Source: Hydrogenophaga sp. BPS33 (GTDB taxonomy: Bacteria; Pseudomonadota; Gammaproteobacteria; Burkholderiales; Burkholderiaceae_C). From it: a stretch of DNA of 64,000 bases. Of this stretch, positions 1-64,000 are shown one piece after another. The stretch is taken from contig NZ_CP044549.1 of assembly GCF_009859475.1 (NCBI RefSeq), forward strand, positions 3,906,001 through 3,970,000, written 5' to 3'. The notes below the pieces were generated by a model. It had not been told where the DNA came from and did no database searches. It saw nothing but the letters and a program-made list of their open reading frames with translations. Every line of letters begins with the position of its first letter. Position 1 is the stretch's first letter. Both the position numbers and the translations under genes were made by a program.

Positions 1-1667
1 GGTGTGACGTTGCGCCGCACCTCGTGGCAATAGGTGTCGCGCACCAGCGAGTTGCTGATGGTCAGCAGCAGGCCATCGGCGGTGGACAGCGCGGCGGCGA
101 GACCTCCCGCCGCCACCAGCCCCGACACCACGTAAGGCATGCCGCCCAGCTCGGGCGTGGCGAGCATGATCACGTCGGCCCCCAGCCGCAGCTCGCCGAA
201 CTGCAGGATGCCGTCGCCGTTGACATCGCTCACGGAGATCAGCGAATCGTCGAGCCGCGACCATTGCCCGATCCACGCGGGCAAGGCATCGAAACTGCTG
301 CCCACCACGTTCGCCATGACTTCGTACTTCACCAGCACCGCGAGCGCGGGTGCGCTCAGGTACAAGAGGGTGATGAAGAAGAGCGACCACGCGACCGATT
401 CGCGCGCGGTCGCCACGGAGGGGGTGGTGTAGTAGCGCGTGAGCAGGTGCGGCAGCCCCGCGGTGCCCACCATCAGGCAGAACATGAGGGCCAGGAAGTT
501 GGCGCGCGCGGACTGGAACACCGCACGCTCGGCCGGCGTGCCGTCGGGGTCGCCCGCAAACGCCTGGCTGTGCGGGATGAGCCCGCCCAGCGGCCGGGAC
601 CTTTCTTCGCTTTCCTGCAAGGCACGCGTCCAGCGCTCGCGCGCCGTGGGCACGTCGGGCGGCAATGCCGCCAGTTCGCGGGTAGCGGCGATCACCAGTT
701 CCATGTCGGCGTTCTGCGATTTCAAGGTGCGCACGCGCTCCTGCTTGGCCGCGCGCTGGCGCTTGAGCGTGCCCTCCACATCCTGCAGCCACACCGCGTA
801 TTCACGGGCACGCCGGCCAAAAGCCTCCTGCACCGCCCTTTCCGCGGGAGATGCGAGCAAGTCCTTTTCGAGCTCCGCGATCTTCGTCAACTGCTGGCCG
901 TACACCAACGGTGCGAGCGGGTTGCCCAACTGCTTGTACGCCAGCCACGACACCGGGATGAGGAACGCCAGCAGCAAGATGACGTACTGCGCCACCTGGG
1001 TCCAGGTGATCGCGCGCATGCCACCCAGAAACGAACACAGCACCACGCCCCCCAGGCCGAGCATGATGCCGATCTCGAACTGCACGCCGGTCAGGCGCGA
1101 GGCCACCAGGCCGATGCCGTAGATCTGCGCGATCACGTAGGTGAACGAGCACAGCACCGCGGAGAATGCCGCGATGCGCCGTGGCCAGCGCCCGCCAAAG
1201 CGCACCTCGAAATAGTCGGGCACGGTGTACAGATTGAGCCTGCGCAGGTGCGGCGCGATGAGCAGGGCCACCAGGCAGAAGCCACCGGTCCAGCCCAGCA
1301 CATACGCCAGGCCACCGGCCTGCCACTCGGTGCCGCCAAACCCCTGCAGATACAGCCCACCCGCCAGGCTGATGAAGGAGGCCGCGCTCATCCAGTCGGC
1401 CGCCGCGGCCATGCCGTTGTAGACCGGCGGGATGCGCCTGCCGGCCACGTAGTACTCGTCCGGCACGGCGGTGCGGCCATAGATGCCGATGCCACCGTAC
1501 ATCATCACCGTTGCGAACAGAAAGATCGGCCCTAGCCAGCGGCGCGACAGACCGCTGTGCTCGGCCCACGCCATCAACAGCATGAAGGCGATGAGCGCCA
1601 GCACGTAGAACGCCAGGATGCGGCGCAGGCGGCGTTTGTAGGCCGCGTAGGCCGGGGCGTCAGACAT
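1..1667 (-). CDS. VC_2705-type sodium:solute symporter (3' end outside window)
   Basis: Inner-membrane sodium-coupled symporter of the SSS family, acetate/ActP-like branch. Translated from an ATG at 1665-1667 it begins MSDAPAYAAYKRRLRR and runs off the window edge after about 555 residues. Several hydrophobic helices are visible, with an SSS-like stretch AAADWMSAASFISLAGG near residues 88-104. A long hydrophilic, coiled-coil-like insert (about residues 260-390) separates helices, as is usual in this subfamily. A loop DVNGDGILQFGEL resembles an EF-hand calcium site. The start overlaps the stop of the upstream DUF4212 gene by 8 bases, so the two are translated together. The substrate cannot be read from sequence; short carboxylates are the usual guess. 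Confidence 0.9.
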   Translation of the reverse strand, partial: MSDAPAYAAYKRRLRRILAFYVLALIAFMLLMAWAEHSGLSRRWLGPIFLFATVMMYGGIGIYGRTAVPDEYYVAGRRIPPVYNGMAAAADWMSAASFISLAGGLYLQGFGGTEWQAGGLAYVLGWTGGFCLVALLIAPHLRRLNLYTVPDYFEVRFGGRWPRRIAAFSAVLCSFTYVIAQIYGIGLVASRLTGVQFEIGIMLGLGGVVLCSFLGGMRAITWTQVAQYVILLLAFLIPVSWLAYKQLGNPLAPLVYGQQLTKIAELEKDLLASPAERAVQEAFGRRAREYAVWLQDVEGTLKRQRAAKQERVRTLKSQNADMELVIAATRELAALPPDVPTARERWTRALQESEERSRPLGGLIPHSQAFAGDPDGTPAERAVFQSARANFLALMFCLMVGTAGLPHLLTRYYTTPSVATARESVAWSLFFITLLYLSAPALAVLVKYEVMANVVGSSFDALPAWIGQWSRLDDSLISVSDVNGDGILQFGELRLGADVIMLATPELGGMPYVVSGLVAAGGLAAALSTADGLLLTISNSLVRDTYCHEVRRNVT

Positions 1668-1926
1668 CGGTGGACCTGGCGCCCTCTTCTTCGTTTTTCT
1701 CCAGCCGGCGCATGGCGACGGCGTAGACCACGACGACGCCGATGAACACCAGGACCGCGCCCTGGGCCGCCATCCAGAAATGCACAGGCCAGCCGTTGAC
1801 GACGAAGCTCAGTTCGCGCGCGAAGAAGCAGACGCCGAACGACGCCAGAAACATGACCGACAACAAGACCGCCTTGAGCACCAGGGCACGGCGGTCGTGT
1901 GTGTCGGTCGAGGATGGCGCGGACAT
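1660..1926 (-). CDS. DUF4212 small subunit of sodium:solute symporter
   Basis: An 88-aa protein with two predicted transmembrane helices (about residues 15-36 and 45-68) and an acidic C-terminus. DUF4212 proteins are encoded directly before VC_2705-type symporters and are annotated as their small subunit. Here the stop codon lies inside the start of the symporter gene, supporting co-translation and a partner role. A short inverted repeat (CATCGC-att-GCGATG, 1935-1949) lies just upstream and may be part of the promoter or operator. The function of the small subunit itself is not established. Confidence 0.88.
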   Translation of the reverse strand: MSAPSSTDTHDRRALVLKAVLLSVMFLASFGVCFFARELSFVVNGWPVHFWMAAQGAVLVFIGVVVVYAVAMRRLEKNEEEGARSTDV

Positions 1927-1992
1927 CGCCCGATCATCGCATTGCGATGACCGGTGATGCCTAGGTGTTTGCTCGGAACCCTCTGAGCATGA

Positions 1993-4386
<2,394 letters not shown>

Positions 4387-4549
4387 GGGACTAGCTCCTA
4401 AGGTTAAAAAACCGGGGCGTACCCTGCGCAGCGTGGTGACCTGTTGTTCTGTTATGGGTCTGAGGCCGGGGCAGGGAAACAGGGTCGGGGCGGCGGGCGG
4501 TCGATAATCGGCGCCAGCAAAACACTCCGCATTGTAAGGACGCGCCACC
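4387..4549. promoter_or_regulatory. Divergent ppsA/ppsR intergenic region
   Basis: This 163-base gap must carry the promoters of both ppsA (minus) and ppsR (plus). A GATAAT at 4503-4508 could be a -10 element for ppsR, but no convincing -35 is seen. The ppsA ribosome-binding site lies at 4394-4399 on the minus strand. The promoter assignments are weak. Confidence 0.35.
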
Positions 4550-5371
4550 ATGGCCCTTCGCACGGTCTTCTTCATCTCGGACGGTACCGGCATCACCGCC
4601 GAGACTTTTGGCAATGCCATCCTGAACCAGTTCGAAGCCCAGATGCGCCGCGTGCGCCTGCCCTTTCTGGACAGCGTGGACAAGGCCCACCAGGCCGTGC
4701 GCCAGATCAACCATGCGGCCGATCTGGAAGGCAACCGCCCGCTGGTATTCACGACCGTGGTCGACCTGGACGTGCTCAACGTGTTCCGTACCCAGTGCAA
4801 GGGCGTGCTGCTGGACATGTTCGGCACGTTCATCGCACCGCTGGAACACGAGCTGGGCATCAAATCCAACCACCGCGTGGGCCGTTTCTCGGACGCTTCC
4901 AAGAGCCAGGCCTACCACGACCGTATCGAGGCGATCAACTTCTCGCTGGAGCACGACGACGGCCAGAGCCACAAGGACCTGGAAGGCTCGGACGTGATCC
5001 TGGTGGGCGTGAGCCGCAGCGGCAAGACGCCGACCTCGCTCTACCTGGCCATGCAGTACGGGCTCAAGGCCTCGAACTACCCGCTCATTCCGGAGGATTT
5101 CGAGCGCCGCCAGCTCCCGCCGGCCCTGGTGAAGCACCGCAAGAAAATCTTCGGGCTGACCATCGCGCCCGAGCGCCTGAGCGAGATCCGCAACGAACGC
5201 CGGCCCAATTCACGCTACGCCGACCTCTCCAACTGCCGCATGGAAGTGAGCGAGGCCGAGGCCATGATGCGGCGCGAGGGCATCCGCTGGCTCTCGACCA
5301 CCACCAAGTCGATCGAGGAAATCGCCACCACCATCCTGCAGGAGGTCCGCCCTGAACGCCTGGAGTACTAG
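4550..5371 (+). CDS. ppsR: PEP synthase regulatory protein (bifunctional kinase/phosphotransferase)
   Basis: A 273-aa protein of the DUF299/PSRP family. Known members control PEP synthase through ADP-dependent threonine phosphorylation and phosphate-dependent dephosphorylation. The sequence opens with the family signature [16 protein letters not shown] and has a P-loop GVSRSGKT at residues 153-160, followed by LYLA. It is transcribed divergently from ppsA, the classical arrangement, so ppsA is the probable substrate. The length is typical and no anomaly was seen. A hairpin-rich repeat begins 8 bases after the stop. Confidence 0.96.
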
Positions 5372-5378
5372 ATAGGAC

Positions 5379-5484
5379 TCCCCCCTGCGCCGCTGACGCG
5401 GCTTCCCCCCTCTCTTGCGCGCCTTCGGCGCTTGGAGGGGGGACGGCATCTTGGGCCGGCGCAGCCGTCCCTTGATGCCTCTGG
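5379..5484 (+). repeat. GC-rich hairpin repeat, copy A (type I)
   Basis: Intergenic repeat beginning CTCCCCCCTGCGCCGCTG, with an internal GCGCCTTCGGCGC hairpin, a CCCCCCTC/GAGGGGGG pairing and a GGGCCGGCGCAGCC core. Closely similar copies lie at 27264-27370 and 59535-59640 and, inverted, at 53499-53595. It follows ppsR directly in the same orientation. The rest of the gap to 5662 contains nothing gene-like. Confidence 0.85.
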
Positions 5485-5662
5485 ATGAGGCACGCTCGCC
5501 AGAGAGAGAGTGTGTGGCGTTTGGGGCCGGTGCGGCCTCCCCTTGTGGGGAACGGCCTCGCGTCAGAGATACGTCAGTCAGAGCCCAAAGAATGCGCGGG
5601 CGGGCGATGTCCGTTCCCGCCCAACCCATGCCCCGCGGCATGCCTCAGCCCTATCCGAGACC

Positions 5663-5848
5663 ATGATCAAGATCTTCATCGCCTTCGCCATCTTTGCCGC
5701 CATTGCCCTGTTCGCCCTCATGAAGGGCGGCGATATCGACATGGGTGGTGAGAAACACGGCATGGACGCACCCCACGCCGAACAGGCAGCACCCGCAGCA
5801 CCGGCGGCAACACCCGCTGCGCCCGCGCCGGCCGAGCCTGCCAAGTAA
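5663..5848 (+). CDS. Small single-pass membrane protein with Ala/Pro tail
   Basis: A 61-aa ORF starting [20 protein letters not shown], which is one hydrophobic N-terminal helix, then a short polar part ([17 protein letters not shown]) and a low-complexity Ala/Pro/Glu tail. No named family was recognised. The same frame stays open upstream, but this ATG places the hydrophobic segment at the N-terminus, the usual form of small inner-membrane proteins. A strong hairpin with an AT-rich tail follows at 5871-5909. It is probably a real short gene, but no function can be assigned. Confidence 0.6.
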
Positions 5849-5870
5849 AAAGTCCAACGCCCGTCCGACC

Positions 5871-5909
5871 GTGGCCACCCGGGGGAAGCCCGCGTGGCCA
5901 CATTTATTT
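5871..5909 (+). terminator. Probable intrinsic terminator
   Basis: GTGGCCAC at both ends of a 31-base stem-loop (5871-5901) with a partly pairing GGG/CCC interior, followed by ATTTATTTA. It separates the small membrane-protein gene from the caspase operon. Confidence 0.6.
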
Positions 5910-5921
5910 ACAAGTTGCCAT

Positions 5922-5950
5922 TTGCCTGACCCCGGCGGACACTACAGAAT
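5922..5950 (+). promoter_or_regulatory. Candidate promoter of the caspase-CHAT-TIR operon
   Basis: TTGCCT (5922-5927), 17 bases, then CAGAAT (5945-5950) resembles a sigma-70 promoter and sits 43 bases before the first ATG of the operon. It lies just after the probable terminator. The -10 match is imperfect. Confidence 0.35.
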
Positions 5951-5993
5951 CCGCGACGGATTTCACATTCAGAAACCACCCGGGAGGAGCGCC

Positions 5994-6896
5994 ATGGTCA
6001 ACAAGGCAACCAGCGAATCCAAGAGGCCCAAGGCCCACTCGCTGCACATTGGTCTCAACGAAGTCAGCGCGGCCCATTACGAAGGTTGGACCGGGCCGCT
6101 GGCGGCCTGTGAATTCGACGCGCACGACATGGCCGCGCTGGCCAAGGCCCAGGGCATCAAGAGCAGCTTGCTCATCACCAAAAAGGCCACACGGGCACAG
6201 GTGCTGGCGGCGATCCGCAAGGCCGCCGAGGCGCTGGTCAGCGGTGACTTTTTCTTCATGACCTTCTCCGGCCATGGCGGACAGATCCCCGATGTGAGCG
6301 GCGAGGAAGAGGACAAGCTGGACGAAACCTGGTGTCTGTTCGACGGCCAGTTGATCGACGACGAGCTGTACTACGAGCTGAGCCGCTTCAAGGCGGGTGT
6401 GCGCATCCTGGTGCTCTCCGACAGCTGCCACAGCGGCACCGTCGTTCGTGCCCGCGTGCCCGCCGCCGCAACGCCCGAGCAGCGCCCGCGCATCATGCCG
6501 CGCCCTGTCGCGCTGCGGGTCTACGCGGGCCACAAAGCCTTCTACGACAAGCTCCAGAGCGATGTGGCCAAGGCCGCGGGCGGCCGTGTGGAAGATCCCG
6601 ACACCGCCCTGGCCAATGTAACTGTGAGCACCCGGCTCACCGCCATCGTCAAGAAGTTCTCACCCTCGCTGATCCTCATCTCGGGATGCCAGGACAACCA
6701 GTTCTCCATGGACGGCAACCACAACGGGGCCTTCACCGAGCAGTTGCTGAGTGTGTGGAACAACGGGGGATTCAAGGGGAGCTACGCCAGCTTCCACGCG
6801 CGCATCCGAGCGGGCATGCCGCCCTCGCAATCGCCCAACCTGTTCACGCTCGGTCCTGCGGCGGCCTTTCTGAAGCAGGCGCCTTTCGCGGTCTGA
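5994..6896 (+). CDS. Caspase-family (peptidase C14) protease
   Basis: A 300-aa stand-alone caspase/metacaspase-like protein. The catalytic dyad is visible: His94 in [12 protein letters not shown] and Cys145 in [11 protein letters not shown], each at the end of a hydrophobic beta-strand as expected. The N-terminal [12 protein letters not shown] and the [17 protein letters not shown] stretch fit the p20 start. No signal peptide, membrane segment or fused sensor domain is present, so it is predicted to be cytoplasmic and to act with partners. The ATG at 5994 is preceded by GGGAGGAG. It is the first gene of a five-gene operon (42 bases to the next gene). Substrates are unknown; processing of an operon protein such as the CHAT or metalloprotease product is an inference. 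Confidence 0.93.
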
Positions 6897-6938
6897 GCCG
6901 CACCACTGCATTTCCGCTTCTCCCACCAAGGAGGTCTC

Positions 6939-7886
6939 ATGCTGGGTATTCAGGACCACCGCCTCACCGGCGACGACGTGAGCTTTCGGCAGACACCCAA
7001 CGCGGGCGGCAGCCTGCGCGCACGCTATGTGCTGCTGCACTACACCGCGGGCCGCAACCTGGAGAGTTCGGTGGAGTCCTTGTGCACGAAGAAGCCGCAG
7101 GGCAATGCGTCGGCGCACATCGTGCTCGGGCGCGATGGCCGCATCGTGCAGCTCGCGCCGTTCAACGTGGTCACCTGGCACGCCGGTGTGAGCCAGTGGA
7201 ACGGGCTCGATGGGCTGAACCACCACGCCATCGGCATCGAGATGGACAACGCCGGCCTGTTGCAGCGCGATGGCGAACGCTATGTGTCGTGGTTCGGCAA
7301 ACCCTACCCCGACGACGAAGTGCGCCTGGCCGAACACCGCCATGGCGGCGGCGTGAAGCCCTGGCACCACTACACCGAGGTGCAGATCGCGCGCGCGCTT
7401 GAACTCTGCGAGCTGCTGGTGGCGCACTACGGCCTGGAAGACGTGCTGGGCCACGAAGACGTGGCGCGCGGCCGCAAGATCGACCCGGGCCCGGCGTTCC
7501 CGCTTGGCGCGGTGCGCGCGCGCGCCGTCGGCCGGGGTGCCGATGTGTCGCCGCGCCTGGTGGTCAATGCCTCCAGCCTGAACATCCGCAGCGGTCCGGG
7601 CGCCGAATTCCCCAAGGTCGCGCCCGCGCTCAAACGGGGCGCCGAGCTGGTGCTGCTCGAACCGCAAGACCGCTGGAGCCGCGTGGCGGTGGTCGGCGGC
7701 ACCGACCTGGAAGGCTGGGTCTGCAACGACTTCGTGAGCCGCTTGCCCGCCACGCGCTCGGGGCCCGGCGCTGCCGTGCTCTCACGCGCGCAGCGGGCTT
7801 TGGCACCGACACGCGCCACGCCGCGCAAGGCGGCGGCGAAACCTCCCGCCCGAAAGGCTGCAACCAAGGCGCGCAGCAGAACCTGA
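6939..7886 (+). CDS. N-acetylmuramoyl-L-alanine amidase with SH3 domain
   Basis: A 315-aa protein. Residues about 25-185 form an Amidase_2/AmpD-like domain, a zinc enzyme cutting the MurNAc-L-Ala bond of peptidoglycan. Probable zinc ligands are His34 (LLHYTAG), His172 (GHEDVARG) and Asp182. Residues about 205-268 form a bacterial SH3 domain (LNIRSGPGAEFPKVAP), and the last 50 residues are a Lys/Arg/Ala-rich tail. There is no signal peptide, which is odd for an enzyme whose usual substrate is in the periplasm; it may act on cytosolic muropeptides, need lysis, or be exported another way. AAGGAGG precedes the ATG. The downstream gene starts 36 bases later. Confidence 0.92.
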   Translation: MLGIQDHRLTGDDVSFRQTPNAGGSLRARYVLLHYTAGRNLESSVESLCTKKPQGNASAHIVLGRDGRIVQLAPFNVVTWHAGVSQWNGLDGLNHHAIGIEMDNAGLLQRDGERYVSWFGKPYPDDEVRLAEHRHGGGVKPWHHYTEVQIARALELCELLVAHYGLEDVLGHEDVARGRKIDPGPAFPLGAVRARAVGRGADVSPRLVVNASSLNIRSGPGAEFPKVAPALKRGAELVLLEPQDRWSRVAVVGGTDLEGWVCNDFVSRLPATRSGPGAAVLSRAQRALAPTRATPRKAAAKPPARKAATKARSRT

Positions 7887-7922
7887 GCCCGATCGCCGCC
7901 CGCCCATGAAGAAAGTGCCCGC

Positions 7923-10900
7923 ATGAAAACCCCCTCCTCTGCCCCGGCCATCACCTTCATCGTGCGGGGCCAACCGCAGCCGATGGCAGGCGCCACGCGG
8001 GGCGGCGCCACGAGCGCCGCATCGCTGTCGTCGTTCGGCGGCCAAGGCACGCTCACGCAGCGCGTGGTGGTGGGCGCCATGCGCGGCAGCAGCGACACCG
8101 TGCGTGTGAGCGCGCGGCCCGGCCTGGACGCCGTGGTGCTGCACATCAGCAACGGCCCCTCGCTCATGCTGCACCCCGAGACCGCACGCGACCTGATGCT
8201 GGCGCAATCGGGCCTGACGCGCAGCACCGCCGCTGGCCGCTCGCGCGGTCAAGCGCTGCCCAACGACGTGAACGTGCCCACGCAGCTCAGCTGGCAGGGC
8301 CTGGAGCAGGCGGGCGCGGCCACGCGCGGCACTGCGCGCGGGCGCATGGGCGAGGTGCTGCTCTCGGCCATCGAAGTGGTCACCGGCCTGCTGAAGGAGC
8401 CTGCGGCCAAGCTCACCGCGGCGAAGATCGGCGCGCGCGTGGACGGGCAGGTCGATCCCGGCGTATACGCCCTGCGGGCCGACGCTTTCTCCGCGCCGCT
8501 CAAAGGCCGTCCGAAGCTCGACAAGATCCCGCTGCCCGACCAGCCCGACGCGCCGGTGCTGGTGCTGCTGCACGGCACCTTCTCCAACACCCAGGGCACC
8601 TTCGGCAAACTCTGGCAGGAACACCCACACAAGGTGCGCGAGCTGTTCGCGCGCTATGGCGACCGTGTCTACGGCTTGGACCACCCCACCCTGCTGGCCA
8701 GCCCGATCGAGAACGCGCTCCTGCTCGCGCGCGCCCTGCCCAAAGGAGCGCGGCTGCACCTGCTCACCCACTCGCGCGGCGGGCTGGTGGCCGAGGTGCT
8801 GGCGCGCGTGTGCGCACGCCCCGAGCTAGACGAACGCCCGCTGACCGCGTTCAAGGACCCGGCCCACCGCCAACAGCTCAAGGCCCTGCGCGAACTGGCC
8901 GCCGAGCTCAAGGGCCGCGACGTGCGCGTGGAACGCGTGGTGCGCGTGGCCTGCCCGGCGCGCGGCACCCTGCTCGCGTCCAAGCGGCTGGACGCTTATG
9001 TGTCGGTGCTCAAGTGGTCGCTGGAGCTGGCCAACATCCCGGTCGCGCCCTTGCTGATCGACTTCATCGGCGAGGTCGCCAGCCAGCGCACCGACCCGGC
9101 CTTGCTGCCCGGCCTGGAGGCCATGACGCCGCTGAGCCCGCTGGTGCAATGGCTGCACGAGAGCGACGGCGGCGCGCCCCTGCCGGGGCAGTTGCGTGTG
9201 GTGGCGGGGGACATCCAGGGCGACTCGATCATGTCCTGGGTCAAGACCTTGCTGGCCGATGCCTTCTACTGGACCGACAACGACCTGGTGGTGCAGACGC
9301 GTTCCATGTACGGCGGCACGCCGCGCGCGCCAGCGGGCGGCCACGCGGCGGCCACCTTCGTACTGGAACGCGGCGGCAAGGTGACGCACTTCGCCTACTT
9401 CAGCCACCCGCGCACGGCCGAAGCCATTTGCAGCGCGCTGATCGAAGACACGCCGGCCGGCTTTCGCCCGATCGGCCCGATGTCCTGGGCCGGCAGCACC
9501 AGCGACGGCTTGCGCGGCCGCGCCCGTGCGGGCACCGAGGCTGCAGCGGCCGAGCGCCCCGCCGTCATCCTGCTGCCCGGCATTCTGGGCAGCCACCTGG
9601 CGGTGGATGGCAAACGCGTCTGGCTGAGCATGCGCATCCTCGGCGGCCTCGACAAGCTGGGCTACCAGGAAGGCGCGAACAATGTGCAGGCGGACGGGCC
9701 GATCGGCATGGTCTACGACGCCCTGGCCGAGTTCCTCTCGGCCACACACCAGGTGATCGAGTTCTCGTTCGACTGGCGCCGCCCGATCGAAGAGGAGGCC
9801 GCCCGCCTGGCGGGCGTGATCGACCAGGCCTTGAGCGCACGCGCCACCACCGGCCAGCCGGTGCGGCTGATCGCGCATTCCATGGGCGGCGTGGTCGCGC
9901 GCACGGTGCAGCTGGAACGCCCCGACGTCTGGCAGCGCTGGCTCGAACGCCCGGGCTCGCGCCTGCTGATGCTGGGCACGCCCAACGGCGGCTCGTACGC
10001 GCCCATGCAGGTGCTCACCGGCGACGACACCATGGGCAATGCGCTGTCCTCCTTCGGCCTGCCCTTCCGGGACCAAAAGGCACGCCAGCTGATGGCCGCC
10101 ATGCCCGGTCTGATCCAGCTGCAGGCCGGCCTGCTCGACACCGCGCAAGGCCTGGCGCAGAGCGCGCGTTGGCAGGCCCTGGCCGAGCAGGACATGCAGA
10201 CGCTGGAGCAGGCCAACTTCTGGCATGGCGAGGACAGCCTGCGCACCATCTACCAATGGGGCGTTCCTCCGCAGGCCGTGCTCGACCGCGCGGTGGCCCT
10301 GCGCCAGCGGCTGGACCGCCAGCGCGACGAGGCCTTGGCCGGGTTCCGGGACCGTGTGGTCATGGTGGTGGGCCGGGCGTCGAGCACACCGGCCGGCTTC
10401 GAGATCGATGCGCGCGAAGGCTTGGTCTACCTCAACCAGCCCGAAGGCGGCGACGGGCGCGTCACGCTCTCCAGCGCGCTGCTGCCGGGCGTGCGGGCTT
10501 GGAAAGTCGATGCCCCGCACGGCGATCTGCCGGACGTGGCACACGCCTTCGAGGCCTACCTGGACCTGCTGCAACACGGTGACACCCAGCGCCTGCCGCT
10601 GGTCACCACGGTGCCTGCCACACGCGGCACCGGCGCGGACACGCCCGCCGCCCTGGCGCGCAGCCGGCCTTCACGGCAGCGCAACCTGCTTGTGGAGCCG
10701 CCTGCCGATGCCCGCGAAGTGCTCGGCTTCGCCGACGAGGCGCCCGCCGCCACCGCACCGGCCCACACCGCGCTGCGCATCACGGTCATCAACGCCAACC
10801 TCAAGTTCGTGAGCCACACGGTGATGGTCGGCCACTACGTGTCGTCCACACTCACGGGCACCGAAGGGGTGGTGGACCGCTTCATCGGCGGCGTGATGTC

Positions 10901-13535
10901 GGCCTCGCTGGCCGCGGGCCTGTACCCCGAGGCCACCGGCACGCACCAGATCTTCACCAACAACCGGCAGGACCCCGATAACCCGCTGGCCCTGCCGCGC
11001 CCACCGCACGTGGTGGTGGCGGGCCTGGGCGAAGAAGGCAAGCTGCGCAGCGCAGCGCTGAGCGCCACGGTGCGCCAGGCCACGCTGGCCTGGGCGCAGC
11101 GCGTGGCGGAAACACCGGGCCAGGGCACGGCCCAGTTCGAGATGGCCTGCACCTTGATCGGCAGTGGGGGCAGCGGCATCAGCGTGCCCACCGCAGCCCA
11201 GGCCGTGGCCCAGGGCGTGCGCGAGGCGAACGAAAAACTGGCCGCCGGCGGTTGGCCGCAGGTCAGCCACTTGCGCCTGGTCGAGCTCTACCTCGACCGC
11301 GCTACCGAAGCCTGGAGCGCGCTGCGCCTGCTGAGCCAGGCCGCGCCCGAACACTTCGTGCTCACGCCGACGGTGGAGTCCGGCATCGGCGCGCTGCGCC
11401 GCCCGCTCGACAGCGGCTACCGGGGCACAGCCTACGATTTCATCAGCGCCGTGACGCAGACCGACGACACCGGCGAACCCAGCATCGTCTACACGCTGGA
11501 CACCCAGCGCGCCCGCGCCGAGGTGCGCGCGCAGGCGACCCAGGCCCAACTGGTGGGCGAGCTGGTGCGCCGCGCCTCGAACGATGCCAACCGCGACCCG
11601 CAGATCGGCCGCACGCTGTTCCAGCTGCTGGTGCCGGTGGAAATGGAGGCCAGCCTGGGCGGCACCAGCGAACTGCTGCTGGAGCTGGACGACGGCACCG
11701 CCGGCATTCCCTGGGAATTGCTGGATGCGCCGAACGATGGCCGCGGTGGCCCGCAGGCGCCCTGGGCCATCCGCAACAAGCTGCTGCGCCGCCTGCGCAC
11801 CGTGGCCTTCCGCACCCAGGTGAGCGACGCCCGGCTGGAGGACGCGGTGCTGGTGATCGGCGAGCCGCTGTGCGACAGCGCCCTGTACCCACCGCTGCCC
11901 TCGGCGCGCGCCGAGGCCGAGGCGGTGCGCGACGCGCTCGGCGAGGTACTTGGCGGCGACCGGGTACACGCGCTGATCGCCCCCGACGACGGCTGCGGCC
12001 CCGACGCGGCAGCCGTCACCAACGCGCTGCTCGCGCGGCGCTACCGCATCGTGCACATTGCCGGCCATGGCGAACCCGAGCTCGAACGCCCAGGCAAGCC
12101 GCCCTTGCTGCGCGGCGTGGTGCTCAGCGACGGCACCTTCCTCGGACCGCGCGAAGTGCAGGCCATGCGGGTGGTGCCCGAACTGGTGTTCCTCAACTGC
12201 TGCCACCTTGCAGCCGACCCCAGCAAGCTCCTCCAGGAGGGCTACGACCGCGCGCGTTTCGCCGCGGGCGTGGCCAAGCAGCTGATCCGCATCGGTGTGC
12301 GCTGCGTGGTGGCCGCCGGCTGGGCGGTGGAGGACGACGCGGCCAACCAGTTCGCCGTGGCCTTCTACAAGGCCCTGCTGTCGGGCCGGCGCTTCATGGA
12401 CGCGGTGCAGGCGGCGCGCACCGCCGCCTATGCCGCCAGCCCCGGCGGCAACACCTGGGCCGCCTACCAGTGCTACGGCGATCCGGAATGGGTCTGGCAG
12501 GCCGACGAGGCCGAGGCCCGGCGCACGCCCGCGCCACTGGCACAGGTCTACGCCGGCATCGCCACCCCCGTGGCACTGGCCCTCGCCCTGGAGACCCTGG
12601 CCATCCAGAGCGCCACGCAAGGCGCCGCGCCCGAGAGCCAGCGCGAGAAGATCCGCTACCTCCAGGCGCGCTTCGAGGCCGACTGGGGCGGCATGGGCGC
12701 GGTGGCCGAGGCTTTTGGCGTAGCCTTCAAGGCCGCGAACGACATCGAGCAGGCGCTGCACTGGTACCGCCGCGCGGTAGCGGCCAACGACGGCAGTGCC
12801 TCGGTCAAGGCCAGCGAGCAGCTAGCCAACCTGACCGCGCGGCAGGCCTGGGAACGCGTCGACCGTGCCCGTCGTCACCATGCCAGCGCCGCTCAACTGC
12901 AGCCACTGCTGGCGCAAAGCCGCGCCGACATCACCGCCGCGCTGGGCATGCTCGAAGCCCTGGTCACCGTGGCGCCCACCGTGGAACGCGAGAGCCTGCT
13001 GGGGTCCGCCTGCAAGCGGCTGGCCATGCTCGAAGGCGTGGCCAGTGCCCACGCGGCACGCGCACAGGCCGCTGCCCGCATGGCCGAGCACTACGGCCAT
13101 GCCGAGGCCCTGGCCATTCAGGACGGCCGCAGCGACGCCTTCTACCCCGCCCTGAACCTGCTCGCCGCCGAACTGGTGGCACACGGCAACGACCCACATT
13201 GGCCGGGCCCGGACGCGCAGCGCCTGCGCCGCGTGCGCGAGAGCCTGGAGCACAAGCGGCGCGACGACCCGGACTTCTGGAGCGTGGCCGGCCTGCCCGA
13301 GCTCGGGGTGTACGAAGCCCTGGCCACCCGCAGCTTGCACCAGGCGGCGCCCACGCTGCTCGCGGCCTTCGAAGAATTGCACCAGCGCGCGGGCACGCCA
13401 TGGATGTGGGCGTCGGTCGCCGACCAGCTCACCTTCGTGCTCGAACAGCACGAGGGCGGCAACGGCGCCCACGCACGCGCCGCGGCCGAGGTGTTGCAAC
13501 GGCTGCGTGGGTACGGCGGCCTGGGTACGGCTTGA
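7923..13535 (+). CDS. Giant CHAT-domain protein with two alpha/beta-hydrolase domains
   Basis: An 1870-aa multidomain protein, predicted cytoplasmic. About 1-200 is an unrecognised N-terminal region. About 205-505 is an alpha/beta-hydrolase (VLLHGTFSN; nucleophile Ser284 in THSRGG). About 545-860 is a second, LCAT/lipase-like hydrolase (ILLPGILGSHLAVDG; Ser653 in AHSMGG). About 950-1230 is a domain with VGHY and VVVAGLGEEGKL motifs. About 1231-1526 is a CHAT caspase-like protease domain with His1382 (HIAGHGE) and Cys1427 (FLNCCH). About 1535-1870 is alpha-helical and partly TPR-like (ALHWYRRAVAAND). It lies between the amidase and TIR genes with short spacers. Esterase plus protease chemistry in one chain suggests a regulated toxic effector, which is an inference. 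All expected catalytic residues are present, so it appears intact. Confidence 0.92.
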   Translation: MKTPSSAPAITFIVRGQPQPMAGATRGGATSAASLSSFGGQGTLTQRVVVGAMRGSSDTVRVSARPGLDAVVLHISNGPSLMLHPETARDLMLAQSGLTRSTAAGRSRGQALPNDVNVPTQLSWQGLEQAGAATRGTARGRMGEVLLSAIEVVTGLLKEPAAKLTAAKIGARVDGQVDPGVYALRADAFSAPLKGRPKLDKIPLPDQPDAPVLVLLHGTFSNTQGTFGKLWQEHPHKVRELFARYGDRVYGLDHPTLLASPIENALLLARALPKGARLHLLTHSRGGLVAEVLARVCARPELDERPLTAFKDPAHRQQLKALRELAAELKGRDVRVERVVRVACPARGTLLASKRLDAYVSVLKWSLELANIPVAPLLIDFIGEVASQRTDPALLPGLEAMTPLSPLVQWLHESDGGAPLPGQLRVVAGDIQGDSIMSWVKTLLADAFYWTDNDLVVQTRSMYGGTPRAPAGGHAAATFVLERGGKVTHFAYFSHPRTAEAICSALIEDTPAGFRPIGPMSWAGSTSDGLRGRARAGTEAAAAERPAVILLPGILGSHLAVDGKRVWLSMRILGGLDKLGYQEGANNVQADGPIGMVYDALAEFLSATHQVIEFSFDWRRPIEEEAARLAGVIDQALSARATTGQPVRLIAHSMGGVVARTVQLERPDVWQRWLERPGSRLLMLGTPNGGSYAPMQVLTGDDTMGNALSSFGLPFRDQKARQLMAAMPGLIQLQAGLLDTAQGLAQSARWQALAEQDMQTLEQANFWHGEDSLRTIYQWGVPPQAVLDRAVALRQRLDRQRDEALAGFRDRVVMVVGRASSTPAGFEIDAREGLVYLNQPEGGDGRVTLSSALLPGVRAWKVDAPHGDLPDVAHAFEAYLDLLQHGDTQRLPLVTTVPATRGTGADTPAALARSRPSRQRNLLVEPPADAREVLGFADEAPAATAPAHTALRITVINANLKFVSHTVMVGHYVSSTLTGTEGVVDRFIGGVMSASLAAGLYPEATGTHQIFTNNRQDPDNPLALPRPPHVVVAGLGEEGKLRSAALSATVRQATLAWAQRVAETPGQGTAQFEMACTLIGSGGSGISVPTAAQAVAQGVREANEKLAAGGWPQVSHLRLVELYLDRATEAWSALRLLSQAAPEHFVLTPTVESGIGALRRPLDSGYRGTAYDFISAVTQTDDTGEPSIVYTLDTQRARAEVRAQATQAQLVGELVRRASNDANRDPQIGRTLFQLLVPVEMEASLGGTSELLLELDDGTAGIPWELLDAPNDGRGGPQAPWAIRNKLLRRLRTVAFRTQVSDARLEDAVLVIGEPLCDSALYPPLPSARAEAEAVRDALGEVLGGDRVHALIAPDDGCGPDAAAVTNALLARRYRIVHIAGHGEPELERPGKPPLLRGVVLSDGTFLGPREVQAMRVVPELVFLNCCHLAADPSKLLQEGYDRARFAAGVAKQLIRIGVRCVVAAGWAVEDDAANQFAVAFYKALLSGRRFMDAVQAARTAAYAASPGGNTWAAYQCYGDPEWVWQADEAEARRTPAPLAQVYAGIATPVALALALETLAIQSATQGAAPESQREKIRYLQARFEADWGGMGAVAEAFGVAFKAANDIEQALHWYRRAVAANDGSASVKASEQLANLTARQAWERVDRARRHHASAAQLQPLLAQSRADITAALGMLEALVTVAPTVERESLLGSACKRLAMLEGVASAHAARAQAAARMAEHYGHAEALAIQDGRSDAFYPALNLLAAELVAHGNDPHWPGPDAQRLRRVRESLEHKRRDDPDFWSVAGLPELGVYEALATRSLHQAAPTLLAAFEELHQRAGTPWMWASVADQLTFVLEQHEGGNGAHARAAAEVLQRLRGYGGLGTA

Positions 13536-13551
13536 GCACCGCCGCGGCGCC

Positions 13552-14625
13552 ATGAACCGTATCTTCATCAGCTACCGCGCGTCCGACGGCAAGAAGGACG
13601 CCGACCGCTTGTGCGCCGACCTCAGCCGCCTCTACGGCGAAGACCAGGTGTTCTTCGACAAGCAAGACCTGCGAGGAGGCACCTCGTGGCGCAGTGCGAT
13701 CATGGCCGCGCTGGGCAACAAACCGGTGGTGCTGCTGCTCTTCACACCCGACCTGCTGGGCATGCAGCACCCCGAGGGCGGGCGGCGCATCGACCACGAG
13801 GACGACCCGATCCGCGGGGAGATCCTCACCGCGCATCAACATGGCGCGATCGTCATTCCGCTCTTCACCGAAGGCATGACGGTCCCCAGCAACGCCGAAC
13901 TGCCCGAGCCGCTGCGGTTTCTGAAAGAGGCCCATGCCCTGAAGCTGCGCACCGAAGACTGGGCCACCGACCTGGCGCGCATCGTGGCCGACCTGCGCAG
14001 CCACGGCATCGCCCCGAAGCGCGACGCCGCCGACGAGCAGGACAAGCCCAAGCGCACCATGGGCCAGCGCATGCAACGCAGCCTCATGTGGGTGGGCGCC
14101 TTCTTCGTCGGACTGTTCGTGCTGGGCCTGCTGGTCTCGGCATTCGAAGGCGAGGACGAACCGGTGGCCAGCGGCGGCCCGGACCCGATCGTCGCCCTGG
14201 GGCAGCAGGCGCTGCAGGCCATCGTGCCGCCCGCGGCCAACGTGGCGGGCATCTGGTGGGCGATCGACGAATCCAACCGGCGCCTGCGCGTGCAGCTCAC
14301 GGTGGTCGGCAACCTGGTGGAATTGCAGACCGACCCCTTTCCCGTAGGCTGGTACCCCGAATGGCAGACCTATGCCAACGGCATGCGCGGCCAGGGCCTG
14401 GTGGTCAACGAGGTGCGCTACCACGGCCGTGGCGTGCTTGGCAATGTGATGGGCGTGCCACGCATCGAGATGCCGTACCAGGCCCTCACGGGCGATGGCC
14501 GCGGTCCGCTGGACACCGGCAGCGTCGTGCTCAACGCCAGCGCCGACGGGCGCGAACTCACCGGCACGTTCTGGAGCAACGGGCAGCAGGCCGAATCGCC
14601 CCTGCGGTTGGTGCGCCAGCCCTGA
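13552..14625 (+). CDS. TIR-domain membrane protein
   Basis: A 357-aa protein. Residues 1-150 are a TIR domain (start NRIFISYRASDGKKDADRLC, then VFFDKQDLRGGTSW and VVLLLFTPDLLGM). A basic stretch (KPKRTMGQRMQR) precedes one transmembrane helix at about 179-199, which predicts a cytosolic TIR and a periplasmic C-terminal domain (about 225-357, beta-rich, ending GTFWSNGQQAE...LRLVRQ). By eye the position of the usual catalytic Glu of NAD-cleaving TIRs is occupied by Ser48, so NADase activity is doubtful. The start is 16 bases after the CHAT gene stop. An in-frame upstream GTG/ATG region lies within the CHAT gene and was not used. It is probably the sensor or adaptor of the operon. Confidence 0.88.
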   Translation: MNRIFISYRASDGKKDADRLCADLSRLYGEDQVFFDKQDLRGGTSWRSAIMAALGNKPVVLLLFTPDLLGMQHPEGGRRIDHEDDPIRGEILTAHQHGAIVIPLFTEGMTVPSNAELPEPLRFLKEAHALKLRTEDWATDLARIVADLRSHGIAPKRDAADEQDKPKRTMGQRMQRSLMWVGAFFVGLFVLGLLVSAFEGEDEPVASGGPDPIVALGQQALQAIVPPAANVAGIWWAIDESNRRLRVQLTVVGNLVELQTDPFPVGWYPEWQTYANGMRGQGLVVNEVRYHGRGVLGNVMGVPRIEMPYQALTGDGRGPLDTGSVVLNASADGRELTGTFWSNGQQAESPLRLVRQP

Positions 14626-14645
14626 ATCCTCACCTGGAGAACGCC

Positions 14646-15671
14646 ATGACCCACCCTGTTCACGTCTGCACCCAGCGCGTGCTGCCCGCCGAGCTCATGC
14701 GCTTCCAACCCACCACGCGCAGCGAAGGCCGAACGCGTGCCATTGCCCTGCTCGGCAAGCTCTGGATGAACGGCAGCACCCTGCGCGTGCGCTTCATGGG
14801 CGGCACGGCGGAGCAACAGGCCAAGGTGCGCGAACAGGCCGCCTGGTGGACCGCGCATGCCAACCTCACGTTCGATTTCAACAATGCGCCCGATGCAGAG
14901 ATCCGCGTCGCCTTCGACACCACCAAAGGCGCCTGGTCCTACGTGGGCACCGACTGCCGCGGCATCCCGACGGACCAGCCCACCATGAACCTGGGTTTCA
15001 TGGACGGCGGCACGGTGGCACACGAATTCGGCCACGCCATCGGCCTCATGCACGAGCACCAGAACCCGGCCGGTGGCATCGAGTGGAACGAGGCCACCGT
15101 GATCCGCGACCTCTCGGGTCCGCCGAACAACTGGAGCGAAGCCACCATCCGCCACAACGTGCTCAACAAATACCGCGCCGACCAGATCAACGGCACCGCC
15201 TTCGACCCCGATTCGGTGATGCTGTATTTCTTCCCGGACAGCTGGGTCCAGAGCGGCAAGGGCACGCGCGCCAACCCGGTGCTCTCGGCCAACGACAAGG
15301 CCTTCATCGGCGGCGCGCGCGCCTACCCCAAGCCGGCGCCAACCGTGATCGATGCGAAGGAACTCAAGGTCGGCGCGACCCGGCGCACCTCGGCCGCCAT
15401 CGGCCAGTTCGGCGAGGAAGACCTGTTCCAGTTCACCGTGTCCGACGGCGGCAGCCACACCGTGGACACGCGCGGCTCCACCGACGTGGTGATGAAGCTC
15501 TTCGGCCCCGACAGCGCGACCGCCGTCATCGCCGAAGACGACGACAGCGGCGTGGACACCAACGCGCTCATCCGCGCCGACCTGATCCCCGGGCGTTATT
15601 ACGTGCAGGTGCGGCACTACAACCGCGCCAACGGCATGGGCAAGTACACGGTGAAGGTGCGCAAAGCCTGA
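14646..15671 (+). CDS. Metzincin-type zinc metalloprotease with PPC-like domain
   Basis: A 341-aa protein. The zinc site HEFGHAIGLMH (residues 126-136) gives the HExxHxxGxxH pattern of metzincins such as matrixin and astacin families, and DPDSVMLYF downstream supplies a Met-turn-like segment. Residues about 225-341 look like a pre-peptidase C-terminal (PPC) beta-sandwich (GEEDLFQFTVSDGGSHTVDT). Metzincins of this kind are normally secreted, but no signal peptide or clear pro-peptide cysteine switch is seen, so it may be intracellular or leave by lysis. GGAG precedes the ATG. It is the last gene of the five-gene operon, 20 bases after the TIR gene. Confidence 0.9.
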   Translation: MTHPVHVCTQRVLPAELMRFQPTTRSEGRTRAIALLGKLWMNGSTLRVRFMGGTAEQQAKVREQAAWWTAHANLTFDFNNAPDAEIRVAFDTTKGAWSYVGTDCRGIPTDQPTMNLGFMDGGTVAHEFGHAIGLMHEHQNPAGGIEWNEATVIRDLSGPPNNWSEATIRHNVLNKYRADQINGTAFDPDSVMLYFFPDSWVQSGKGTRANPVLSANDKAFIGGARAYPKPAPTVIDAKELKVGATRRTSAAIGQFGEEDLFQFTVSDGGSHTVDTRGSTDVVMKLFGPDSATAVIAEDDDSGVDTNALIRADLIPGRYYVQVRHYNRANGMGKYTVKVRKA

Positions 15672-15811
15672 AGTCTCGAGCGCCGCCCAGGGCGGCCCAT
15701 GGGCGCAAAGCGAATAGCAGCCTTGCCGGGCGCGTGGTAGTGCGCACCCGTTGCGGTCCCTAGACTGCGCGGGCCGGCCGTTGCTCGGCAATGCCATCTT
15801 CAGGAGACACC

Positions 15812-16801
15812 ATGAATTCAAAAGCCCGCACCTTGTCGGGACTCACCTGCGCCGTCCTCTCGGGCGCCGCCCTGCTGGCCACCGTACCCGTCGCAGCCCA
15901 GGCGCAGAACTACCCCAACCGCCCGATCACCCTGCTCGTGGGCTACGTGCCCGGCGGCCCGGTGGACGCGGCCGCGCGCATCATCCAGGCACCGTTGCAA
16001 AAGCGCCTGGGCCAACCGGTGGTGATCGAGAACCGCGGCGGCGCCTCGGGCGCCTTGGCCGCGGCAGCCGTGGCCAAGGCACAGCCCGATGGCTACACCC
16101 TCTTCTTCGCCGCCAGCGCCACGCAGACCATCGCGCCGCACGTGCAGAAGTCCATGCCCTACGACCCGCTCAAGGACTACACGCCGGTGGGCCTGGTGCT
16201 CAATGCACCCAACGTCCTGATGGTGGGCACCAGCCTGCCGATCAAGTCGATGCAGGAGCTCACCGCCTACGCCAAGGCCCACCCCGACAAGACCACCTTC
16301 GGATCGGCCGGCCCCGGTGCTTCGAACCACCTGGCAGGCGAGCTGCTCAAGAAGACCACCGGTGCGCCCATGCTGCACGTGCCCTACAAGGGCAACGCAG
16401 CCGCGATGACCGACGTGATGGCCGGCACGCTCACCTTCATGTTCGATGCCATCAGCACCGGCGCAGCCGCTGCTGCGGGCAAACGCGTCGTGCCAGTGGC
16501 CGTGACCTCGGCCAAGCGCCACCCGCTGTTGCCCAACGTGCCCACCATGGCCGAAGCCGGCATTGCGAACTTCGTCGTCGGCAGCTTCTACGCACTCGAA
16601 GGCCCGCCCGGCCTGCCGGCGAACATCGTGCAGACCTTGAACACCGCGCTGCGCGACGTGCTGGCCGATCCGGACGTGCAAAAGCGCATGGTCGACGCGG
16701 GCTATGAGGTCACGCCCTCTTCCGCCGATGAACTTGCGGCGAAAGTAAAAGCCGAACATGCGCGCTGGGGTGAGGTGGCCAAAGGGCTCACGTTCGAATA
16801 A
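15812..16801 (+). CDS. TctC/Bug-type tripartite tricarboxylate transporter substrate-binding protein
   Basis: Periplasmic solute-binding protein of 329 aa. It has a signal peptide (MNSKARTLSGLTCAVLSGAA..., cleavage near AQAQ) and the Bug hallmark YPNRPITLLVGYVPGGPVD, then GYTLFFA, KSMPYDPLKDYTPVG and GSAGPGASNHLAG. Bug proteins bind carboxylates or other small ligands and are greatly expanded in Burkholderiales, often without adjacent TctAB permease genes, as here. The start at 15812 is set by AGGAGAC 5 bases upstream. The next genes are an aldo/keto reductase and an aldehyde dehydrogenase in the same direction, suggesting a small catabolic unit; the ligand is unknown. Confidence 0.93.
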   Translation: MNSKARTLSGLTCAVLSGAALLATVPVAAQAQNYPNRPITLLVGYVPGGPVDAAARIIQAPLQKRLGQPVVIENRGGASGALAAAAVAKAQPDGYTLFFAASATQTIAPHVQKSMPYDPLKDYTPVGLVLNAPNVLMVGTSLPIKSMQELTAYAKAHPDKTTFGSAGPGASNHLAGELLKKTTGAPMLHVPYKGNAAAMTDVMAGTLTFMFDAISTGAAAAAGKRVVPVAVTSAKRHPLLPNVPTMAEAGIANFVVGSFYALEGPPGLPANIVQTLNTALRDVLADPDVQKRMVDAGYEVTPSSADELAAKVKAEHARWGEVAKGLTFE

Positions 16802-16814
16802 ACGCTTGAACCTG

Positions 16815-17780
16815 ATGAAATACAAGACCGTCGGCCGCACCGGCCTGAAGGTGTCCAGCCTGTGTTTGGGCACCATGTTGTTCCCGAACGATCCGCAGGC
16901 TTCGCGCGCCATCTTCGCCAAGAGCCTTGACGCCGGCATCAACTTCTTCGACTGCGCCAACTCCTATGGCGGCGGTGGCAAGTCCGAGGAGCTGCTGGGC
17001 GACTGCATCGCCGAGCACAGGTGCCGCGACGAGATCGTGCTGATCTCCAAGGTGTGCCGCCCGATGGGCGCACATGTGAACAACCAGGGCCTCTCGCGCT
17101 GGCACATCCTGCGCGAGGCCGAGGCCAGCTTGAAGCGCCTGAAGACCGACCGCATCGACTTCTATTTCGCGCACCACTACGACCCGCTCACGCCGATCGA
17201 CGAAACGCTGCGCGCCTTCGACGACCTGCAGCGCCAGGGCAAGATCCTCTACCCGGCCGTGAGCAACTGGTCGGCGTGGCGCATTGCCAAGGCGCTGGGC
17301 ATCTCGGCCAGGGAGTCGCTCGCGCGCTTCGAGCTGATCCAGCCCATGTACAACCTGGTCAAGCGGCAGGCCGAGCACGAGTTGTTTCCGCTGGCCGAGT
17401 CCGAGCAAATGGGTGCCGTGGTGTTCAGCCCACTGGCCAGCGGTCTGCTCACCGGCCTGTACGGCGTGAACCGCAGCCCCGACCAGGGCCGCCTGCTGCA
17501 GGCGCGCTATGCCGAACGTTATTCGGACAGCGCCAACTTCGAAATCGCCGACCGCTTCACCGCCTTCGCACAAGAGCGTGGCGTCGCGCCCGCCACGCTG
17601 GCCGTGGCCTGGGCCATGTCGCATCCGGCGGTGACAGCCCCCATCATCGGCCCCGACAACGTGGAGCAGTTGCAGGGCTATCTCGATGCCGCTGCGCTGG
17701 ACATGAGCCCTTCGCTGCGCGACGAGATCACCGCGCTGGCCATTCCCTTTGAGTACGGTGTCGAACGCACCGTCGATTGA
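16815..17780 (+). CDS. Aldo/keto reductase
   Basis: A 321-aa NAD(P)H-dependent oxidoreductase with the AKR TIM-barrel. Seen are MKYKTVGRTGLKVSSLCLG at the start, the active-site segment FFDCANSYGGGGKSEELLG (Asp and Tyr), LISKV (Lys) and FYFAHHYDP (His), and C-terminal cofactor-loop residues near APIIGPDNVEQL. The start at 16815 follows the binding-protein stop by 13 bases and matches the family N-terminus; an upstream in-frame ATG lies within the previous gene. Together with the next gene it may oxidise or reduce a carbonyl compound taken up by the Bug protein, which is an inference from position. Confidence 0.92.
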   Translation: MKYKTVGRTGLKVSSLCLGTMLFPNDPQASRAIFAKSLDAGINFFDCANSYGGGGKSEELLGDCIAEHRCRDEIVLISKVCRPMGAHVNNQGLSRWHILREAEASLKRLKTDRIDFYFAHHYDPLTPIDETLRAFDDLQRQGKILYPAVSNWSAWRIAKALGISARESLARFELIQPMYNLVKRQAEHELFPLAESEQMGAVVFSPLASGLLTGLYGVNRSPDQGRLLQARYAERYSDSANFEIADRFTAFAQERGVAPATLAVAWAMSHPAVTAPIIGPDNVEQLQGYLDAAALDMSPSLRDEITALAIPFEYGVERTVD

Positions 17781-17812
17781 TTCCCGAGTTTCGAGAAGAG
17801 AAGTTATTGACC

Positions 17813-19255
17813 ATGACCGCTACACGCATCGAATTGCTGATCAACCAACGTGACGCGCCCGGCGCGTCCTACCTGGACGTGATCGATCCCGGCCGAACCG
17901 CAGACGTCGTCGGCCAGGTTGCCCAGGCCAATGCCGCGCAGGTGGACGAGGCCGTGCAGGCCGCGCACGCCGCTTTCCACGGCTGGAGCCGCACACCCTT
18001 GTCCGAACGCATCGCCCTGTTGAAGACAGCGGCCGATCTGCTCGACGCCGAAGGCCCTCAGGTGGCCGAGCTGATGGCGCTGGAGTCGGGCATGCTGATC
18101 GGCACCAACAAAGCCGAGGTCGGCATGGCGGCCAACATCGTGCGCGACAACGCCGATCTCGCCACCGATTTTCTGCAGCCTTACCAGGTCGAAGACGCCA
18201 ACAGCTGGGTCAGCGTGGAGAAGCGGCCGATGGGCGTGATCGCGGGCATCGTCTCGTGGAACGCACCGGTCATCCTCACCATGCGCAAGCTCGCGCCCGC
18301 GCTGGTGTGCGGCAATACCATCGTCATCAAACCCTCGCCCACGGCGGCCATGGGCATCTCGCTGTTGCTCAAGAAGATGGCCGCGCTGTTCCCCCCGGGC
18401 GTGATCAACGTGGTGCACGGCGGTGCAGAAGTGGGCAACGCGCTCACGACGCACCCGCTGGTGCGCAAGGTTTCGTTCACCGGCGGCGGCAAGGTGGCCA
18501 GCAGCATCATGCGGGCTGCGGCCAAGTCCATGAAGGACGTGCAGTTCGAGCTCGGCGGCAACGACCCGGCCATCGTGCTGGACGACGCCGATCTCGACGA
18601 TCTCATGCCCAAGCTGGTGGGTGGCATCTTCCGCCGCTCGGGCCAGTTCTGCTTCGCGGTCAAACGTGTCTATGTGCCCGAAGCGCTGTACGACACGTTC
18701 TTCGAGCGCCTGTGCGCCGAGGTGAACAAGTTCAAGGTGGGCCACCCCTTGAACCCACAGGCCACCTTCGGCCCGATGAACAACCCTGCGCAGTGGCAGT
18801 TCATCCAGGACCTGATCGCGCGCACGCGCGCCGCAGGTGCCGAGGTGATCGAACTGGGCGAAGTGCTCGACCCTGCCAGTTGGAACGATGGCTACTACCT
18901 GCGCCCGGCCGTGGTCAAGCATGCCGACCCCGACCTTGAAGTCGTGCTCACCGAACAGTTCGGGCCGGTGATTCCGGTGGTGGCTTACCGCAGCGAAGAC
19001 GATGTGATCCGCATGGCCAATCAAACCGAGTTGGGCCTGGGCTCCAGCGTCTGGTCGCGCGACACCACGCGCGCGTTGGCCGTGGCGCGCCAGCTCGAAG
19101 CGGGCATGACCTTCATCAACCAGGCCGGCACCTCGCGCCTGGGCCAGAAGAACATTCCGTTCGGTGGCGTCAAGCAAAGCGGCATCGGCCGCGAAAGCTC
19201 CGTGGTGGGCTTGGCCGAGTACGTGGAGTACCACGGCATCAACGTCCACAAGTAA
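17813..19255 (+). CDS. NAD(P)-dependent aldehyde dehydrogenase
   Basis: A 480-aa member of the aldehyde dehydrogenase superfamily, oxidising an aldehyde to the acid. Catalytic Glu246 lies in FELGGNDPAIV and nucleophile Cys280 in RRSGQFCFAVKRVY. The cofactor segment SWNAPVILTMRKLAPALVCGN and the C-terminal FGGVKQSGIGRE are typical. The start at 17813 follows a GAGAAGAGAAG stretch; an in-frame ATG 36 bases earlier overlaps the end of the aldo/keto reductase gene. The substrate is not deducible. A long intergenic inverted repeat follows. Confidence 0.93.
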   Translation: MTATRIELLINQRDAPGASYLDVIDPGRTADVVGQVAQANAAQVDEAVQAAHAAFHGWSRTPLSERIALLKTAADLLDAEGPQVAELMALESGMLIGTNKAEVGMAANIVRDNADLATDFLQPYQVEDANSWVSVEKRPMGVIAGIVSWNAPVILTMRKLAPALVCGNTIVIKPSPTAAMGISLLLKKMAALFPPGVINVVHGGAEVGNALTTHPLVRKVSFTGGGKVASSIMRAAAKSMKDVQFELGGNDPAIVLDDADLDDLMPKLVGGIFRRSGQFCFAVKRVYVPEALYDTFFERLCAEVNKFKVGHPLNPQATFGPMNNPAQWQFIQDLIARTRAAGAEVIELGEVLDPASWNDGYYLRPAVVKHADPDLEVVLTEQFGPVIPVVAYRSEDDVIRMANQTELGLGSSVWSRDTTRALAVARQLEAGMTFINQAGTSRLGQKNIPFGGVKQSGIGRESSVVGLAEYVEYHGINVHK

Positions 19256-19579
19256 GCGGACAAGGTCAGGCCGTGGGGGCCCAGGAATACTTCGCGGGCC
19301 TGCCCACCCGCCTCTGGCCAAGGGCTTGGGGCGCTGGCCCGGGGGAGCCTTTGCGCAGGCGAGGAGCGCAGTGCGCACAGGTTGCCGCGCGCAGCGCGGT
19401 CAAGTTCGCGTGTTTGAGCGCAGCGAGTTTGCGAACTTGCCTGTGTGCGCGAGCACCGCAGCGAACCCCGAAGGGGCTGCGCATCGGCGCCCACGGGTCA
19501 GCGCCCCAAGCCCTTGGCGCGCACACCCACCACCCTCACCCCGACCCTCTCCCGCGCAGCGGAAGAGGGAGCAAGGCAC
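19256..19579. repeat. Gene-free region between convergent genes with 20-bp inverted repeat
   Basis: This gap of about 324 bases has no credible gene. GCCAAGGGCTTGGGGCGCTG at 19317-19336 is perfectly inverted at 19499-19518. A second imperfect inverted pair (GTGCGCACAGG near 19372 and CCTGTGTGCGC near 19440) is nested inside. A CCTCACCCCGACCCTCTCCC segment near 19533-19560 resembles the common proteobacterial gene-end repeat also seen at 27402-27440. The region probably forms a bidirectional terminator for the aldehyde dehydrogenase and ahpF. Confidence 0.7.
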
Positions 19580-21169
19580 TCAGGCGGCAACAGCTTCGGC
19601 CGGCGCCACCACCGGCTGGCGGATCAGGTAATCGAACGCGCTGAGCGCCGCCGTCGAACCCGCACCCGCGGCCACCACGATCTGCTTGTACGGAACCGTC
19701 GTGCAGTCACCCGCCGCAAACACGCCATCCACATTCGTGTGGCCCTTGGCATCGATCTCGATCTCGCCAAAGCGGCTCAACGCCACCGTGCCTTTGAGGA
19801 ATTCGGTGTTGGGCACCAGGCCGATCTGCACGAACACACCTTCGAGTTCGACGTGGTGCTGCTCGCCGCTCACGCGGTCCTTGAAGCTCAGACCATTGAC
19901 TTTGCCCTCGGCTCCGGTGATCTCGGTGGTCTGCGCGTTCACGTGGATGTCCACGTTGGGCAGGCTCTTGAGCTTGCTCACCAGCACCGCGTCGGCCTTG
20001 AGCGCATCGGCGAACTCGACCAGCGTCACGTGCTTCACGATGCCGGCCAAGTCGATGGCTGCTTCAACGCCCGAGTTGCCACCACCGATCACCGCCACGC
20101 GCTTGCCCTTGAACAACGGGCCATCGCAGTGCGGGCAGTAGGCCACGCCCTTGTTCTTGTACTCGGCCTCGCCGGGCACGTTCACGTTGCGCCAGCGCGC
20201 ACCGGTGGACAGGATCACGCTGCGCGCACTCAGGGTGCCGCCGTGGGTCATCTGCACTTGCACCAGGCCGTTGGGTTCGCTCGCGGGAATGAGCTTGGCC
20301 GCGGTCTGGAGGTTCATGATCTCCACGTCGTAGTGGCGCACCTGTGCTTCGAGCGCCGCGGCGAACGCCGGGCCGTTGGTCTCGATGACGCTGGGGTAGT
20401 TTTCGATGCCCATGGTGTCGTTGACCTGGCCACCGAAGCGCTCGGCCGCCACGCCCACGCGAATGCCCTTGCGCGCCGCGTACACCGCCGCTGCCGCGCC
20501 GGCCGGGCCACCGCCGACGATGAGCACGTCGTACGGTTCCTTGGCATCGAGCTTGGCAGCCTCGCGGGCATCGGCGTTCACGTCGAGCTTGGCGACGATC
20601 TCCTCCACCGTCATGCGGCCCGAACCGAACTCCTTGCCGTTGAGGAAGACGATCGGCACAGCCATGATCTCCCGCTCGGTCACTTCGTTCTGGAACGCAC
20701 CGCCTTCGATGACCGTGGTCTTGACCTTGGGGTTCAGGATCGCCATCAGGCTCAGCGCCTGCACCACGTCCGGGCAGTTGTGGCAAGTCAGGGACATGTA
20801 GACCTCGAAGTTGAAGTCACCGTCCAGCGCCTGGATCTGTTCGATCACATCCGGCTCGACCTTGGGCGGGTGACCACCGGTCCACAGCAGCGCCAGCACC
20901 AAGGAGGTGAACTCGTGGCCCAGCGGCAGACCGGCAAAGCGCAGCGATGTGTCGCTGCCCGCGCGCTGCAGGGTGAAGGACGGCTTGCGCCCGTCCTGCC
21001 CGTCGGTCTTGACGGTGATCTTGTCGCTGCGCAGGCCCTGGATGGTCTGCAGCAGATCGCGCATTTCCCGGGAGTTCTCAGAGTCGCTCAGGGAGGCGAC
21101 GATCTCGAAGGGTTGTGTCACGCGCTCGAGATACGCGCCGAGTTGTGCCTTGAGGTTGTCGTCCAACAT
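19580..21169 (-). CDS. ahpF: Alkyl hydroperoxide reductase subunit F
   Basis: A 529-aa flavoprotein disulfide reductase that passes electrons from NADH to AhpC. It has the N-terminal double-thioredoxin domain with CxxC at Cys129/Cys132 (LTCHNCPD), the FAD site [18 protein letters not shown], the second redox pair in AYCPHCDG (about 345-348), the NADH site [16 protein letters not shown] and a C-terminal FAD motif [11 protein letters not shown]. The length and all four redox cysteines match the enterobacterial protein. It lies downstream of ahpC on the same strand with a 149-base spacer, so it may share the ahpC promoter. Function is peroxide detoxification, near the iron genes. Confidence 0.97.
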
Positions 21170-21318
21170 GGTGAATTTCCTTTCTAAGCGACTTTGGGAA
21201 CCGGCCTCCTCATGGGTTGAAAGGCGGCCAGGGAGCGACCCCGCAGGCCTTCTGGGCCCACGGGTTCTGCAACTTCAAACCGGAGAGGCGTGGCCTCATC
21301 TCGGATCGGGGATGGGAA

Positions 21319-21882
21319 TCAGATCTTGCCGACCAGGTCCAGCGAAGGCGCAATGGTCTTGGCGCCTTCGTTCCACTTGGCGGGGCAGACTTCACCAGGG
21401 TGAGCGGCGGTGTACTGGGCAGCCTTGAGCTTGCGCAGCGTTTCCTTCACGTCACGGGCGATTTCGTTGGAGTGGATTTCCAGCGTCTTGATCGTGCCCT
21501 TCGGATCGATGATGAAGGTGCCGCGCAGCGCCAGGCCTTCTTCGTCGATGTGCACGTCGAAGTTCTTGGTCAGTTGGTGCGTCGGGTCGCCCACCAGGAA
21601 GAACTGGGACTTGCCCACGGCGGGCGAGGTTTCGTGCCACACCTTGTGCGAGAAGTGCGTGTCGGTCGTGACGATGTAGACCTCGGCACCCAGCTTCTGG
21701 AACTCGGCGTAGTTGTCGGCCGCGTCTTCTACTTCGGTCGGGCAGTTGAAGGTGAAAGCCGCCGGCATGAAGATCAGAACCGACCACTTGCCTTGCAGGT
21801 CTTTCTCGGTGATGTCAACGAACTTGCCTTGCTTGAAGGCCGTGGTCTTGAAAGGCAAAACGGTGGTGTTGATCAGGGACAT
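21319..21882 (-). CDS. ahpC: Alkyl hydroperoxide reductase subunit C (peroxiredoxin)
   Basis: A 187-aa typical 2-Cys peroxiredoxin reducing H2O2 and organic peroxides. The peroxidatic Cys47 (FTFNCPTEVED) and resolving Cys166 (HPGEVCPAKW) are at the same positions as in E. coli AhpC. AAGGAAAA precedes the ATG. It is the first gene of the ahpC-ahpF pair and divergent from the TonB-dependent receptor at 22322. The upstream region contains a partial OxyR-like tetranucleotide pattern. Confidence 0.97.
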   Translation of the reverse strand: MSLINTTVLPFKTTAFKQGKFVDITEKDLQGKWSVLIFMPAAFTFNCPTEVEDAADNYAEFQKLGAEVYIVTTDTHFSHKVWHETSPAVGKSQFFLVGDPTHQLTKNFDVHIDEEGLALRGTFIIDPKGTIKTLEIHSNEIARDVKETLRKLKAAQYTAAHPGEVCPAKWNEGAKTIAPSLDLVGKI

Positions 21883-22176
21883 GGGTTTTCCTTGGGTTGG
21901 GTTAAGAAAAGAGGGAGCGATTCAGAAAGCTTTCCAAATCGCCATGCGGTGAATGATAGCAAACAACTAACGATCTCCAGGATTGATAGTCTTTATTCGG
22001 CCAATAGCTTTTTTGTTGCCATGAACCGCCCACCGCCGGGGCGACCGTGAGGTTTACCACATCCACAAGTCTGCGCCACCGCCAGGTTCTTAGCTGGCGG
22101 CAAGGGCCATCGACGTTCCTCGCACGCAACAGCGCGCAAAGTGGATTTCGCTTATCACGCAAAAATTATCAGAAAC
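21883..22176. promoter_or_regulatory. ahpC upstream region with partial OxyR-like motif
   Basis: No gene is seen in this gap. On the minus strand TATCAT (21955-21960) could be the ahpC -10 element. ATAG-N7-CTAA at 21956-21970 and another ATAG at 21986-21989 resemble parts of the OxyR pattern (four tetranucleotides spaced by 7), but the full four-part site is not present by eye, so OxyR control is only suggested. The segment 22050-22150 shows no clear signal. Confidence 0.3.
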
Positions 22177-22214
22177 TTAACAAGAATCGTTTTCATTTGT
22201 AATAATGGCGGCAG
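22177..22214 (+). promoter_or_regulatory. Promoter with Fur-box-like site before TonB receptor 1
   Basis: TTAACA (22177-22182), 17 bases, TAATAA (22200-22205) forms a good sigma-70 promoter. The spacer contains AAGAATCGTTTTCATTT, which resembles a Fur box, so iron-bound Fur would block the promoter. The -10 region ATTTGTAATAAT is repeated almost exactly before the second receptor. Confidence 0.65.
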
Positions 22215-22321
22215 TTGCCAGCCAGCCGCCCCTGAATCCGTCCTTTCGTGGATGTGTGCACCGAGTGGGAAGCACGCCAGCCCTTCCCTCCATCCACACA
22301 TGCATACGCAAGGATTTTTCG

Positions 22322-24796
22322 ATGTCGCAAGCACATCCCTCGCCGACCGTCCGGCGCGGCGTCACCTCGGCCACCCGTTTCCCGCTGCGCGCCACGGCCG
22401 TGGCCTGCGGGCTCTTCCTTTTGGGCGCTGCCGCTCAGGCGCAACAGGCCGAAACCACCTTGCCCGAAGTCGTCGTGTCGGCCTCGGGCTTCGAGCAGAA
22501 GATCACCGATGCGCCGGCTTCCATTTCGGTCATCACGCAGGAAGAACTGGCGAAGAAGCCCTATCTGACGCTGCTGGACGCGGTGCGCGACGTCGAAGGC
22601 GTGGACGTCGGCGAGACCCGCGACAAGACCGGCCAGGGCACGATCTCCATGCGCGGCATGGGCTCGGACTACACCCTCATCCTGGTCGACGGCAAACGCC
22701 AGAACAACCACGGCGACATCTACCCGAACAACTTCGGTGGCAACCAGTTCGGCCACGTACCACCGATGGACGCCATCGAGCGCATCGAAGTCATCCGCGG
22801 CCCGGCCTCCACGCTCTACGGCGCCGACGCCATGGGCGGGGTGATCAACATCATCACCAAGAAGGTCGCCCACAAATGGAGCGCCTCCGTCACGCACGGC
22901 CGCACCTTCGAGACCGATGACGCCTACGGCAACGACCGCACCACCGACTTTTATCTCTCCGGCCCGCTCGTGGAGGGGAAGATCGGCCTGACCCTGCGCG
23001 GCAGCGTGTACAACCGCGACGCCTCCAACCCGCGCTACGCCTCGGTGGCCGATCCGGCCGGGTTCGTGTGGGACCGCTCACTGGGCTTTGGCGGCGGCGG
23101 CAAGACCGTGGACAATGAAAACAAGGCCCTGGGTGCGCGGCTGTCCTGGGCACTCACGGACAGGCAGACGGTGTATTTCGACGTCGACACCTCGCGCCAG
23201 ACCTACGACAACACGCCCCGCATCAACGACGCCGGCGTGGCCGAATACCCGGTCGGCACGGTGGACGACTACGCCGCCATGCTGCGGCTGGGCACGGGCG
23301 CCAACAACGGCCGCGTGGAGCCACGGGCTGGCTATGCCCCCCAGCAGGAATTCACGCGCGACACCTTCTCGGTCACGCACGAAGGCAAGTGGAGCATCGG
23401 CAAGAGCACGGTCTCGCTCTCGCACATCGCCACCAACAACAACGGCCGCACCCTGCCCTTCAACGTGGCCGAACGCCAGAGCCTGCAAACGCTGTGGAAC
23501 ACCGCCTGCGTGAGCGCGGGTGGCACCGTGGGCGGCTCGGGCTATTGCCCGACGACGGGCACCGGCTTCAACAACAACCAGTCCGAAGCCCAGAAGCTGG
23601 CCTTCATGCAGGCCAACCTGTCGCCGGCCGAGTACGCCGCGCTGCTGGCCTACCTGCCGCGCCCCAAGCGCACGATGGAGAGCCGCCAATGGACCCTCGA
23701 CGGCAAGCTGGACATCCCGCTGGGCAACCACATGGTGGTCGTCGGCGCCCAGGCCATCCGCGGTGAGCTGGAAGACGGCGTGTTCGGCATGGAGGCCGGA
23801 ACACCGGGCGGCGTGCAGAAGCACAACATGATCTCCGTCTTTGCGGAAGACAGCTGGAACATCGTGCCTCCCTTCGTGCTCACCAGCGGCCTGCGCTACG
23901 ACCACCACAACGTGTTCGGCAACCACGTGAGCCCGCGCCTGTACGGCGTGTACACGATCAACCCGAGCTGGACCGTCAAGGGTGGCGCGGCCACCGGCTT
24001 CAAGACGCCCAAGACCACCCAGCTGTACGACGGCGTGACCGGCTTCGGCGGCCAGGGCGTGAGTCCCATGTTCGGCAACCCGAACCTCAAGCCCGAGACC
24101 AGCCTGAGCAATGAAATCGCGGTGTACTGGCAGCATCCCCGCGGCCACAGCTTCAACGCCACATACTTCCACAACGCCTTCGACGACAAGATCGCCAGCC
24201 AGCCCTGCGGCCCTGGCGAGGCTCAGGCCTGCAACACCACGGGCGACTTTGGCTCGATCGGATATGGCCCCAGCGCCAGCCGCTCGACCAACATCGACAA
24301 GGTGGTGATCCAGGGCGTGGAGCTCGCCGGCCGCTGGCAGATCGCCCGCCACTGGGGCCTGCGCGGCAACTACACCTACACGGACAGCCAGCAGAAGAGC
24401 GGCACGGAACGCGGCCTGCCCCTGGGCAACACCGCCAAGCACATGTTCAACGCCTCGGTGGACTGGCAAGCCAGCGACAAGCTGAGCTTCCTGCTGAGCA
24501 TGCAGGCCTTCCAGGACCGGTTCGACAAGCTGCACCCCATCACGAACCAGCGCGTGAACTTCAAGGACTACCACGTCTTCAACCTGGGCGCCTCGTACCA
24601 GATCAGCAAGAACGTGACCTTGAACGGCCGCATCAACAACCTGTTCGACCGCAACTTCACCAGCTACCGCGCCGAATTCCGCGACCTCGACGGCAACGGC
24701 AATTTCCAGGGCACCAACGAAGCCCTGTTCTTCGACGACTACAACAACAAGGAAAAGGCCCGCAGTTTCTGGGTCAGCCTGAACGTGCGTTTCTGA
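22322..24796 (+). CDS. TonB-dependent outer-membrane receptor (CirA/FepA-like)
   Basis: An 824-aa ligand-gated outer-membrane channel. A signal peptide (about 1-40, ending AAQAQQ) is followed by a TonB-box-like LPEVVVSAS, a plug domain (ASISVITQEEL, DTLILVDGK-like TLILVDGKRQ, RGPASTLYGADAMGGVINIITKK) and a long beta-barrel with the terminal aromatic residue (VSLNVRF). The plug resembles catecholate siderophore or colicin receptors of the FepA/CirA type. ATG 22322 was chosen because it begins the signal peptide; the longer in-frame ORF starts within the promoter. It needs TonB-ExbB-ExbD energy, encoded at 46816-48754. Probably Fur-repressed. The actual siderophore is unknown. Confidence 0.9.
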   Translation: MSQAHPSPTVRRGVTSATRFPLRATAVACGLFLLGAAAQAQQAETTLPEVVVSASGFEQKITDAPASISVITQEELAKKPYLTLLDAVRDVEGVDVGETRDKTGQGTISMRGMGSDYTLILVDGKRQNNHGDIYPNNFGGNQFGHVPPMDAIERIEVIRGPASTLYGADAMGGVINIITKKVAHKWSASVTHGRTFETDDAYGNDRTTDFYLSGPLVEGKIGLTLRGSVYNRDASNPRYASVADPAGFVWDRSLGFGGGGKTVDNENKALGARLSWALTDRQTVYFDVDTSRQTYDNTPRINDAGVAEYPVGTVDDYAAMLRLGTGANNGRVEPRAGYAPQQEFTRDTFSVTHEGKWSIGKSTVSLSHIATNNNGRTLPFNVAERQSLQTLWNTACVSAGGTVGGSGYCPTTGTGFNNNQSEAQKLAFMQANLSPAEYAALLAYLPRPKRTMESRQWTLDGKLDIPLGNHMVVVGAQAIRGELEDGVFGMEAGTPGGVQKHNMISVFAEDSWNIVPPFVLTSGLRYDHHNVFGNHVSPRLYGVYTINPSWTVKGGAATGFKTPKTTQLYDGVTGFGGQGVSPMFGNPNLKPETSLSNEIAVYWQHPRGHSFNATYFHNAFDDKIASQPCGPGEAQACNTTGDFGSIGYGPSASRSTNIDKVVIQGVELAGRWQIARHWGLRGNYTYTDSQQKSGTERGLPLGNTAKHMFNASVDWQASDKLSFLLSMQAFQDRFDKLHPITNQRVNFKDYHVFNLGASYQISKNVTLNGRINNLFDRNFTSYRAEFRDLDGNGNFQGTNEALFFDDYNNKEKARSFWVSLNVRF

Positions 24797-24890
24797 CGCC
24801 ACCGCGAAGCGCTGAACAAACCGTTTCAGCGTCCCGCGCCACGGCCTGCCGGCCCTGGCGCTTTTCGGCGTTTCCACAACAATTGGGAAG

Positions 24891-24930
24891 AATTGTGAAT
24901 AGGAATGATTTTTATTTGTAATAATTCACC
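24891..24930 (+). promoter_or_regulatory. Fur-box-like promoter before TonB receptor 2
   Basis: GAATAGGAATGATTTTTATT overlaps a TAATAA -10 element (24919-24924) within the sequence ATTTGTAATAATTC. This matches the promoter of the first receptor. The -35 is poor. Iron repression through Fur is inferred from similarity to the Fur consensus. Confidence 0.6.
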
Positions 24931-25042
24931 GCGAAGCCAGCCTTAGCCCCCGACTGCCGACTTGCCTTGCCCTTGCGGGGTGATGTTGCGATGTGGACGC
25001 GCGCCAGCCAGATCACCATCGCATCCCGCAAGGACAACCTCC

Positions 25043-27256
25043 ATGGCACACATTCGCAGTCGCAAACACAACAAACCCATCCAGCTCCTGGCGCTTCTCG
25101 CCGCGTCCGTTCCCGCCGCCGGCATGGCGCAGACCACCACCACCTTGCCCACGGTGACCGTGAAGGAAGCGGCGGAAGTGCCTTACAAGGCAGACAAGTC
25201 GGCCAACGACAAGATCGTGGCGCCGCTGGTCGACACGCCCAAGACGATCCAGATCATCAAGAAGGAAGTGCTGGAAGAGCAAGGCGCCGTCACGCTGATG
25301 GAAGCGCTGCGCAACACCCCCGGCATCACCATGCAGATGGGTGAGAACGGCAACACCTCGGCTGGCGACACCTTCCAGCTGCGCGGCTCTTCGCTGCAGC
25401 AGTCCACCTTCGTCGACGGCATCCGCGACCTGGGCGCGGTGACCCGCGACACCTTCAACCTGGAACAGATCGAAATCATCAAGGGCGCCGCAGGTGCTGA
25501 AACCGGTCGTGGTGCCGCCACCGGCCAACTCAACCTGGTCACCAAACAGGCGCACCTGGGCGACGAGAGCAGCGTCTCGGGCACGCTCGGCACCGGCAGC
25601 CGCAAGCGCGCCACCATCGATCTGAACAAGCAGTTGAGCGACACCTCGGCCTTGCGCGTCAACGGTTTGGTGCAGGACAGCGGCGTGGACGGCCGCGACC
25701 ACGTGGAGAACACCGGCCAGGGCTTGGCGCTGTCCTACGCTACGGGTCTCAACAGCCCGACCCGCCTGTACCTGTACAGCCAGCACATCCGCCAGAAGAA
25801 CGTGCCCGATGGCGGCATTCCGTCGATCGGCTTCGAAGGTTTCTACAACGCCAACGCCACGATCCGCGCCGGCGCCAAGGTCGACCGCGAGAACTACTAC
25901 GGCAGCGTGAACGACCGCGAGAAGATCAATGCCGACATGTTCACCGCCAAGATCGAACACGATCTGGGTCAGGGCACGACGGTGCGCAACATCACCCGTG
26001 TCGGCAAGAACAGCATGGACCGCGTGCTCACCGGCATCAACGCCATCAACGGAACGACGGCACCCGCACTGATCGGCGATCCGTCCACCTGGACCATCAG
26101 CCGCTCGCGCCAGCGCGTCGACCAGGACAACACGATCATCGCCAACCAGACCAGCATGAACACCGAGTTCGCGGCTGGCGGCATGCAGCACAGCTTTGCG
26201 GCTGGCGTGGAGCTCATGCGCGAGTCACAGACCAGCCGTGCGTTCTCCACCACGGGCCTGACGACGCCAGCGGCCAACCTGTACAACCCCAATCCGCTCG
26301 ATGCGATGCCGATGCCGTACGCCACGGGTGCAGAAGACCACGGCAGCACGAGCACGCTGGGTCTGTACGCGTTCGACAACGCGAAGATCAACGACCAGTG
26401 GTCGATCAACGGTGGCCTGCGTCTGGACCGCTACAAGACGCGAACCCGCGAATTCACGGCCGGCGGCGTCTTCAACGATCTGAAGGATTCCGACACGCTC
26501 GCCAGCTGGAGCATCGGCGGCGTGTACAAGCCGGCCGCCAATGGCAGCGTGTACGCCTCGTACGCCACCTCGCAGACGCCTCCAGGCAGCAACAACTTCG
26601 TCCTGGAAGCGGCGGCCAACAACCAGAACAACGCCGCCCTGGACCCGCAGGAAACCTCCACGGTCGAAGTCGGCACCAAGTGGGAGCTTCTGAACAAGCG
26701 GTTGAATGTCGCAGCGGCTGTCTTCCGCAGCGTGAACGACAAGCAGACCTCGATCGACCCGGTGACCAACACCTCGCAGCAGTTCGGCAAGACGCAGGTG
26801 CAAGGTATCGAGCTGTCGGCGGTGGGCCAGATCACCAACTTCTGGCAGATCAGCGCGGCCCTGGCCAAGACCAGCACCAAGCAGATCGACCAGTTCAGCG
26901 GTGCGGGCGGTGCCACGATCACCGACGGTGTGCGCTGGTCGCCCGACCTCACGCTGACGCTGTGGACGTCCTACCAGTTGGACAAGCTGACCCTTGGCTT
27001 CGGTACCCGTTATGTGTCGGAGCAGAAACGCGTGGTCAACGGCGCCAACCCCGCCGCCTCCAATGTGCCGAACATCCCGTCCTACTGGGTCGCGGACGCC
27101 ATGGTCGGCTACCAGTTCAGCGACAAGGTGAGCGTGCGCCTGAACGTGTACAACCTGTTCGACAAAGAGTACCTCTCGGTGCTGAACAACGGCGGTTCGC
27201 GCCTGGCATTGGGCGCTCCCCGCTCGGCTGCGGTCACGGCCAATTTCAAGTTCTGA
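25043..27256 (+). CDS. Catecholate siderophore TonB-dependent receptor (Fiu/PiuA-like)
   Basis: A 737-aa outer-membrane receptor. A signal peptide (ending AAGMAQ, about residue 32) is followed by a TonB-box-like LPTVTVKEA, a plug with DTPKTIQIIKKEVLEEQG, RNTPGITMQMGENGN and DTFQLRGSSLQQSTFVDGIR, and a barrel ending in FKF. The plug pattern VDGIRDLG...QIEIIKGAAGAETGRG is that of Fiu/PiuA receptors for monocatecholates. The piuC/ybiX-like gene next door (27529) is the classical neighbour and strengthens the call. ATG 25043 starts the signal peptide. Probably Fur-repressed from the site at 24891-24930. Confidence 0.92.
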   Translation: MAHIRSRKHNKPIQLLALLAASVPAAGMAQTTTTLPTVTVKEAAEVPYKADKSANDKIVAPLVDTPKTIQIIKKEVLEEQGAVTLMEALRNTPGITMQMGENGNTSAGDTFQLRGSSLQQSTFVDGIRDLGAVTRDTFNLEQIEIIKGAAGAETGRGAATGQLNLVTKQAHLGDESSVSGTLGTGSRKRATIDLNKQLSDTSALRVNGLVQDSGVDGRDHVENTGQGLALSYATGLNSPTRLYLYSQHIRQKNVPDGGIPSIGFEGFYNANATIRAGAKVDRENYYGSVNDREKINADMFTAKIEHDLGQGTTVRNITRVGKNSMDRVLTGINAINGTTAPALIGDPSTWTISRSRQRVDQDNTIIANQTSMNTEFAAGGMQHSFAAGVELMRESQTSRAFSTTGLTTPAANLYNPNPLDAMPMPYATGAEDHGSTSTLGLYAFDNAKINDQWSINGGLRLDRYKTRTREFTAGGVFNDLKDSDTLASWSIGGVYKPAANGSVYASYATSQTPPGSNNFVLEAAANNQNNAALDPQETSTVEVGTKWELLNKRLNVAAAVFRSVNDKQTSIDPVTNTSQQFGKTQVQGIELSAVGQITNFWQISAALAKTSTKQIDQFSGAGGATITDGVRWSPDLTLTLWTSYQLDKLTLGFGTRYVSEQKRVVNGANPAASNVPNIPSYWVADAMVGYQFSDKVSVRLNVYNLFDKEYLSVLNNGGSRLALGAPRSAAVTANFKF

Positions 27257-27263
27257 ACTCGGA

Positions 27264-27370
27264 CTCCCCCCTGCGCCGCTGCGCGGCTTCCCCCCTCCGT
27301 TGCGCGCCTTCGGCGCTTCGAGGGGGGACGGCAGCTTGGGCCGGCGGAGCCGTCCCTCGTTGCCTCTGGA
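27264..27370 (+). repeat. GC-rich hairpin repeat, copy B (type I)
   Basis: Copy of the type I gene-end repeat, starting 8 bases after the receptor stop and oriented like the receptor gene. It contains CTGCGCCGCTGCGCGG, GCGCCTTCGGCGC and GGGCCGGCGGAGCC. Confidence 0.88.
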
Positions 27371-27401
27371 TTCAGGCACTGCTCTCCGGAGAGAGTGTCT
27401 T

Positions 27402-27440
27402 GCTCCCTCGCCCCTCTGGGGAGAGGGCTGGGGTGAGGGG
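27402..27440. repeat. Short CCCTC/GAGGG palindromic gene-end repeat
   Basis: GCTCCCTCGCCCC-tctg-GGGAGAGGGCTGGGG-like stem-loop followed by TGAGGGG. It resembles the widespread proteobacterial intergenic palindrome with consensus CCTCACCC...CTCTCCC; a related piece lies near 19533-19560. Confidence 0.65.
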
Positions 27441-27528
27441 CACGCGCGCCGGAGAACGCCTCGCAAAACGCTAATCTCTGAATGGCCCGCCCCCTGGCGG
27501 GCCATTTCCCGTTTCTGGAGCTCGCCCC

Positions 27529-28209
27529 ATGCTGCTGCACATTCCCCAGGTACTCACGCAGGCCGACGTGGCGGATATCCGCAAGACGCTCGACACCCAG
27601 GGCTGGGTCGACGGACTTCGTTCCACCGGCCCGCAAGCGGCCAACGTCAAGCGCAATCTGCAACTCGACACGGCCTCGCCCGTCTTCGCATCGCTCTCGC
27701 AGCGCATCGCGCAGGCGCTGCAGATCCATCCGCTGTTCGTCTCGGCCGTCCTGCCCGGCAAGGTGCTGCCGCCCATGTTCAACCGCTACGAAGGCGGTGG
27801 TACCTACGGCAACCACATCGACAACGCGATCCAGACCGACCGCTTCAGCGGCCAGAAGGTGCGCACCGATGTCTCCACCACCGTGTTCCTGAGCGGCCCC
27901 GACGAATACGAAGGCGGTGAGCTGATCGTGGAGGACAGCTTCGGCACGCACGAGGTCAAGCTGGATGCGGGTGACGCGGTCATCTACCCGTCGACCAGCC
28001 TGCACCGCGTCGAGCCCGTGACCCGCGGCGTGCGCGTGGCCTCATTTCTCTGGACGCAGAGCCTGGTGCGCGACGCGTGGCGGCGCTCGATGCTGTTCGA
28101 GTTGGACATGACGATCGTCAAGCTGCGCGGGCAGTTGGGCGACAACGCCGAAGTCGTTGCGTTGACCGGTCACTACCACAAGCTCCTCCAGCAATGGGCT
28201 GAGACTTGA
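27529..28209 (+). CDS. piuC: PKHD-type Fe(II)/2-oxoglutarate dioxygenase (PiuC/YbiX)
   Basis: A 226-aa cytoplasmic hydroxylase of the PiuC/YbiX family. It begins [18 protein letters not shown]. Iron ligands of the double-stranded beta-helix are visible as GNHIDNA (His, Asp) and [10 protein letters not shown] (His), with a 2-oxoglutarate Arg in TRGVRVASF. Genes of this family almost always accompany Fiu/PiuA catecholate receptors, as here; the substrate is not firmly known. No separate promoter is obvious; a hairpin repeat separates it from the receptor gene. Confidence 0.93.
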
Positions 28210-29586
28210 TCAGTACACGTCGCGGCGGTAGCGGCCTTCGGCGGCCAGTTGCTGCAGCGCCTCTTCGCCCAGGATGCTTTGCAGCGTGTCGTTGACCTCC
28301 CCGGCCATGCCCTCCAGGCTGCCACACACATAGATCGCGGCACCCCGGGCAACCCAGTCTTTCACCTGCGCAGCCGACTCGGCCAGTGCATGCTGCACAT
28401 AGCGCCGCTCGGCCTGGTCGCGCGAGAACACCCAGTCCACGCGCTCAAGCCGGCCTTCTCGTTGCCACGCATCGATCTCTTCGCGGTAGTGCGCGTCGCA
28501 GCGTGCATGGCGCTCGCCGAACAGCAGCCACAGAGGTGCCTGGCCCTGTCCCGCCGCGACGCGTGCGCGGATGTGCCCGCGCAGTCCCGCGAGCCCCGTG
28601 CCATTGCCGATGAGGATCAGCGCACGCTGCGCGTTGTCGGCGATGCGGAAACCGCCATGCGCGCGCACGCGCATCCGCACGGTGTCACCCACCCTCGCGT
28701 CCTGCGCCAACCAGCCCGATGCCACGCCCGCACTGCCGTCCGCGCGGCGCGCCTGGCGCACCAGCAGGTGCACCGCGCCGTCTTGCGGCACCGAGGCGAT
28801 GGAGTAATCGCGCGGCTCGCCCGGTGCGCCAGGCACTTCGATCTGCACCAGATCGCCCGCCTGCCAGTCGGGCAACGCAGCGCCGGCTTCGGGCACGAGT
28901 TCGAGGTGGTGCACCGGCTCACCGGCGCTGCCCGGATTGAGGTGCAAGCGGGTGCGCAGCCGCCAGGGCTCCAAGGCCGGCGCTTCCCAGTCGGGCAGAT
29001 CGCTCGTGCCCGCCAGATGCCCCAGGTGCTGGCGCCAGCGCAGCAGCGCTTGCGGGTCGCTTTTGTCCACCTCGATGCGCTCGAACAAGGCCTGCGCGCC
29101 CTGCGACAGCAGCCACTGGTCGAGCGCGCGGCCGAAGCCGCAGAAATTGGCGTAGGTCCTGTCGCCCAGGGCCAACAGCCCCACGTGCAGGTGCGACAGC
29201 GACGCGCCCGCCGTGGCCATGACCTGCCGCGCGAACGGCACCGCGCTGTCGGGCGGATCGCCTTCGCCGTAGGTGCTGGCGACGCACAGCAGGCGGTCGG
29301 CCTGCTGCAGGTCTTCGAGCCGGATCTGGCTCAGCGGCGCGAGCCGCACCGGCACGCCCGCCGTGTGCAAGGCCTGCGCGGTCTGCAGCGCCAGCTCTTC
29401 GGCCTGGCCGGTCTGGCTCGCATAGGCGACCCACCACGCGGGCACGCCGGGCGTGGCGGGCAACAGCGCCTGCACCCGCCGTTGCGCCGCGCGCTGGCGG
29501 TTGCGGTATTGCCATGCGATGGCACCGCACATCAGCGCATAACAGAGCACCGTGGCCAGGGCATAGAGGATTTTTTCGAGGGTCAT
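28210..29586 (-). CDS. Membrane-anchored flavodoxin/FAD/NAD(P) reductase (CysJ/P450-reductase-like)
   Basis: A 458-aa protein with an N-terminal transmembrane helix (ILYALATVLCYALMCGAIAW), a flavodoxin domain with the FMN loop ASQTGQAEELA and STYGEGDPPDSA, an FAD-binding domain with the RDYSIASV motif, an NAD(P) site ILIGNGTGLAGLRGH, and a C-terminal end YRRDVY. This is the domain order of sulfite reductase and cytochrome P450 reductases. It likely draws electrons from NADPH and feeds a membrane or periplasmic acceptor. The start overlaps the stop of apbE by ATGA at 29583-29586. As last gene of the PepSY-DUF2271-DUF4198-ApbE unit it is the likely cytosolic electron source; this role is inferred. 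Confidence 0.9.
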   Translation of the reverse strand: MTLEKILYALATVLCYALMCGAIAWQYRNRQRAAQRRVQALLPATPGVPAWWVAYASQTGQAEELALQTAQALHTAGVPVRLAPLSQIRLEDLQQADRLLCVASTYGEGDPPDSAVPFARQVMATAGASLSHLHVGLLALGDRTYANFCGFGRALDQWLLSQGAQALFERIEVDKSDPQALLRWRQHLGHLAGTSDLPDWEAPALEPWRLRTRLHLNPGSAGEPVHHLELVPEAGAALPDWQAGDLVQIEVPGAPGEPRDYSIASVPQDGAVHLLVRQARRADGSAGVASGWLAQDARVGDTVRMRVRAHGGFRIADNAQRALILIGNGTGLAGLRGHIRARVAAGQGQAPLWLLFGERHARCDAHYREEIDAWQREGRLERVDWVFSRDQAERRYVQHALAESAAQVKDWVARGAAIYVCGSLEGMAGEVNDTLQSILGEEALQQLAAEGRYRRDVY

Positions 29587-30611
29587 TCGGCGAGCTCCTG
29601 CATCGCAGAGGTCAGGGTCTCGGTGAGTTGGCCGTCGCGCTCGCGCTGCACGAACAAGGCGGCAATGCCGTGCGCGGTGGCCAGGGTCATGCCCTCTTCC
29701 TGTCCCAGCACGCAGAGCGCGGTGGACCACGCATCGGCCCACAGGCATTCGGTGTGCAGCACGCTCACCGATGCGAGGCCGTTGGCCAGGGGTTGGCCCG
29801 TGCGGGGGTCGATGGTGTGGGGTCGGCGCACGCCACCGTGCTCGAACACGCGGCGGTAGTCGCCCGAGGTCGCCACGCTCAAGCCGTGCAAGGCCACGCG
29901 CGTGGCGGGCCCTGCAGGCTGCCCGGGCGCCAGCGGTGGCGCTTCGAGATCGACCCACCAAGGCTGCCCACCGGAGCGCACACCGTGGCCGCGCAACTCG
30001 CCACCCACCTCCACCAGCGTGTGCGGCAGGCCCATGGCGCTCAGGCGGCGCGACACGAGATCCACCGCGTAGCCTTTGGCGATGGCGGAGAAGTCCAGCA
30101 GCACGCCACCGGGCTGGCGCAGTTGGCGGTGCATTGCGTCCCATCGCAGTGCGCGCCAGTCGGTGTGCGCCCATGCGCGGCGCACCGCGGCATCGGAGGG
30201 TGGCTCAAAGCCGGCATCGGTGTAGCGCGGGCTCGGCCCGAAGCCCCACAAGTTCACCAGGGCGCCTGCGGCCGGGTTGAACGCTCCACCGGACCATTCG
30301 GCCAACGCGCACGCGGCCTGCAGCACCTCGGCCATGGCCTCGGGCACGGTGTGCACACTGCCTGCGGGCGCGCGGTTGAAACGGTCGAGATCGGAGCCCG
30401 GCAACCAGGTGCTCATCTGGCCGACGACGAGGTCCAGCGCGTCCTGCACGGCCGCGCGCACGCGCGCGGCCGTCACCGCCATGGTGTGGCCCGCCCAGCG
30501 CACCTGCCAGGTCGTGCCCATGGTCTGGCCTTCGAGGCTGTGCACCTGCGCCCCCAGCAGCGGCGCGGCGGCTTCCATCGCCAGGGGCACCAGCACGCGG
30601 TTCATCCCCAA
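29583..30611 (-). CDS. apbE: ApbE-like FAD:protein FMN transferase
   Basis: A 342-aa flavin transferase that attaches FMN to a threonine in exported target proteins. Family marks are GQTMGTTWQV, a QMSTWLPGSDLDRFNRAP segment, FSAIAKGYAVDLV and PHTIDPRTGQPLANGLASVSV with the conserved Asp metal site. No strong lipobox is seen, and the N-terminus is short and weakly hydrophobic, so export is uncertain; the start may be two residues later. It is translationally coupled to the reductase gene downstream and follows DUF4198 by a single base. The nearest candidate target is the DUF2271 protein with its SGAT motif. Confidence 0.92.
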   Translation of the reverse strand: MGMNRVLVPLAMEAAAPLLGAQVHSLEGQTMGTTWQVRWAGHTMAVTAARVRAAVQDALDLVVGQMSTWLPGSDLDRFNRAPAGSVHTVPEAMAEVLQAACALAEWSGGAFNPAAGALVNLWGFGPSPRYTDAGFEPPSDAAVRRAWAHTDWRALRWDAMHRQLRQPGGVLLDFSAIAKGYAVDLVSRRLSAMGLPHTLVEVGGELRGHGVRSGGQPWWVDLEAPPLAPGQPAGPATRVALHGLSVATSGDYRRVFEHGGVRRPHTIDPRTGQPLANGLASVSVLHTECLWADAWSTALCVLGQEEGMTLATAHGIAALFVQRERDGQLTETLTSAMQELAE

Positions 30612-30612
30612 G

Positions 30613-31515
30613 TCAGTTCGGCAGCACTTCCAGCGTCAGGCTGTAGCCCGAGCGGCGCACCGGCTCGGCCAAGGTGCCGGCAGGACCGCTGGGCGCGGGG
30701 CGCGCGGCGCCAGCCGCCATCGGCGCACCCGCGCCAGGTCCACCCGGGCCACCCGCACCCGGCGCGCGCGGGGGCGCGATGTTGAGCCAGTACATGCCCG
30801 CCGCAGGCCACTTCACCTGGATCTCGCCGTTCTTGTCGGTCTCCATGCGGATCTCGCCCAGTTGGCTGCGGTAGCGCAAACCCGCCAGGATCACGGTGGC
30901 GTTGTAGCCGGCGGCCGGCTTGCCGTTGTCCAGAAAACGGAACGTCGCCGACTCGCCGGCCACCAGGTCGTTCGGGTGCGTCACCGGCACCAGCTCGATG
31001 CCCCGGTTGGTGGGCTTGAGCGCATCGATGGTGGGCTTGCCCGAGGTCACGAAGGTCTCCACGCGGTTTTGCGACTGGCTCACGCGCAGGTCTTCGGCGT
31101 TGGCCGGGATGTCCTTGGCCAGCGATTCGGCCGTGCCGCGCAGGCGCTTGGTCTCGGTGCCGACACGGAAACTGGCGGTGATGCTGTCGTTCACCAGCGC
31201 CAGGCGGTAGGTGCCCTGCTTGTCCAGCTTCACGTCGAACATGCTGCGGTAGCGACCCTTGGCCTGGTTCTGCGCCTCCACCGCCTGGCCGTCGGGCCCG
31301 ATCACGACCAGGTTGTCCAGGCCGGCGGCGTTGTGCTCGTAGTAGAAGATGTCGTTGGAAACGGCGGCGTCCACGCTCACCCAGGGTTGCTGGGCCGAGT
31401 AGATGGTGCCCGAGGGCAGCAGCCAGGAGCGGTGGGCATGCGCGGCCATGGGCAGCGCGAGCGCCACGGCAGTGGCCAGGGTGAATGCACGGGCACGCAG
31501 AAAAGCGGGTGTCAT
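30613..31515 (-). CDS. DUF4198 periplasmic protein
   Basis: A 300-aa exported protein with a signal peptide (MTPAFLRARAFTLATAVALA..., cleavage near AHAHRSW). DUF4198 proteins resemble the CbiK/NikM-like metal-uptake accessory proteins; the mature N-terminus HRSWLLPSGTIYSAQ with early histidines is typical. A Gly/Ala/Pro-rich stretch (about 255-285) precedes the C-terminal SLTLEVLPN. Start 31515 was chosen for the signal peptide and for GGAGACC upstream; an in-frame ATG 54 bases earlier would spoil the signal. It may contact metal or flavin partners in the periplasm, but this is not established. Confidence 0.88.
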   Translation of the reverse strand: MTPAFLRARAFTLATAVALALPMAAHAHRSWLLPSGTIYSAQQPWVSVDAAVSNDIFYYEHNAAGLDNLVVIGPDGQAVEAQNQAKGRYRSMFDVKLDKQGTYRLALVNDSITASFRVGTETKRLRGTAESLAKDIPANAEDLRVSQSQNRVETFVTSGKPTIDALKPTNRGIELVPVTHPNDLVAGESATFRFLDNGKPAAGYNATVILAGLRYRSQLGEIRMETDKNGEIQVKWPAAGMYWLNIAPPRAPGAGGPGGPGAGAPMAAGAARPAPSGPAGTLAEPVRRSGYSLTLEVLPN

Positions 31516-31573
31516 GGCGAAGGTCTCCAAAGAATGAAAGGTCAATGGAAGGTGTGAATGGGTTCGCACCTTC

Positions 31574-32089
31574 CTAGGGTTTGACGGTGACGCTGATGGC
31601 GCCGAGTTCGTGTTCGCCTTTGGCTTGCGCCGTCGCGGCGGCTTTCGGGGGCCACACGAACGGCACTTTCACCTGTTCGCGTCCGCCCACCTCGCGTGCG
31701 GCTTCGAGCACCAGCTGGTATTCGCCCGGTGCGAGCTTGCCCAGCGCGCTGCTGTCGTTGAACTGCAGCGCGTGCTCACCCGGCGCGCGCGTGGCACCGC
31801 TCAGGCCATCCACCGGCATGTTGAGTTCACGCCCGCTCTTGCGCCACCAGGCGCGCATGTCCTTGAGCCACTTGGTGCCCTCGTTGTTGCGCAGCTTGAT
31901 GTCGTACCAGACCGCGAGGTTGCCGGCGAACGACTGGTCCGGCTTCTCGATCCAGATCGCCACGTAGGGCCGGTGGTACTCGGCCACGGCCAGGCGCGGA
32001 ATCTCGACCTTGAGCGCCAGGTCGGCGGCCATGGCGGGCCAGGCCAGGCCGGCCGCTGAAAGGGCGGCGGCGTATCGAATCGTCGTCAT
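31574..32089 (-). CDS. DUF2271 periplasmic protein with SGAT flavinylation-like motif
   Basis: A 171-aa exported protein with a signal peptide ending AWPAMAAD (about 22), then the DUF2271 pattern LKVEIPRLAVAEYHRPYVAIWIE and WYDIKLRNNEGTKWLKDMR...WW. It carries Asp94-Gly-Leu-Ser-Gly-Ala-Thr100, which fits the Dxx(S/T)GAT signature at which ApbE attaches FMN. With apbE in the same operon, this protein is probably a covalently flavinylated electron carrier; this is an inference. It lies between the PepSY and DUF4198 genes. Confidence 0.9.
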   Translation of the reverse strand: MTTIRYAAALSAAGLAWPAMAADLALKVEIPRLAVAEYHRPYVAIWIEKPDQSFAGNLAVWYDIKLRNNEGTKWLKDMRAWWRKSGRELNMPVDGLSGATRAPGEHALQFNDSSALGKLAPGEYQLVLEAAREVGGREQVKVPFVWPPKAAATAQAKGEHELGAISVTVKP

Positions 32090-32111
32090 GGGAACGCAGC
32101 TCCTTCTGCAA

Positions 32112-32750
32112 TCAATGGATGAACAGGATCACGAGCAGCAGCGGTATCACCAACCCTGCGCCCACCATGGGCCACACCGTGGGACGGCTGGCCGCGTGGA
32201 ACTTGAGGATGAACAGGCCGGTGATGCAGAACACCAGGCAAGCCACCGAGAAGACGTCGAGGAACCACTTCCAGGCCAGTCCGGTGTGGCGGCCCTTGTG
32301 CAAGTCGTTGAGGTAGGAAATCCAGCCGCGGTCGGTGCGCTCGTACTCCACGGCGCCCGACTCGCGGTCGATGCGCAACCACGCATCGCCACCCGGACGC
32401 GGCAGCGAGAGGTACACCTCTTCGGGCGACCACTCCGCCGCGTTCCCAGGCAGGCTCACGTCCAGCGAGGTCGCAAGCCAGCGGTGCAGCTCGGCCGGCA
32501 ACACCGCGTCCTTCGGTTCGTTGTCCTGGGGCGCGAGCTCGGTGACCAGTTCCGGGGGCAGTTGCGCTTCCTTGTGCTGCACCTGCGGCTGCGCGGCAAT
32601 GTCGGCCGCGTGGTTCAGCGTGATGCCGGTGATGGCGAACAACAGCATGCCGATCAGGCACAGCGCCGAGCTGATCCAGTGCCATTGGTGCAAGGTCTTG
32701 AGCCAGTAGGCGCGGCTGGACGCCGCGTGGGCGAAAGGAGGATTTTTCAC
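32112..32750 (-). CDS. PepSY-associated TM-helix protein
   Basis: About 212 aa with the PepSY_TM pattern: [33 protein letters not shown] at the N-terminus (first helix), a periplasmic part with a PepSY-like segment ([28 protein letters not shown]), [18 protein letters not shown] before a second helix, and a last helix ending ILFIH. Two His pairs near helix ends could bind heme. The start is uncertain: a GTG at 32748-32750 was chosen, though no good ribosome-binding site is seen; a TTG 87 bases further out lies almost at the promoter. It is the first gene of the flavin/iron operon behind the Fur-like promoter at 32836-32866. Confidence 0.78.
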
Positions 32751-32835
32751 GGGAATGTCGGGCGCAAAAACAGGTCGGCGCCCAAGGCATTCCGGGCGGC
32801 GCGGGCACACGAAGCGCGTACGCGCAACAGGCTGC

Positions 32836-32866
32836 AAATTATAACTATTCTCATTTAGAAAATGAC
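32836..32866 (-). promoter_or_regulatory. Fur-box-like promoter of the PepSY-DUF2271-DUF4198-ApbE-reductase operon
   Basis: On the minus strand, TAAATGAGAATAGTTATAAT combines a Fur-like AATGAGAAT with a perfect TATAAT -10 element (32838-32843 on the plus strand). The -35 is weak. This location suggests iron-repressed transcription of the genes from 32750 down to 28210. Confidence 0.65.
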
Positions 32867-32922
32867 GAAAAGCTTGCGCAAGTGCGCGGTGCGCGCCGTT
32901 TTCTTCTTAGCTCACCACTGCG

Positions 32923-33042
32923 CCGAAGCGCGACCCGCAGCGCATGAAACAACGCAGCCCAGGGACACCGAGGGTCCGGCTTGGCCGGCCCCAGGTGTCG
33001 CCCCCCTTCCAGGGGGGAGCGCCGAAGGCGCGCAGGGGGTGT
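32923..33042 (-). repeat. GC-rich hairpin repeat, copy E (type II)
   Basis: A 120-bp element directly after the stop of the outer-membrane factor gene and oriented with it. It is the inverse of copy F (57279-57398) with only two mismatches seen. It includes GCGCGCCTTCGGCGC-, CCCCCCTTCCAGGGGGG- and GGCCGGCC-type stem-loops. The surrounding gap 32751-33048 contains no other gene. Confidence 0.9.
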
Positions 33043-33048
33043 TCCATT

Positions 33049-34467
33049 TCAGCTCAGGGGCGGTGGCGCGACCCAGTCGCCGCCCAGCGCCTTGTACAGG
33101 TCCAGGGCCGCGGTCAGGCGCGAAAGACTTTGCGTGGACAGCGCATCGAGCGCGGCGAACAGCGTGCGCTGCGCGTCGAGCACCGAGAGCAGATCCCCAC
33201 TGCCCTCGCGGTAGCGCAGCTCGGCCAGTTGCAACGAGCGCCGTGCCTGCGCCACCACTTCCCGCTGCAGCGCTTCCTGCCGCTGGCTGCGCTCCACGCT
33301 GCCCAGGCCGTCGTCCACTTCCTTGAGCGCGGTGCGGATGGCCTTGCCGTAGTTCTCGATCAACACCACGCGCTGCGATTCGGTGCTGCGGATCTGCAGG
33401 CGCTGGCGACCGCCATCGAAGATCGACTGCGCCAGCGACAGGCCGACCGACAGGCTTTGGGTGGGATCGGCCAGGCTCAGCAAGGCCGAGGTGCCCAGGC
33501 TGCCCGAGGCCGACAGGGACAAGCTGGGCAACAGGGCCTTGCGCGCGGCCTCCACGTTGGCATCCGAGGCGGCCAATTGCGCCTCGGCCGAGGCCAAGTC
33601 CGGACGGCGCGTGAGCAGGGAAGACGGCAGGCCGGGCGACAGGGCGGGCACGCGCAGCTGCCCGAATTCACCCGCTTGCGGGGCATAGCCTTGCGGCACA
33701 CGGCCCAGCAGCAAAGCCAGTGCCGACGCGGTCTGGCGTTGCTGCAACTCCAGCGGCAGCAAGGCCGTGCGTTGCGACAGCACCGTCGTGCGCTGTTGCG
33801 ATACCTCGAGCGCGGTGGCCACCCCGTTGCGCTGGCGCGCTTCCACGATGCCCAACACGCGCTCGGCAATCGCCAGGTTCTCGCGCGCGATGCGCAGGCG
33901 CTCGGCGGTGTTGAGCCACAGGAAGTAGTTGTTCGCCACGCTGGTGAGCAGGGCCAGGCGCGCGGTTTTCCAGTCGTACTGGCTGGCCTGGAACGAGGCT
34001 TCGCCCGCGCGCACGCTGGCGGCGATGCGACCCCACAGATCCACCTCGTAGCTCACCGACAGGCCCACGCTGCTCGACTCGCGCGTGGTCGCCGCGCTGC
34101 CGGGCGCGTCGGTGCGGCCGGCGGACGCGCCGGCACTGCCGTTGACCGAGGGCAGCCGCGAGATGCCGGCCTGCTGCAAGGCAATGTCGGCCTGGCGCAT
34201 GCGCTCGACGGCGATGCGCAGGTCCGGGCTGCCGGCCTGCGCCTCTTCGATCAAGCGCTCCAGCGGCTGCGAACCGAACGCCTGCCACCAGGCCGTGGTG
34301 GCTTGCTGCGTTTCCACCGCGGGCAGCGCCGGACCATAGCTCGCGGGCATGTCGACGATGGGCCCGCGCGCGGAATCGGTGGTGGCACAGGCGGTCAAGG
34401 CCAATGCCGCGGCCAGGACCACCGGCTTGGCCAAGGGAAACGAAAGCGGTTTCATGTGCGTGCTCAT
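33049..34467 (-). CDS. NodT-family efflux outer-membrane lipoprotein
   Basis: A 472-aa TolC/NodT-type outer-membrane factor. The N-terminal signal ends in a lipobox-like ALTACAT, with the Cys to be lipidated. The duplicated OEP repeats are visible ([87 protein letters not shown]). It forms the exit duct for the MacAB pump encoded just upstream; ATGA overlap at 34464-34467 couples it to macB. A start four codons later (34455) is also possible. Confidence 0.93.
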
Positions 34468-36467
34468 TCGGAAGACAGGGCGACGACGGGGTCCAGGCCC
34501 GCGGCCTTGCGCGCGGGCAGAAAGCCAAAGACCAGGCCGGTGGCGAAGGCACAGCCGAACGCCAGCACGACGGGCGCCACGGAGTACTGCACCGCCGTCC
34601 CGGTGGCGTCGATCACGAAGGCCACGCCCAGGCCAATGACCACGCCGACCAGGCCACCGATGGCCGAGACCACCAGCGCCTCGATCAGGAACTGCTGCAG
34701 GATGTTGCGCGTGCGGGCGCCGGTGGCCATGCGGATGCCGATCTCGCGGGTGCGCTCGGTCACGCTCACCAGCATGATGTTCATCACCCCGATGCCGCCC
34801 ACCAGCAGCGAGATCGCCGCGATCGAGCCCAACAGGATGGTCATGGTGTTCTGCGTCTCGGTGGCCGTGTCGATGATCGAGGCCATGTTGCGGATCTGGA
34901 AGTCGATCACGCCATGGCGCTCGGCCAGCAGCGACTCCACCGCCGATTGCGTCTCGTCGATGCGGCTCACGTCGGACACCGCCACCGTCACGTTGCGCAG
35001 GAAGCGCTGGCCCGACAGCCGCAACTGGCTCGTGGCGTACGGCACCAGCACCACGTCGTCCTGGTCCTGTCCATTGGGCGAGGCGCCGCGCGCGGTCATC
35101 ACACCGGTCACCTGGAAGATCAGGTTGTTGACCAGGATGTACTTGCCCAGGGGATCTTCGCCGCCCGGGAACAGCGCGTTGGCCACGGTCTGCCCGAGCA
35201 CCGCCACGGTGGCGTATTCGGCCTCGTCCTCGTCGGTGAAGAAGGTGCCTGTCTTCACCTTCCATTGCCGCGCCAGCGGGAACTTCGACGAGGTGCCGAG
35301 GATGCTGCTCGAATAATCCGCCTCGCCGTAGCGCAGCGTCGCGTTGCTGCTTTGCTCGGGCACGGCCGCCAGCACGTTGGGCACCTCCTTGTCGATCGCT
35401 TGCACGTCCGGCAGCACCAGCGTGGCGGTGTTCTGGAAACCGCGCTGGTTGGGCGCGCCGGGGCGCACCAGCAGCAGGTTGGAGCCCATGGCGCTGATGC
35501 GGTCGATCACCACCTGCTTGGCGCCGTCGCCAATGGCGAGCATGGCGATCACCGAGGCCACGCCGATGACGATACCGAGCAAGGTGAGGATGGCGCGGAA
35601 CACATTGGCCTTGAGCGCGCGCCACGCGGTTTTCGCGGCCTCGAGAATGTCGCTCACATGCGAGATGCGGCCTGCGCGCGCGGTCCAGTTCTGCGCGGCC
35701 AGCGCCGCCTCGCCTTCGGGCGGCCGAGGCCCGGCGTCGGAGACGATGTTGCCGTCCTTGATCTCGATCACGCGGTGTGCGTGTTCGGCCACTTCCCGCG
35801 CGTGGGTGATGAGGATCACCGTGTGGCCCTGCGCGGCCAGTTGCTTGAGCAAGACCATCACGTCCGCACCGCTCTTGCTGTCCAGCGCGCCGGTGGGCTC
35901 GTCGGCCAGGATCACGCGGCCGCCGTTCATGAGGGCGCGCGCGATCGACACGCGCTGCTGCTGCCCGCCCGAGAGCTGGTTGGGCCGGTGGTGCATGCGG
36001 TCGCCCAGACCCAGCGAGGTGAGCAGTTCGGCGGCCCGCGCGTGCCGCTCCTCGGGCGGAATGCCGGCGTACACGGCGGGCACTTCCACGTTGTCCGCCG
36101 CCGTGCCGGTGGCGATCAGGTTGTAGCTCTGGAACACGAAGCCAAAGGCGTCGCGGCGCAACTCGGCGAGTTCGTCGCGCTCCAGTTCCGACACGTCGCG
36201 GCCCATGAAGCGGTAGCGGCCGGTCGTGGGCTTGTCCAGGCAGCCGAGAATGTTCATCAAGGTGGACTTGCCCGAACCGGACGCCCCCATGATGGCCACC
36301 AGTTCGCCCGGATAGATCTGCAGGTCGATGCCGTGCAGCACTTCGACCGACAGATCGCCGTTCTGGTAGGTCTTGGTGATGCCGCTCAGGTCGATCAGCG
36401 GCACGCCCAGCCCCTGCGGCGCGGCGCGCAGCGCTTGCACTTCGGGCGACTGCGGCAACTGGCTCAT
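34464..36467 (-). CDS. macB: MacB-type ABC transporter (ATPase-permease fusion)
   Basis: A 667-aa inner-membrane protein with an N-terminal nucleotide-binding domain (Walker [10 protein letters not shown] at 61-69, signature LSGGQQQR, Walker [12 protein letters not shown]) followed by a first transmembrane helix (near residue 290-310), a large periplasmic MacB_PCD domain and three C-terminal helices. This is the full MacB layout. It powers tripartite export of macrolides, peptides or siderophores. It overlaps macA (36464-36467) and the outer-membrane factor gene by ATGA. Given the neighbouring iron genes, siderophore export is possible but not shown. Confidence 0.95.
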
Positions 36468-38242
36468 CGACGCGCTCCGGCCGGCGCACCGCCGGGACCA
36501 CCGAAGTTCTGCTGGCCCACGCCCGTGCCCTGGCGCTGCGTGTTGGTGGTGGCGCGCTCGGGTTCGCGCACACCGGCGATCACCCGATCGCCTTCGCTCA
36601 AGCCCGAGAGCACCTCGGCGTGCACGCGGTTGGAGACGCCGATGGTGACCTCGCGCTCCTCGATGCTGCCGTCGGCCAGCATGACTTTCACCTTGGCCTG
36701 GCGCGGGCCCCGCGGTGCGCGCAGCCCGCCCTCGCCTCGCGGCATGCCGCTGAGGTTGGCGTTGGCGTTGGCCGGCTTGCCGTCGGCCGCGGCGGACGGC
36801 GTGCGCGCCGCACCGTTGGCGCCCTGCGCTGGCGCGCTCGGCTTCTTGCCCGCTTCGGCCGTTGCGCCACTGGTGCCACTGGCAGCTCCACCGCCCTTCT
36901 GTGCCTGCGATCCGTTCTGCTCGCGCTCCTTGCGGCGCTGCTCGCGCAACTTGGCGCGTTCTTCTTCCGACATGTTCTGGAACGCTTCGCGGTCCATGCG
37001 CGGGCGCTCGCCCGACGCACCGCCGGCCTGCGCCAAGAGCACCGTGTCCGCCACGGTCTTGAAGGCGTCGCCGGGAATGGACGAGGTGCTGGTGCCGCGC
37101 GGCGCCGGTGTAGCGGGAGCGGGGGTGCCCGAGGGCGACGAAGGTGGCGTCGCGGCGGGCGCTGAAGGACCGGAACCCGCACCGGGCCCGCGACCACCGG
37201 CACCGCCCTGCTGAGCGCCCCGGTTGCCCTGGGCACCCCGCTGCATCGTCAGCGCCGACATCGGCACCACCAGCACATCCTTGGCCTCGGCCACCACGAA
37301 GAACACCTGCGCAGTCATGCTCGTCATGAGGCTGCGGTTGTTGTTGGGCACCTCGAAGAGCGCGTTGTACAGCACCACGTTGTTCGTCACCGTGGGCGTG
37401 GGTTCGATCTTCTTGAGCTCGCCATACCAGCGGCGTCCCTGGCCGCCCAGCGTGGTGAAGTACACCGGCATGCCGCCGCGCAGCTTGCTCACGTCGGCTT
37501 CGGACACCTGTGTCTGCACCGTCATCACCGACAGGTCGGCGATGCGCAGGATGGTCGGCGCCGACTGGTTGGTGTTGAGCGTCTGGCCCTGGCGCGCGGT
37601 GATGCTTACCACGGTGCCGGCCATGGGCGCATAGATCTTGGTGAACTTGAGGTTGGCTTCTTCGACCCGCATGCTGGCCTGCAACTGCTCCATCGACGCC
37701 TTGAGCGAATTGATCTGCGCGCGCGCGGTCTTCACCGCCGTCTCGGCGTTTTGCAAGGTCTCGGTGGTGGTGGCCTCTTCAGCCATCAGGTTCTTCTGGC
37801 GCTGCAAGTCGCGCTCGGTTTTGGCCAGCGTGAGTTCGCGCTCGGCCATCTGCGCCGTCTGCGAGCGCAACTGGGCGCGGCTCGCGTCCACCCGCGCCTG
37901 CGAGGTCTCGGCATCGATCTCGGCCAGCAGGTCGCCTTCCTTCACCTCGGAGCCCACTTCCACATGGATCTTGCGCAACTGGCCCGATACCTGAGCCCCC
38001 ACGTCCACGTAGTCGCGTGGCTGCAGGGAGCCGGTGGCACTCACCTGGTCTTCGATGTCGCCGCGCTGCACCGTGGCGGTGATGTAGGCGTTCTCGGTCT
38101 TGGCGCCCGGGCCCCAGCGGTAGTACGAGAAACCGCCGACCCCGCCGATCACGGCCAGGCCCACCAGCGCGATCAGCGCCCGTTTCCAGGTCTTGCGGCG
38201 GGCGGTGGGCGCCTTGCCCCCTTCACGTTTGACTTCGTTCAT
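36464..38242 (-). CDS. macA: MacA-type periplasmic adaptor with long low-complexity insert
   Basis: A 592-aa membrane-fusion protein. It has an N-terminal anchor helix ([21 protein letters not shown]), a biotinyl-lipoyl half ([20 protein letters not shown]), a coiled-coil hairpin (about 110-200), the second lipoyl half ([15 protein letters not shown]) and a beta-barrel part (to about 333). Typical MacA proteins are near 370-400 aa; here residues about 335-513 are a Gly/Ala/Pro/Ser-rich insert with a charged [17 protein letters not shown] helix, before the normal C-terminal strand domain. The start codon at 38240-38242 was chosen by family alignment; the ORF is open far upstream but overlaps the promoter region. 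First gene of the macA-macB-OMF operon. Confidence 0.92.
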
Positions 38243-38395
38243 ATCGGTGGTGGTTGGAATGGAGCGGCACCAGGACGGCGGTGCGTGCTCGGAAATGTAG
38301 GGGGATATTGCCGCGCAAATATGGAAAGAATGAGCACGCAGATCGACACGGCTTGCACAAAGTTTGAAAGATTTGCGTTTAGTCTCTGTAGCGCC

Positions 38396-39952
38396 ATGCC
38401 TTTCCCGACCACCACGCCCTCCCCTCGCCCGCGCGGCTGGCTCTCGCGGTTCGACACCCTGCGCACCAAGCTCTTCCTGGCCATCGCCGGCGCCAACGTC
38501 GTGCTGGTCATGACGGCCTACCTCATCTACAGCTGGAGTTTCGACAAGGGCCTGGTCGAGTACCTGAACCGGGTCGACGAGACGCGCCTGCAGCCCCTGG
38601 TCGTGCGCCTGGCCGACGGCTACCGCCAGAACGGCCACAACTGGGACTGGATCGTGGGCGACCGCCAGCGCTGGTTCGAGCTCTCGCGCGAGACGCTCGG
38701 TGGCGGCAACCGCCAGCAGCGCCGGCCCGGCGAGCAAGGACAACTGCAGGGCACCTCCGGCAGCGCAGCCCCGGCGGACGCGCCCGGTGCGCAAGCCACG
38801 GCCACTCCGCCTGCGCCGCCACCACCACCCGAACCCAGCAGCAACGCCCAGCCCGCGCTCACCATCGACCCCCGCCTCATGCTGTTCGATGCCCAGCGCG
38901 AATTGATCATGGGACCCGAGGGCCGGGCCGAGCAGGCGGTGTTCAAGCCCATCGACGTGAACGGCCAGCGCGTGGGCTACCTGGGCTATGTGCCGCGCCT
39001 GCAGATGGTGACGTCGCTCGAACGCGTGTTCCAGGCGCAGCAGACGCGCACCTACGCGGCCATCGCGCTCGGCCTGCTGGCAGCGGTGCTGCTGAACGCG
39101 GCCCTGATCGCGCGCTGGCTGTCGGGACGCCTGCGCGAACTCGGTGCCGGCACCAGCGCGGTCGCGCGGGGCGACTACGGGGTGCGCCTGCAGGCCCAGG
39201 GCCACGACGAGCTGGCCCAGCTCGCGCAGGCCTTCAACCACATGGCCACCTCCTTGCAGGCCGCGCAAACCGCACGCCAGCAATGGATCGCCGACATCGC
39301 GCACGAACTGCGCACGCCGCTGGCGACCTTGCGCGCCGAGATCGAGGCGCTGCAGGACGGCATCCGCCAGCCCGACCACGCCAACCTGAACTCGCTGGCA
39401 CAAGAGGTGAGCCGGCTCACGCGGCTGGTGGAAGACCTGCGCCTGCTTTCGCTGTCCGACTTGGGCGCGCTGGACTACCGTTTCACCGCCGTCGACCTCG
39501 GCCGCTTCGTCGACCACCACCTCAGCGACGCGAACAGCCCGCCGGGCAAGGCCTTGCAGGTACAGACCGATCTGGCCGACGGCCTGGAGATCCGCGCCGA
39601 TGGCGACCGGCTCGACCAGGTGCTCTCCAACCTGTTGCAGAACACCCAGCGCTACAGCGACGCGCCCGCCACGCTGCGCGTGCAGGTGCAACGCGACGGC
39701 GCCGAGGCCCGCCTGACCTGGGAAGACAGCGGCCCCGGCGTTCCGCCCGAGGCCCTGCCCCATCTGACCGAGCGCCTCTACCGCGTGGATGCCTCGCGCG
39801 CCAGCGCCAGCGGCGGCTCGGGCCTGGGCCTGGCGATCGCCAACGCCATCGTCGAAGGCCATGGCGGGCGCATGCAGGCCTCGGCCAGCGCGCTCGGCGG
39901 CTTGCGCTGGGACATCTGGTGGCCGCTGCAAACCGAGACCGCGAATGGCTGA
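38396..39952 (+). CDS. BaeS-like sensor histidine kinase
   Basis: A 518-aa inner-membrane kinase with two transmembrane helices (about 22-44 and 220-242), a periplasmic sensor region containing a Pro/Ala-rich stretch, HAMP (LSGRLRELGAGTSAVARGDYG), HisKA with phospho-acceptor His303 (IAHELRTPLATLRAE), and HATPase with N and G boxes (LSNLLQNTQRYS, ASGGSGLGLAIANAIV). It overlaps the response-regulator gene by 8 bases, so the two form one unit. It is divergent from macAB, which is the most likely regulated target. ATG 38396 gives a normal N-terminus; an upstream in-frame ATG at 38322 is less likely. Confidence 0.92.
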   Translation: MPFPTTTPSPRPRGWLSRFDTLRTKLFLAIAGANVVLVMTAYLIYSWSFDKGLVEYLNRVDETRLQPLVVRLADGYRQNGHNWDWIVGDRQRWFELSRETLGGGNRQQRRPGEQGQLQGTSGSAAPADAPGAQATATPPAPPPPPEPSSNAQPALTIDPRLMLFDAQRELIMGPEGRAEQAVFKPIDVNGQRVGYLGYVPRLQMVTSLERVFQAQQTRTYAAIALGLLAAVLLNAALIARWLSGRLRELGAGTSAVARGDYGVRLQAQGHDELAQLAQAFNHMATSLQAAQTARQQWIADIAHELRTPLATLRAEIEALQDGIRQPDHANLNSLAQEVSRLTRLVEDLRLLSLSDLGALDYRFTAVDLGRFVDHHLSDANSPPGKALQVQTDLADGLEIRADGDRLDQVLSNLLQNTQRYSDAPATLRVQVQRDGAEARLTWEDSGPGVPPEALPHLTERLYRVDASRASASGGSGLGLAIANAIVEGHGGRMQASASALGGLRWDIWWPLQTETANG

Positions 39953-40655
39953 ACGCATCCTGATCGTCGAAGACGAAAACAAGATCGCTGGCGTGCTGCT
40001 GGACTACCTGCGGCAGTCGGGCTACGACACGCACCACCTCACACGTGGCGACGAGGTCGAGCCCTGGCTGGAACACCATCTGGTGGATCTCGTGCTGCTC
40101 GACCTGATGCTGCCGGGCAAGAGCGGCCTGGACATCTGCAAGGCCCTGCGCGCCGGCGCACCCGGGCGGCCCGCGCCGGCCATCATCATGGTGACGGCGC
40201 GCGTGGAGGAAATCGACCGGTTGCTCGGCCTGGAGCTGGGCGCGGACGACTACATCTGCAAGCCCTTCAGCCCGCGCGAAGTGGTGGCGCGCGTGAAGGC
40301 GGTGCTGCGCCGCGGCACGCATGCGGTGCCCGCCACCGAGGAGTCGCTCCAAGGCCTGGTGCTGGATGACGCCGCCTGGCGCGCCACCATCGCCGGCCAC
40401 GACCTGGGCCTGACCGCCGTGGAATACCAGTTGCTCAAGGTGCTGAGCGCGCGGCCCGGGCGCATCTTCTCGCGCGAACAGCTGATGGATGCGATGTACC
40501 AGGACGAGCGCATCGTCTCGGACCGCACCGTGGACAGCCACATCAAGAAGCTGCGGCGCAAGATCCAGGAACGCTTACCCGAGTACGAACTCATCCACTC
40601 CGTGTACGGCCTGGGCTACAAGTACGAGCCCCCCCCGCAGCCGCTCACGGTGTGA
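39945..40655 (+). CDS. OmpR/BaeR-like response regulator
   Basis: A 236-aa DNA-binding regulator. The receiver domain starts AERILIVEDENKIAG and has phospho-acceptor Asp53 (LVLLDLMLPGKSG), with Lys in DYICKPFSPRE. The C-terminal winged helix is typical (LTAVEYQLLKVLSARPGRIFSREQLM, DRTVDSHIKKLRRKI, YGLGYKYE). Its first 8 bases overlap the kinase gene. It probably controls macA-macB and the outer-membrane factor from the 38243-38395 intergenic region, by analogy with BaeSR. A short type-like repeat follows the stop. Confidence 0.95.
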   Translation: MAERILIVEDENKIAGVLLDYLRQSGYDTHHLTRGDEVEPWLEHHLVDLVLLDLMLPGKSGLDICKALRAGAPGRPAPAIIMVTARVEEIDRLLGLELGADDYICKPFSPREVVARVKAVLRRGTHAVPATEESLQGLVLDDAAWRATIAGHDLGLTAVEYQLLKVLSARPGRIFSREQLMDAMYQDERIVSDRTVDSHIKKLRRKIQERLPEYELIHSVYGLGYKYEPPPQPLTV

Positions 40656-40715
40656 GCGGCTTCCCCCCAGGGGGCGCTCCCTGGGACCGGCAAAGCCGGA
40701 TCCTCGGGAGCCCTG
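40656..40715 (+). repeat. GC-rich hairpin repeat, copy G (short variant)
   Basis: Short version of the gene-end repeat, starting at the stop of the response-regulator gene and in its orientation: GCGGCTTCCCCCCAGGGGGC, then GGGACCGGCAAAGCCGGATCC. It can form two stem-loops. Confidence 0.7.
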
Positions 40716-40759
40716 GTCGTGTGGTCACGTCGCGCCGGACACATTGCCGGCTGTTGGCT

Positions 40760-41701
40760 TCAGCGCTGTGCGATCGCACTCAGCCGTTCGCTGTTCTCGC
40801 GCAGTTCCGCGATCGGGTCGCGGCCTTCGGTTTGCAGCACGATGGTTTTCACGCCGGCTTGTTGCACGGCCTGCGCCACGGGGGCCGGCAGCTCGCGGTG
40901 GTGCAGCACGGCGGCCACCGACGCACTGCGCAACTGCTTGGTCAGGTCGGCCAGGGCTTGCGGGGTCCAAGCTTCGTCGGCGCGCGCGTCGGTGCCCGCG
41001 AGATCGAGGTTGAAGCCGTTGACGAGGTAGTGCAGCCGGTCCGACAGGCTGAACACGGCCACGTTGCTGGCCGTGGCCAAACGGGCTTCGCTCTGCGCGG
41101 TGATGTCCAGCACCTGCCGGCGCAGCGCGGCGGCATTGGCCTGCAAGCGCGCCTTCGCCACCGGCACCAGGCGCGCGACGTCGCCCACGATCACGTCGGC
41201 CATGCGGCCGAGGTTCACCGGGTCCAACCAGGGCAGATCGTTCGCAGAAGCGGCCTGCTCCTGCAAGGCCATGCCCGGCAAGGAGGCGTCGAGCGGCCGC
41301 GCCGCATCGATCTCGATCAGGCGAATGTTCTCGCGGCGTGCCAGCGGAAACAACGGGTCGTCCGGCCAGATGGAGCGCAACGCGACCACGGCATCGGCCT
41401 GCCGCGCGGCTTCGCCCAGCGCGTTCGCGCCGCGGCCGGAAAAGAACGCGAGCTGGCGGTTCGGCGGCAGCGTTTCGGGAGCCGGCCGCAGCACGCCGAT
41501 GCCAGTGTCGTGCACCAGCACAGTGGTGAGCGCGGCCACCACCGGGTGCGAAACGAGCAGGCGCGCCGGCATGGCCGCTGACGCAGCGGGCTTTGCCGCT
41601 GGCTGCGCGAAGGCCACCGACGTGGCGCCCAACGACAAGGCCAGGAGCCCGGTGCGAAACCACGGGCCCAACCACGGACCCAAAGAGCGACGCGAGGTCA
41701 T
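40760..41701 (-). CDS. ZnuA-like metal ABC transporter substrate-binding protein (second)
   Basis: A 313-aa exported protein (signal peptide ending VAFAQPAA, about 33) with the cluster A-1 metal-binding fold suggested by LVSHPVVAALTTVL, DAVVALRSIWPDDPLF, NDLPWLDPVNLGRMAD and VFSLSDRLHYLVNGFNL. Histidines usual for zinc/manganese coordination are fewer than in the upstream homologue (43340-44278), so metal preference is uncertain. ATGA overlaps the permease gene (41698-41701). Two different binding proteins in one ABC operon is unusual and may widen specificity. Confidence 0.8.
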   Translation of the reverse strand: MTSRRSLGPWLGPWFRTGLLALSLGATSVAFAQPAAKPAASAAMPARLLVSHPVVAALTTVLVHDTGIGVLRPAPETLPPNRQLAFFSGRGANALGEAARQADAVVALRSIWPDDPLFPLARRENIRLIEIDAARPLDASLPGMALQEQAASANDLPWLDPVNLGRMADVIVGDVARLVPVAKARLQANAAALRRQVLDITAQSEARLATASNVAVFSLSDRLHYLVNGFNLDLAGTDARADEAWTPQALADLTKQLRSASVAAVLHHRELPAPVAQAVQQAGVKTIVLQTEGRDPIAELRENSERLSAIAQR

Positions 41702-42600
41702 CCGGCATGTCCTTTCAACGACGGGGTGAACCCCCGCACGATGGCCGCGAGCGCGAACAACGCGCCGGCCGTGAGAATGATGGCCGCGCCCGAAGGCACC
41801 GGCAGTTCGAGTTCGATCGGCACCAGAATGCCGACCAGGGTGCTGACGGTAGCGATCAGCACACTCAGCCAGAAGAAGCCGCGCAAGGACAGGCTCAGCA
41901 GCCGGGCGGCGGCGGCGGGAATGATGAGCAAGGCGCCCACCAGGATCGCGCCGATCACCTTCACCGAAGCCACCGTGACGATCGTCACCAGCACCACGAA
42001 CAGGTAGTCCAGCAGCTTCACGCGCACCCCGCGCACGCTGGCCAGCTGCGGGTTGAAGCTGGCCAGCATGAAGCGGTTGTAGAGCGGCACGGTGAGGGCC
42101 AGCACGAGCGCACCGACCACCGCGAGCACCAGCAGGTCGTTGGCATCCACCGTGAGCACCGAGCCGAACAGCACGTTCTCCAGAATGTGGATGTTCACGC
42201 GCCCCGAGAGCATGAGCAGCAGGCTCGCCCCCATCGCCAGCGAGACGGCGAGGAAGACGCCGATCAAGGTGTCGGGCGAGAGGCCGGTGCGGTTGCGCAG
42301 GTAGTTCAGCATCATGCCGAACAGCAGGCAGTACGCGAACAGGCTACCGTAGGGCCCGGTGTAGGGTTCGCCCAGCAGAATGCCGATGGCCACACCGGTG
42401 AGCGCCGCATGGCCCACCGCCTCCGAGAAGAAGGCCAGGCGCTTGACCACCACCAGCGTGCCCAGGCCACCGAGCACCGGGCCGATGCACAGGCCGGCCA
42501 GCACCGCGTTGACCACAAAGCCGTAGGCCAGCGAGGCCGGCAAGCTGCCCTGTTCGGCCATGTGCTGGATCGACTGGCGCAGGGATTCCAGAGCGCCCAT
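41698..42600 (-). CDS. Metal ABC transporter permease (ZnuB/MntB-like)
   Basis: A 300-aa integral membrane protein of the ABC-3 family with about eight to nine hydrophobic helices. Seen are VVKRLAFFSEAVGHAALTGVAIG (the usual FFsdalsHaalpGia-like signature) and VKVIGAILVGALLIIPAAAARLL. The family transports Zn2+, Mn2+ or Fe2+ inwards. Its start overlaps the ATPase stop by one base and its stop overlaps the second binding protein start by ATGA. Confidence 0.93.
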   Translation of the reverse strand: MGALESLRQSIQHMAEQGSLPASLAYGFVVNAVLAGLCIGPVLGGLGTLVVVKRLAFFSEAVGHAALTGVAIGILLGEPYTGPYGSLFAYCLLFGMMLNYLRNRTGLSPDTLIGVFLAVSLAMGASLLLMLSGRVNIHILENVLFGSVLTVDANDLLVLAVVGALVLALTVPLYNRFMLASFNPQLASVRGVRVKLLDYLFVVLVTIVTVASVKVIGAILVGALLIIPAAAARLLSLSLRGFFWLSVLIATVSTLVGILVPIELELPVPSGAAIILTAGALFALAAIVRGFTPSLKGHAG

Positions 42601-43343
42601 CACGCCACCTCTTTCTCGTCGCGCCGCGCGCGGCTGGAGAACAGCGCCAGCACGCGTTCCGGGGTCAATGTGGTGGCGGCGTGACCATCGAACAGCACCT
42701 GGCGGCTCAGGCCGCTCACGTGGTCGGCCATGCGCGTGACGGCATCGAGATCGTGCTCGATCCACAGCACGGTGACGCGGGTCGCGCGCCAATGCGCGAG
42801 CAGGCGCTCGAAGGTGTCGACACCGGCCTCGTCCAGCGCGGACATGGGCTCGTCGAGCAGGATCAGATCGGGCGAGGGAATCAGCGCCTGCGCCAGCAGC
42901 ACGCGCTGGCGTTCGCCGCCCGAGAGCGCACCCATGCGGCGAGCGGCTTTCTCCCACATGCCCACCTGCTGCAAGGCCTGCTCCACCCGTGGCCTCCAGC
43001 GGGGCGACAAGCCCAGGAACACCGGTCGGCGCTGGCACATCGCGCCCATGAAATCCAGCACCGTCATCGGCAGGCCGGCGTCGAAGGCCAGCGCCTGCGG
43101 CACGTAGCCCACGGTGCCGGGCCGATCGCCGGGCCAGGTCATGCGGATCTGCCCTCGGTGGGGCATCTGGCCCAGCAGGGCCTTGAACAAGGAACTCTTC
43201 CCGCCGCCGTTGGGGCCGACCAGCGCGTGCACGCTGCCTGCCGCCACGCGCAGGCTCACCTGCCGCAGGATCTCGGTGTGGCCGAGCGAGAGATCCACCC
43301 GGTCGAACACGATCTCCGGGCCTCCCGCCTGAGCAACGGTCAT
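42600..43343 (-). CDS. Metal ABC transporter ATP-binding protein (ZnuC-like)
   Basis: A 247-aa ATPase with Walker A GPNGGGKSSL, Q-loop VGYVPQALAF, signature LSGGERQRVLLAQAL, Walker B LILLDEPMSALD and H-loop WIEHDLDAV. It belongs to the zinc/manganese/iron importer group. Both ends overlap neighbouring genes (ATGA at 43340-43343, one base at 42600), so the operon is tightly coupled. Confidence 0.94.
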   Translation of the reverse strand: MTVAQAGGPEIVFDRVDLSLGHTEILRQVSLRVAAGSVHALVGPNGGGKSSLFKALLGQMPHRGQIRMTWPGDRPGTVGYVPQALAFDAGLPMTVLDFMGAMCQRRPVFLGLSPRWRPRVEQALQQVGMWEKAARRMGALSGGERQRVLLAQALIPSPDLILLDEPMSALDEAGVDTFERLLAHWRATRVTVLWIEHDLDAVTRMADHVSGLSRQVLFDGHAATTLTPERVLALFSSRARRDEKEVA

Positions 43344-44278
43344 GCGGACTCCTGGATCGCGCGCACCACGGTCGCCAGGTTGCGGGCAATCTCTTTCTCG
43401 AACTTGTCGGCGGTGTACGCACCGTGCGAGATGTGGGTCAGCGCGTAGAGGCGCACGCCGGTTTCGCGGCGGATGGTGTCGACGTAGGCGGAAGGAAAGT
43501 CCATCTCCGAGAAGATCACCTTCACGTCGAGCGAGCGGATCTGGTCGATCGTGCCCTTGAGCTGCGACGGGCTGGGTTCGATGCCGTGCGCCGGCTCCAC
43601 CACCGCGGCCACTTCGAGCCCGAACTCGCGCAGCAGGTAGTCGTAGGCGCCGTGGATGGTGGCGATGCGAAAGTCTGCGCCGGGCGCCTTGGCCAGCTGG
43701 CCCAGCGCGTCGGCGCGCAGCTTGCGCAACTTCTGCGCGTAGGCGCGCGCGTTGTTCGTATAGGCCGGGGCGTTCGACGGGTCGAGCTTGCCCAGTTCGC
43801 GCGCAATGGTGTTGACCTGCGAGATCGACGCCGTCACCGACAGGAAAGTGTGCGGATTCACTACCTTGCCCGAGGTGCCGCGGCCCGTGCCCACCGCCGC
43901 CAGCAGCGGCACTTGTGCATTGGCCTCGATCACCTTCAGGTCGGGCTTCTCGCTGGCCTTGACCATACGGCCGGCGAAGTCGTCGTGCCCGACGCCGTTG
44001 AGCACGATCACATCGAGCGAGCCGATGCGTTTGATGTCTTCGGTGCGCGGTTCGTAGGCGTGGGGGTTGAACCCGGCGGGAATCACCGGCACCACCTCGG
44101 CCAGCTCGCCCACCACGTTGGCCACGTAGCTGTAGTACGGGTGCAAGGTCACACCCACGCGCAGCTTGCGCGCCTGCGCCCAGGCGGGCGCGCTGGCCGC
44201 GCACAGCGCCAGGGGCGACCAGGCCAGGGCGGACAGCAGGGTGCGGCGGCGCGCGGAAGGCTTGTGGCGGTCTTGCAT
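43340..44278 (-). CDS. Metal ABC transporter substrate-binding protein (ZnuA/TroA-like, first)
   Basis: A 312-aa periplasmic binding protein. A twin-arginine-like start (SARRRTLLSALAWSPLALC) and cleavage near AWAQA are followed by VGVTLHPYYSYVANVVGELAEVVPVIPAGFNPHAYEPRTEDI, whose His residues are typical metal ligands, then VGHDDF, NPHTFLSV and TIHGAYDYLLREFGLEV and SEMDFPSAYVDTI. It delivers zinc, manganese or iron to the permease encoded downstream. ATGA overlaps the ATPase. No His-rich loop is present, which argues slightly against a pure zinc specialist. Confidence 0.93.
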   Translation of the reverse strand: MQDRHKPSARRRTLLSALAWSPLALCAASAPAWAQARKLRVGVTLHPYYSYVANVVGELAEVVPVIPAGFNPHAYEPRTEDIKRIGSLDVIVLNGVGHDDFAGRMVKASEKPDLKVIEANAQVPLLAAVGTGRGTSGKVVNPHTFLSVTASISQVNTIARELGKLDPSNAPAYTNNARAYAQKLRKLRADALGQLAKAPGADFRIATIHGAYDYLLREFGLEVAAVVEPAHGIEPSPSQLKGTIDQIRSLDVKVIFSEMDFPSAYVDTIRRETGVRLYALTHISHGAYTADKFEKEIARNLATVVRAIQESA

Positions 44279-44327
44279 GAAAGGAATTCCGAGAGAAGAA
44301 GAGAAACGAAAACGGACGCTGCGCCGA

Positions 44328-44942
44328 TCAGTGCGCGACGTCCTTGCGCGTGACGCCCGCGTCGTAACGCACCACGACCTGGCGCCAGCCCTGGCGCGTG
44401 AGCGCAGCGTCATCGAGCGGCTCGGGCCACGGGTGTGCGTCCTGGCCCTGGCGCTGCACCCAGACCTGGGGCTCGCCGCCATGGCCATGCGCGTCATGCG
44501 CGCCCTCGGGGTCCGCGGCAGGCAGGCGCAGCAGCATGGAAGCCGCCACATCGGGCGCTGCGCTGCGCCCCGCATACGCCCTGTTCTGGCCCTGCGCGAT
44601 GGCGCGCCATTCGTGCCCGCCGCGCGTGCCCGCACCAGCGCCCACGGCGAACGGCGGCAGCTCCATCTCACGCAGTTGCTCGATGCGCGGCAGCGCCTGC
44701 TCGCCTTCCATCAGCGCGGCGATCTCCTCGGCCGCCACCAGCAGATCGGCGTGCACGCCCTGCTCCACCGCGTTGAGCTGTGTGCGCGCGTCGATCTGGT
44801 TCGCCGCCAGCGAGGCGTCTGCTGCGGGCTGCGCGCGCGCGCCGATCAGGATCGCCGCGACCAGCACGGTGCAGGCCGCCGCCAGCAACACCCACAAGGT
44901 TTCGTGGCCGGCGCCCGCCGGTTTCACGACTTGCACGTTCAT
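44328..44942 (-). CDS. Single-pass membrane protein of the metal transporter operon (DUF6162-like)
   Basis: A 204-aa protein with one N-terminal helix (LWVLLAAACTVLVAAILIGA), then a periplasmic part rich in His in AHDAHGHGGEPQVWVQ and ending TRKDVAH. It seems related to uncharacterised proteins found next to metal ABC transporters (DUF6162 is my tentative assignment). It overlaps the upstream small exported protein by ATGA (44939-44942) and precedes the binding protein gene by 49 bases. A role in metal handling is inferred from position and the His-rich stretch. Confidence 0.7.
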   Translation of the reverse strand: MNVQVVKPAGAGHETLWVLLAAACTVLVAAILIGARAQPAADASLAANQIDARTQLNAVEQGVHADLLVAAEEIAALMEGEQALPRIEQLREMELPPFAVGAGAGTRGGHEWRAIAQGQNRAYAGRSAAPDVAASMLLRLPAADPEGAHDAHGHGGEPQVWVQRQGQDAHPWPEPLDDAALTRQGWRQVVVRYDAGVTRKDVAH

Positions 44943-45268
44943 GGTTTCACGTCGGCATGGTCGACCTCGGCGGAGTGCTCGCCGCCGTCCTCCAGACGCA
45001 CGAAGAACTCGCCCGCGGGGCGCTTGAACGTCCAGGACGAATCGCTGCCCAAGGTGCTCTTGAGCAGCACGCGTTCGTCGTAGGCCTGCACCTGCACCGA
45101 CATGCCCGCCGCGTCACTGCCGTCCGAGAACTCGCCCACACAGCGCACCATGCCTTCGGCCGCCGGCCGGCACGTGAGCAGCAGGCTGTGGGCCGACGCC
45201 AGCCCGGGCAGCAAGGCCGCCGCGAACAAGCTCACGGCCAGGAAAAACGGACGGATTCGGAAGTGCAT
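44939..45268 (-). CDS. Small exported protein of the metal transporter operon
   Basis: A 109-aa exported protein with signal peptide (MHFRIRPFFLAVSLFAAALLP..., cleavage near ASAHS). The mature part has two Cys (LLLTCRPAAEGMVRCVGEFSDG) and a beta-rich pattern with an acidic/His end (EDGGEHSAEVDHADVKP). It was not recognised as a named family. It is the first gene of the minus-strand metal ABC operon behind the Fur-box-like site at 45321-45358. The start was chosen for the signal peptide; the longer frame would begin inside the promoter. Confidence 0.65.
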   Translation of the reverse strand: MHFRIRPFFLAVSLFAAALLPGLASAHSLLLTCRPAAEGMVRCVGEFSDGSDAAGMSVQVQAYDERVLLKSTLGSDSSWTFKRPAGEFFVRLEDGGEHSAEVDHADVKP

Positions 45269-45320
45269 GACCAGCGTTCGACAAACATCCACGCCAAGCC
45301 GGTGCCCGGCCGAGGGTGGA

Positions 45321-45358
45321 CGATAATGGATATGAATGAGAATGGTTCCCAATTATAG
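45321..45358. promoter_or_regulatory. Fur-box-like site between divergent metal ABC operon and hydroxy-acid dehydrogenase
   Basis: GATAATGGATATGAATGAGAATGG-like AT-rich sequence (GATAATGG at 45322, GAATGAGAATGG at 45334-45345, AATTATAG at 45351) matches the other four Fur-like sites in the window. TTATAG/TATAGT could be a plus-strand -10. Either or both neighbours could be iron-controlled. Confidence 0.6.
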
Positions 45359-45409
45359 TCGGCAAAGCACCCCACAGCAGCCCGCTGGCGCTCCTGTTTT
45401 TGCTGCAGC

Positions 45410-46558
45410 ATGCCCAGGCCCATGACCGCACACCCCGCTCCCGCCGCGCCGCGCCGCCACCTGCCCGACACGCTTGTCACCCTGGCCGACCACGAGCGGC
45501 ACGCGCGCGGCGTGCTGGACGAAGCCACCTGGGCCTACCTGTTCGGCGCCGCAGGCGATGAACTCACTTTGGACCGCAACCAGGAGGCCTGGCGCGCACT
45601 GGAGCTGCTGCCCCGCGTGCTGCGCCCGTTGGCGGGCGGGCACACGCGGGTGGACCTGCTCGGGCGCACGCTGGCCCACCCCATCCTCGTCGCCCCCATG
45701 GCCTACCAATGCCTGGCCCATGCCGACGGCGAGCACGCCACGGCACTGGCCACCGCCGCCCTTGGCGCGGGCCTGGTGTTCAGCACGCAGGCGTCGGCGC
45801 GCCTGGAAGACGTCGCCGCGGCCTTCCTGCCCGAGGCCGGACGCGGACCGCTCTGGTTCCAGCTGTACCTGCAACCCGACCGTGGCTTCACCGAGGAGCT
45901 CGTGCGCCGTGCGGAGGGCGCGGGCTACGAAGCCCTGGTGCTCACCGTGGACGCGCCCGTGCAAGGCGCGCGCGACCGCGAGCGCAGCGCCCGCTTTCGC
46001 CTGCCCGAGGGCCTGCGCGCGGTCAATCTCGACGGCCTGCGCCACGCGCCCGCACGCACCCTGGAAGCGGGGCAAAGCGCCTTGTTCGACGACCTGCTGC
46101 ACCACGCCCCCACCTGGGACGACGTGGCCTGGCTGCGCTCGGTCACCCGCCTGCCCGTGCTGCTCAAGGGCGTCCTGCACCCCGACGACGCCCGGCAAGC
46201 GCTGGCCTGCGGTGCAGCCGGCCTGATCGTCTCCAACCATGGAGGCCGCACGCTGGACACCGCGACCGCTACCTGCGCCGCCCTGCCGCGCGTCGCGCAG
46301 GCGGTGCAAGGCGCGGTGCCCGTGCTGGTAGACGGCGGCATCCGCCGGGGCACCGACGTGCTCAAGGCCATCGGCCTGGGCGCCAGCGCCGTGCTGGTGG
46401 GCCGCCCCGTGCTGCAAGGCCTGGCCAACGCCGGCGCCAGCGGCGTGGCGCACGTGCTGCGCCTGCTGCGCGACGAGCTGGAAATCGCCATGGCCCTCAC
46501 CGGTTGCCGCACGCTGGATCAAGCCCCGTCGGCACTGACCTGCAACTGGCCCCCTTAA
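45410..46558 (+). CDS. FMN-dependent alpha-hydroxy-acid oxidizing protein
   Basis: A 382-aa (or 378 if the second ATG at 45422 is used) FMN enzyme of the lactate/glycolate oxidase family. Family marks: HPILVAPMAYQCLAHADGE, WFQLYLQPDRG, LTVDAPVQGARDRE, LPVLLKGVLHPDDAR, IVSNHGGRTLD (catalytic His and substrate Arg) and VDGGIRRGTDVLKAIGLGASAVLVGRPV for FMN phosphate binding. It oxidises a 2-hydroxy acid such as lactate. It is between two Fur-like sites, which is unusual for this family, and may serve iron-restricted metabolism; this is inference. Confidence 0.9.
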   Translation: MPRPMTAHPAPAAPRRHLPDTLVTLADHERHARGVLDEATWAYLFGAAGDELTLDRNQEAWRALELLPRVLRPLAGGHTRVDLLGRTLAHPILVAPMAYQCLAHADGEHATALATAALGAGLVFSTQASARLEDVAAAFLPEAGRGPLWFQLYLQPDRGFTEELVRRAEGAGYEALVLTVDAPVQGARDRERSARFRLPEGLRAVNLDGLRHAPARTLEAGQSALFDDLLHHAPTWDDVAWLRSVTRLPVLLKGVLHPDDARQALACGAAGLIVSNHGGRTLDTATATCAALPRVAQAVQGAVPVLVDGGIRRGTDVLKAIGLGASAVLVGRPVLQGLANAGASGVAHVLRLLRDELEIAMALTGCRTLDQAPSALTCNWPP

Positions 46559-46584
46559 AAACTTTCCTTTTTTTTCGATGGAAT

Positions 46585-46616
46585 ATGCGAATGCGAAACA
46601 TTCTCGTTTAGAATGA
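46585..46616 (+). promoter_or_regulatory. Fur-box-like promoter of tonB-exbBD-hemP operon
   Basis: TGCGAA (46586-46591), 17 bases, TAGAAT (46609-46614) forms a plausible promoter, overlapped by GCGAATGCGAAACATTCTCG. The central AATGCGAAACATTCT resembles the Fur consensus. Confidence 0.6.
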
Positions 46617-46668
46617 CCACAGTTTCCCGATACACGCCGGCCCAGGCCGCCCACCCGAAAGGTTCTCC

Positions 46669-46749
46669 ATGACCACTGGTCTCGCCGTTCTCGGTACCAG
46701 CTTCATGCTCATGTTGGCCGCTGCGGGGTGGATTTTTCGGCACAGATAG
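46669..46749 (+). CDS. Candidate 26-residue membrane peptide
   Basis: A very short ORF of 26 codons, starting MTTGLAVLGTSFMLMLA and ending GWIFRHR, i.e. one hydrophobic helix with a basic C-terminus. It lies in the tonB leader, after the Fur-like promoter and 66 bases before tonB; GAAAGG 6 bases upstream could bind ribosomes. A membrane-spanning, positive-ended design is typical of real small membrane proteins, but the ORF could be a chance or leader peptide. No family was recognised. Confidence 0.4.
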   Translation: MTTGLAVLGTSFMLMLAAAGWIFRHR

Positions 46750-46815
46750 TTCATAACAAGGCCTCTTCAGCGGCCCCCACGCCACCGAATTGCAGAGTTT
46801 CTCGCGTTACCCACC

Positions 46816-47544
46816 ATGTCCACCGCCAGCGCCAGTGCCGCGCCTCCCATGCCTTCCCTGCTCCACACCCCAGCGCGCCGCGTGAACCGCCGCGTTCTCG
46901 TGGTGGGTGCCGTGGTCGGCCTGCATGTGCTGGTGGTCTGGGCCTTGCAAACCGGCCTGCTGCACCGCGCCGTGGAAATGGTGATTCCTGTGCAGGTCCT
47001 GGCCGAGCTGATCGAGCCGGCCCAGCCGCTGGTCACGCCCGAACCGCCGCCCCCCGCACCGCCCAAGCCCGTGGTGCAGAAACCGCGCCCTCAGCCCAAG
47101 CCCCTGCCCCGCCCCGAACCCACACCGCTGCCGGTGCAGCAACAGGCGCCATCCCCCGTCGCGCCGGTGGTGGCCCCGCCCGAACCCGCTCCGCCGGCCC
47201 CTCCTGCGCCGCCAGCCCCTCCGGCTCCGCCTGCTCCGCCGGCCCCGCCCGCGCCGCCCCGCATCGAACTGCCCTCCAGCAGCGCCGACTACCTCAACAA
47301 CCCGCGCCCACCCTACCCCTCGCTCTCCAAGCGCATGGGCGAACAGGGCAAGGTCGTGATCCGCGCGTTCATCGAGGTCAATGGCACGGCCAGCCGCGCC
47401 GAGATCCAAACCTCCAGCGGTTACGACCGGCTGGACCAGACCGCGCTACAAACCGTGCAACGCTGGCGCTACGTGCCCGGCAAACGCGCCGGGGTGCCTG
47501 CAGCCATGTGGTTCAACATCCCCGTCAATTTCGTCTTGGAATAA
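46816..47544 (+). CDS. tonB: TonB energy-transducing protein
   Basis: A 242-aa protein with an N-terminal inner-membrane anchor (VLVVGAVVGLHVLVVWALQ, containing the conserved SHLxH-like His), a long Pro-rich periplasmic spacer (about 65-150, with tandem Ala-Pro-Pro repeats) and the C-terminal TonB domain (RPPYPSLSKRMGEQGKVVIRAFIEVNG...QTVQRWRYVPGKRAG). It couples proton-motive force from ExbB/ExbD to the outer-membrane receptors in this window. It is in an operon with exbB (26 bases later), exbD and hemP, probably Fur-regulated. Confidence 0.95.
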   Translation: MSTASASAAPPMPSLLHTPARRVNRRVLVVGAVVGLHVLVVWALQTGLLHRAVEMVIPVQVLAELIEPAQPLVTPEPPPPAPPKPVVQKPRPQPKPLPRPEPTPLPVQQQAPSPVAPVVAPPEPAPPAPPAPPAPPAPPAPPAPPAPPRIELPSSSADYLNNPRPPYPSLSKRMGEQGKVVIRAFIEVNGTASRAEIQTSSGYDRLDQTALQTVQRWRYVPGKRAGVPAAMWFNIPVNFVLE

Positions 47545-47570
47545 ACCTCTTCCCCTGGAGTCAGAGCATC

Positions 47571-48320
47571 ATGGATCCGCAGTTCGCCACATCGGGCATC
47601 GCCCACGTCTGGACACAAGGTGACTGGGTCACCCGCTCGGTGGCCCTCGTGTTGCTCGTCATGTCCCTCGCCACCTGGATCATCATCCTTTGGAAGGCGC
47701 TGGATCAGCGTGCGCAACGCGCGCAGGCCAAGGGTGTCGAAGGCTTCTGGCACAGCGCCGATTTCGCCGAAGGGCTGGACAAGCTGGGTGCGCCGGAAGG
47801 CAACCCCTTCCGCGCCGCCGCCATCGAAGGCCGCGAGGCCACCCGCCACATCCTGCACAAGGACGGCTTGAACGGCGCACCCGCACAGCGCCAATTGCAC
47901 GACAGCCTGGATGTGAGCGACTGGGTCGAGCGTTCGCTGCGCAAGAGCGTGGACGACTACACGGCGCGCGCGCAAAGCGGTTTGTCGGTCCTGGCTTCCG
48001 TCGCCTCGACCGCCCCGTTCGTGGGCCTGTTCGGCACGGTCTGGGGCATCTACCACGCGCTGCTGAGCATCGGTGCGGCGGGCCAGGTCAGCATCGACCG
48101 CGTGGCCGGCCCGATCGGTGAGGCGCTGATCATGACCGCGCTGGGCCTGCTGGTTGCCATTCCCGCCGTGCTGGGCTTCAACGCCCTGGTGCGTGGCAAC
48201 AAGACCATCAGCCACCAGCTCAACCGCTTCGCACACGACCTGCACGCCTACTTCGTCACCGGCGCCCGCGTGACCAGCGCTGCCGATAGCAAAGTACTGC
48301 CGATGAAGAAGGCTTCGTAA
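47571..48320 (+). CDS. exbB: ExbB-type proton channel protein
   Basis: A 249-aa MotA/TolQ/ExbB-family inner-membrane protein. It has a first helix near 22-42 (SVALVLLVMSLATWIIILW), a cytosolic region, and the paired conserved helices LASVASTAPFVGLFGTVWGIYHAL and VAGPIGEALIMTALGLLVAIPAVLGFNALV. With ExbD it forms the proton-driven motor that energises TonB. GGAGTC precedes the ATG. The length is typical. Confidence 0.95.
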   Translation: MDPQFATSGIAHVWTQGDWVTRSVALVLLVMSLATWIIILWKALDQRAQRAQAKGVEGFWHSADFAEGLDKLGAPEGNPFRAAAIEGREATRHILHKDGLNGAPAQRQLHDSLDVSDWVERSLRKSVDDYTARAQSGLSVLASVASTAPFVGLFGTVWGIYHALLSIGAAGQVSIDRVAGPIGEALIMTALGLLVAIPAVLGFNALVRGNKTISHQLNRFAHDLHAYFVTGARVTSAADSKVLPMKKAS

Positions 48321-48340
48321 GAAGGAAGAGGAATCGCGCC

Positions 48341-48754
48341 ATGGCCATCGGAACCCAAGAAGACAGCGACGCCATGATGAGCGAGATCAACATGATCCCG
48401 TTCATCGACGTGATGCTGGTCTTGCTGATCATCTTCATCATCACGGTGCCGGTCATCAAGCACGCGGTCAACATCGAGTTGCCGCAAGCCAGCATGGAGA
48501 AGGTGCTGGACAAGCCCGAGAACATCCGCCTCTCCGTGGATGCGGACGGCCACTATTTCTGGAACGACCAACGCGTGGACGACGCCGACTTCGCCAGCCG
48601 ACTCACCGCGGCGGCCGCGCAGGAACCCCAGCCCGAATTGCACATCCGCGGCGACAAGGCAGTGCGCTATGAGCGCGTGGCGCAAGCCATGGCGGCGGCG
48701 CAACGCAGCGGGGTGAAAAAGATTGGATTCATCACGGAGCCCGCAACGCCATGA
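48341..48754 (+). CDS. exbD: ExbD-type biopolymer transport protein
   Basis: A 137-aa protein with a short cytosolic N-terminus (SDAMMSEINMIPFIDVMLVLLIIF) holding the membrane Asp (FIDVM) essential for proton flow, one helix, and a periplasmic domain (LRLSVDADGHYFWND-like ... ERVAQAMAAAQRSGVKKIGFITEP). It partners ExbB. Its stop overlaps hemP by ATGA (48751-48754). Confidence 0.95.
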   Translation: MAIGTQEDSDAMMSEINMIPFIDVMLVLLIIFIITVPVIKHAVNIELPQASMEKVLDKPENIRLSVDADGHYFWNDQRVDDADFASRLTAAAAQEPQPELHIRGDKAVRYERVAQAMAAAQRSGVKKIGFITEPATP

Positions 48755-48951
48755 ACCTGAACCCGAACACCGCTTCTGCGTCTGCACCCTTGTCCGCATC
48801 GCCTGCCGCAGCAGCCTCGGAAACCCAGCACGTCTCCGTGCTGCCCAGTGCCGAACTGTTGCGCGGCCAGAAGGTCGTGGCGATCGATCACAACGGCTCG
48901 TTGTACCGTTTGCAGACGACGCGCCAGGGCAAGCTGATCCTCACCAAGTGA
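48751..48951 (+). CDS. hemP: Hemin uptake protein HemP
   Basis: A 66-aa protein. The second half VLPSAELLRGQKVVAIDHNGSLYRLQTTRQGKLILTK contains the HemP core (S..LL.G...v.I.H.g..Y.Lr.Tr.gKLILTK). HemP is small, often Fur-controlled, and in some bacteria promotes heme-uptake gene expression. It is translationally coupled to exbD. The Ala/Ser-rich N-terminus is longer than in many homologues. Confidence 0.9.
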   Translation: MNLNPNTASASAPLSASPAAAASETQHVSVLPSAELLRGQKVVAIDHNGSLYRLQTTRQGKLILTK

Positions 48952-48985
48952 GCAAGGACAGCCGCCGCATTGAAGCGTTGAGAAA

Positions 48986-49160
48986 TCGTGGGGCGACCCG
49001 GGGATCACCCTCCCCGGCGTCGTTTTTGGCCAGCCAGGGGGCTCGTCCCCAGTAGCCAGGCATTTTTTGAGTTTTTCGTGGGGCGACCGGGAGAGCCACT
49101 CTTCCGTGTCGTTTTTGGCCCAGCCAAGGAGCGCATGTCTCCGTTAGCCAAGCATTTTTT
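48986..49160 (+). repeat. Tandem hairpin repeat, two diverged copies of about 84 bases
   Basis: Copy 1 (48986-49068) and copy 2 (49076-49160) both begin TCGTGGGGCGACC, contain GTCGTTTTTGGCC and AGCCA, and end in GCATTTTTT. Each forms two stem-loops. In the first stem, CCGGGG/CCCCGG in copy 1 is replaced by CGGGAGA/TCTTCCG in copy 2, so pairing is kept. The T-runs make them terminator-like. The gap 48952-49217 holds no gene. Confidence 0.75.
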
Positions 49161-49217
49161 CGACCGCGAGAATAACAGATTCGAAACAGGCCCCGGTCGC
49201 AGGGACCTGTCATCCCA

Positions 49218-49625
49218 TCAAAGGCCGATGGCGGCGATGCCAGCGCGCGCGATCTGCGCGTCTTCGTTGGATTTCACACCGCTTACGCCCACCGCGCCGA
49301 TGCACTGGCCGTCCTTGAGGATCGGCACACCACCTTCGAGCATGCCCTCCAGCGCGGGCGCGCTCAGGAAAGACATGCGGCCCTGGTTGATCACGTCTTC
49401 GTAGATCTTGCTTTCGCGGCGCCCCAGCGCAGCCGTGCGCGCCTTGGAGGGTGCAATGTGGGCGGAAATCGCGGCCACCCCGTCCAGGCGTTGCAGCCAC
49501 AGCAGATGGCCACCATCGTCCACGATGGCGATCGTGACCGGCCAGTTGTTTTTCAGAGCTTCGGCTTCGGCCGCTGCCGCGATGGATTTGACGTCAGCGA
49601 TTTCGAGAACGGCCTTGGTTTTCAT
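49218..49625 (-). CDS. GlcG/HbpS-family protein
   Basis: A 135-aa cytoplasmic-looking protein of the GlcG/HbpS (DUF336) family. It has the pattern KSIAAAAEAEALKNNWPVTIAIVDDGGHLLWLQRLDGV, KARTAALGRRES, and GGVPIL-DGQCIGAVGVSGV. HbpS-type members bind heme or cob(III)alamin-like ligands; GlcG is of unclear function. No signal peptide is present. It lies convergent to the hemP operon, so a heme link is possible but unproven. Confidence 0.9.
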   Translation of the reverse strand: MKTKAVLEIADVKSIAAAAEAEALKNNWPVTIAIVDDGGHLLWLQRLDGVAAISAHIAPSKARTAALGRRESKIYEDVINQGRMSFLSAPALEGMLEGGVPILKDGQCIGAVGVSGVKSNEDAQIARAGIAAIGL

Positions 49626-49715
49626 GAACTTGGTCCTAAATGGGGAATCAGAGAAGCATTGCAGGTCGGGCGTATGACGTCCGGGTGCGCTATGCGAACG
49701 ATAACGCGTGCATTG

Positions 49716-49731
49716 GTGACCCTCAGGTCAC
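49716..49731. promoter_or_regulatory. GTGACC-ctca-GGTCAC inverted repeat
   Basis: A perfect 6-base inverted repeat with 4-base spacer in the gap between the divergent GlcG/HbpS-like gene and the Bax-inhibitor-like gene. It could be an operator. A TACAAT at 49790-49795 may be a -10 element for the plus-strand gene, but no clear -35 is seen. Confidence 0.3.
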
Positions 49732-49874
49732 AAGTAACCTTACCAAAACAAGCGTGTGTTCGCTCGGCCGGCCCGGCAAATCGGAGTCCTACAATGCAAT
49801 TTCGCCGGTTGCGCGTCATCCCGACGCGCAGCGACCGGCGCACCAGTCGTCAGATGATGAAGGAGATCACCACC

Positions 49875-50570
49875 ATGACCGACCATGTTCAAACCAGCGG
49901 CCGCTTCGGCACCGCCGTTTCCTCCGATGCACAGCGCAACAAAGTCATGCGCAACACCTACTGGCTGCTGGCGCTGTCCATGCTGCCCACGGTGTTGGGC
50001 GCCTGGATCGGCGTGCAGACCGGCATCACCGCCAGCCTCACGGGCGGCATTGGCCTGATCGTTTTCCTGGGCGGCGCATTCGCCTTCATGTTCGCGATCG
50101 AGAAGACCAAGAACTCGGCCGCCGGCGTGCCCGTGCTGCTGGCGTTCACCTTCTTCATGGGGCTGATGCTCTCGCGCCTGCTGGCCTCGGTGCTGGGGTT
50201 CAGCAATGGCTCCAGCCTGATCATGACGGCCTTTGGCGGTACGGCCGGTGTATTCTTCATCATGGCCAACCTCTCCAGCGTGATCAAGCGCGACCTCTCC
50301 GGCCTGGGCAAGTGGCTCTTCGTGGGTGCCCTGGCCATCATGATCGGCGCGATCATCAATGTGTTCGTGGGCAGCCCGATGGGCATGGCCGTGATCGCCA
50401 CCCTGGCGATCGTGGTGTTCAGCCTGTACCTGCTGTACGACCTCAAGCGCATCGTCGATGGCGGCGAAACCAACTACATCACCGCCACGCTGGGCCTGTA
50501 CCTGAGCCTGTTCAACATCTTCCAGAGCCTGCTGATGCTGCTGGGCATCTTTGGCGGCGATCGCGAATAA
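49875..50570 (+). CDS. Bax inhibitor-1/YccA-family membrane protein
   Basis: A 231-aa inner-membrane protein with seven hydrophobic segments from about residue 27, e.g. YWLLALSMLPTVLGAWIGV, GLIVFLGGAFAFMFAI, VLLAFTFFMGLMLSRLL and the last FNIFQSLLMLLGIFGG. The TMBIM pattern LYDLKRIVDGGETNYI is present. Members modulate FtsH proteolysis (YccA) or ion leakage; the exact role here is unknown. GAAGGAGAT lies 7 bases before the chosen ATG, better than the in-frame ATG 21 bases earlier. A strong terminator follows. Confidence 0.93.
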   Translation: MTDHVQTSGRFGTAVSSDAQRNKVMRNTYWLLALSMLPTVLGAWIGVQTGITASLTGGIGLIVFLGGAFAFMFAIEKTKNSAAGVPVLLAFTFFMGLMLSRLLASVLGFSNGSSLIMTAFGGTAGVFFIMANLSSVIKRDLSGLGKWLFVGALAIMIGAIINVFVGSPMGMAVIATLAIVVFSLYLLYDLKRIVDGGETNYITATLGLYLSLFNIFQSLLMLLGIFGGDRE

Positions 50571-50597
50571 GCACGGCACGCCACCGCGCTCCTCGAG

Positions 50598-50626
50598 AAA
50601 GGACCTTCGGGTCCTTTTTCTTTTTT
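50598..50626 (+). terminator. Intrinsic terminator
   Basis: AAAGGACC-TTCG-GGTCCTTT stem-loop (50598-50617) with a UUCG tetraloop and a following T-rich tail. It ends transcription of the Bax-inhibitor-like gene. Confidence 0.9.
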
Positions 50627-50691
50627 CCACGCCACCATCAAGTTCCAGGCCCGTGCGTCGAAACAAGTGGGACCCCATCCACACCACCGCC

Positions 50692-51030
50692 ATGCGACGC
50701 ACCGCCCTCACCCTTTCGCTCGTTGCCGCCGCCAGCCTGCTGAGCGGCTGCGAGGCGCTGGGCATCGAAACGGCCACGCAGATCAACGCCAAGAAGGAAG
50801 CCGAAGGCAAGGCCATTGGCAGTGCCTGCCGGCACGCGGTGAAAAGCATCGAGGCCTGCTTCGGCGCTTACCCCCGCGCGGGCAAGGCTGCGGTGTTCGC
50901 GGGCTGGCGCGAGATGGACCAGTACATGCGAGAGAACGCGGTGGTGGGCATGCCCACCGAATCCGAATCGAGCGCGACGAGCGCACCCGAAGCCCAGAAG
51001 GCCGCCTCGGGCAACGCGCAGAGGTCCTGA
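50692..51030 (+). CDS. Small lipoprotein of unknown function
   Basis: A 112-aa protein with a lipoprotein signal (MRRTALTLSLVAAASLLSGC; lipidated Cys20). The mature part has two further cysteines (SACRHAVKSIEACFGAYPRAG) and KAAVFAGWREMDQYMREN, then a Ser/Ala tail. It was not recognised as a named family, though similar short lipoproteins are common in Burkholderiales. The start was chosen for the signal; the frame opens earlier through the terminator. Confidence 0.8.
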   Translation: MRRTALTLSLVAAASLLSGCEALGIETATQINAKKEAEGKAIGSACRHAVKSIEACFGAYPRAGKAAVFAGWREMDQYMRENAVVGMPTESESSATSAPEAQKAASGNAQRS

Positions 51031-51035
51031 GCCGC

Positions 51036-52520
51036 TCAGGTTTGGGCGGACGTGTCCGAGCCGCCCGGCACGCGCGCCGGGTCCAGTTCGAACACCGCCA
51101 TGCTCTCCACGTGCGCCGTGTGCGCAAACATGTTGACCACGCCCGCCGCCACGCAGCGGTAGCCCGCCTGGTGCACCAGCAGACCCGCGTCGCGCGCCAG
51201 CGTGGCCGGGTTGCAACTCACGTAGACGATGCGCTGCGGGGGCGTCCAGCCGCCGCGCAGCGAAGGATTCTGGTGCAGATCGGCCATGGTCTTGGCCAGC
51301 GCGAACGCGCCTTCGCGCGGCGGGTCCACCAGCCACTTCTGCGCCACGCCATCGGCCACCAGTTGCTCGGGCGTCATCTCGAACAGGTTGCGCGCGGCGA
51401 AGGTGGTGGGCGCCAGCGGCTTGCCACGGGCCATCTGATTGCCCGCGAGGTTTTCGCGCGATCGTGCCACCAGGGTTTCGCTGCCCTCGATGCCGAGCAC
51501 CTCGCCCGCCGTGGTGGCGATGGGCAGCGTGAAGTTGCCCAGGCCGCAGAACCAGTCGATCACGCGTTCGTGCGCCTGCGCATCGAGCAGGCGCAAGGCG
51601 CGCGAGACCAGCACCCGGTTGATGAAGGGGTTGACCTGGGTGAAGTCGGTCGGCTTGAACGGCATGGTGATGCCGAAGTCCGGCAGCGCATACGACAGCG
51701 TCGGCCCCACCTCGTCCAGCAGCTTCACCGTGTCCGGCCCCTTGGCCTGCAACCACCATTGCACGCCGTGCTGCGCGGCGAAGGCGCGCAGGCGCGCCAT
51801 GTCGTCGGCGCTCAGCGGCTCCAGGTGGCGCAGCACCAGCGCGGTCACGTCGTCGCCGCAGGCCAGTTCGATCTGCGGGCAGGTTTCGCGCGCGTCCATC
51901 TCGAAGATCATCTGGCGCAGCGGCATGAGCATGGCGCTCACGTGCGGCGGCAGCACGCGGCAGACCTGCATGTCGGCCACATAACGGCTCTTGCGTTCGT
52001 GAAAGCCGATCAGCACTTCGCCCTTCTTGTGCACGTAGCGCACCGACAGGCGCGCGCGGTAGCGGTAGCCCCAAGCCGGCCCCTCGATGGGACGCATCAT
52101 GGTCTCGGCCTTGACCTTGCCCAGATGCCAGAGGTTGTCTTCGAGCACGCGCTGCTTGATGGCCACTTGCGCGGCCTCGTGCAGGTGCTGCATCTTGCAA
52201 CCGCCGCAGGCGCCGGCATGCAGGCCGAAGTGGGGGCAACCGGGGCGCACGCGCTGCGACGATTCGCGGTGCACGGCCGTCACCGTGCCGGCTTCCCAGT
52301 TGTTTTTCTTGCGGTGCACGTTCACGCTGACGTGCTCGAACGGCAAGGCGCCTTCGACAAAGACGACCTTGCCATCGGGTCGGTGGGCGATGCCCTGGGC
52401 ATCGATGTCAAGGGATTCGATCGCCAGCCAGCCTTCGGGCAAGGCGGTAGATGCAGTGCCCGGTGCGGGGGCGCTGGCGGTGGTGAGAAGGCTGTTTTCG
52501 TGGGCTGTGGACGCTGTCAT
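51036..52520 (-). CDS. rlmD: 23S rRNA (uracil-1939-C5)-methyltransferase
   Basis: A 494-aa RNA methyltransferase. An N-terminal TRAM-like segment ([28 protein letters not shown]) precedes a 4Fe-4S cluster motif with cysteines in [20 protein letters not shown] and a later Cys. The SAM-binding Rossmann part has [16 protein letters not shown] and VDPPREGAF; the catalytic nucleophile is in [12 protein letters not shown]. Target U1939 is inferred from family. The gene lies convergent with the lipoprotein gene 5 bases away. Confidence 0.95.
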
Positions 52521-52560
52521 GCCCCGATTGTCTCAGGCGTTGGGGCAACGATCCGGCGCA

Positions 52561-52627
52561 GGGCCGCCCCAAGCCGGATCAGCCCCCTCGGGGGGCAGCG
52601 ACCCGCGCAGCGGCGCAGCGTGGGGGC
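52561..52627 (-). repeat. GC-rich hairpin repeat, copy H (short variant)
   Basis: On the minus strand it reads ACGCTGCGCCGCTGCGCGGG, then CCCCCCGAGGGGGCTGATCC and GGCTTGGGGCGGCC. It lies just after the exonuclease gene and in its orientation. Confidence 0.7.
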
Positions 52628-52636
52628 CACACCGAT

Positions 52637-53422
52637 TCAGGACCAGGCCTTGAGATATTCGTCCCAATGCGGCTCGGCAGGCGCCAGGTTGTCCAGCGTC
52701 TCCTTCACCATCGCGATCTCCTGCTCGTACTCGGCCTCGGTGAAGCCACCGCGCATCTTCTGGAAGCGGCAGTACACCAGGTAGGTGTTCATCACGTCGG
52801 TCTCGCAGTAGCGGCGGATGTCCTCGGTCTGCCCGGCCAGGTATTGCGCATAGACCTGCGAGCCGTCCATGCCGAGCTTGCCGGGAAAGCCGCAGAGCTT
52901 GGCCATGGCGTCCAGCGGTGCGTTGTTCTTGGGCGAGTACATGGCCAGCAGATCCATCAGGTCCAGGTGGCGCATGTGGTAGCGACCGATGTAGTTGTTC
53001 CACTTGAACTCGCGGTCGTCCTCGCCCATGTCCCAGTACTTGCTGGCCTCCACGCCATGGCGCAAGCCGCGGTAGTGCAGCACGGGCAGATCGAAGCCGC
53101 CACCGTTCCAGCTCACCAGTTGCGGCGTGTGTTTCTCGACCGTGTGGAAAAAGGTCTGCACCACCTTGCCTTCGCTGCGGCCATCGCGGTCGACGAAGGA
53201 ATGGACGCGCAGACCCTCTGCATTGCGGAAGACGCAGCTGATGACGAGCACGCGCTGCAGGTGCAAGGGCATGAAGTCGCTCTGGCCTTTGTCGGCGCGT
53301 TCCGCCAGCCAGGCCGCGTAGACCTGCTCGTCACTGTGATCGGCGGGTGCACCACGCAGCAGACGCAGGCCCTCCACGTCTGGAATGGACTCGATGTCGA
53401 AAACGAGAACCGGCCAGCTCAT
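52637..53422 (-). CDS. PolB-like 3'-5' exonuclease
   Basis: A 261-aa predicted exonuclease of the DnaQ/RNase-H fold related to the proofreading domain of family B polymerases. Metal ligands are visible: Asp9 and Glu11 in VFDIESIPD (ExoI), NGGGFDLPVLHYRG (ExoII Asp), and YCETDVMNTYLVYCRF (ExoIII Asp). A complete polymerase domain is absent, so it is a stand-alone nuclease. Function in DNA repair is inferred. It stands where rpoS is often found downstream of nlpD. Confidence 0.9.
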   Translation of the reverse strand: MSWPVLVFDIESIPDVEGLRLLRGAPADHSDEQVYAAWLAERADKGQSDFMPLHLQRVLVISCVFRNAEGLRVHSFVDRDGRSEGKVVQTFFHTVEKHTPQLVSWNGGGFDLPVLHYRGLRHGVEASKYWDMGEDDREFKWNNYIGRYHMRHLDLMDLLAMYSPKNNAPLDAMAKLCGFPGKLGMDGSQVYAQYLAGQTEDIRRYCETDVMNTYLVYCRFQKMRGGFTEAEYEQEIAMVKETLDNLAPAEPHWDEYLKAWS

Positions 53423-53498
53423 GGTGGATCAGGTTCCGACTACACCCAGCGCCTCAGAGGGCGACACCCGGCGCGCGATGTCTTCGTCCAGGGGTAGC

Positions 53499-53595
53499 AA
53501 GGGTCCGGCTCCGCCGGCCCGAGCTGCCGTGCCCCCTCGAAGCACCGAAGGTGCGCCACGGAGGGGGGAAGCCGCGCAGCGGCGCAGGGGGGTGT
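53499..53595 (-). repeat. GC-rich hairpin repeat, copy D (type I)
   Basis: Type I repeat starting immediately after the nlpD stop codon, in nlpD orientation. On the minus strand: CACCCCCCTGCGCCGCTGCG, then CCCCCCTCCGTGG and GGGCCGGCGGAGCCGG. Confidence 0.87.
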
Positions 53596-54471
53596 TCACC
53601 TCTTCGGCAGATGCGCGATCGGGTCGACCGGCTTGCCCATGCGGCGCACCTCGAAGTGCAGCTTCACGCGGTCGGTGTCGCTGCTGCCCATTTCGGCAAT
53701 CTTCTGCCCCTGGCGCACGGACTGGTCTTCGCGCACCAGCAGCGCCTGGTTGTGGGCGTAAGCCGTGAGGTAGGTGTTGTTGTGCTTGAGGATGATCAGG
53801 TTGCCGTAGCCCCGCAGGCCGGCACCAGCATAGACCACACGGCCGTCGGCCGCGGCCACCACCGGGTCACCGATCTTGCCGGCGATCGACACGCCCTTGT
53901 TGTTGGCGTCGTCGAATGGCGTGATCACCGTGCCTTGCGCGGGCCAGATGAAGGTGATTTCATCGGCACCCGCGGACGGCGCCGGCGCAGCAGGCGGCGT
54001 GGCGGGCGGCGCTGCAGCCGACGGTGGCGTGGACTCCAGGGGGCGGGACACGACGCCGGAGCTCGCGACCGGGCTGGTGGTGGGACCATTGGGAGTCGCG
54101 GGTGCGCTGCTGGTGGCCGAGACGGGAGGCTGCACGCGCAACACCTGCCCCACTTCCAACGCATTCGGGTTGCTCAGGTTGTTCCAGGCCTGCACGTCGC
54201 GCCAGTTCTGGCCACTGTCCAGCGCGATGCGGAACAGCGTATCGCCGGGCTTGACGGTGTAGTAACCGGGCTTGCCGGCGTTTTCGGCGCCGGGCATGGC
54301 GACGACAGCGGGCGGGCGCGCCGCGCCTCCCCGGTCTTCCACGGGGGCCGGACCGGACACCCGGGTCGTGGAGCAGCCGGCTGCGATCAGCATGACGGCC
54401 ATGGCCACAACGCCTTGCCACACAGGCCGCGCCGATGCCCGACGGTCACTTTGGAAAACAGGTTTGCTCAT
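53596..54471 (-). CDS. nlpD: NlpD-like LysM/LytM lipoprotein
   Basis: A 291-aa outer-membrane lipoprotein. The lipobox LIAAGC (Cys about 32) follows a signal sequence. A LysM domain (YYTVKPGDTLFRIALDSGQNW...NLSNPNALEVGQVLRV) binds peptidoglycan. After a Pro/Ala/Ser linker comes a LytM/M23 domain (about 195-285). The first metal-ligand His of active LytM enzymes is absent (NKGVSIAG), as in NlpD-type amidase activators, so it probably activates a cell-division amidase instead of cutting itself. It lies after surE and pcm, the canonical order. Confidence 0.92.
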   Translation of the reverse strand: MSKPVFQSDRRASARPVWQGVVAMAVMLIAAGCSTTRVSGPAPVEDRGGAARPPAVVAMPGAENAGKPGYYTVKPGDTLFRIALDSGQNWRDVQAWNNLSNPNALEVGQVLRVQPPVSATSSAPATPNGPTTSPVASSGVVSRPLESTPPSAAAPPATPPAAPAPSAGADEITFIWPAQGTVITPFDDANNKGVSIAGKIGDPVVAAADGRVVYAGAGLRGYGNLIILKHNNTYLTAYAHNQALLVREDQSVRQGQKIAEMGSSDTDRVKLHFEVRRMGKPVDPIAHLPKR

Positions 54472-54491
54472 GAAAACTCCCACAAATGGCA

Positions 54492-54523
54492 AGGGTCCTG
54501 GCCGCAGCCGCAGCCAGGACCCT
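54492..54523 (-). terminator. Strong hairpin between pcm and nlpD
   Basis: AGGGTCCTGGC and GCCAGGACCCT form a perfect 11-bp stem with a 10-base loop, but no T-run follows on either strand. It may be an attenuator, processing site or partial terminator in the surE-pcm-nlpD operon. Confidence 0.5.
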
Positions 54524-54561
54524 GAAAGATTCACGTTGTGCGGCATGCAACAAGCACAACG

Positions 54562-55380
54562 TCATGCGACACCCGATTTTAGGGGCACAAAGAGAACGGC
54601 CTCCAGCTCGGTACGAACGATGCCGGTGACCGTTTTGTCGACCACCACCAGGTTCTGCCGCCCCGCGGCGGTCACCGCCGGTGCCACCAGGCGCCCGCCC
54701 ACGGCCAACTGGTCGATCCACGCCGCCGGGATCTGCTCGCCCCCCGCCGCCGCAATGATGCCGGCATACGGCGCCCCTTTGGCGTAGCCGAGCATGCCGT
54801 CCCCGAACAACAGGTGGACGTTGGACAGGCGGAACCAGCGCAAGTTCTCGCGCGCTTTCTCGTGCAGCCCCTTGAGCCGCTCGATGCTGTACACCTCGCG
54901 CGCCAGGTGGCTCATTAACGCGGCCTGGTAACCGCAGCCGGTGCCGATCTCCAGCACGCGGCCCAGCTTCTCACTGCGGCCCTGGCTCAACAGTTCGAGC
55001 ATGCGCGCGACCACGCCGGGCTTGGAGATCGTCTGCCCCAGGCCGATGGGCAGGCTCGTGTCTTCATACGCCTGGTTGACCAGCGCCGTGTCGACGAAGC
55101 GGTGCCGCTCCACCGCCTGCAGCGCGGCGAGCACACCCACATGCGTGACGCCTTGCGCCTGGATCTTGCGCACCATCGACGCGCGCACCGCCTGCGACTC
55201 CATGCCCAGGCCCACGGGCGTCACCGGCCGGTCGGGCACGTGCACGGCGGCTTTGGGCCTGAGCACGGGGGCCTTGTTTTCGCGCGGTGCCGCTTGTGCG
55301 GCCACCGAGGGTTTGTGGCGCGGCGTGGCCGCGGGTGCGGACGATGGCAGGCGCGCGGGAAAACCAGGTCTGGGTTTCAC
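54562..55380 (-). CDS. pcm: Protein-L-isoaspartate O-methyltransferase
   Basis: A 272-aa enzyme that methylates isoaspartyl residues for protein repair. The core (about 60-272) has the AdoMet motif [44 protein letters not shown] (acceptor site) and [16 protein letters not shown]. The first about 55 residues are an Ala/Pro/Lys-rich extension, common in this bacterial group. The start overlaps the surE stop by four bases (55377-55380), ATGA-type coupling. Confidence 0.95.
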
Positions 55381-56156
55381 GGTGCCTTGCCTTCGTTGGA
55401 CAGCTGCGCCGCGGTGGGCGCCCAGTACGCCAGCCGGTCGTGGTCGGTGAGATCGACCTTGAGCGGTGTGAGGGTGGCGTAACCCTGCAACGACGCGTGG
55501 AAATCGGTGCCCTCGGCATCGTCCTTGGCCTTGCCGGCGCTGCCGATCCAGTACATGGTGTCGCCGCGCGGGTTGGTCTGCGAGATCACCTGCTCGGCCG
55601 CATGCCGCCGCCCCAGGCGCGCGACCTTGAAGCCGCGCATCGCCTCCAGCGGCTGGTTCGGGATGTTTACATTGAGCAGCCAGGGCTCCACCGGCGGTCC
55701 GTTCTCGAGCGAAGGCAACAGTTGCTTCACCAGCCTGGTGGCCATCGCACCCGCGGCTTCCAGGTGCGCCCAGCCCTTTTCGGTTTGCGAGAACGCGATC
55801 GCCGGAATGCCGAACAGATAACCCTCCATGGCCGCGCCCACGGTGCCGGAATAGATTGTGTCGTCGCCCATGTTGGCGCCGTTGTTGATGCCCGAGACCA
55901 CCAGGTCGGGCCGGTAGCCCAGCAGGCCGGTAAGCGCGATGTGCACGCAGTCAGCGGGCGTGCCGTTGACGTAGCGAAAGCCGTTGTGCGCGCTGTGCAC
56001 GTACAGCGGCGAATGCAGCGACAGCGCGTTGGACTTGGCGCTGTTGTTGTGCTCGGGCGCTACCACCTCCACCTCGGCCAGGCCCTTGAGGGCTTCGTAC
56101 AAGGCCACGATGCCGGGCGCCTGGTAACCGTCGTCGTTGGAGATGAGAATTTTCAT
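55377..56156 (-). CDS. surE: 5'/3'-nucleotidase SurE
   Basis: A 259-aa metal-dependent phosphatase acting on nucleoside monophosphates. It opens with the signature [16 protein letters not shown] (metal-binding Asp-Asp) and has [17 protein letters not shown] and [30 protein letters not shown]. Its stop overlaps the pcm start. It is upstream of pcm and nlpD as usual. Confidence 0.96.
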
Positions 56157-56281
56157 TGCGGCGATTCTAGGTTGAACGTGGGGTCACGCCCGTGACAAGC
56201 ACGGGGCGTGCCTGTTGCGGGCAGGGTGCGCCGCTGCCTATCATCGGACGCTTTCAAGACCAACCAAACGAGGACTTCACC

Positions 56282-57277
56282 ATGCATGCCTGGCTGTGCG
56301 AGAACCCTGTGGGCGTCGAGGCGCTGACCTGGAAAGAACTGCCCACACCCGAGCCCAAGGCGGGCGAGGTGCTGATCGAGATCGAGGCCGCGAGCCTGAA
56401 CTTTCCCGATCTGCTCATCGTGCAGAACAAGTACCAGATGAAGCCCCCGCTGCCCTTCGTGCCCGGTTCGGAATATGCGGGGGTGGTGCGCGCCGTGGGC
56501 GAAGGCGTGAAGCATTTGCAAGTGGGCCAGTCGGTGGCGTGCCTGAGCGGCACGGGCGGCTTCGGCACCCACACCATCGCGCCAGCCGCGCTGTGCATGC
56601 CGCTGCCTGCGGGCTTCCCGGCGGTCGATGCGGCCGCCTTCATCATGATCTACGCCACCTCGTGGCACGCGCTCATGGACCGCGCCGCGCTCAAGGCCGG
56701 CGAGACGGTGCTCATCCTCGGCGCAGCCGGGGGCGTGGGCACCTCGGCGATTCAGATCGCCAAGGCCGCCGGCGCGCGCGTGATCGCCGCCGCCTCGAGC
56801 GACGAAAAGTGCGAACTGTGCAAACAACTCGGCGCGGACGCCACGATCAACTACAACGTGCACACGCCAAAGGAAGGCCTGCGCGAGGCGATCAAGCAAC
56901 TCACCGACGGCAAGGGCCCGGACGTGGTCTACGACCCCGTGGGCGGCGACTTCGCCGAGCCCGCGTTCCGCTCCATCGCCTGGCGCGGACGCTACCTGGT
57001 GGTCGGCTTCGCCAGCGGGCCCATTCCCGCGCTGCCGCTGAACCTCGCCCTGCTCAAGGGCGCGAGTATCGTGGGCGTGTTCTGGGGCGACTTCGCGCGC
57101 CGCGAACCCAAGGCCAATGCCGAGATGATGCAGGCGCTGGCGGCGATGTATGCCAAGGGCCAGGTCAAGCCGGTGATCGACCAGACGCTGCCCATGAGCG
57201 AGCTGCGCAAGGCCTACGCGATCATGGGATCTCGCTCGGTCAAGGGCAAGCTGGTGATGGTGAATCCGGCGAAATGA
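56282..57277 (+). CDS. NADPH:quinone oxidoreductase-like MDR protein
   Basis: A 331-aa zinc-free medium-chain dehydrogenase/reductase. It has the GroES-like N-terminal part (VLIEIEAASLNFPDLLIVQNKYQ, PFVPGSEYAGVV), a Rossmann NADP site (VLILGAAGGVGTSAIQIAKAAGARVIA) and VYDPVGGDFAEPAFRSIAWRGRYLVVGFASG. It resembles quinone oxidoreductases and Qor-like enzymes; the substrate is unknown. The gene is divergent from surE. Confidence 0.93.
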   Translation: MHAWLCENPVGVEALTWKELPTPEPKAGEVLIEIEAASLNFPDLLIVQNKYQMKPPLPFVPGSEYAGVVRAVGEGVKHLQVGQSVACLSGTGGFGTHTIAPAALCMPLPAGFPAVDAAAFIMIYATSWHALMDRAALKAGETVLILGAAGGVGTSAIQIAKAAGARVIAAASSDEKCELCKQLGADATINYNVHTPKEGLREAIKQLTDGKGPDVVYDPVGGDFAEPAFRSIAWRGRYLVVGFASGPIPALPLNLALLKGASIVGVFWGDFARREPKANAEMMQALAAMYAKGQVKPVIDQTLPMSELRKAYAIMGSRSVKGKLVMVNPAK

Positions 57278-57278
57278 C

Positions 57279-57398
57279 ACACCCCCTGCGCGCCTTCGGC
57301 GCTCCCCCCTGGAAGGGGGGCGACACCTGGGGCCGGCCAAGCCGGACCCTCGGTGTCCCTGGACTGCGTTGCTTCATGCGCTGCGGGTCGCGCTTCGG
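57279..57398 (+). repeat. GC-rich hairpin repeat, copy F (type II)
   Basis: A 120-bp element directly after the oxidoreductase stop and oriented with it. It is the near-perfect inverse of copy E at 32923-33042, with two mismatches seen. It includes GCGCGCCTTCGGCGC-like, CCCCCCTGGAAGGGGGG and GGGCCGGCC stem-loops. Confidence 0.9.
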
Positions 57399-57474
57399 TC
57401 GGGTAGAAAACTGAAACGCAGCGCGCCGAGTAAGTGAATCCCCCGGGTTCACTTACCTCAACCGGTATGCAATC

Positions 57475-59148
57475 ATGGCGGGTACTGATTTCGTTCCCGT
57501 TCCCGTTCCCGTTGCTGTTCCCGAGCTCATGCAGACCGCCCCCATCCCTCACAACGAGGAACAACGCTTAGACCGGCTGCGCGGCCTCTGCATTCTCGAC
57601 ACCCTGCCCCAGAAGGCGTTCGACGACCTCACCGCGCTGGCCCAGGTGATCTGCGGCATGCCGGTGGCGTTGATCTCGTTCATCGACCGCGATCGCCAAT
57701 GGTTCAAGTCCCGCGTGGGCACGGAGGTGACCGACATCCCGCGCGAACTGGCCTTCTGCTCGCACGCCATCCTGGAGCCCGACAAGGTCATGGTGGTGGA
57801 AGACCTGCGGCTGGATCCCCGCTTCCTGGACAACCCCTTGGTCACGGGGCCGACCAGTGTTCGCTTCTACGCCGGCGCGCCCATCATCACCCACGACGGT
57901 TTTGCCCTGGGCACGGTCTGTGTCGGCGACCAGATGCCGCGCACGCTGCACTCGGTGCAGATCTGCGCCCTGGGCCGCCTCGCAAGCCTGGTGGCCACGC
58001 TGGTCGAGCACCAGCGGATGCAACGGCTCGAAGCCGTGCGCAACGCGCGCGCTGCACACGAGGAGCACGAAGAACTCATTGCCATGGCCGCCTCCGGGCT
58101 GGACCTGCATGCCTACATCGACGCCGATGGCGTGTACCGCCACGTCAACCAGACCTTTCTGAATTACGTGGGCGCCACGCGCGACGAAGTCATCGGCGCG
58201 ACGATGAAGGAACGCCTGGGCGAGGTCACCTACAGCCTGGTCGGCGCGCGGATGGAGCGTGTGCTCGCCGGTGAAACCGTCATCTACCAGCGCATCTCCC
58301 AGTTCAAGGCCGCGGGCAGGCGGCACATGGAAATCACCTTGCTGCCCGTGCGCGATCCGAACGGCCTGGTCACGGGCGTCGTCATGCGCGGCCGGGACAT
58401 CCAGGAGCTCAAGAACAAGGAAATCCAGCTCGGCGAAACCATTGCCCGGCTGGAGAAGAAAACGCTGGAGCAGGAGCGCTTCATCCACATCCTGTCGCAC
58501 GATCTGCGCGAACCCGTCAACGCCATCAACAACTTCGCGTCCCTGCTGCAGGACGATCATGCGCATGCCCTGCCCACCGAGGCGCAACGCTACCTGGGCT
58601 TCGTGCGCGCGGGCGGACAACGCCTGGCACGCTCGCTCGACGACCTGCTGCGGTATGTGCGGCTGGACCGCCACCGCCTCGCCCGCGCGCCGGTGGACAT
58701 GGCCGAGCTCGCGCGCCAACTTCGCGACGACCTGGGCGCCACGCTCGAACAATCGCAGGGCAGCCTGGAATGGGAAGCGCTGCCCACCGTGCAGGCCGAT
58801 GCGCCGCTGCTGCACCTGGTCTTGAAACACCTGGTGTCGAATGGACTGGCGTTCGCGCGTCCCGGCGTGGCGCCGGTGGTTCGGGTGCGCGCCACGCGTG
58901 AAAATGGTTTCGATCTGATCCACGTGGAAGACAACGGCCTGGGCATCGCGGACGAACACCAGGCCTGCGTGTTCGACATGTTCAAGCGCCTGCACCCGCG
59001 CAAGACGCATCCCGGCACCGGCCTGGGGCTGTCCACCTGCCGGCGCATCGCGGCACTGCACGGCGGGCATGTCTCCATGACATCGACGCCGGGCGTGGGC
59101 AGCAGGTTCACGCTGCACCTGCCGCTGCCGCACGGCACGCCCTCCTGA
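57475..59148 (+). CDS. GAF-PAS sensor histidine kinase (cytoplasmic)
   Basis: A 557-aa kinase without clear transmembrane segments. A GAF domain occupies about 35-185 (ALISFIDRDRQWFKSRVG, PIITHDGFALGTVCV), a PAS domain about 205-320 (VNQTFLNYVGATRDEVIG), a HisKA-type segment with His342 (IHILSHDLREPVNAINNF) and a HATPase (LKHLVSNGLAFARPG, DNGLGI, PGTGLGLSTCRRIA). The N-terminus carries a tandem FVPVPVPVAVPE encoded by repeated CGTTCC units; a shorter start (Met19, 57529) is possible. It is cotranscribed with the response regulator 8 bases later. Confidence 0.92.
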   Translation: MAGTDFVPVPVPVAVPELMQTAPIPHNEEQRLDRLRGLCILDTLPQKAFDDLTALAQVICGMPVALISFIDRDRQWFKSRVGTEVTDIPRELAFCSHAILEPDKVMVVEDLRLDPRFLDNPLVTGPTSVRFYAGAPIITHDGFALGTVCVGDQMPRTLHSVQICALGRLASLVATLVEHQRMQRLEAVRNARAAHEEHEELIAMAASGLDLHAYIDADGVYRHVNQTFLNYVGATRDEVIGATMKERLGEVTYSLVGARMERVLAGETVIYQRISQFKAAGRRHMEITLLPVRDPNGLVTGVVMRGRDIQELKNKEIQLGETIARLEKKTLEQERFIHILSHDLREPVNAINNFASLLQDDHAHALPTEAQRYLGFVRAGGQRLARSLDDLLRYVRLDRHRLARAPVDMAELARQLRDDLGATLEQSQGSLEWEALPTVQADAPLLHLVLKHLVSNGLAFARPGVAPVVRVRATRENGFDLIHVEDNGLGIADEHQACVFDMFKRLHPRKTHPGTGLGLSTCRRIAALHGGHVSMTSTPGVGSRFTLHLPLPHGTPS

Positions 59149-59155
59149 TCGCGCC

Positions 59156-59572
59156 ATGCCTGTGCCCGAGCGCTTCCTCCTCGTCGACGACAACGAGGCC
59201 GACAACGTCTACCACGAGATCGTGATCCGGCGCGCCGGCTTCACCGGCGAAGTGCGGGTGTTCGAGAGTGGCGAGGCGGCACTGAAATTCCTGCTCGACG
59301 ACCCACTCTCACGGCCCAGTTGCCTGCTGCTCGACATCAACATGCCGCATATGAACGGCTTCGAGTTCGCACGACTGGCCACAGCGCTGCTGAAGCACAA
59401 GGCCACGGTGCAGGTCCAGATACTGACCTCGTCCGACGCCCCGCAAGATCTGCGGCGCGCCAGCGACGTTCCGTTGATCCAGGGCTTCATCACCAAACCC
59501 CTGACGCGCGAACGGGTACAGGCGCTGCTGGGGCACCCCCCTGCGCCGCTGCGCGGCTTCCCCCCTCCGTAG
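59156..59572 (+). CDS. Single-domain response regulator (Rcp1-like)
   Basis: A 138-aa receiver domain without output domain. It starts RFLLVDDNEADN (acidic pocket), has phospho-acceptor Asp60 (CLLLDINMPHMNGFEF) and Lys in FITKPLTRE. It most likely accepts phosphate from the kinase encoded just upstream and acts by protein contact. The last about 12 residues (PPAPLRGFPPP) are encoded by the start of a type I hairpin repeat, which also supplies the stop codon. Confidence 0.9.
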   Translation: MPVPERFLLVDDNEADNVYHEIVIRRAGFTGEVRVFESGEAALKFLLDDPLSRPSCLLLDINMPHMNGFEFARLATALLKHKATVQVQILTSSDAPQDLRRASDVPLIQGFITKPLTRERVQALLGHPPAPLRGFPPP

Positions 59573-59640
59573 CGCGCCTTCGGCGCTTCGAGGGGGACGG
59601 CAGCTTGGGCCGGCACAACCGTCCCTCGATGCCTCTGGGG
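59535..59640 (+). repeat. GC-rich hairpin repeat, copy C (type I)
   Basis: Type I repeat overlapping the 3' end of the response-regulator gene: ACCCCCCTGCGCCGCTGCGC, then GCGCCTTCGGCGC, GAGGGGGACGGCAGCTTGGG and GGGCCGGCACAACC. The TAG stop of the gene lies inside it (59570-59572). Confidence 0.88.
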
Positions 59641-59726
59641 TCGGGCACGCGCGCCGGAGAGAAGACGGTGTCTCGGGCCGACTTGGGCGTGTTGGAGCCA
59701 CCGACATTGGTTGTCTTTGGCAAATT

Positions 59727-59749
59727 TTTACCTGATTGAGTCAAGTAAA
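59727..59749. promoter_or_regulatory. Palindromic operator candidate before MarR-GNAT gene
   Basis: TTTACCTGATT and AGTCAAGTAAA are inverted around a central G, 9 of 11 positions pairing. The 23-base palindrome ends 18 bases before the ATG, as expected for an autoregulating MarR-type protein. Confidence 0.5.
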
Positions 59750-59767
59750 TGCAGCAGAATCGGGCGC

Positions 59768-60706
59768 ATGAATGCCCCACTGCCCCCCGTCGACCCCGCC
59801 CAGGTGCGTGCCCTGCGCGCCTTCAACCGCTTCTACACCCAGCGCAGCGGCCTGCTCGACCCGTACCTGGGCAGTCCCTTCTCGCTCACCGAGGCGCGGG
59901 TGCTCTACGAGCTTGCGCACCACGGGCCCTGCGCCGCCAGCGAACTCGGGCGCCGCCTGGTGCTCGACGCGGGTTACCTTAGCCGCATCGTGCGCCGTTT
60001 CACCACCTCGAAATGGATCACGCGCGCCCCGTCGCCCACCGATGCGCGCCAGCATGTGCTGACCCTCACCCCCGAAGGCCGTGCGGCCTTCGAGCCGCTG
60101 CAGCAACGCTCGCGCGACGAAGCCGCGCGCCTGCTGGCCCCCTTGAGCAGCGAACATCGCAGCGCCCTCATGGGCGCTCTCTCGCAAGCCCAGGCCCTGC
60201 TCGGCGCCGACGCTCCGGCGCACGCGCGCACCGCCGTGCTGCGCGATGTCCGGCCCGGTGACATGGGTTGGGTCGTGCAGCAGCACGGCGAGCTCTACGC
60301 CCGCGAACACGGCTGGAACAGCGAGTTCGAAGGCTTCGTCGCCGAGATCGTGGCGGGCATGATCCGCCAGCACGACCCCGCCTGGGAACGGGGCTGGATC
60401 GCCGAACTCGATGGCGAGCGCGTGGGCTCGGTGTTCGTGGTGCGCAAGAGCGAGACCGAAGCCCAGCTGCGCCTGCTCATCCTCACCCCCGCCGCGCGTG
60501 GCCTGGGCCTGGGCGCCCGGCTCACGGACGCCTGCCTGGACTTCGTGCGGGCCAAGGGCTACCGCAAGGTGGCGCTCTGGACCACCAGCGGGCTGGAGGC
60601 CTCGCGCGCCATCTACAGCAAGCGGGGTTTCGTGAAGGTGCACAGCGAGCCCTACCACGGCTACGGCAAAGACCTCGAAGGCCAGACCTGGGAACTCCAG
60701 CTGTAG
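59768..60706 (+). CDS. MarR-GNAT fusion (HTH plus N-acetyltransferase)
   Basis: A 312-aa protein. Residues about 10-145 are a MarR winged-helix domain (SLTEARVLYELAHHGPCAASELGRRLVLDAGYLSRIVRRF) and about 160-312 a GNAT acetyltransferase (VFVVRKSETEAQLRLLILTPAARGLGLGARLTDACLDFVRAKGYRKVALWT). Such fusions are a known family, but substrates are unknown. Start at 59768 gives the normal N-terminus; the upstream in-frame ATG lies before the palindrome. It may bind the palindrome at 59727-59749 to regulate itself. Confidence 0.93.
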   Translation: MNAPLPPVDPAQVRALRAFNRFYTQRSGLLDPYLGSPFSLTEARVLYELAHHGPCAASELGRRLVLDAGYLSRIVRRFTTSKWITRAPSPTDARQHVLTLTPEGRAAFEPLQQRSRDEAARLLAPLSSEHRSALMGALSQAQALLGADAPAHARTAVLRDVRPGDMGWVVQQHGELYAREHGWNSEFEGFVAEIVAGMIRQHDPAWERGWIAELDGERVGSVFVVRKSETEAQLRLLILTPAARGLGLGARLTDACLDFVRAKGYRKVALWTTSGLEASRAIYSKRGFVKVHSEPYHGYGKDLEGQTWELQL

Positions 60707-60785
60707 GCGCCGCCGGGCAACTCCGCAAGAAACGTCAGGCCGGGGCCGTTAGATTGCAGGTTCTTCATCCACCAAGGGAACCGCC

Positions 60786-61247
60786 ATGCACATCGTCCCA
60801 GCAGAAAACGCCCTGCGCATCATCGGCATCGAGCTGCGCACCTCCAACGCCGAAGCCATGCAGACCATCCCGCCGCACTGGCAGCGGTTCCATGAAGAAG
60901 GCGTGCTCGCGCGTATCGCGGGCAAACTCTCCGACGAGGTCTACGCGGTCTACACCCACTTCGAGAACGCGGGCCTGAACAACGACGGCATCTACTCGCT
61001 CATCATCGGCGCACCCGTCTCCAGCGCCGAGCCCGTGCCGCCGGGAATGACCCACGCCGTGCTGCCCGCCTGCGCGCGTGCGGTGTTCCCCGTGCCCCAG
61101 GGCCGCTTCGATCAGGTGGGTCCCGTGTGGCAGACCGTGTGGGAGCGCCACGACCTGCCCAAGACCTTCATCGCCGAAGTCGAGCGCTACCGCGCCGATG
61201 GCCAGATCGACATCTGCATTGGCCTGCGCCACGGCGCGAGCGCATGA
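60786..61247 (+). CDS. GyrI/AraC-effector-binding-like domain protein
   Basis: A 153-aa stand-alone ligand-binding (GyrI-like/SOUL-related) domain. The pattern RIIGIELRTSNAEAMQTIPPHWQRFHEEG, YAVYTHFEN, YSLIIGAPV and YRADGQIDICIGLR is characteristic. Such proteins can bind small molecules or DNA gyrase. It overlaps the next gene, an AraC regulator with a similar domain, by ATGA (61244-61247), so they probably work together. AAGGGAA precedes the ATG. Confidence 0.9.
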   Translation: MHIVPAENALRIIGIELRTSNAEAMQTIPPHWQRFHEEGVLARIAGKLSDEVYAVYTHFENAGLNNDGIYSLIIGAPVSSAEPVPPGMTHAVLPACARAVFPVPQGRFDQVGPVWQTVWERHDLPKTFIAEVERYRADGQIDICIGLRHGASA

Positions 61248-62113
61248 ACCCGCCCCACGGCTGGACCGACTACCAGCAACGCATGGGCCGCGTCGTCGGC
61301 TATTTGCACGACCACCTGGACGAGCCGCTGGACCTGCACCGACTGGCCGAGGTCGCGCACCTCTCGCCCTACCACTGGCACCGCGTGTACCACGCGCTGC
61401 ATGGCGAGACCATCGCGGCCACCGTTCGGCGGCTGCGGCTGCACCGCGCCTCGGGCTACCTGGCCAACACCGCGCTGCCGGTGGAACAGGTGGCGCGGCG
61501 CTGTGGCTATCCCAATGCGCAGTCCTTCGCGCGCTCCTTTCGCGCCGCCTACGGCATGGGCCCGCTGCAGTACCGGCAACAAGGGGGGCACGCGGCTTTC
61601 CTGGACGCCTGCGCCGCGCACACCACGCCCCAGGGCTACCCGGTCGAACTGCGCGAAGTGCCCCGCGTGCGGCTGGCGGGGCTGGACCACAAAGGTTCGT
61701 ACATGGCCATCGGCAAAGCTTTCGAACGCTGCTTCGTGCAACTCGCCGCGCGCGCTCAGGTGCAGCCCGATGCGCGCTGGATCGCCGAGTACCTGGACGA
61801 CCCCTTCGCCGTGCCGGAGAAACAGCTGTGCTCCCGCGCCGGCCTCAGCGTGGCGGCACACACCGAAGTGGCGCCACCGCTGATGGCCTTCGAGGTCGGC
61901 GGTGGCCTGTGCGCCGTGCTGCGCCACCGCGGCCCCTACGCCACCATGCGCGCGGCCTACCAGTGGCTCTACGGCCACTGGCTGGTCCACAGCGGCCACG
62001 CGCTGCGCGACGCGCCCGTGTTCGAGGAATACCTCAACAACCCGCGCGACACCACGCCGAGCGACTTGCTCACAGACATCTGTTTGCCGCTGGTGGGCCA
62101 TCACAACGCTTGA
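61244..62113 (+). CDS. AraC-family regulator with GyrI-like effector domain
   Basis: A 289-aa regulator with two N-terminal HTH motifs (about 8-105: HDHLDEPLDLHRLAEVAHLSPYHWHRVYHALHGETI and VEQVARRCGYPNAQSFARSFRAAYG) and a C-terminal GyrI-like domain (about 125-289; VRLAGLDHKGSYMAIGKAFERC, DPFAVPEKQLCSRAGLSV). This is the Rob/SoxS-like domain layout. The ligand is unknown. It lies between the GyrI-like gene and a chromate transporter pair; control of the transporter is possible. Confidence 0.92.
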   Translation: MNPPHGWTDYQQRMGRVVGYLHDHLDEPLDLHRLAEVAHLSPYHWHRVYHALHGETIAATVRRLRLHRASGYLANTALPVEQVARRCGYPNAQSFARSFRAAYGMGPLQYRQQGGHAAFLDACAAHTTPQGYPVELREVPRVRLAGLDHKGSYMAIGKAFERCFVQLAARAQVQPDARWIAEYLDDPFAVPEKQLCSRAGLSVAAHTEVAPPLMAFEVGGGLCAVLRHRGPYATMRAAYQWLYGHWLVHSGHALRDAPVFEEYLNNPRDTTPSDLLTDICLPLVGHHNA

Positions 62114-62148
62114 TGCGCGGCCTGGTCTTCCCGCCAGATAATCGCCGG

Positions 62149-62787
62149 ATGCCTGCCCCCCACCCCCTTGTTGCCGACGCGGCCACGCCACCGCCCCTGA
62201 ACCATCCCCAATCCAAGACCGACCTGTTCATCTCCTTCACCTGGCTGGCGCTCCAAGGCTTTGGCGGCGTGCTGGCGGTGGTGCAGCGCGAATTGGTGGA
62301 AAAGAAGCGCTGGCTCTCGCGCGACCAGTTCATCGAAGACTGGGCCGTCGCGCAGATCATGCCCGGCCCCAACGTGGTCAACCTCTCGATGATGATCGGT
62401 GGCCGCTACTTCGGCCTGCCAGGCGCGCTCGCGGCGCTGGCGGGCATGCTGACCGCACCGCTGGTGGTCGTGCTGCTGCTCGCCGTGCTCTATGGCAGCG
62501 TGGCCGACAACCCCACGGCGCAGAACGCGCTGCGCGGCATGGGCGCGGTGGCCGCGGGCCTCATCACCGCCACCGGCATCAAGCTCATCGGCGCGCTCGA
62601 CCGGAACGCCATGGGCAAGGGCGCGTGCATCGCACTGGCCGCGCTCACCTTCGTGGCGATCGGGTTGCTGCGCTGGCCGCTGTTGTGGGTGCTGCTCGGC
62701 GTGGGCGGCGGCGCCTGCCTGTGGGCTTACCGCGTGCTGTCCGACTCCGACGCCGATCGCCAGAAGGCCCAGGAGCCACGGCCATGA
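62149..62787 (+). CDS. chrA: Chromate transporter subunit 1 (short-chain ChrA half)
   Basis: A 212-aa inner-membrane protein, the N-terminal-type half of the CHR superfamily. The conserved FISFTWLALQGFGGVLAVVQRELV...RWLSRDQFIEDWAVAQIMPGPNVVNLSMMIGGRYFG and several helices are seen. CHR proteins export chromate (or sulfate-like anions). The start could be 62113 (overlapping the AraC stop) or 62149, chosen here; neither has a clear ribosome-binding site. It overlaps the second half by ATGA. Confidence 0.9.
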   Translation: MPAPHPLVADAATPPPLNHPQSKTDLFISFTWLALQGFGGVLAVVQRELVEKKRWLSRDQFIEDWAVAQIMPGPNVVNLSMMIGGRYFGLPGALAALAGMLTAPLVVVLLLAVLYGSVADNPTAQNALRGMGAVAAGLITATGIKLIGALDRNAMGKGACIALAALTFVAIGLLRWPLLWVLLGVGGGACLWAYRVLSDSDADRQKAQEPRP

Positions 62788-63377
62788 TGCAGCCCACCGC
62801 CGCTCACTGGCTCGACCTCTTCACCCACTTCGCCTCGCTCTCGCTCCTGGGCGTGGGCGGCGCCATCACCACCGCTCCCGACATGCACCGCTACCTGGTG
62901 CACGAAAACGGCTGGCTCAGCAACGCGCAATTCAACGCCTCCATCGCGCTCTCGCAAGCCGCGCCCGGCCCCAACGTGCTGTTCGTCGCCCTGCTGGGCT
63001 GGAACCTCGGCCTCAACGCCGGTGGTGGCCCCGCGGGTGGCTGGGTCTCCTGGGCGCTCGCACTTTTCGGCGTGCTGGTCACGATGCTCGGCATCATGCT
63101 GCCCTCCTCCGTGCTCACCTACAGCGCCACGCGCTGGGCGCACAAGAACCGAGAACTGCGCGCCGTGCGCGCCTTCAAGACCGGCATGGCGCCGATCGTG
63201 ATCGCGCTGCTGATCGCCACCGGCTGGGTGCTCACCGGTTCGCACGACCACCCGGCGCGCGACTGGCCTTTGTGGGCCTTGACGGCGGGCGCCACCTTGC
63301 TGGTGTGGCGCACCCGTATTCACCTGCTGTGGCTGATCGGGGCGGGCGGGCTGCTGGGGGCGCTCGGCTGGGTTTGA
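62784..63377 (+). CDS. Chromate transporter subunit 2 (short-chain ChrA half)
   Basis: A 197-aa partner of the previous gene, with FTHFASLSLLGVGGAITTAPDMHRYLV...WLSNAQFNASIALSQAAPGPNVLFVALLGWNLG and four or five helices. Split CHR transporters of about 200 aa each act as pairs. Its ATG overlaps the stop of the first half (62784-62787), so the two are made together. Chromate resistance is the family function; not shown here. Confidence 0.9.
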   Translation: MMQPTAAHWLDLFTHFASLSLLGVGGAITTAPDMHRYLVHENGWLSNAQFNASIALSQAAPGPNVLFVALLGWNLGLNAGGGPAGGWVSWALALFGVLVTMLGIMLPSSVLTYSATRWAHKNRELRAVRAFKTGMAPIVIALLIATGWVLTGSHDHPARDWPLWALTAGATLLVWRTRIHLLWLIGAGGLLGALGWV

Positions 63378-63395
63378 GGCCCATTGGTGTGCGGT

Positions 63396-64000
63396 TCAAG
63401 CCAACAAGCGCATGGCCTTGCCCAGCGACACCGCCGCCTTGTCGTATCCCTCCCATGGCGCATTGCCCTTGCGCAAGCGCTCGTCCACGCTGCGCACCGT
63501 CCAATGCGCGCCGCCAGTGAGTTTGCCCAGCTCCGACCACGCCACCGGCACCGAAATGCCCATGCCCGGACGCGCGCGCGCCGACCACGCGGCCACCGTG
63601 GTCGCGCCCCTCCCATTGCGCAGGTAGTCCACGAAGATCTTGCCCACGCGGTTGCGCGGCCCGCTCTTGGCCACGAAACGCGCGGGTATGTGCGCCGCCA
63701 GGTGCTGCACCACCCGCTGCGAAAAACCCTTCACCTCGTCCCAGCCGTGCAGGCGCTTGATGGGCACCACCACATGCAGGCCCTTGCCGCCGCTGGTCTT
63801 GAGGAAGCTGGGCAATGCCAGTTCGTCGAGCAGCGCACGCACCAGTTGCGCCGCTTCCTGCACCTGCTCCCAGGCCACGCCCTCGCCCGGGTCGAGGTCG
63901 AAGGTGATGCGGTCCGGGCGTTCGATTCGGTCCTTGCGCGCGTTCCAGGTGTGGTACTCCACCACGTTCATCTGCGAGGCCGAACGCAGGCCCTGCGCGC
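63396..64000 (-). CDS. ligD: LigD-type NHEJ polymerase/ligase (3' part, 5' end outside window)
   Basis: The C-terminal about 200 residues of a LigD-like primase-polymerase domain, read from the window edge. It has NVVEYHTWNARKDRIERPDRITFDLDPGEGVAW (DLDPG metal site), FLKTSGGKGLHVVVPI, SGPRNRVGKIFVDYLRN and TTVAAWSARARPG, all typical of the LigD polymerase domain that pairs with Ku in non-homologous end joining. Whether the full protein also has ligase and phosphoesterase domains cannot be seen. Confidence 0.9.
   Translation of the reverse strand, partial: AQGLRSASQMNVVEYHTWNARKDRIERPDRITFDLDPGEGVAWEQVQEAAQLVRALLDELALPSFLKTSGGKGLHVVVPIKRLHGWDEVKGFSQRVVQHLAAHIPARFVAKSGPRNRVGKIFVDYLRNGRGATTVAAWSARARPGMGISVPVAWSELGKLTGGAHWTVRSVDERLRKGNAPWEGYDKAAVSLGKAMRLLA

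Follow-up and report, generated by a model that had tools for sequence, protein, structure and literature searches.

A run of five genes on a Hydrogenophaga chromosome is read here as a modular self-destruction system, most likely an immune module of the abortive-infection type linked to TIR and caspase proteins, and we give this reading a probability of about one half. The operon lies in a window (the whole stretch of 64,000 nucleotides that was analysed) taken from a 6.77-Mb genome. Its gene content, folds and intact active sites, the selection acting upon it, and the association of its genes both in cis and in genome content are observed features. The constant core of the module is a pair formed by a caspase and a multi-enzyme protein of 1870 residues, named BIG here. 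The macro-fold domain and the phospholipase A2-type fold of BIG, together with the exchangeable TIR/DUF4062-type neighbours found in relatives, go beyond a preliminary description of the same DNA.

Layout of the operon and its proteins

Structurally, five intact genes follow one another on the same strand, separated by gaps of 42, 36, 16 and 20 bases (Table 1). This arrangement had been described before and is confirmed by the borders of the open reading frames, by Pfam and by dN/dS. Against relatives, dN/dS is 0.12-0.29 for the caspase, amidase, BIG and metzincin genes and 0.33-0.41 for the TIR gene, and with values between 0.12 and 0.41 the five reading frames are not products of chance. The active sites named in the preliminary description, His94/Cys145 of the caspase and Ser284, Ser653 and Cys1427 of BIG, do exist, as the alignment with relatives shows. 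Its statements on the flanks held in part. The proposed upstream terminator can be read 5' of the cluster as a GTGGCCAC hairpin with a T-rich tail at about 5871-5909, and is absent from a terminator scan (loops of 3-8 only) in which terminator-like sites were no commoner than in shuffles. The supposed lack of a same-strand link downstream is true only as a wider gap, since the next gene, which starts at 15812 and is 140 bases away, also lies on the + strand. A convergent ahpF comes directly after the cluster in 13 of the other 15 Hydrogenophaga loci.

Upstream of the caspase gene, a conserved block whose first bases overlap the end of the hairpin emerged from an alignment of 7 of the 16 Hydrogenophaga loci and one decayed locus (L159). 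It is possibly a regulator or promoter site; a sigma-70 promoter scan of the upstream region found none, with 0.5 expected, and did not list this block.

Table 1. Coordinates of the genes, BIG domains and candidate control region, as positions in the window
Feature	Position	Strand	Remarks
Conserved upstream block, candidate operon control region	5900-5957	+	Invariant columns, 8 aligned upstream regions
Caspase-like protease gene	5994-6896	+	300 aa
Amidase_2 gene	6939-7886	+	315 aa
BIG gene, multi-enzyme	7923-13535	+	1870 aa
First alpha/beta-hydrolase (DUF7379), BIG ~205-510	8535-9452	+	Ser284; Pfam 4.6e-30
LPLA2/LCAT-type phospholipase fold, BIG ~541-890	9543-10592	+	Ser653; Pfam LCAT 7.4e-9
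Macro-like fold, BIG ~948-1140	10764-11342	+	Nearest in sequence: Peptidase_M17_N
CHAT protease domain, BIG	11604-12482	+	His1382/Cys1427; Pfam 1.2e-33
TPR-S (tetratricopeptide repeats-sensor), BIG	12744-13166	+	Pfam 4.3e-8
TIR_2 gene	13552-14625	+	357 aa
Astacin-like metzincin gene	14646-15671	+	341 aa

The caspase belongs to Peptidase_C14 (Pfam 2.8e-21; 76.7 bits against a cut-off of 21.4), is the sole C14 match in a search of its own genome, and keeps the His94/Cys145 dyad in 48 of 48 aligned relatives. Some C14 match is present in 35 of the 38 BIG genomes searched, a figure that is uninformative by itself because it has no BIG-negative comparison group. Two detached caspase genes (L236 and L237) have the same downstream neighbours in both genomes, and groEL/groES-like genes, read from the sequence, lie upstream of the one in L236.

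The protein BIG carries, in this order, an alpha/beta-hydrolase, an LPLA2/LCAT-type phospholipase, a macro-fold M17_N-like domain, a CHAT protease and TPR-S; its catalytic residues are retained in 84-87 of 87 aligned homologues. Ser284 of the first hydrolase is kept in 84 of the 87, and Asp454 and His489, its likely triad partners, in at least 97%. The second hydrolase has, in the structural model, a phospholipase A2-type fold, with Asp844 and His866 as the likely triad partners of Ser653. This hydrolase dominates the fold matches of the 1195-residue BIG model, which say very little about residues 1-200 or the first hydrolase. For the macro-fold region the one sensible family match is Peptidase_M17_N (7 of 33), and ADP-ribose binding is not known to us from any M17_N domain. 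The CHAT domain scores 117.3 bits against a Pfam cut-off of 24, with His1382, Cys1426 and Cys1427 present in 87 of 87 homologues, and the TPR-S match also lies above its cut-off.

The remaining proteins are an amidase, a TIR protein and a metzincin. The first is an AmpD-like peptidoglycan amidase (Amidase_2, 3.8e-26) with a weak SH3_3 match (26.6 bits, just below the cut-off of 27) and no signal peptide on reading of the sequence; among the loci examined it was found in 17 more, all from Hydrogenophaga or near relatives. The TIR protein (TIR_2, Pfam 3.4e-10) has an invariant E90 (11 of 11 aligned), a single membrane segment seen by eye at about residues 178-196, and a predicted C-terminal beta-barrel at residues 233-355. 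Its structural model is weak overall (pLDDT 72.6, pTM 0.42), and the barrel matches lipocalin- and avidin-like folds at low TM-scores. The metzincin, found in 7 loci altogether, combines Astacin (2.8e-9) and PPC and contains the motif HExxHxxGxxH; its N-terminal segment carries Cys, present in all gene starts covering that stretch (6 of 7). Its top NCBIfam match is 'beta-glucuronidase AbsR1' (3e-47; 161 bits, where the cut-off is 650), a name that sits oddly with a sequence of this type.

A lipase, an amidase and a metalloprotease could also act together as antibacterial toxins that are secreted or delivered by contact. We consider this very improbable, as reading of the genes revealed neither a signal peptide nor an immunity gene, and TIR, caspase, CHAT and TPR-S are domains of the cytosolic type. 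The preliminary description had proposed phage defence, self-killing or a contact toxin; the conserved protease/lipase/TIR cassette would fit the first two, and nothing indicates the third.

Gene partners, distribution and chromosomal site of BIG

The linkage between caspase and BIG was assessed in 106 distinct loci, from which BIG pieces shorter than 1400 aa and duplicates had been removed and in which loci cut by contig ends were kept; the control consisted of the 1126 other genes of the same loci. A caspase lies within four genes of BIG, in its same-strand run, in 50 of 106 loci against 0 of 1126 controls, although the locus counts are not independent because loci are related by descent. 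Among these linked caspases 46 are of the window's type and 4 of another C14 type. A gene of the TIR/DUF4062/TPR-S type (the 'NAD' class) stands in the BIG run in 20 loci against 8 control genes, and a peptidoglycan-hydrolase gene in 21 loci against 3. Ten NAD-class loci are from Hydrogenophaga, and three others rest solely on a TPR-S family whose N-terminus looks deoxyribohydrolase-like by eye and matches only TPR-S, other TPR and MAP3K_TRAF_bd in Pfam. The peptidoglycan hydrolases comprise 15 amidases, all in Hydrogenophaga, and 6 M15 peptidases elsewhere. Seventeen loci have both a caspase and an NAD-class gene in the run; the run has no caspase at 56 loci and none of the three classes at 51, some loci ending at a contig edge.

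The same association appears in genome content. In a family sample of 299 genomes, 69 match BIG, of which 49 were kept and 20 dropped because their lipase or CHAT matches were short or weak. A caspase of the window's type at E<1e-60 is found in 27 of the 299 genomes, and 24 of these are among the 49 BIG genomes (Fisher p 8e-19, computed with N=300 for the 299 genomes searched); at E<1e-15, 31 of 36 caspase genomes are also BIG genomes. When the 15 genomes with adjacent genes are removed, adjacency being assigned by hand from tables, the caspase occurs in 9 of 34 BIG genomes versus 3 of 251 in the rest (p 3e-7). The caspase is unlinked to BIG in 9 of the 24 genomes, and in one of the nine (G133) it sits about 8 kb off in the same cluster. 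A gene matching the TIR-TPR cluster comes after the detached caspase of G170, while the detached caspase of G021 overlaps a short BIG with the later domains only. A caspase of the window's type is missing from 25 of the 49 BIG genomes at 1e-60, which counts against the immune reading, and from 18 at 1e-15.

BIG is present in 17 of 60 Hydrogenophaga genomes (18 matched, and the weak hit G348 was set aside), in 20 of 300 genomes of the order at E<=1e-40, and in 4 of 398 genomes of a phylum sample at E<=1e-30, the window's own genome being included each time. Sixteen Hydrogenophaga loci have usable flanks (the window, L031-L036, L038-L041, L056, L073, L077, L084 and L096): seven hold all five genes, three lack the metzincin only, five hold caspase, amidase and BIG, and one, L035 of H. 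taeniospiralis, has BIG without any partner at the locus. Conservation of the five-gene order in other genomes, raised in the preliminary description, is thus partial: caspase and BIG do co-occur elsewhere, by locus and by genome profile, and the full set was met in Hydrogenophaga only among the loci examined. The pattern of five, four, three or one gene at a locus would suit functionally separate neighbours, that is, a caspase-BIG pair joined by a hitch-hiking amidase, TIR and metzincin, all three of which are clade-restricted and dispensable. We find this doubtful, given that the spacing is tight, the order is unchanged, all five genes are under purifying selection, and other TIR-type and peptidoglycan-hydrolase genes recur next to BIG in other genera.

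In Hydrogenophaga, the operon is positioned before ahpF/ahpC (Pfam), and its upstream neighbours presumably encode phosphoenolpyruvate synthase and regulators, joined in some genomes by transporters. A location in a defence island, which the preliminary description had proposed as a check, was not borne out; the site is a fixed chromosomal position beside ahpCF, not among recognised defence genes, which weighs against the immune reading. Among the 43 BIG-negative Hydrogenophaga genomes, 18 were searched for the empty site, 17 gave ahpF and 16 were examined (G337 was left out). Fourteen of them have the same neighbours and no five-gene match at 1e-10, and L174 has another context. The sixteenth, L159, bears a remnant between the transporter gene and ahpF (L159:2690-3340) in which a caspase start, a TIR end and both metzincin ends can be read, so that the operon was formerly present there and then decayed. 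At this one position, Hydrogenophaga genomes with and without the operon form a natural series. Also against the immune reading, BIG tracks the chromosome, its distances correlating with those of AhpF (Mantel r 0.76, n=16); the corresponding values are 0.52 for the caspase (n=34) and 0.77 for the amidase (n=14).

In other genera, BIG is found between an rlpA-like gene and a gene read from its sequence as short-chain-dehydrogenase-like, in 18 rows (17 distinct contigs); the one member of the rlpA-like flank that was tested matches DPBB_1. The cargo of this site varies and includes TIR, DUF4062, TPR-S and M15 peptidase genes. Just past the short-chain-dehydrogenase gene that bounds it, and outside BIG's run, L074:8695-10071 is a SIR2-like and TIR_2 gene. 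BIG copies 51-54% identical to the window's occur in MAGs labelled as other phyla, two as Nitrospira (L052, L083) and one as Acidobacteria (L046), by transfer or mis-binning.

Carriage by mobile elements was considered and rejected. A plasmid search matched 8 records out of 72,556, with identities of about 29-33% and with 80% coverage of BIG reached by none. Of the four examined, one has no gene table, and in the other three, whose gene tables are incomplete by design, no caspase is annotated next to the distant BIG-like gene. Viral carriage was likewise set aside, as two viral-contig loci have the lipase stretch alone in common.

These observations bear on the main rival to the suicide or abortive-infection reading, namely a module for programmed death or stress proteolysis that plays no part against phage and in which the same enzymes would respond to an internal trigger such as oxidative stress or envelope damage. 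The ahpCF neighbourhood, fixed in Hydrogenophaga, and the largely vertical inheritance, with no close plasmid or viral carriage found, speak for such a module. Against it, several features seen here are those typical of a conflict system: only part of the genomes carry BIG (17 of 60 in Hydrogenophaga), the TIR/DUF4062-type genes can be exchanged, and the cargo of the second site varies. We hold stress-induced death to be possible but rather unlikely.

A proposed route to cell death

In favour of the abortive-infection reading we count the retained active sites, the linkage of caspase and BIG at loci and in genome content, the recurrent NAD-class and peptidoglycan-hydrolase neighbours, the phospholipase A2-type fold, the ThsB match at L082 (below), the empty sites with their one remnant, the dN/dS values and the caspase activation by TIR signals in type IV Thoeris. 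Against it stand, besides the fixed site, the way BIG tracks the chromosome and the BIG genomes lacking the caspase, the loci without partners (L035 among them), the distant plasmid copies with no annotated caspase, the score of the window's TIR below all Thoeris cut-offs and the want of a known ADP-ribose-binding M17_N domain. For this reading we infer every signalling and killing step, as well as phage as the trigger. The membrane-anchored TIR protein would be triggered by infection or envelope damage and would cleave NAD to yield a signal; elsewhere its part would fall to a different gene of the TIR or DUF4062 type. The macro-fold and/or TPR-S domains of BIG may then read the NAD-derived state, turning on the CHAT protease, and this protease and the separate caspase could activate one another or their targets. 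The two serine hydrolases of BIG would attack membrane lipids, which would allow the leaderless amidase to reach the peptidoglycan, and the metzincin would add proteolysis after clipping of its Cys-bearing N-terminal segment.

More tentatively, BIG might represent a new class of bacterial executioner that senses an NAD-derived signal by its macro-fold and TPR-S domains, fires through CHAT, brings its own phospholipases, and acts with a caspase dedicated to it, encoded in cis or in trans, along with exchangeable NAD-cleaving sensors and peptidoglycan hydrolases, the cell being dismantled from proteins to membrane to wall. If true, TIR-caspase immunity would reach a lipase-CHAT executioner present across Burkholderiales, and a single bacterial protein would link a protease switch with membrane destruction.

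Comparison with immunity genes and described systems

The preliminary description knew of no system with exactly this set of genes, and this stands: the operon fits none on the features tested. PADLOC 2023 did not assign the five proteins to one described system and gave weak matches for the caspase and TIR only, and the open-access literature searched gave no description of the operon. The window's TIR protein reaches no Thoeris cut-off (PADLOC ThsB 0.0023; NCBIfam ThcB4 28.8 bits against 220). Craspase (TPR-CHAT) is a CRISPR-linked CHAT protease with TPR repeats; BIG likewise joins CHAT and TPR, but has no CRISPR part and fuses CHAT to two lipase-type hydrolases.

Relatives of the operon come closer to known immunity genes. 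At L082, caspase and BIG are separated by a gene with TIR_2 that matches Thoeris ThsB (PADLOC 2.2e-47), and at L113, DUF4062-family, TPR-S, caspase, BIG and LysM-M15 genes form one run; DUF4062 proteins are reported to be TIR-like NADases of an antiphage system. In G133 (L102/L245), a cluster protein matches a CBASS-type TIR effector model (3.3e-21), and an AAA gene has a bpMoxR match below cut-off. The order of that cluster is caspase, a SLOG/deoxyribosyltransferase-like gene, a gene resembling the C-terminal portion of the TPR-S family, a protein of 433 aa, the AAA gene, a 1248-aa protein with no Pfam match, and BIG. A family of multi-pass membrane proteins, such as L077:6171-7916, is encoded upstream of either caspase or BIG in several genera; its cluster has 8 members, the full ones 460-581 aa long, with no Pfam match above cut-off.

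In type IV Thoeris, a caspase-like effector is reported to be switched on by signals from TIR (Rousset et al. 2025, via PMC12847820; also cited in PMC13174449). As there, a TIR-family gene and a caspase share one operon in the window; unlike there, the constant partner is the 1870-aa lipase-CHAT protein and the TIR is optional. Type II Thoeris TM-macro effectors (PMC11204291) are similar in that a protein with a macro fold belongs to an operon that includes TIR, but the BIG domain is M17_N-like by sequence and is embedded in a lipase/CHAT protein. For the VMAP (MoxR-vWA) ternary conflict systems, Kaur et al. 2020 (PMC7159879) state that caspase domains always come with an adjacent alpha/beta-hydrolase gene. 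The pairing of caspase with alpha/beta-hydrolase and the swapping of TIR, DRHyd and peptidase modules are shared, whereas MoxR, vWA and VMAP domains are absent from all five operon proteins in Pfam. On the features tested, the module is best read as a close neighbour both of type IV Thoeris and of the pairs of caspase and alpha/beta-hydrolase that Kaur et al. describe, and as a member of neither.
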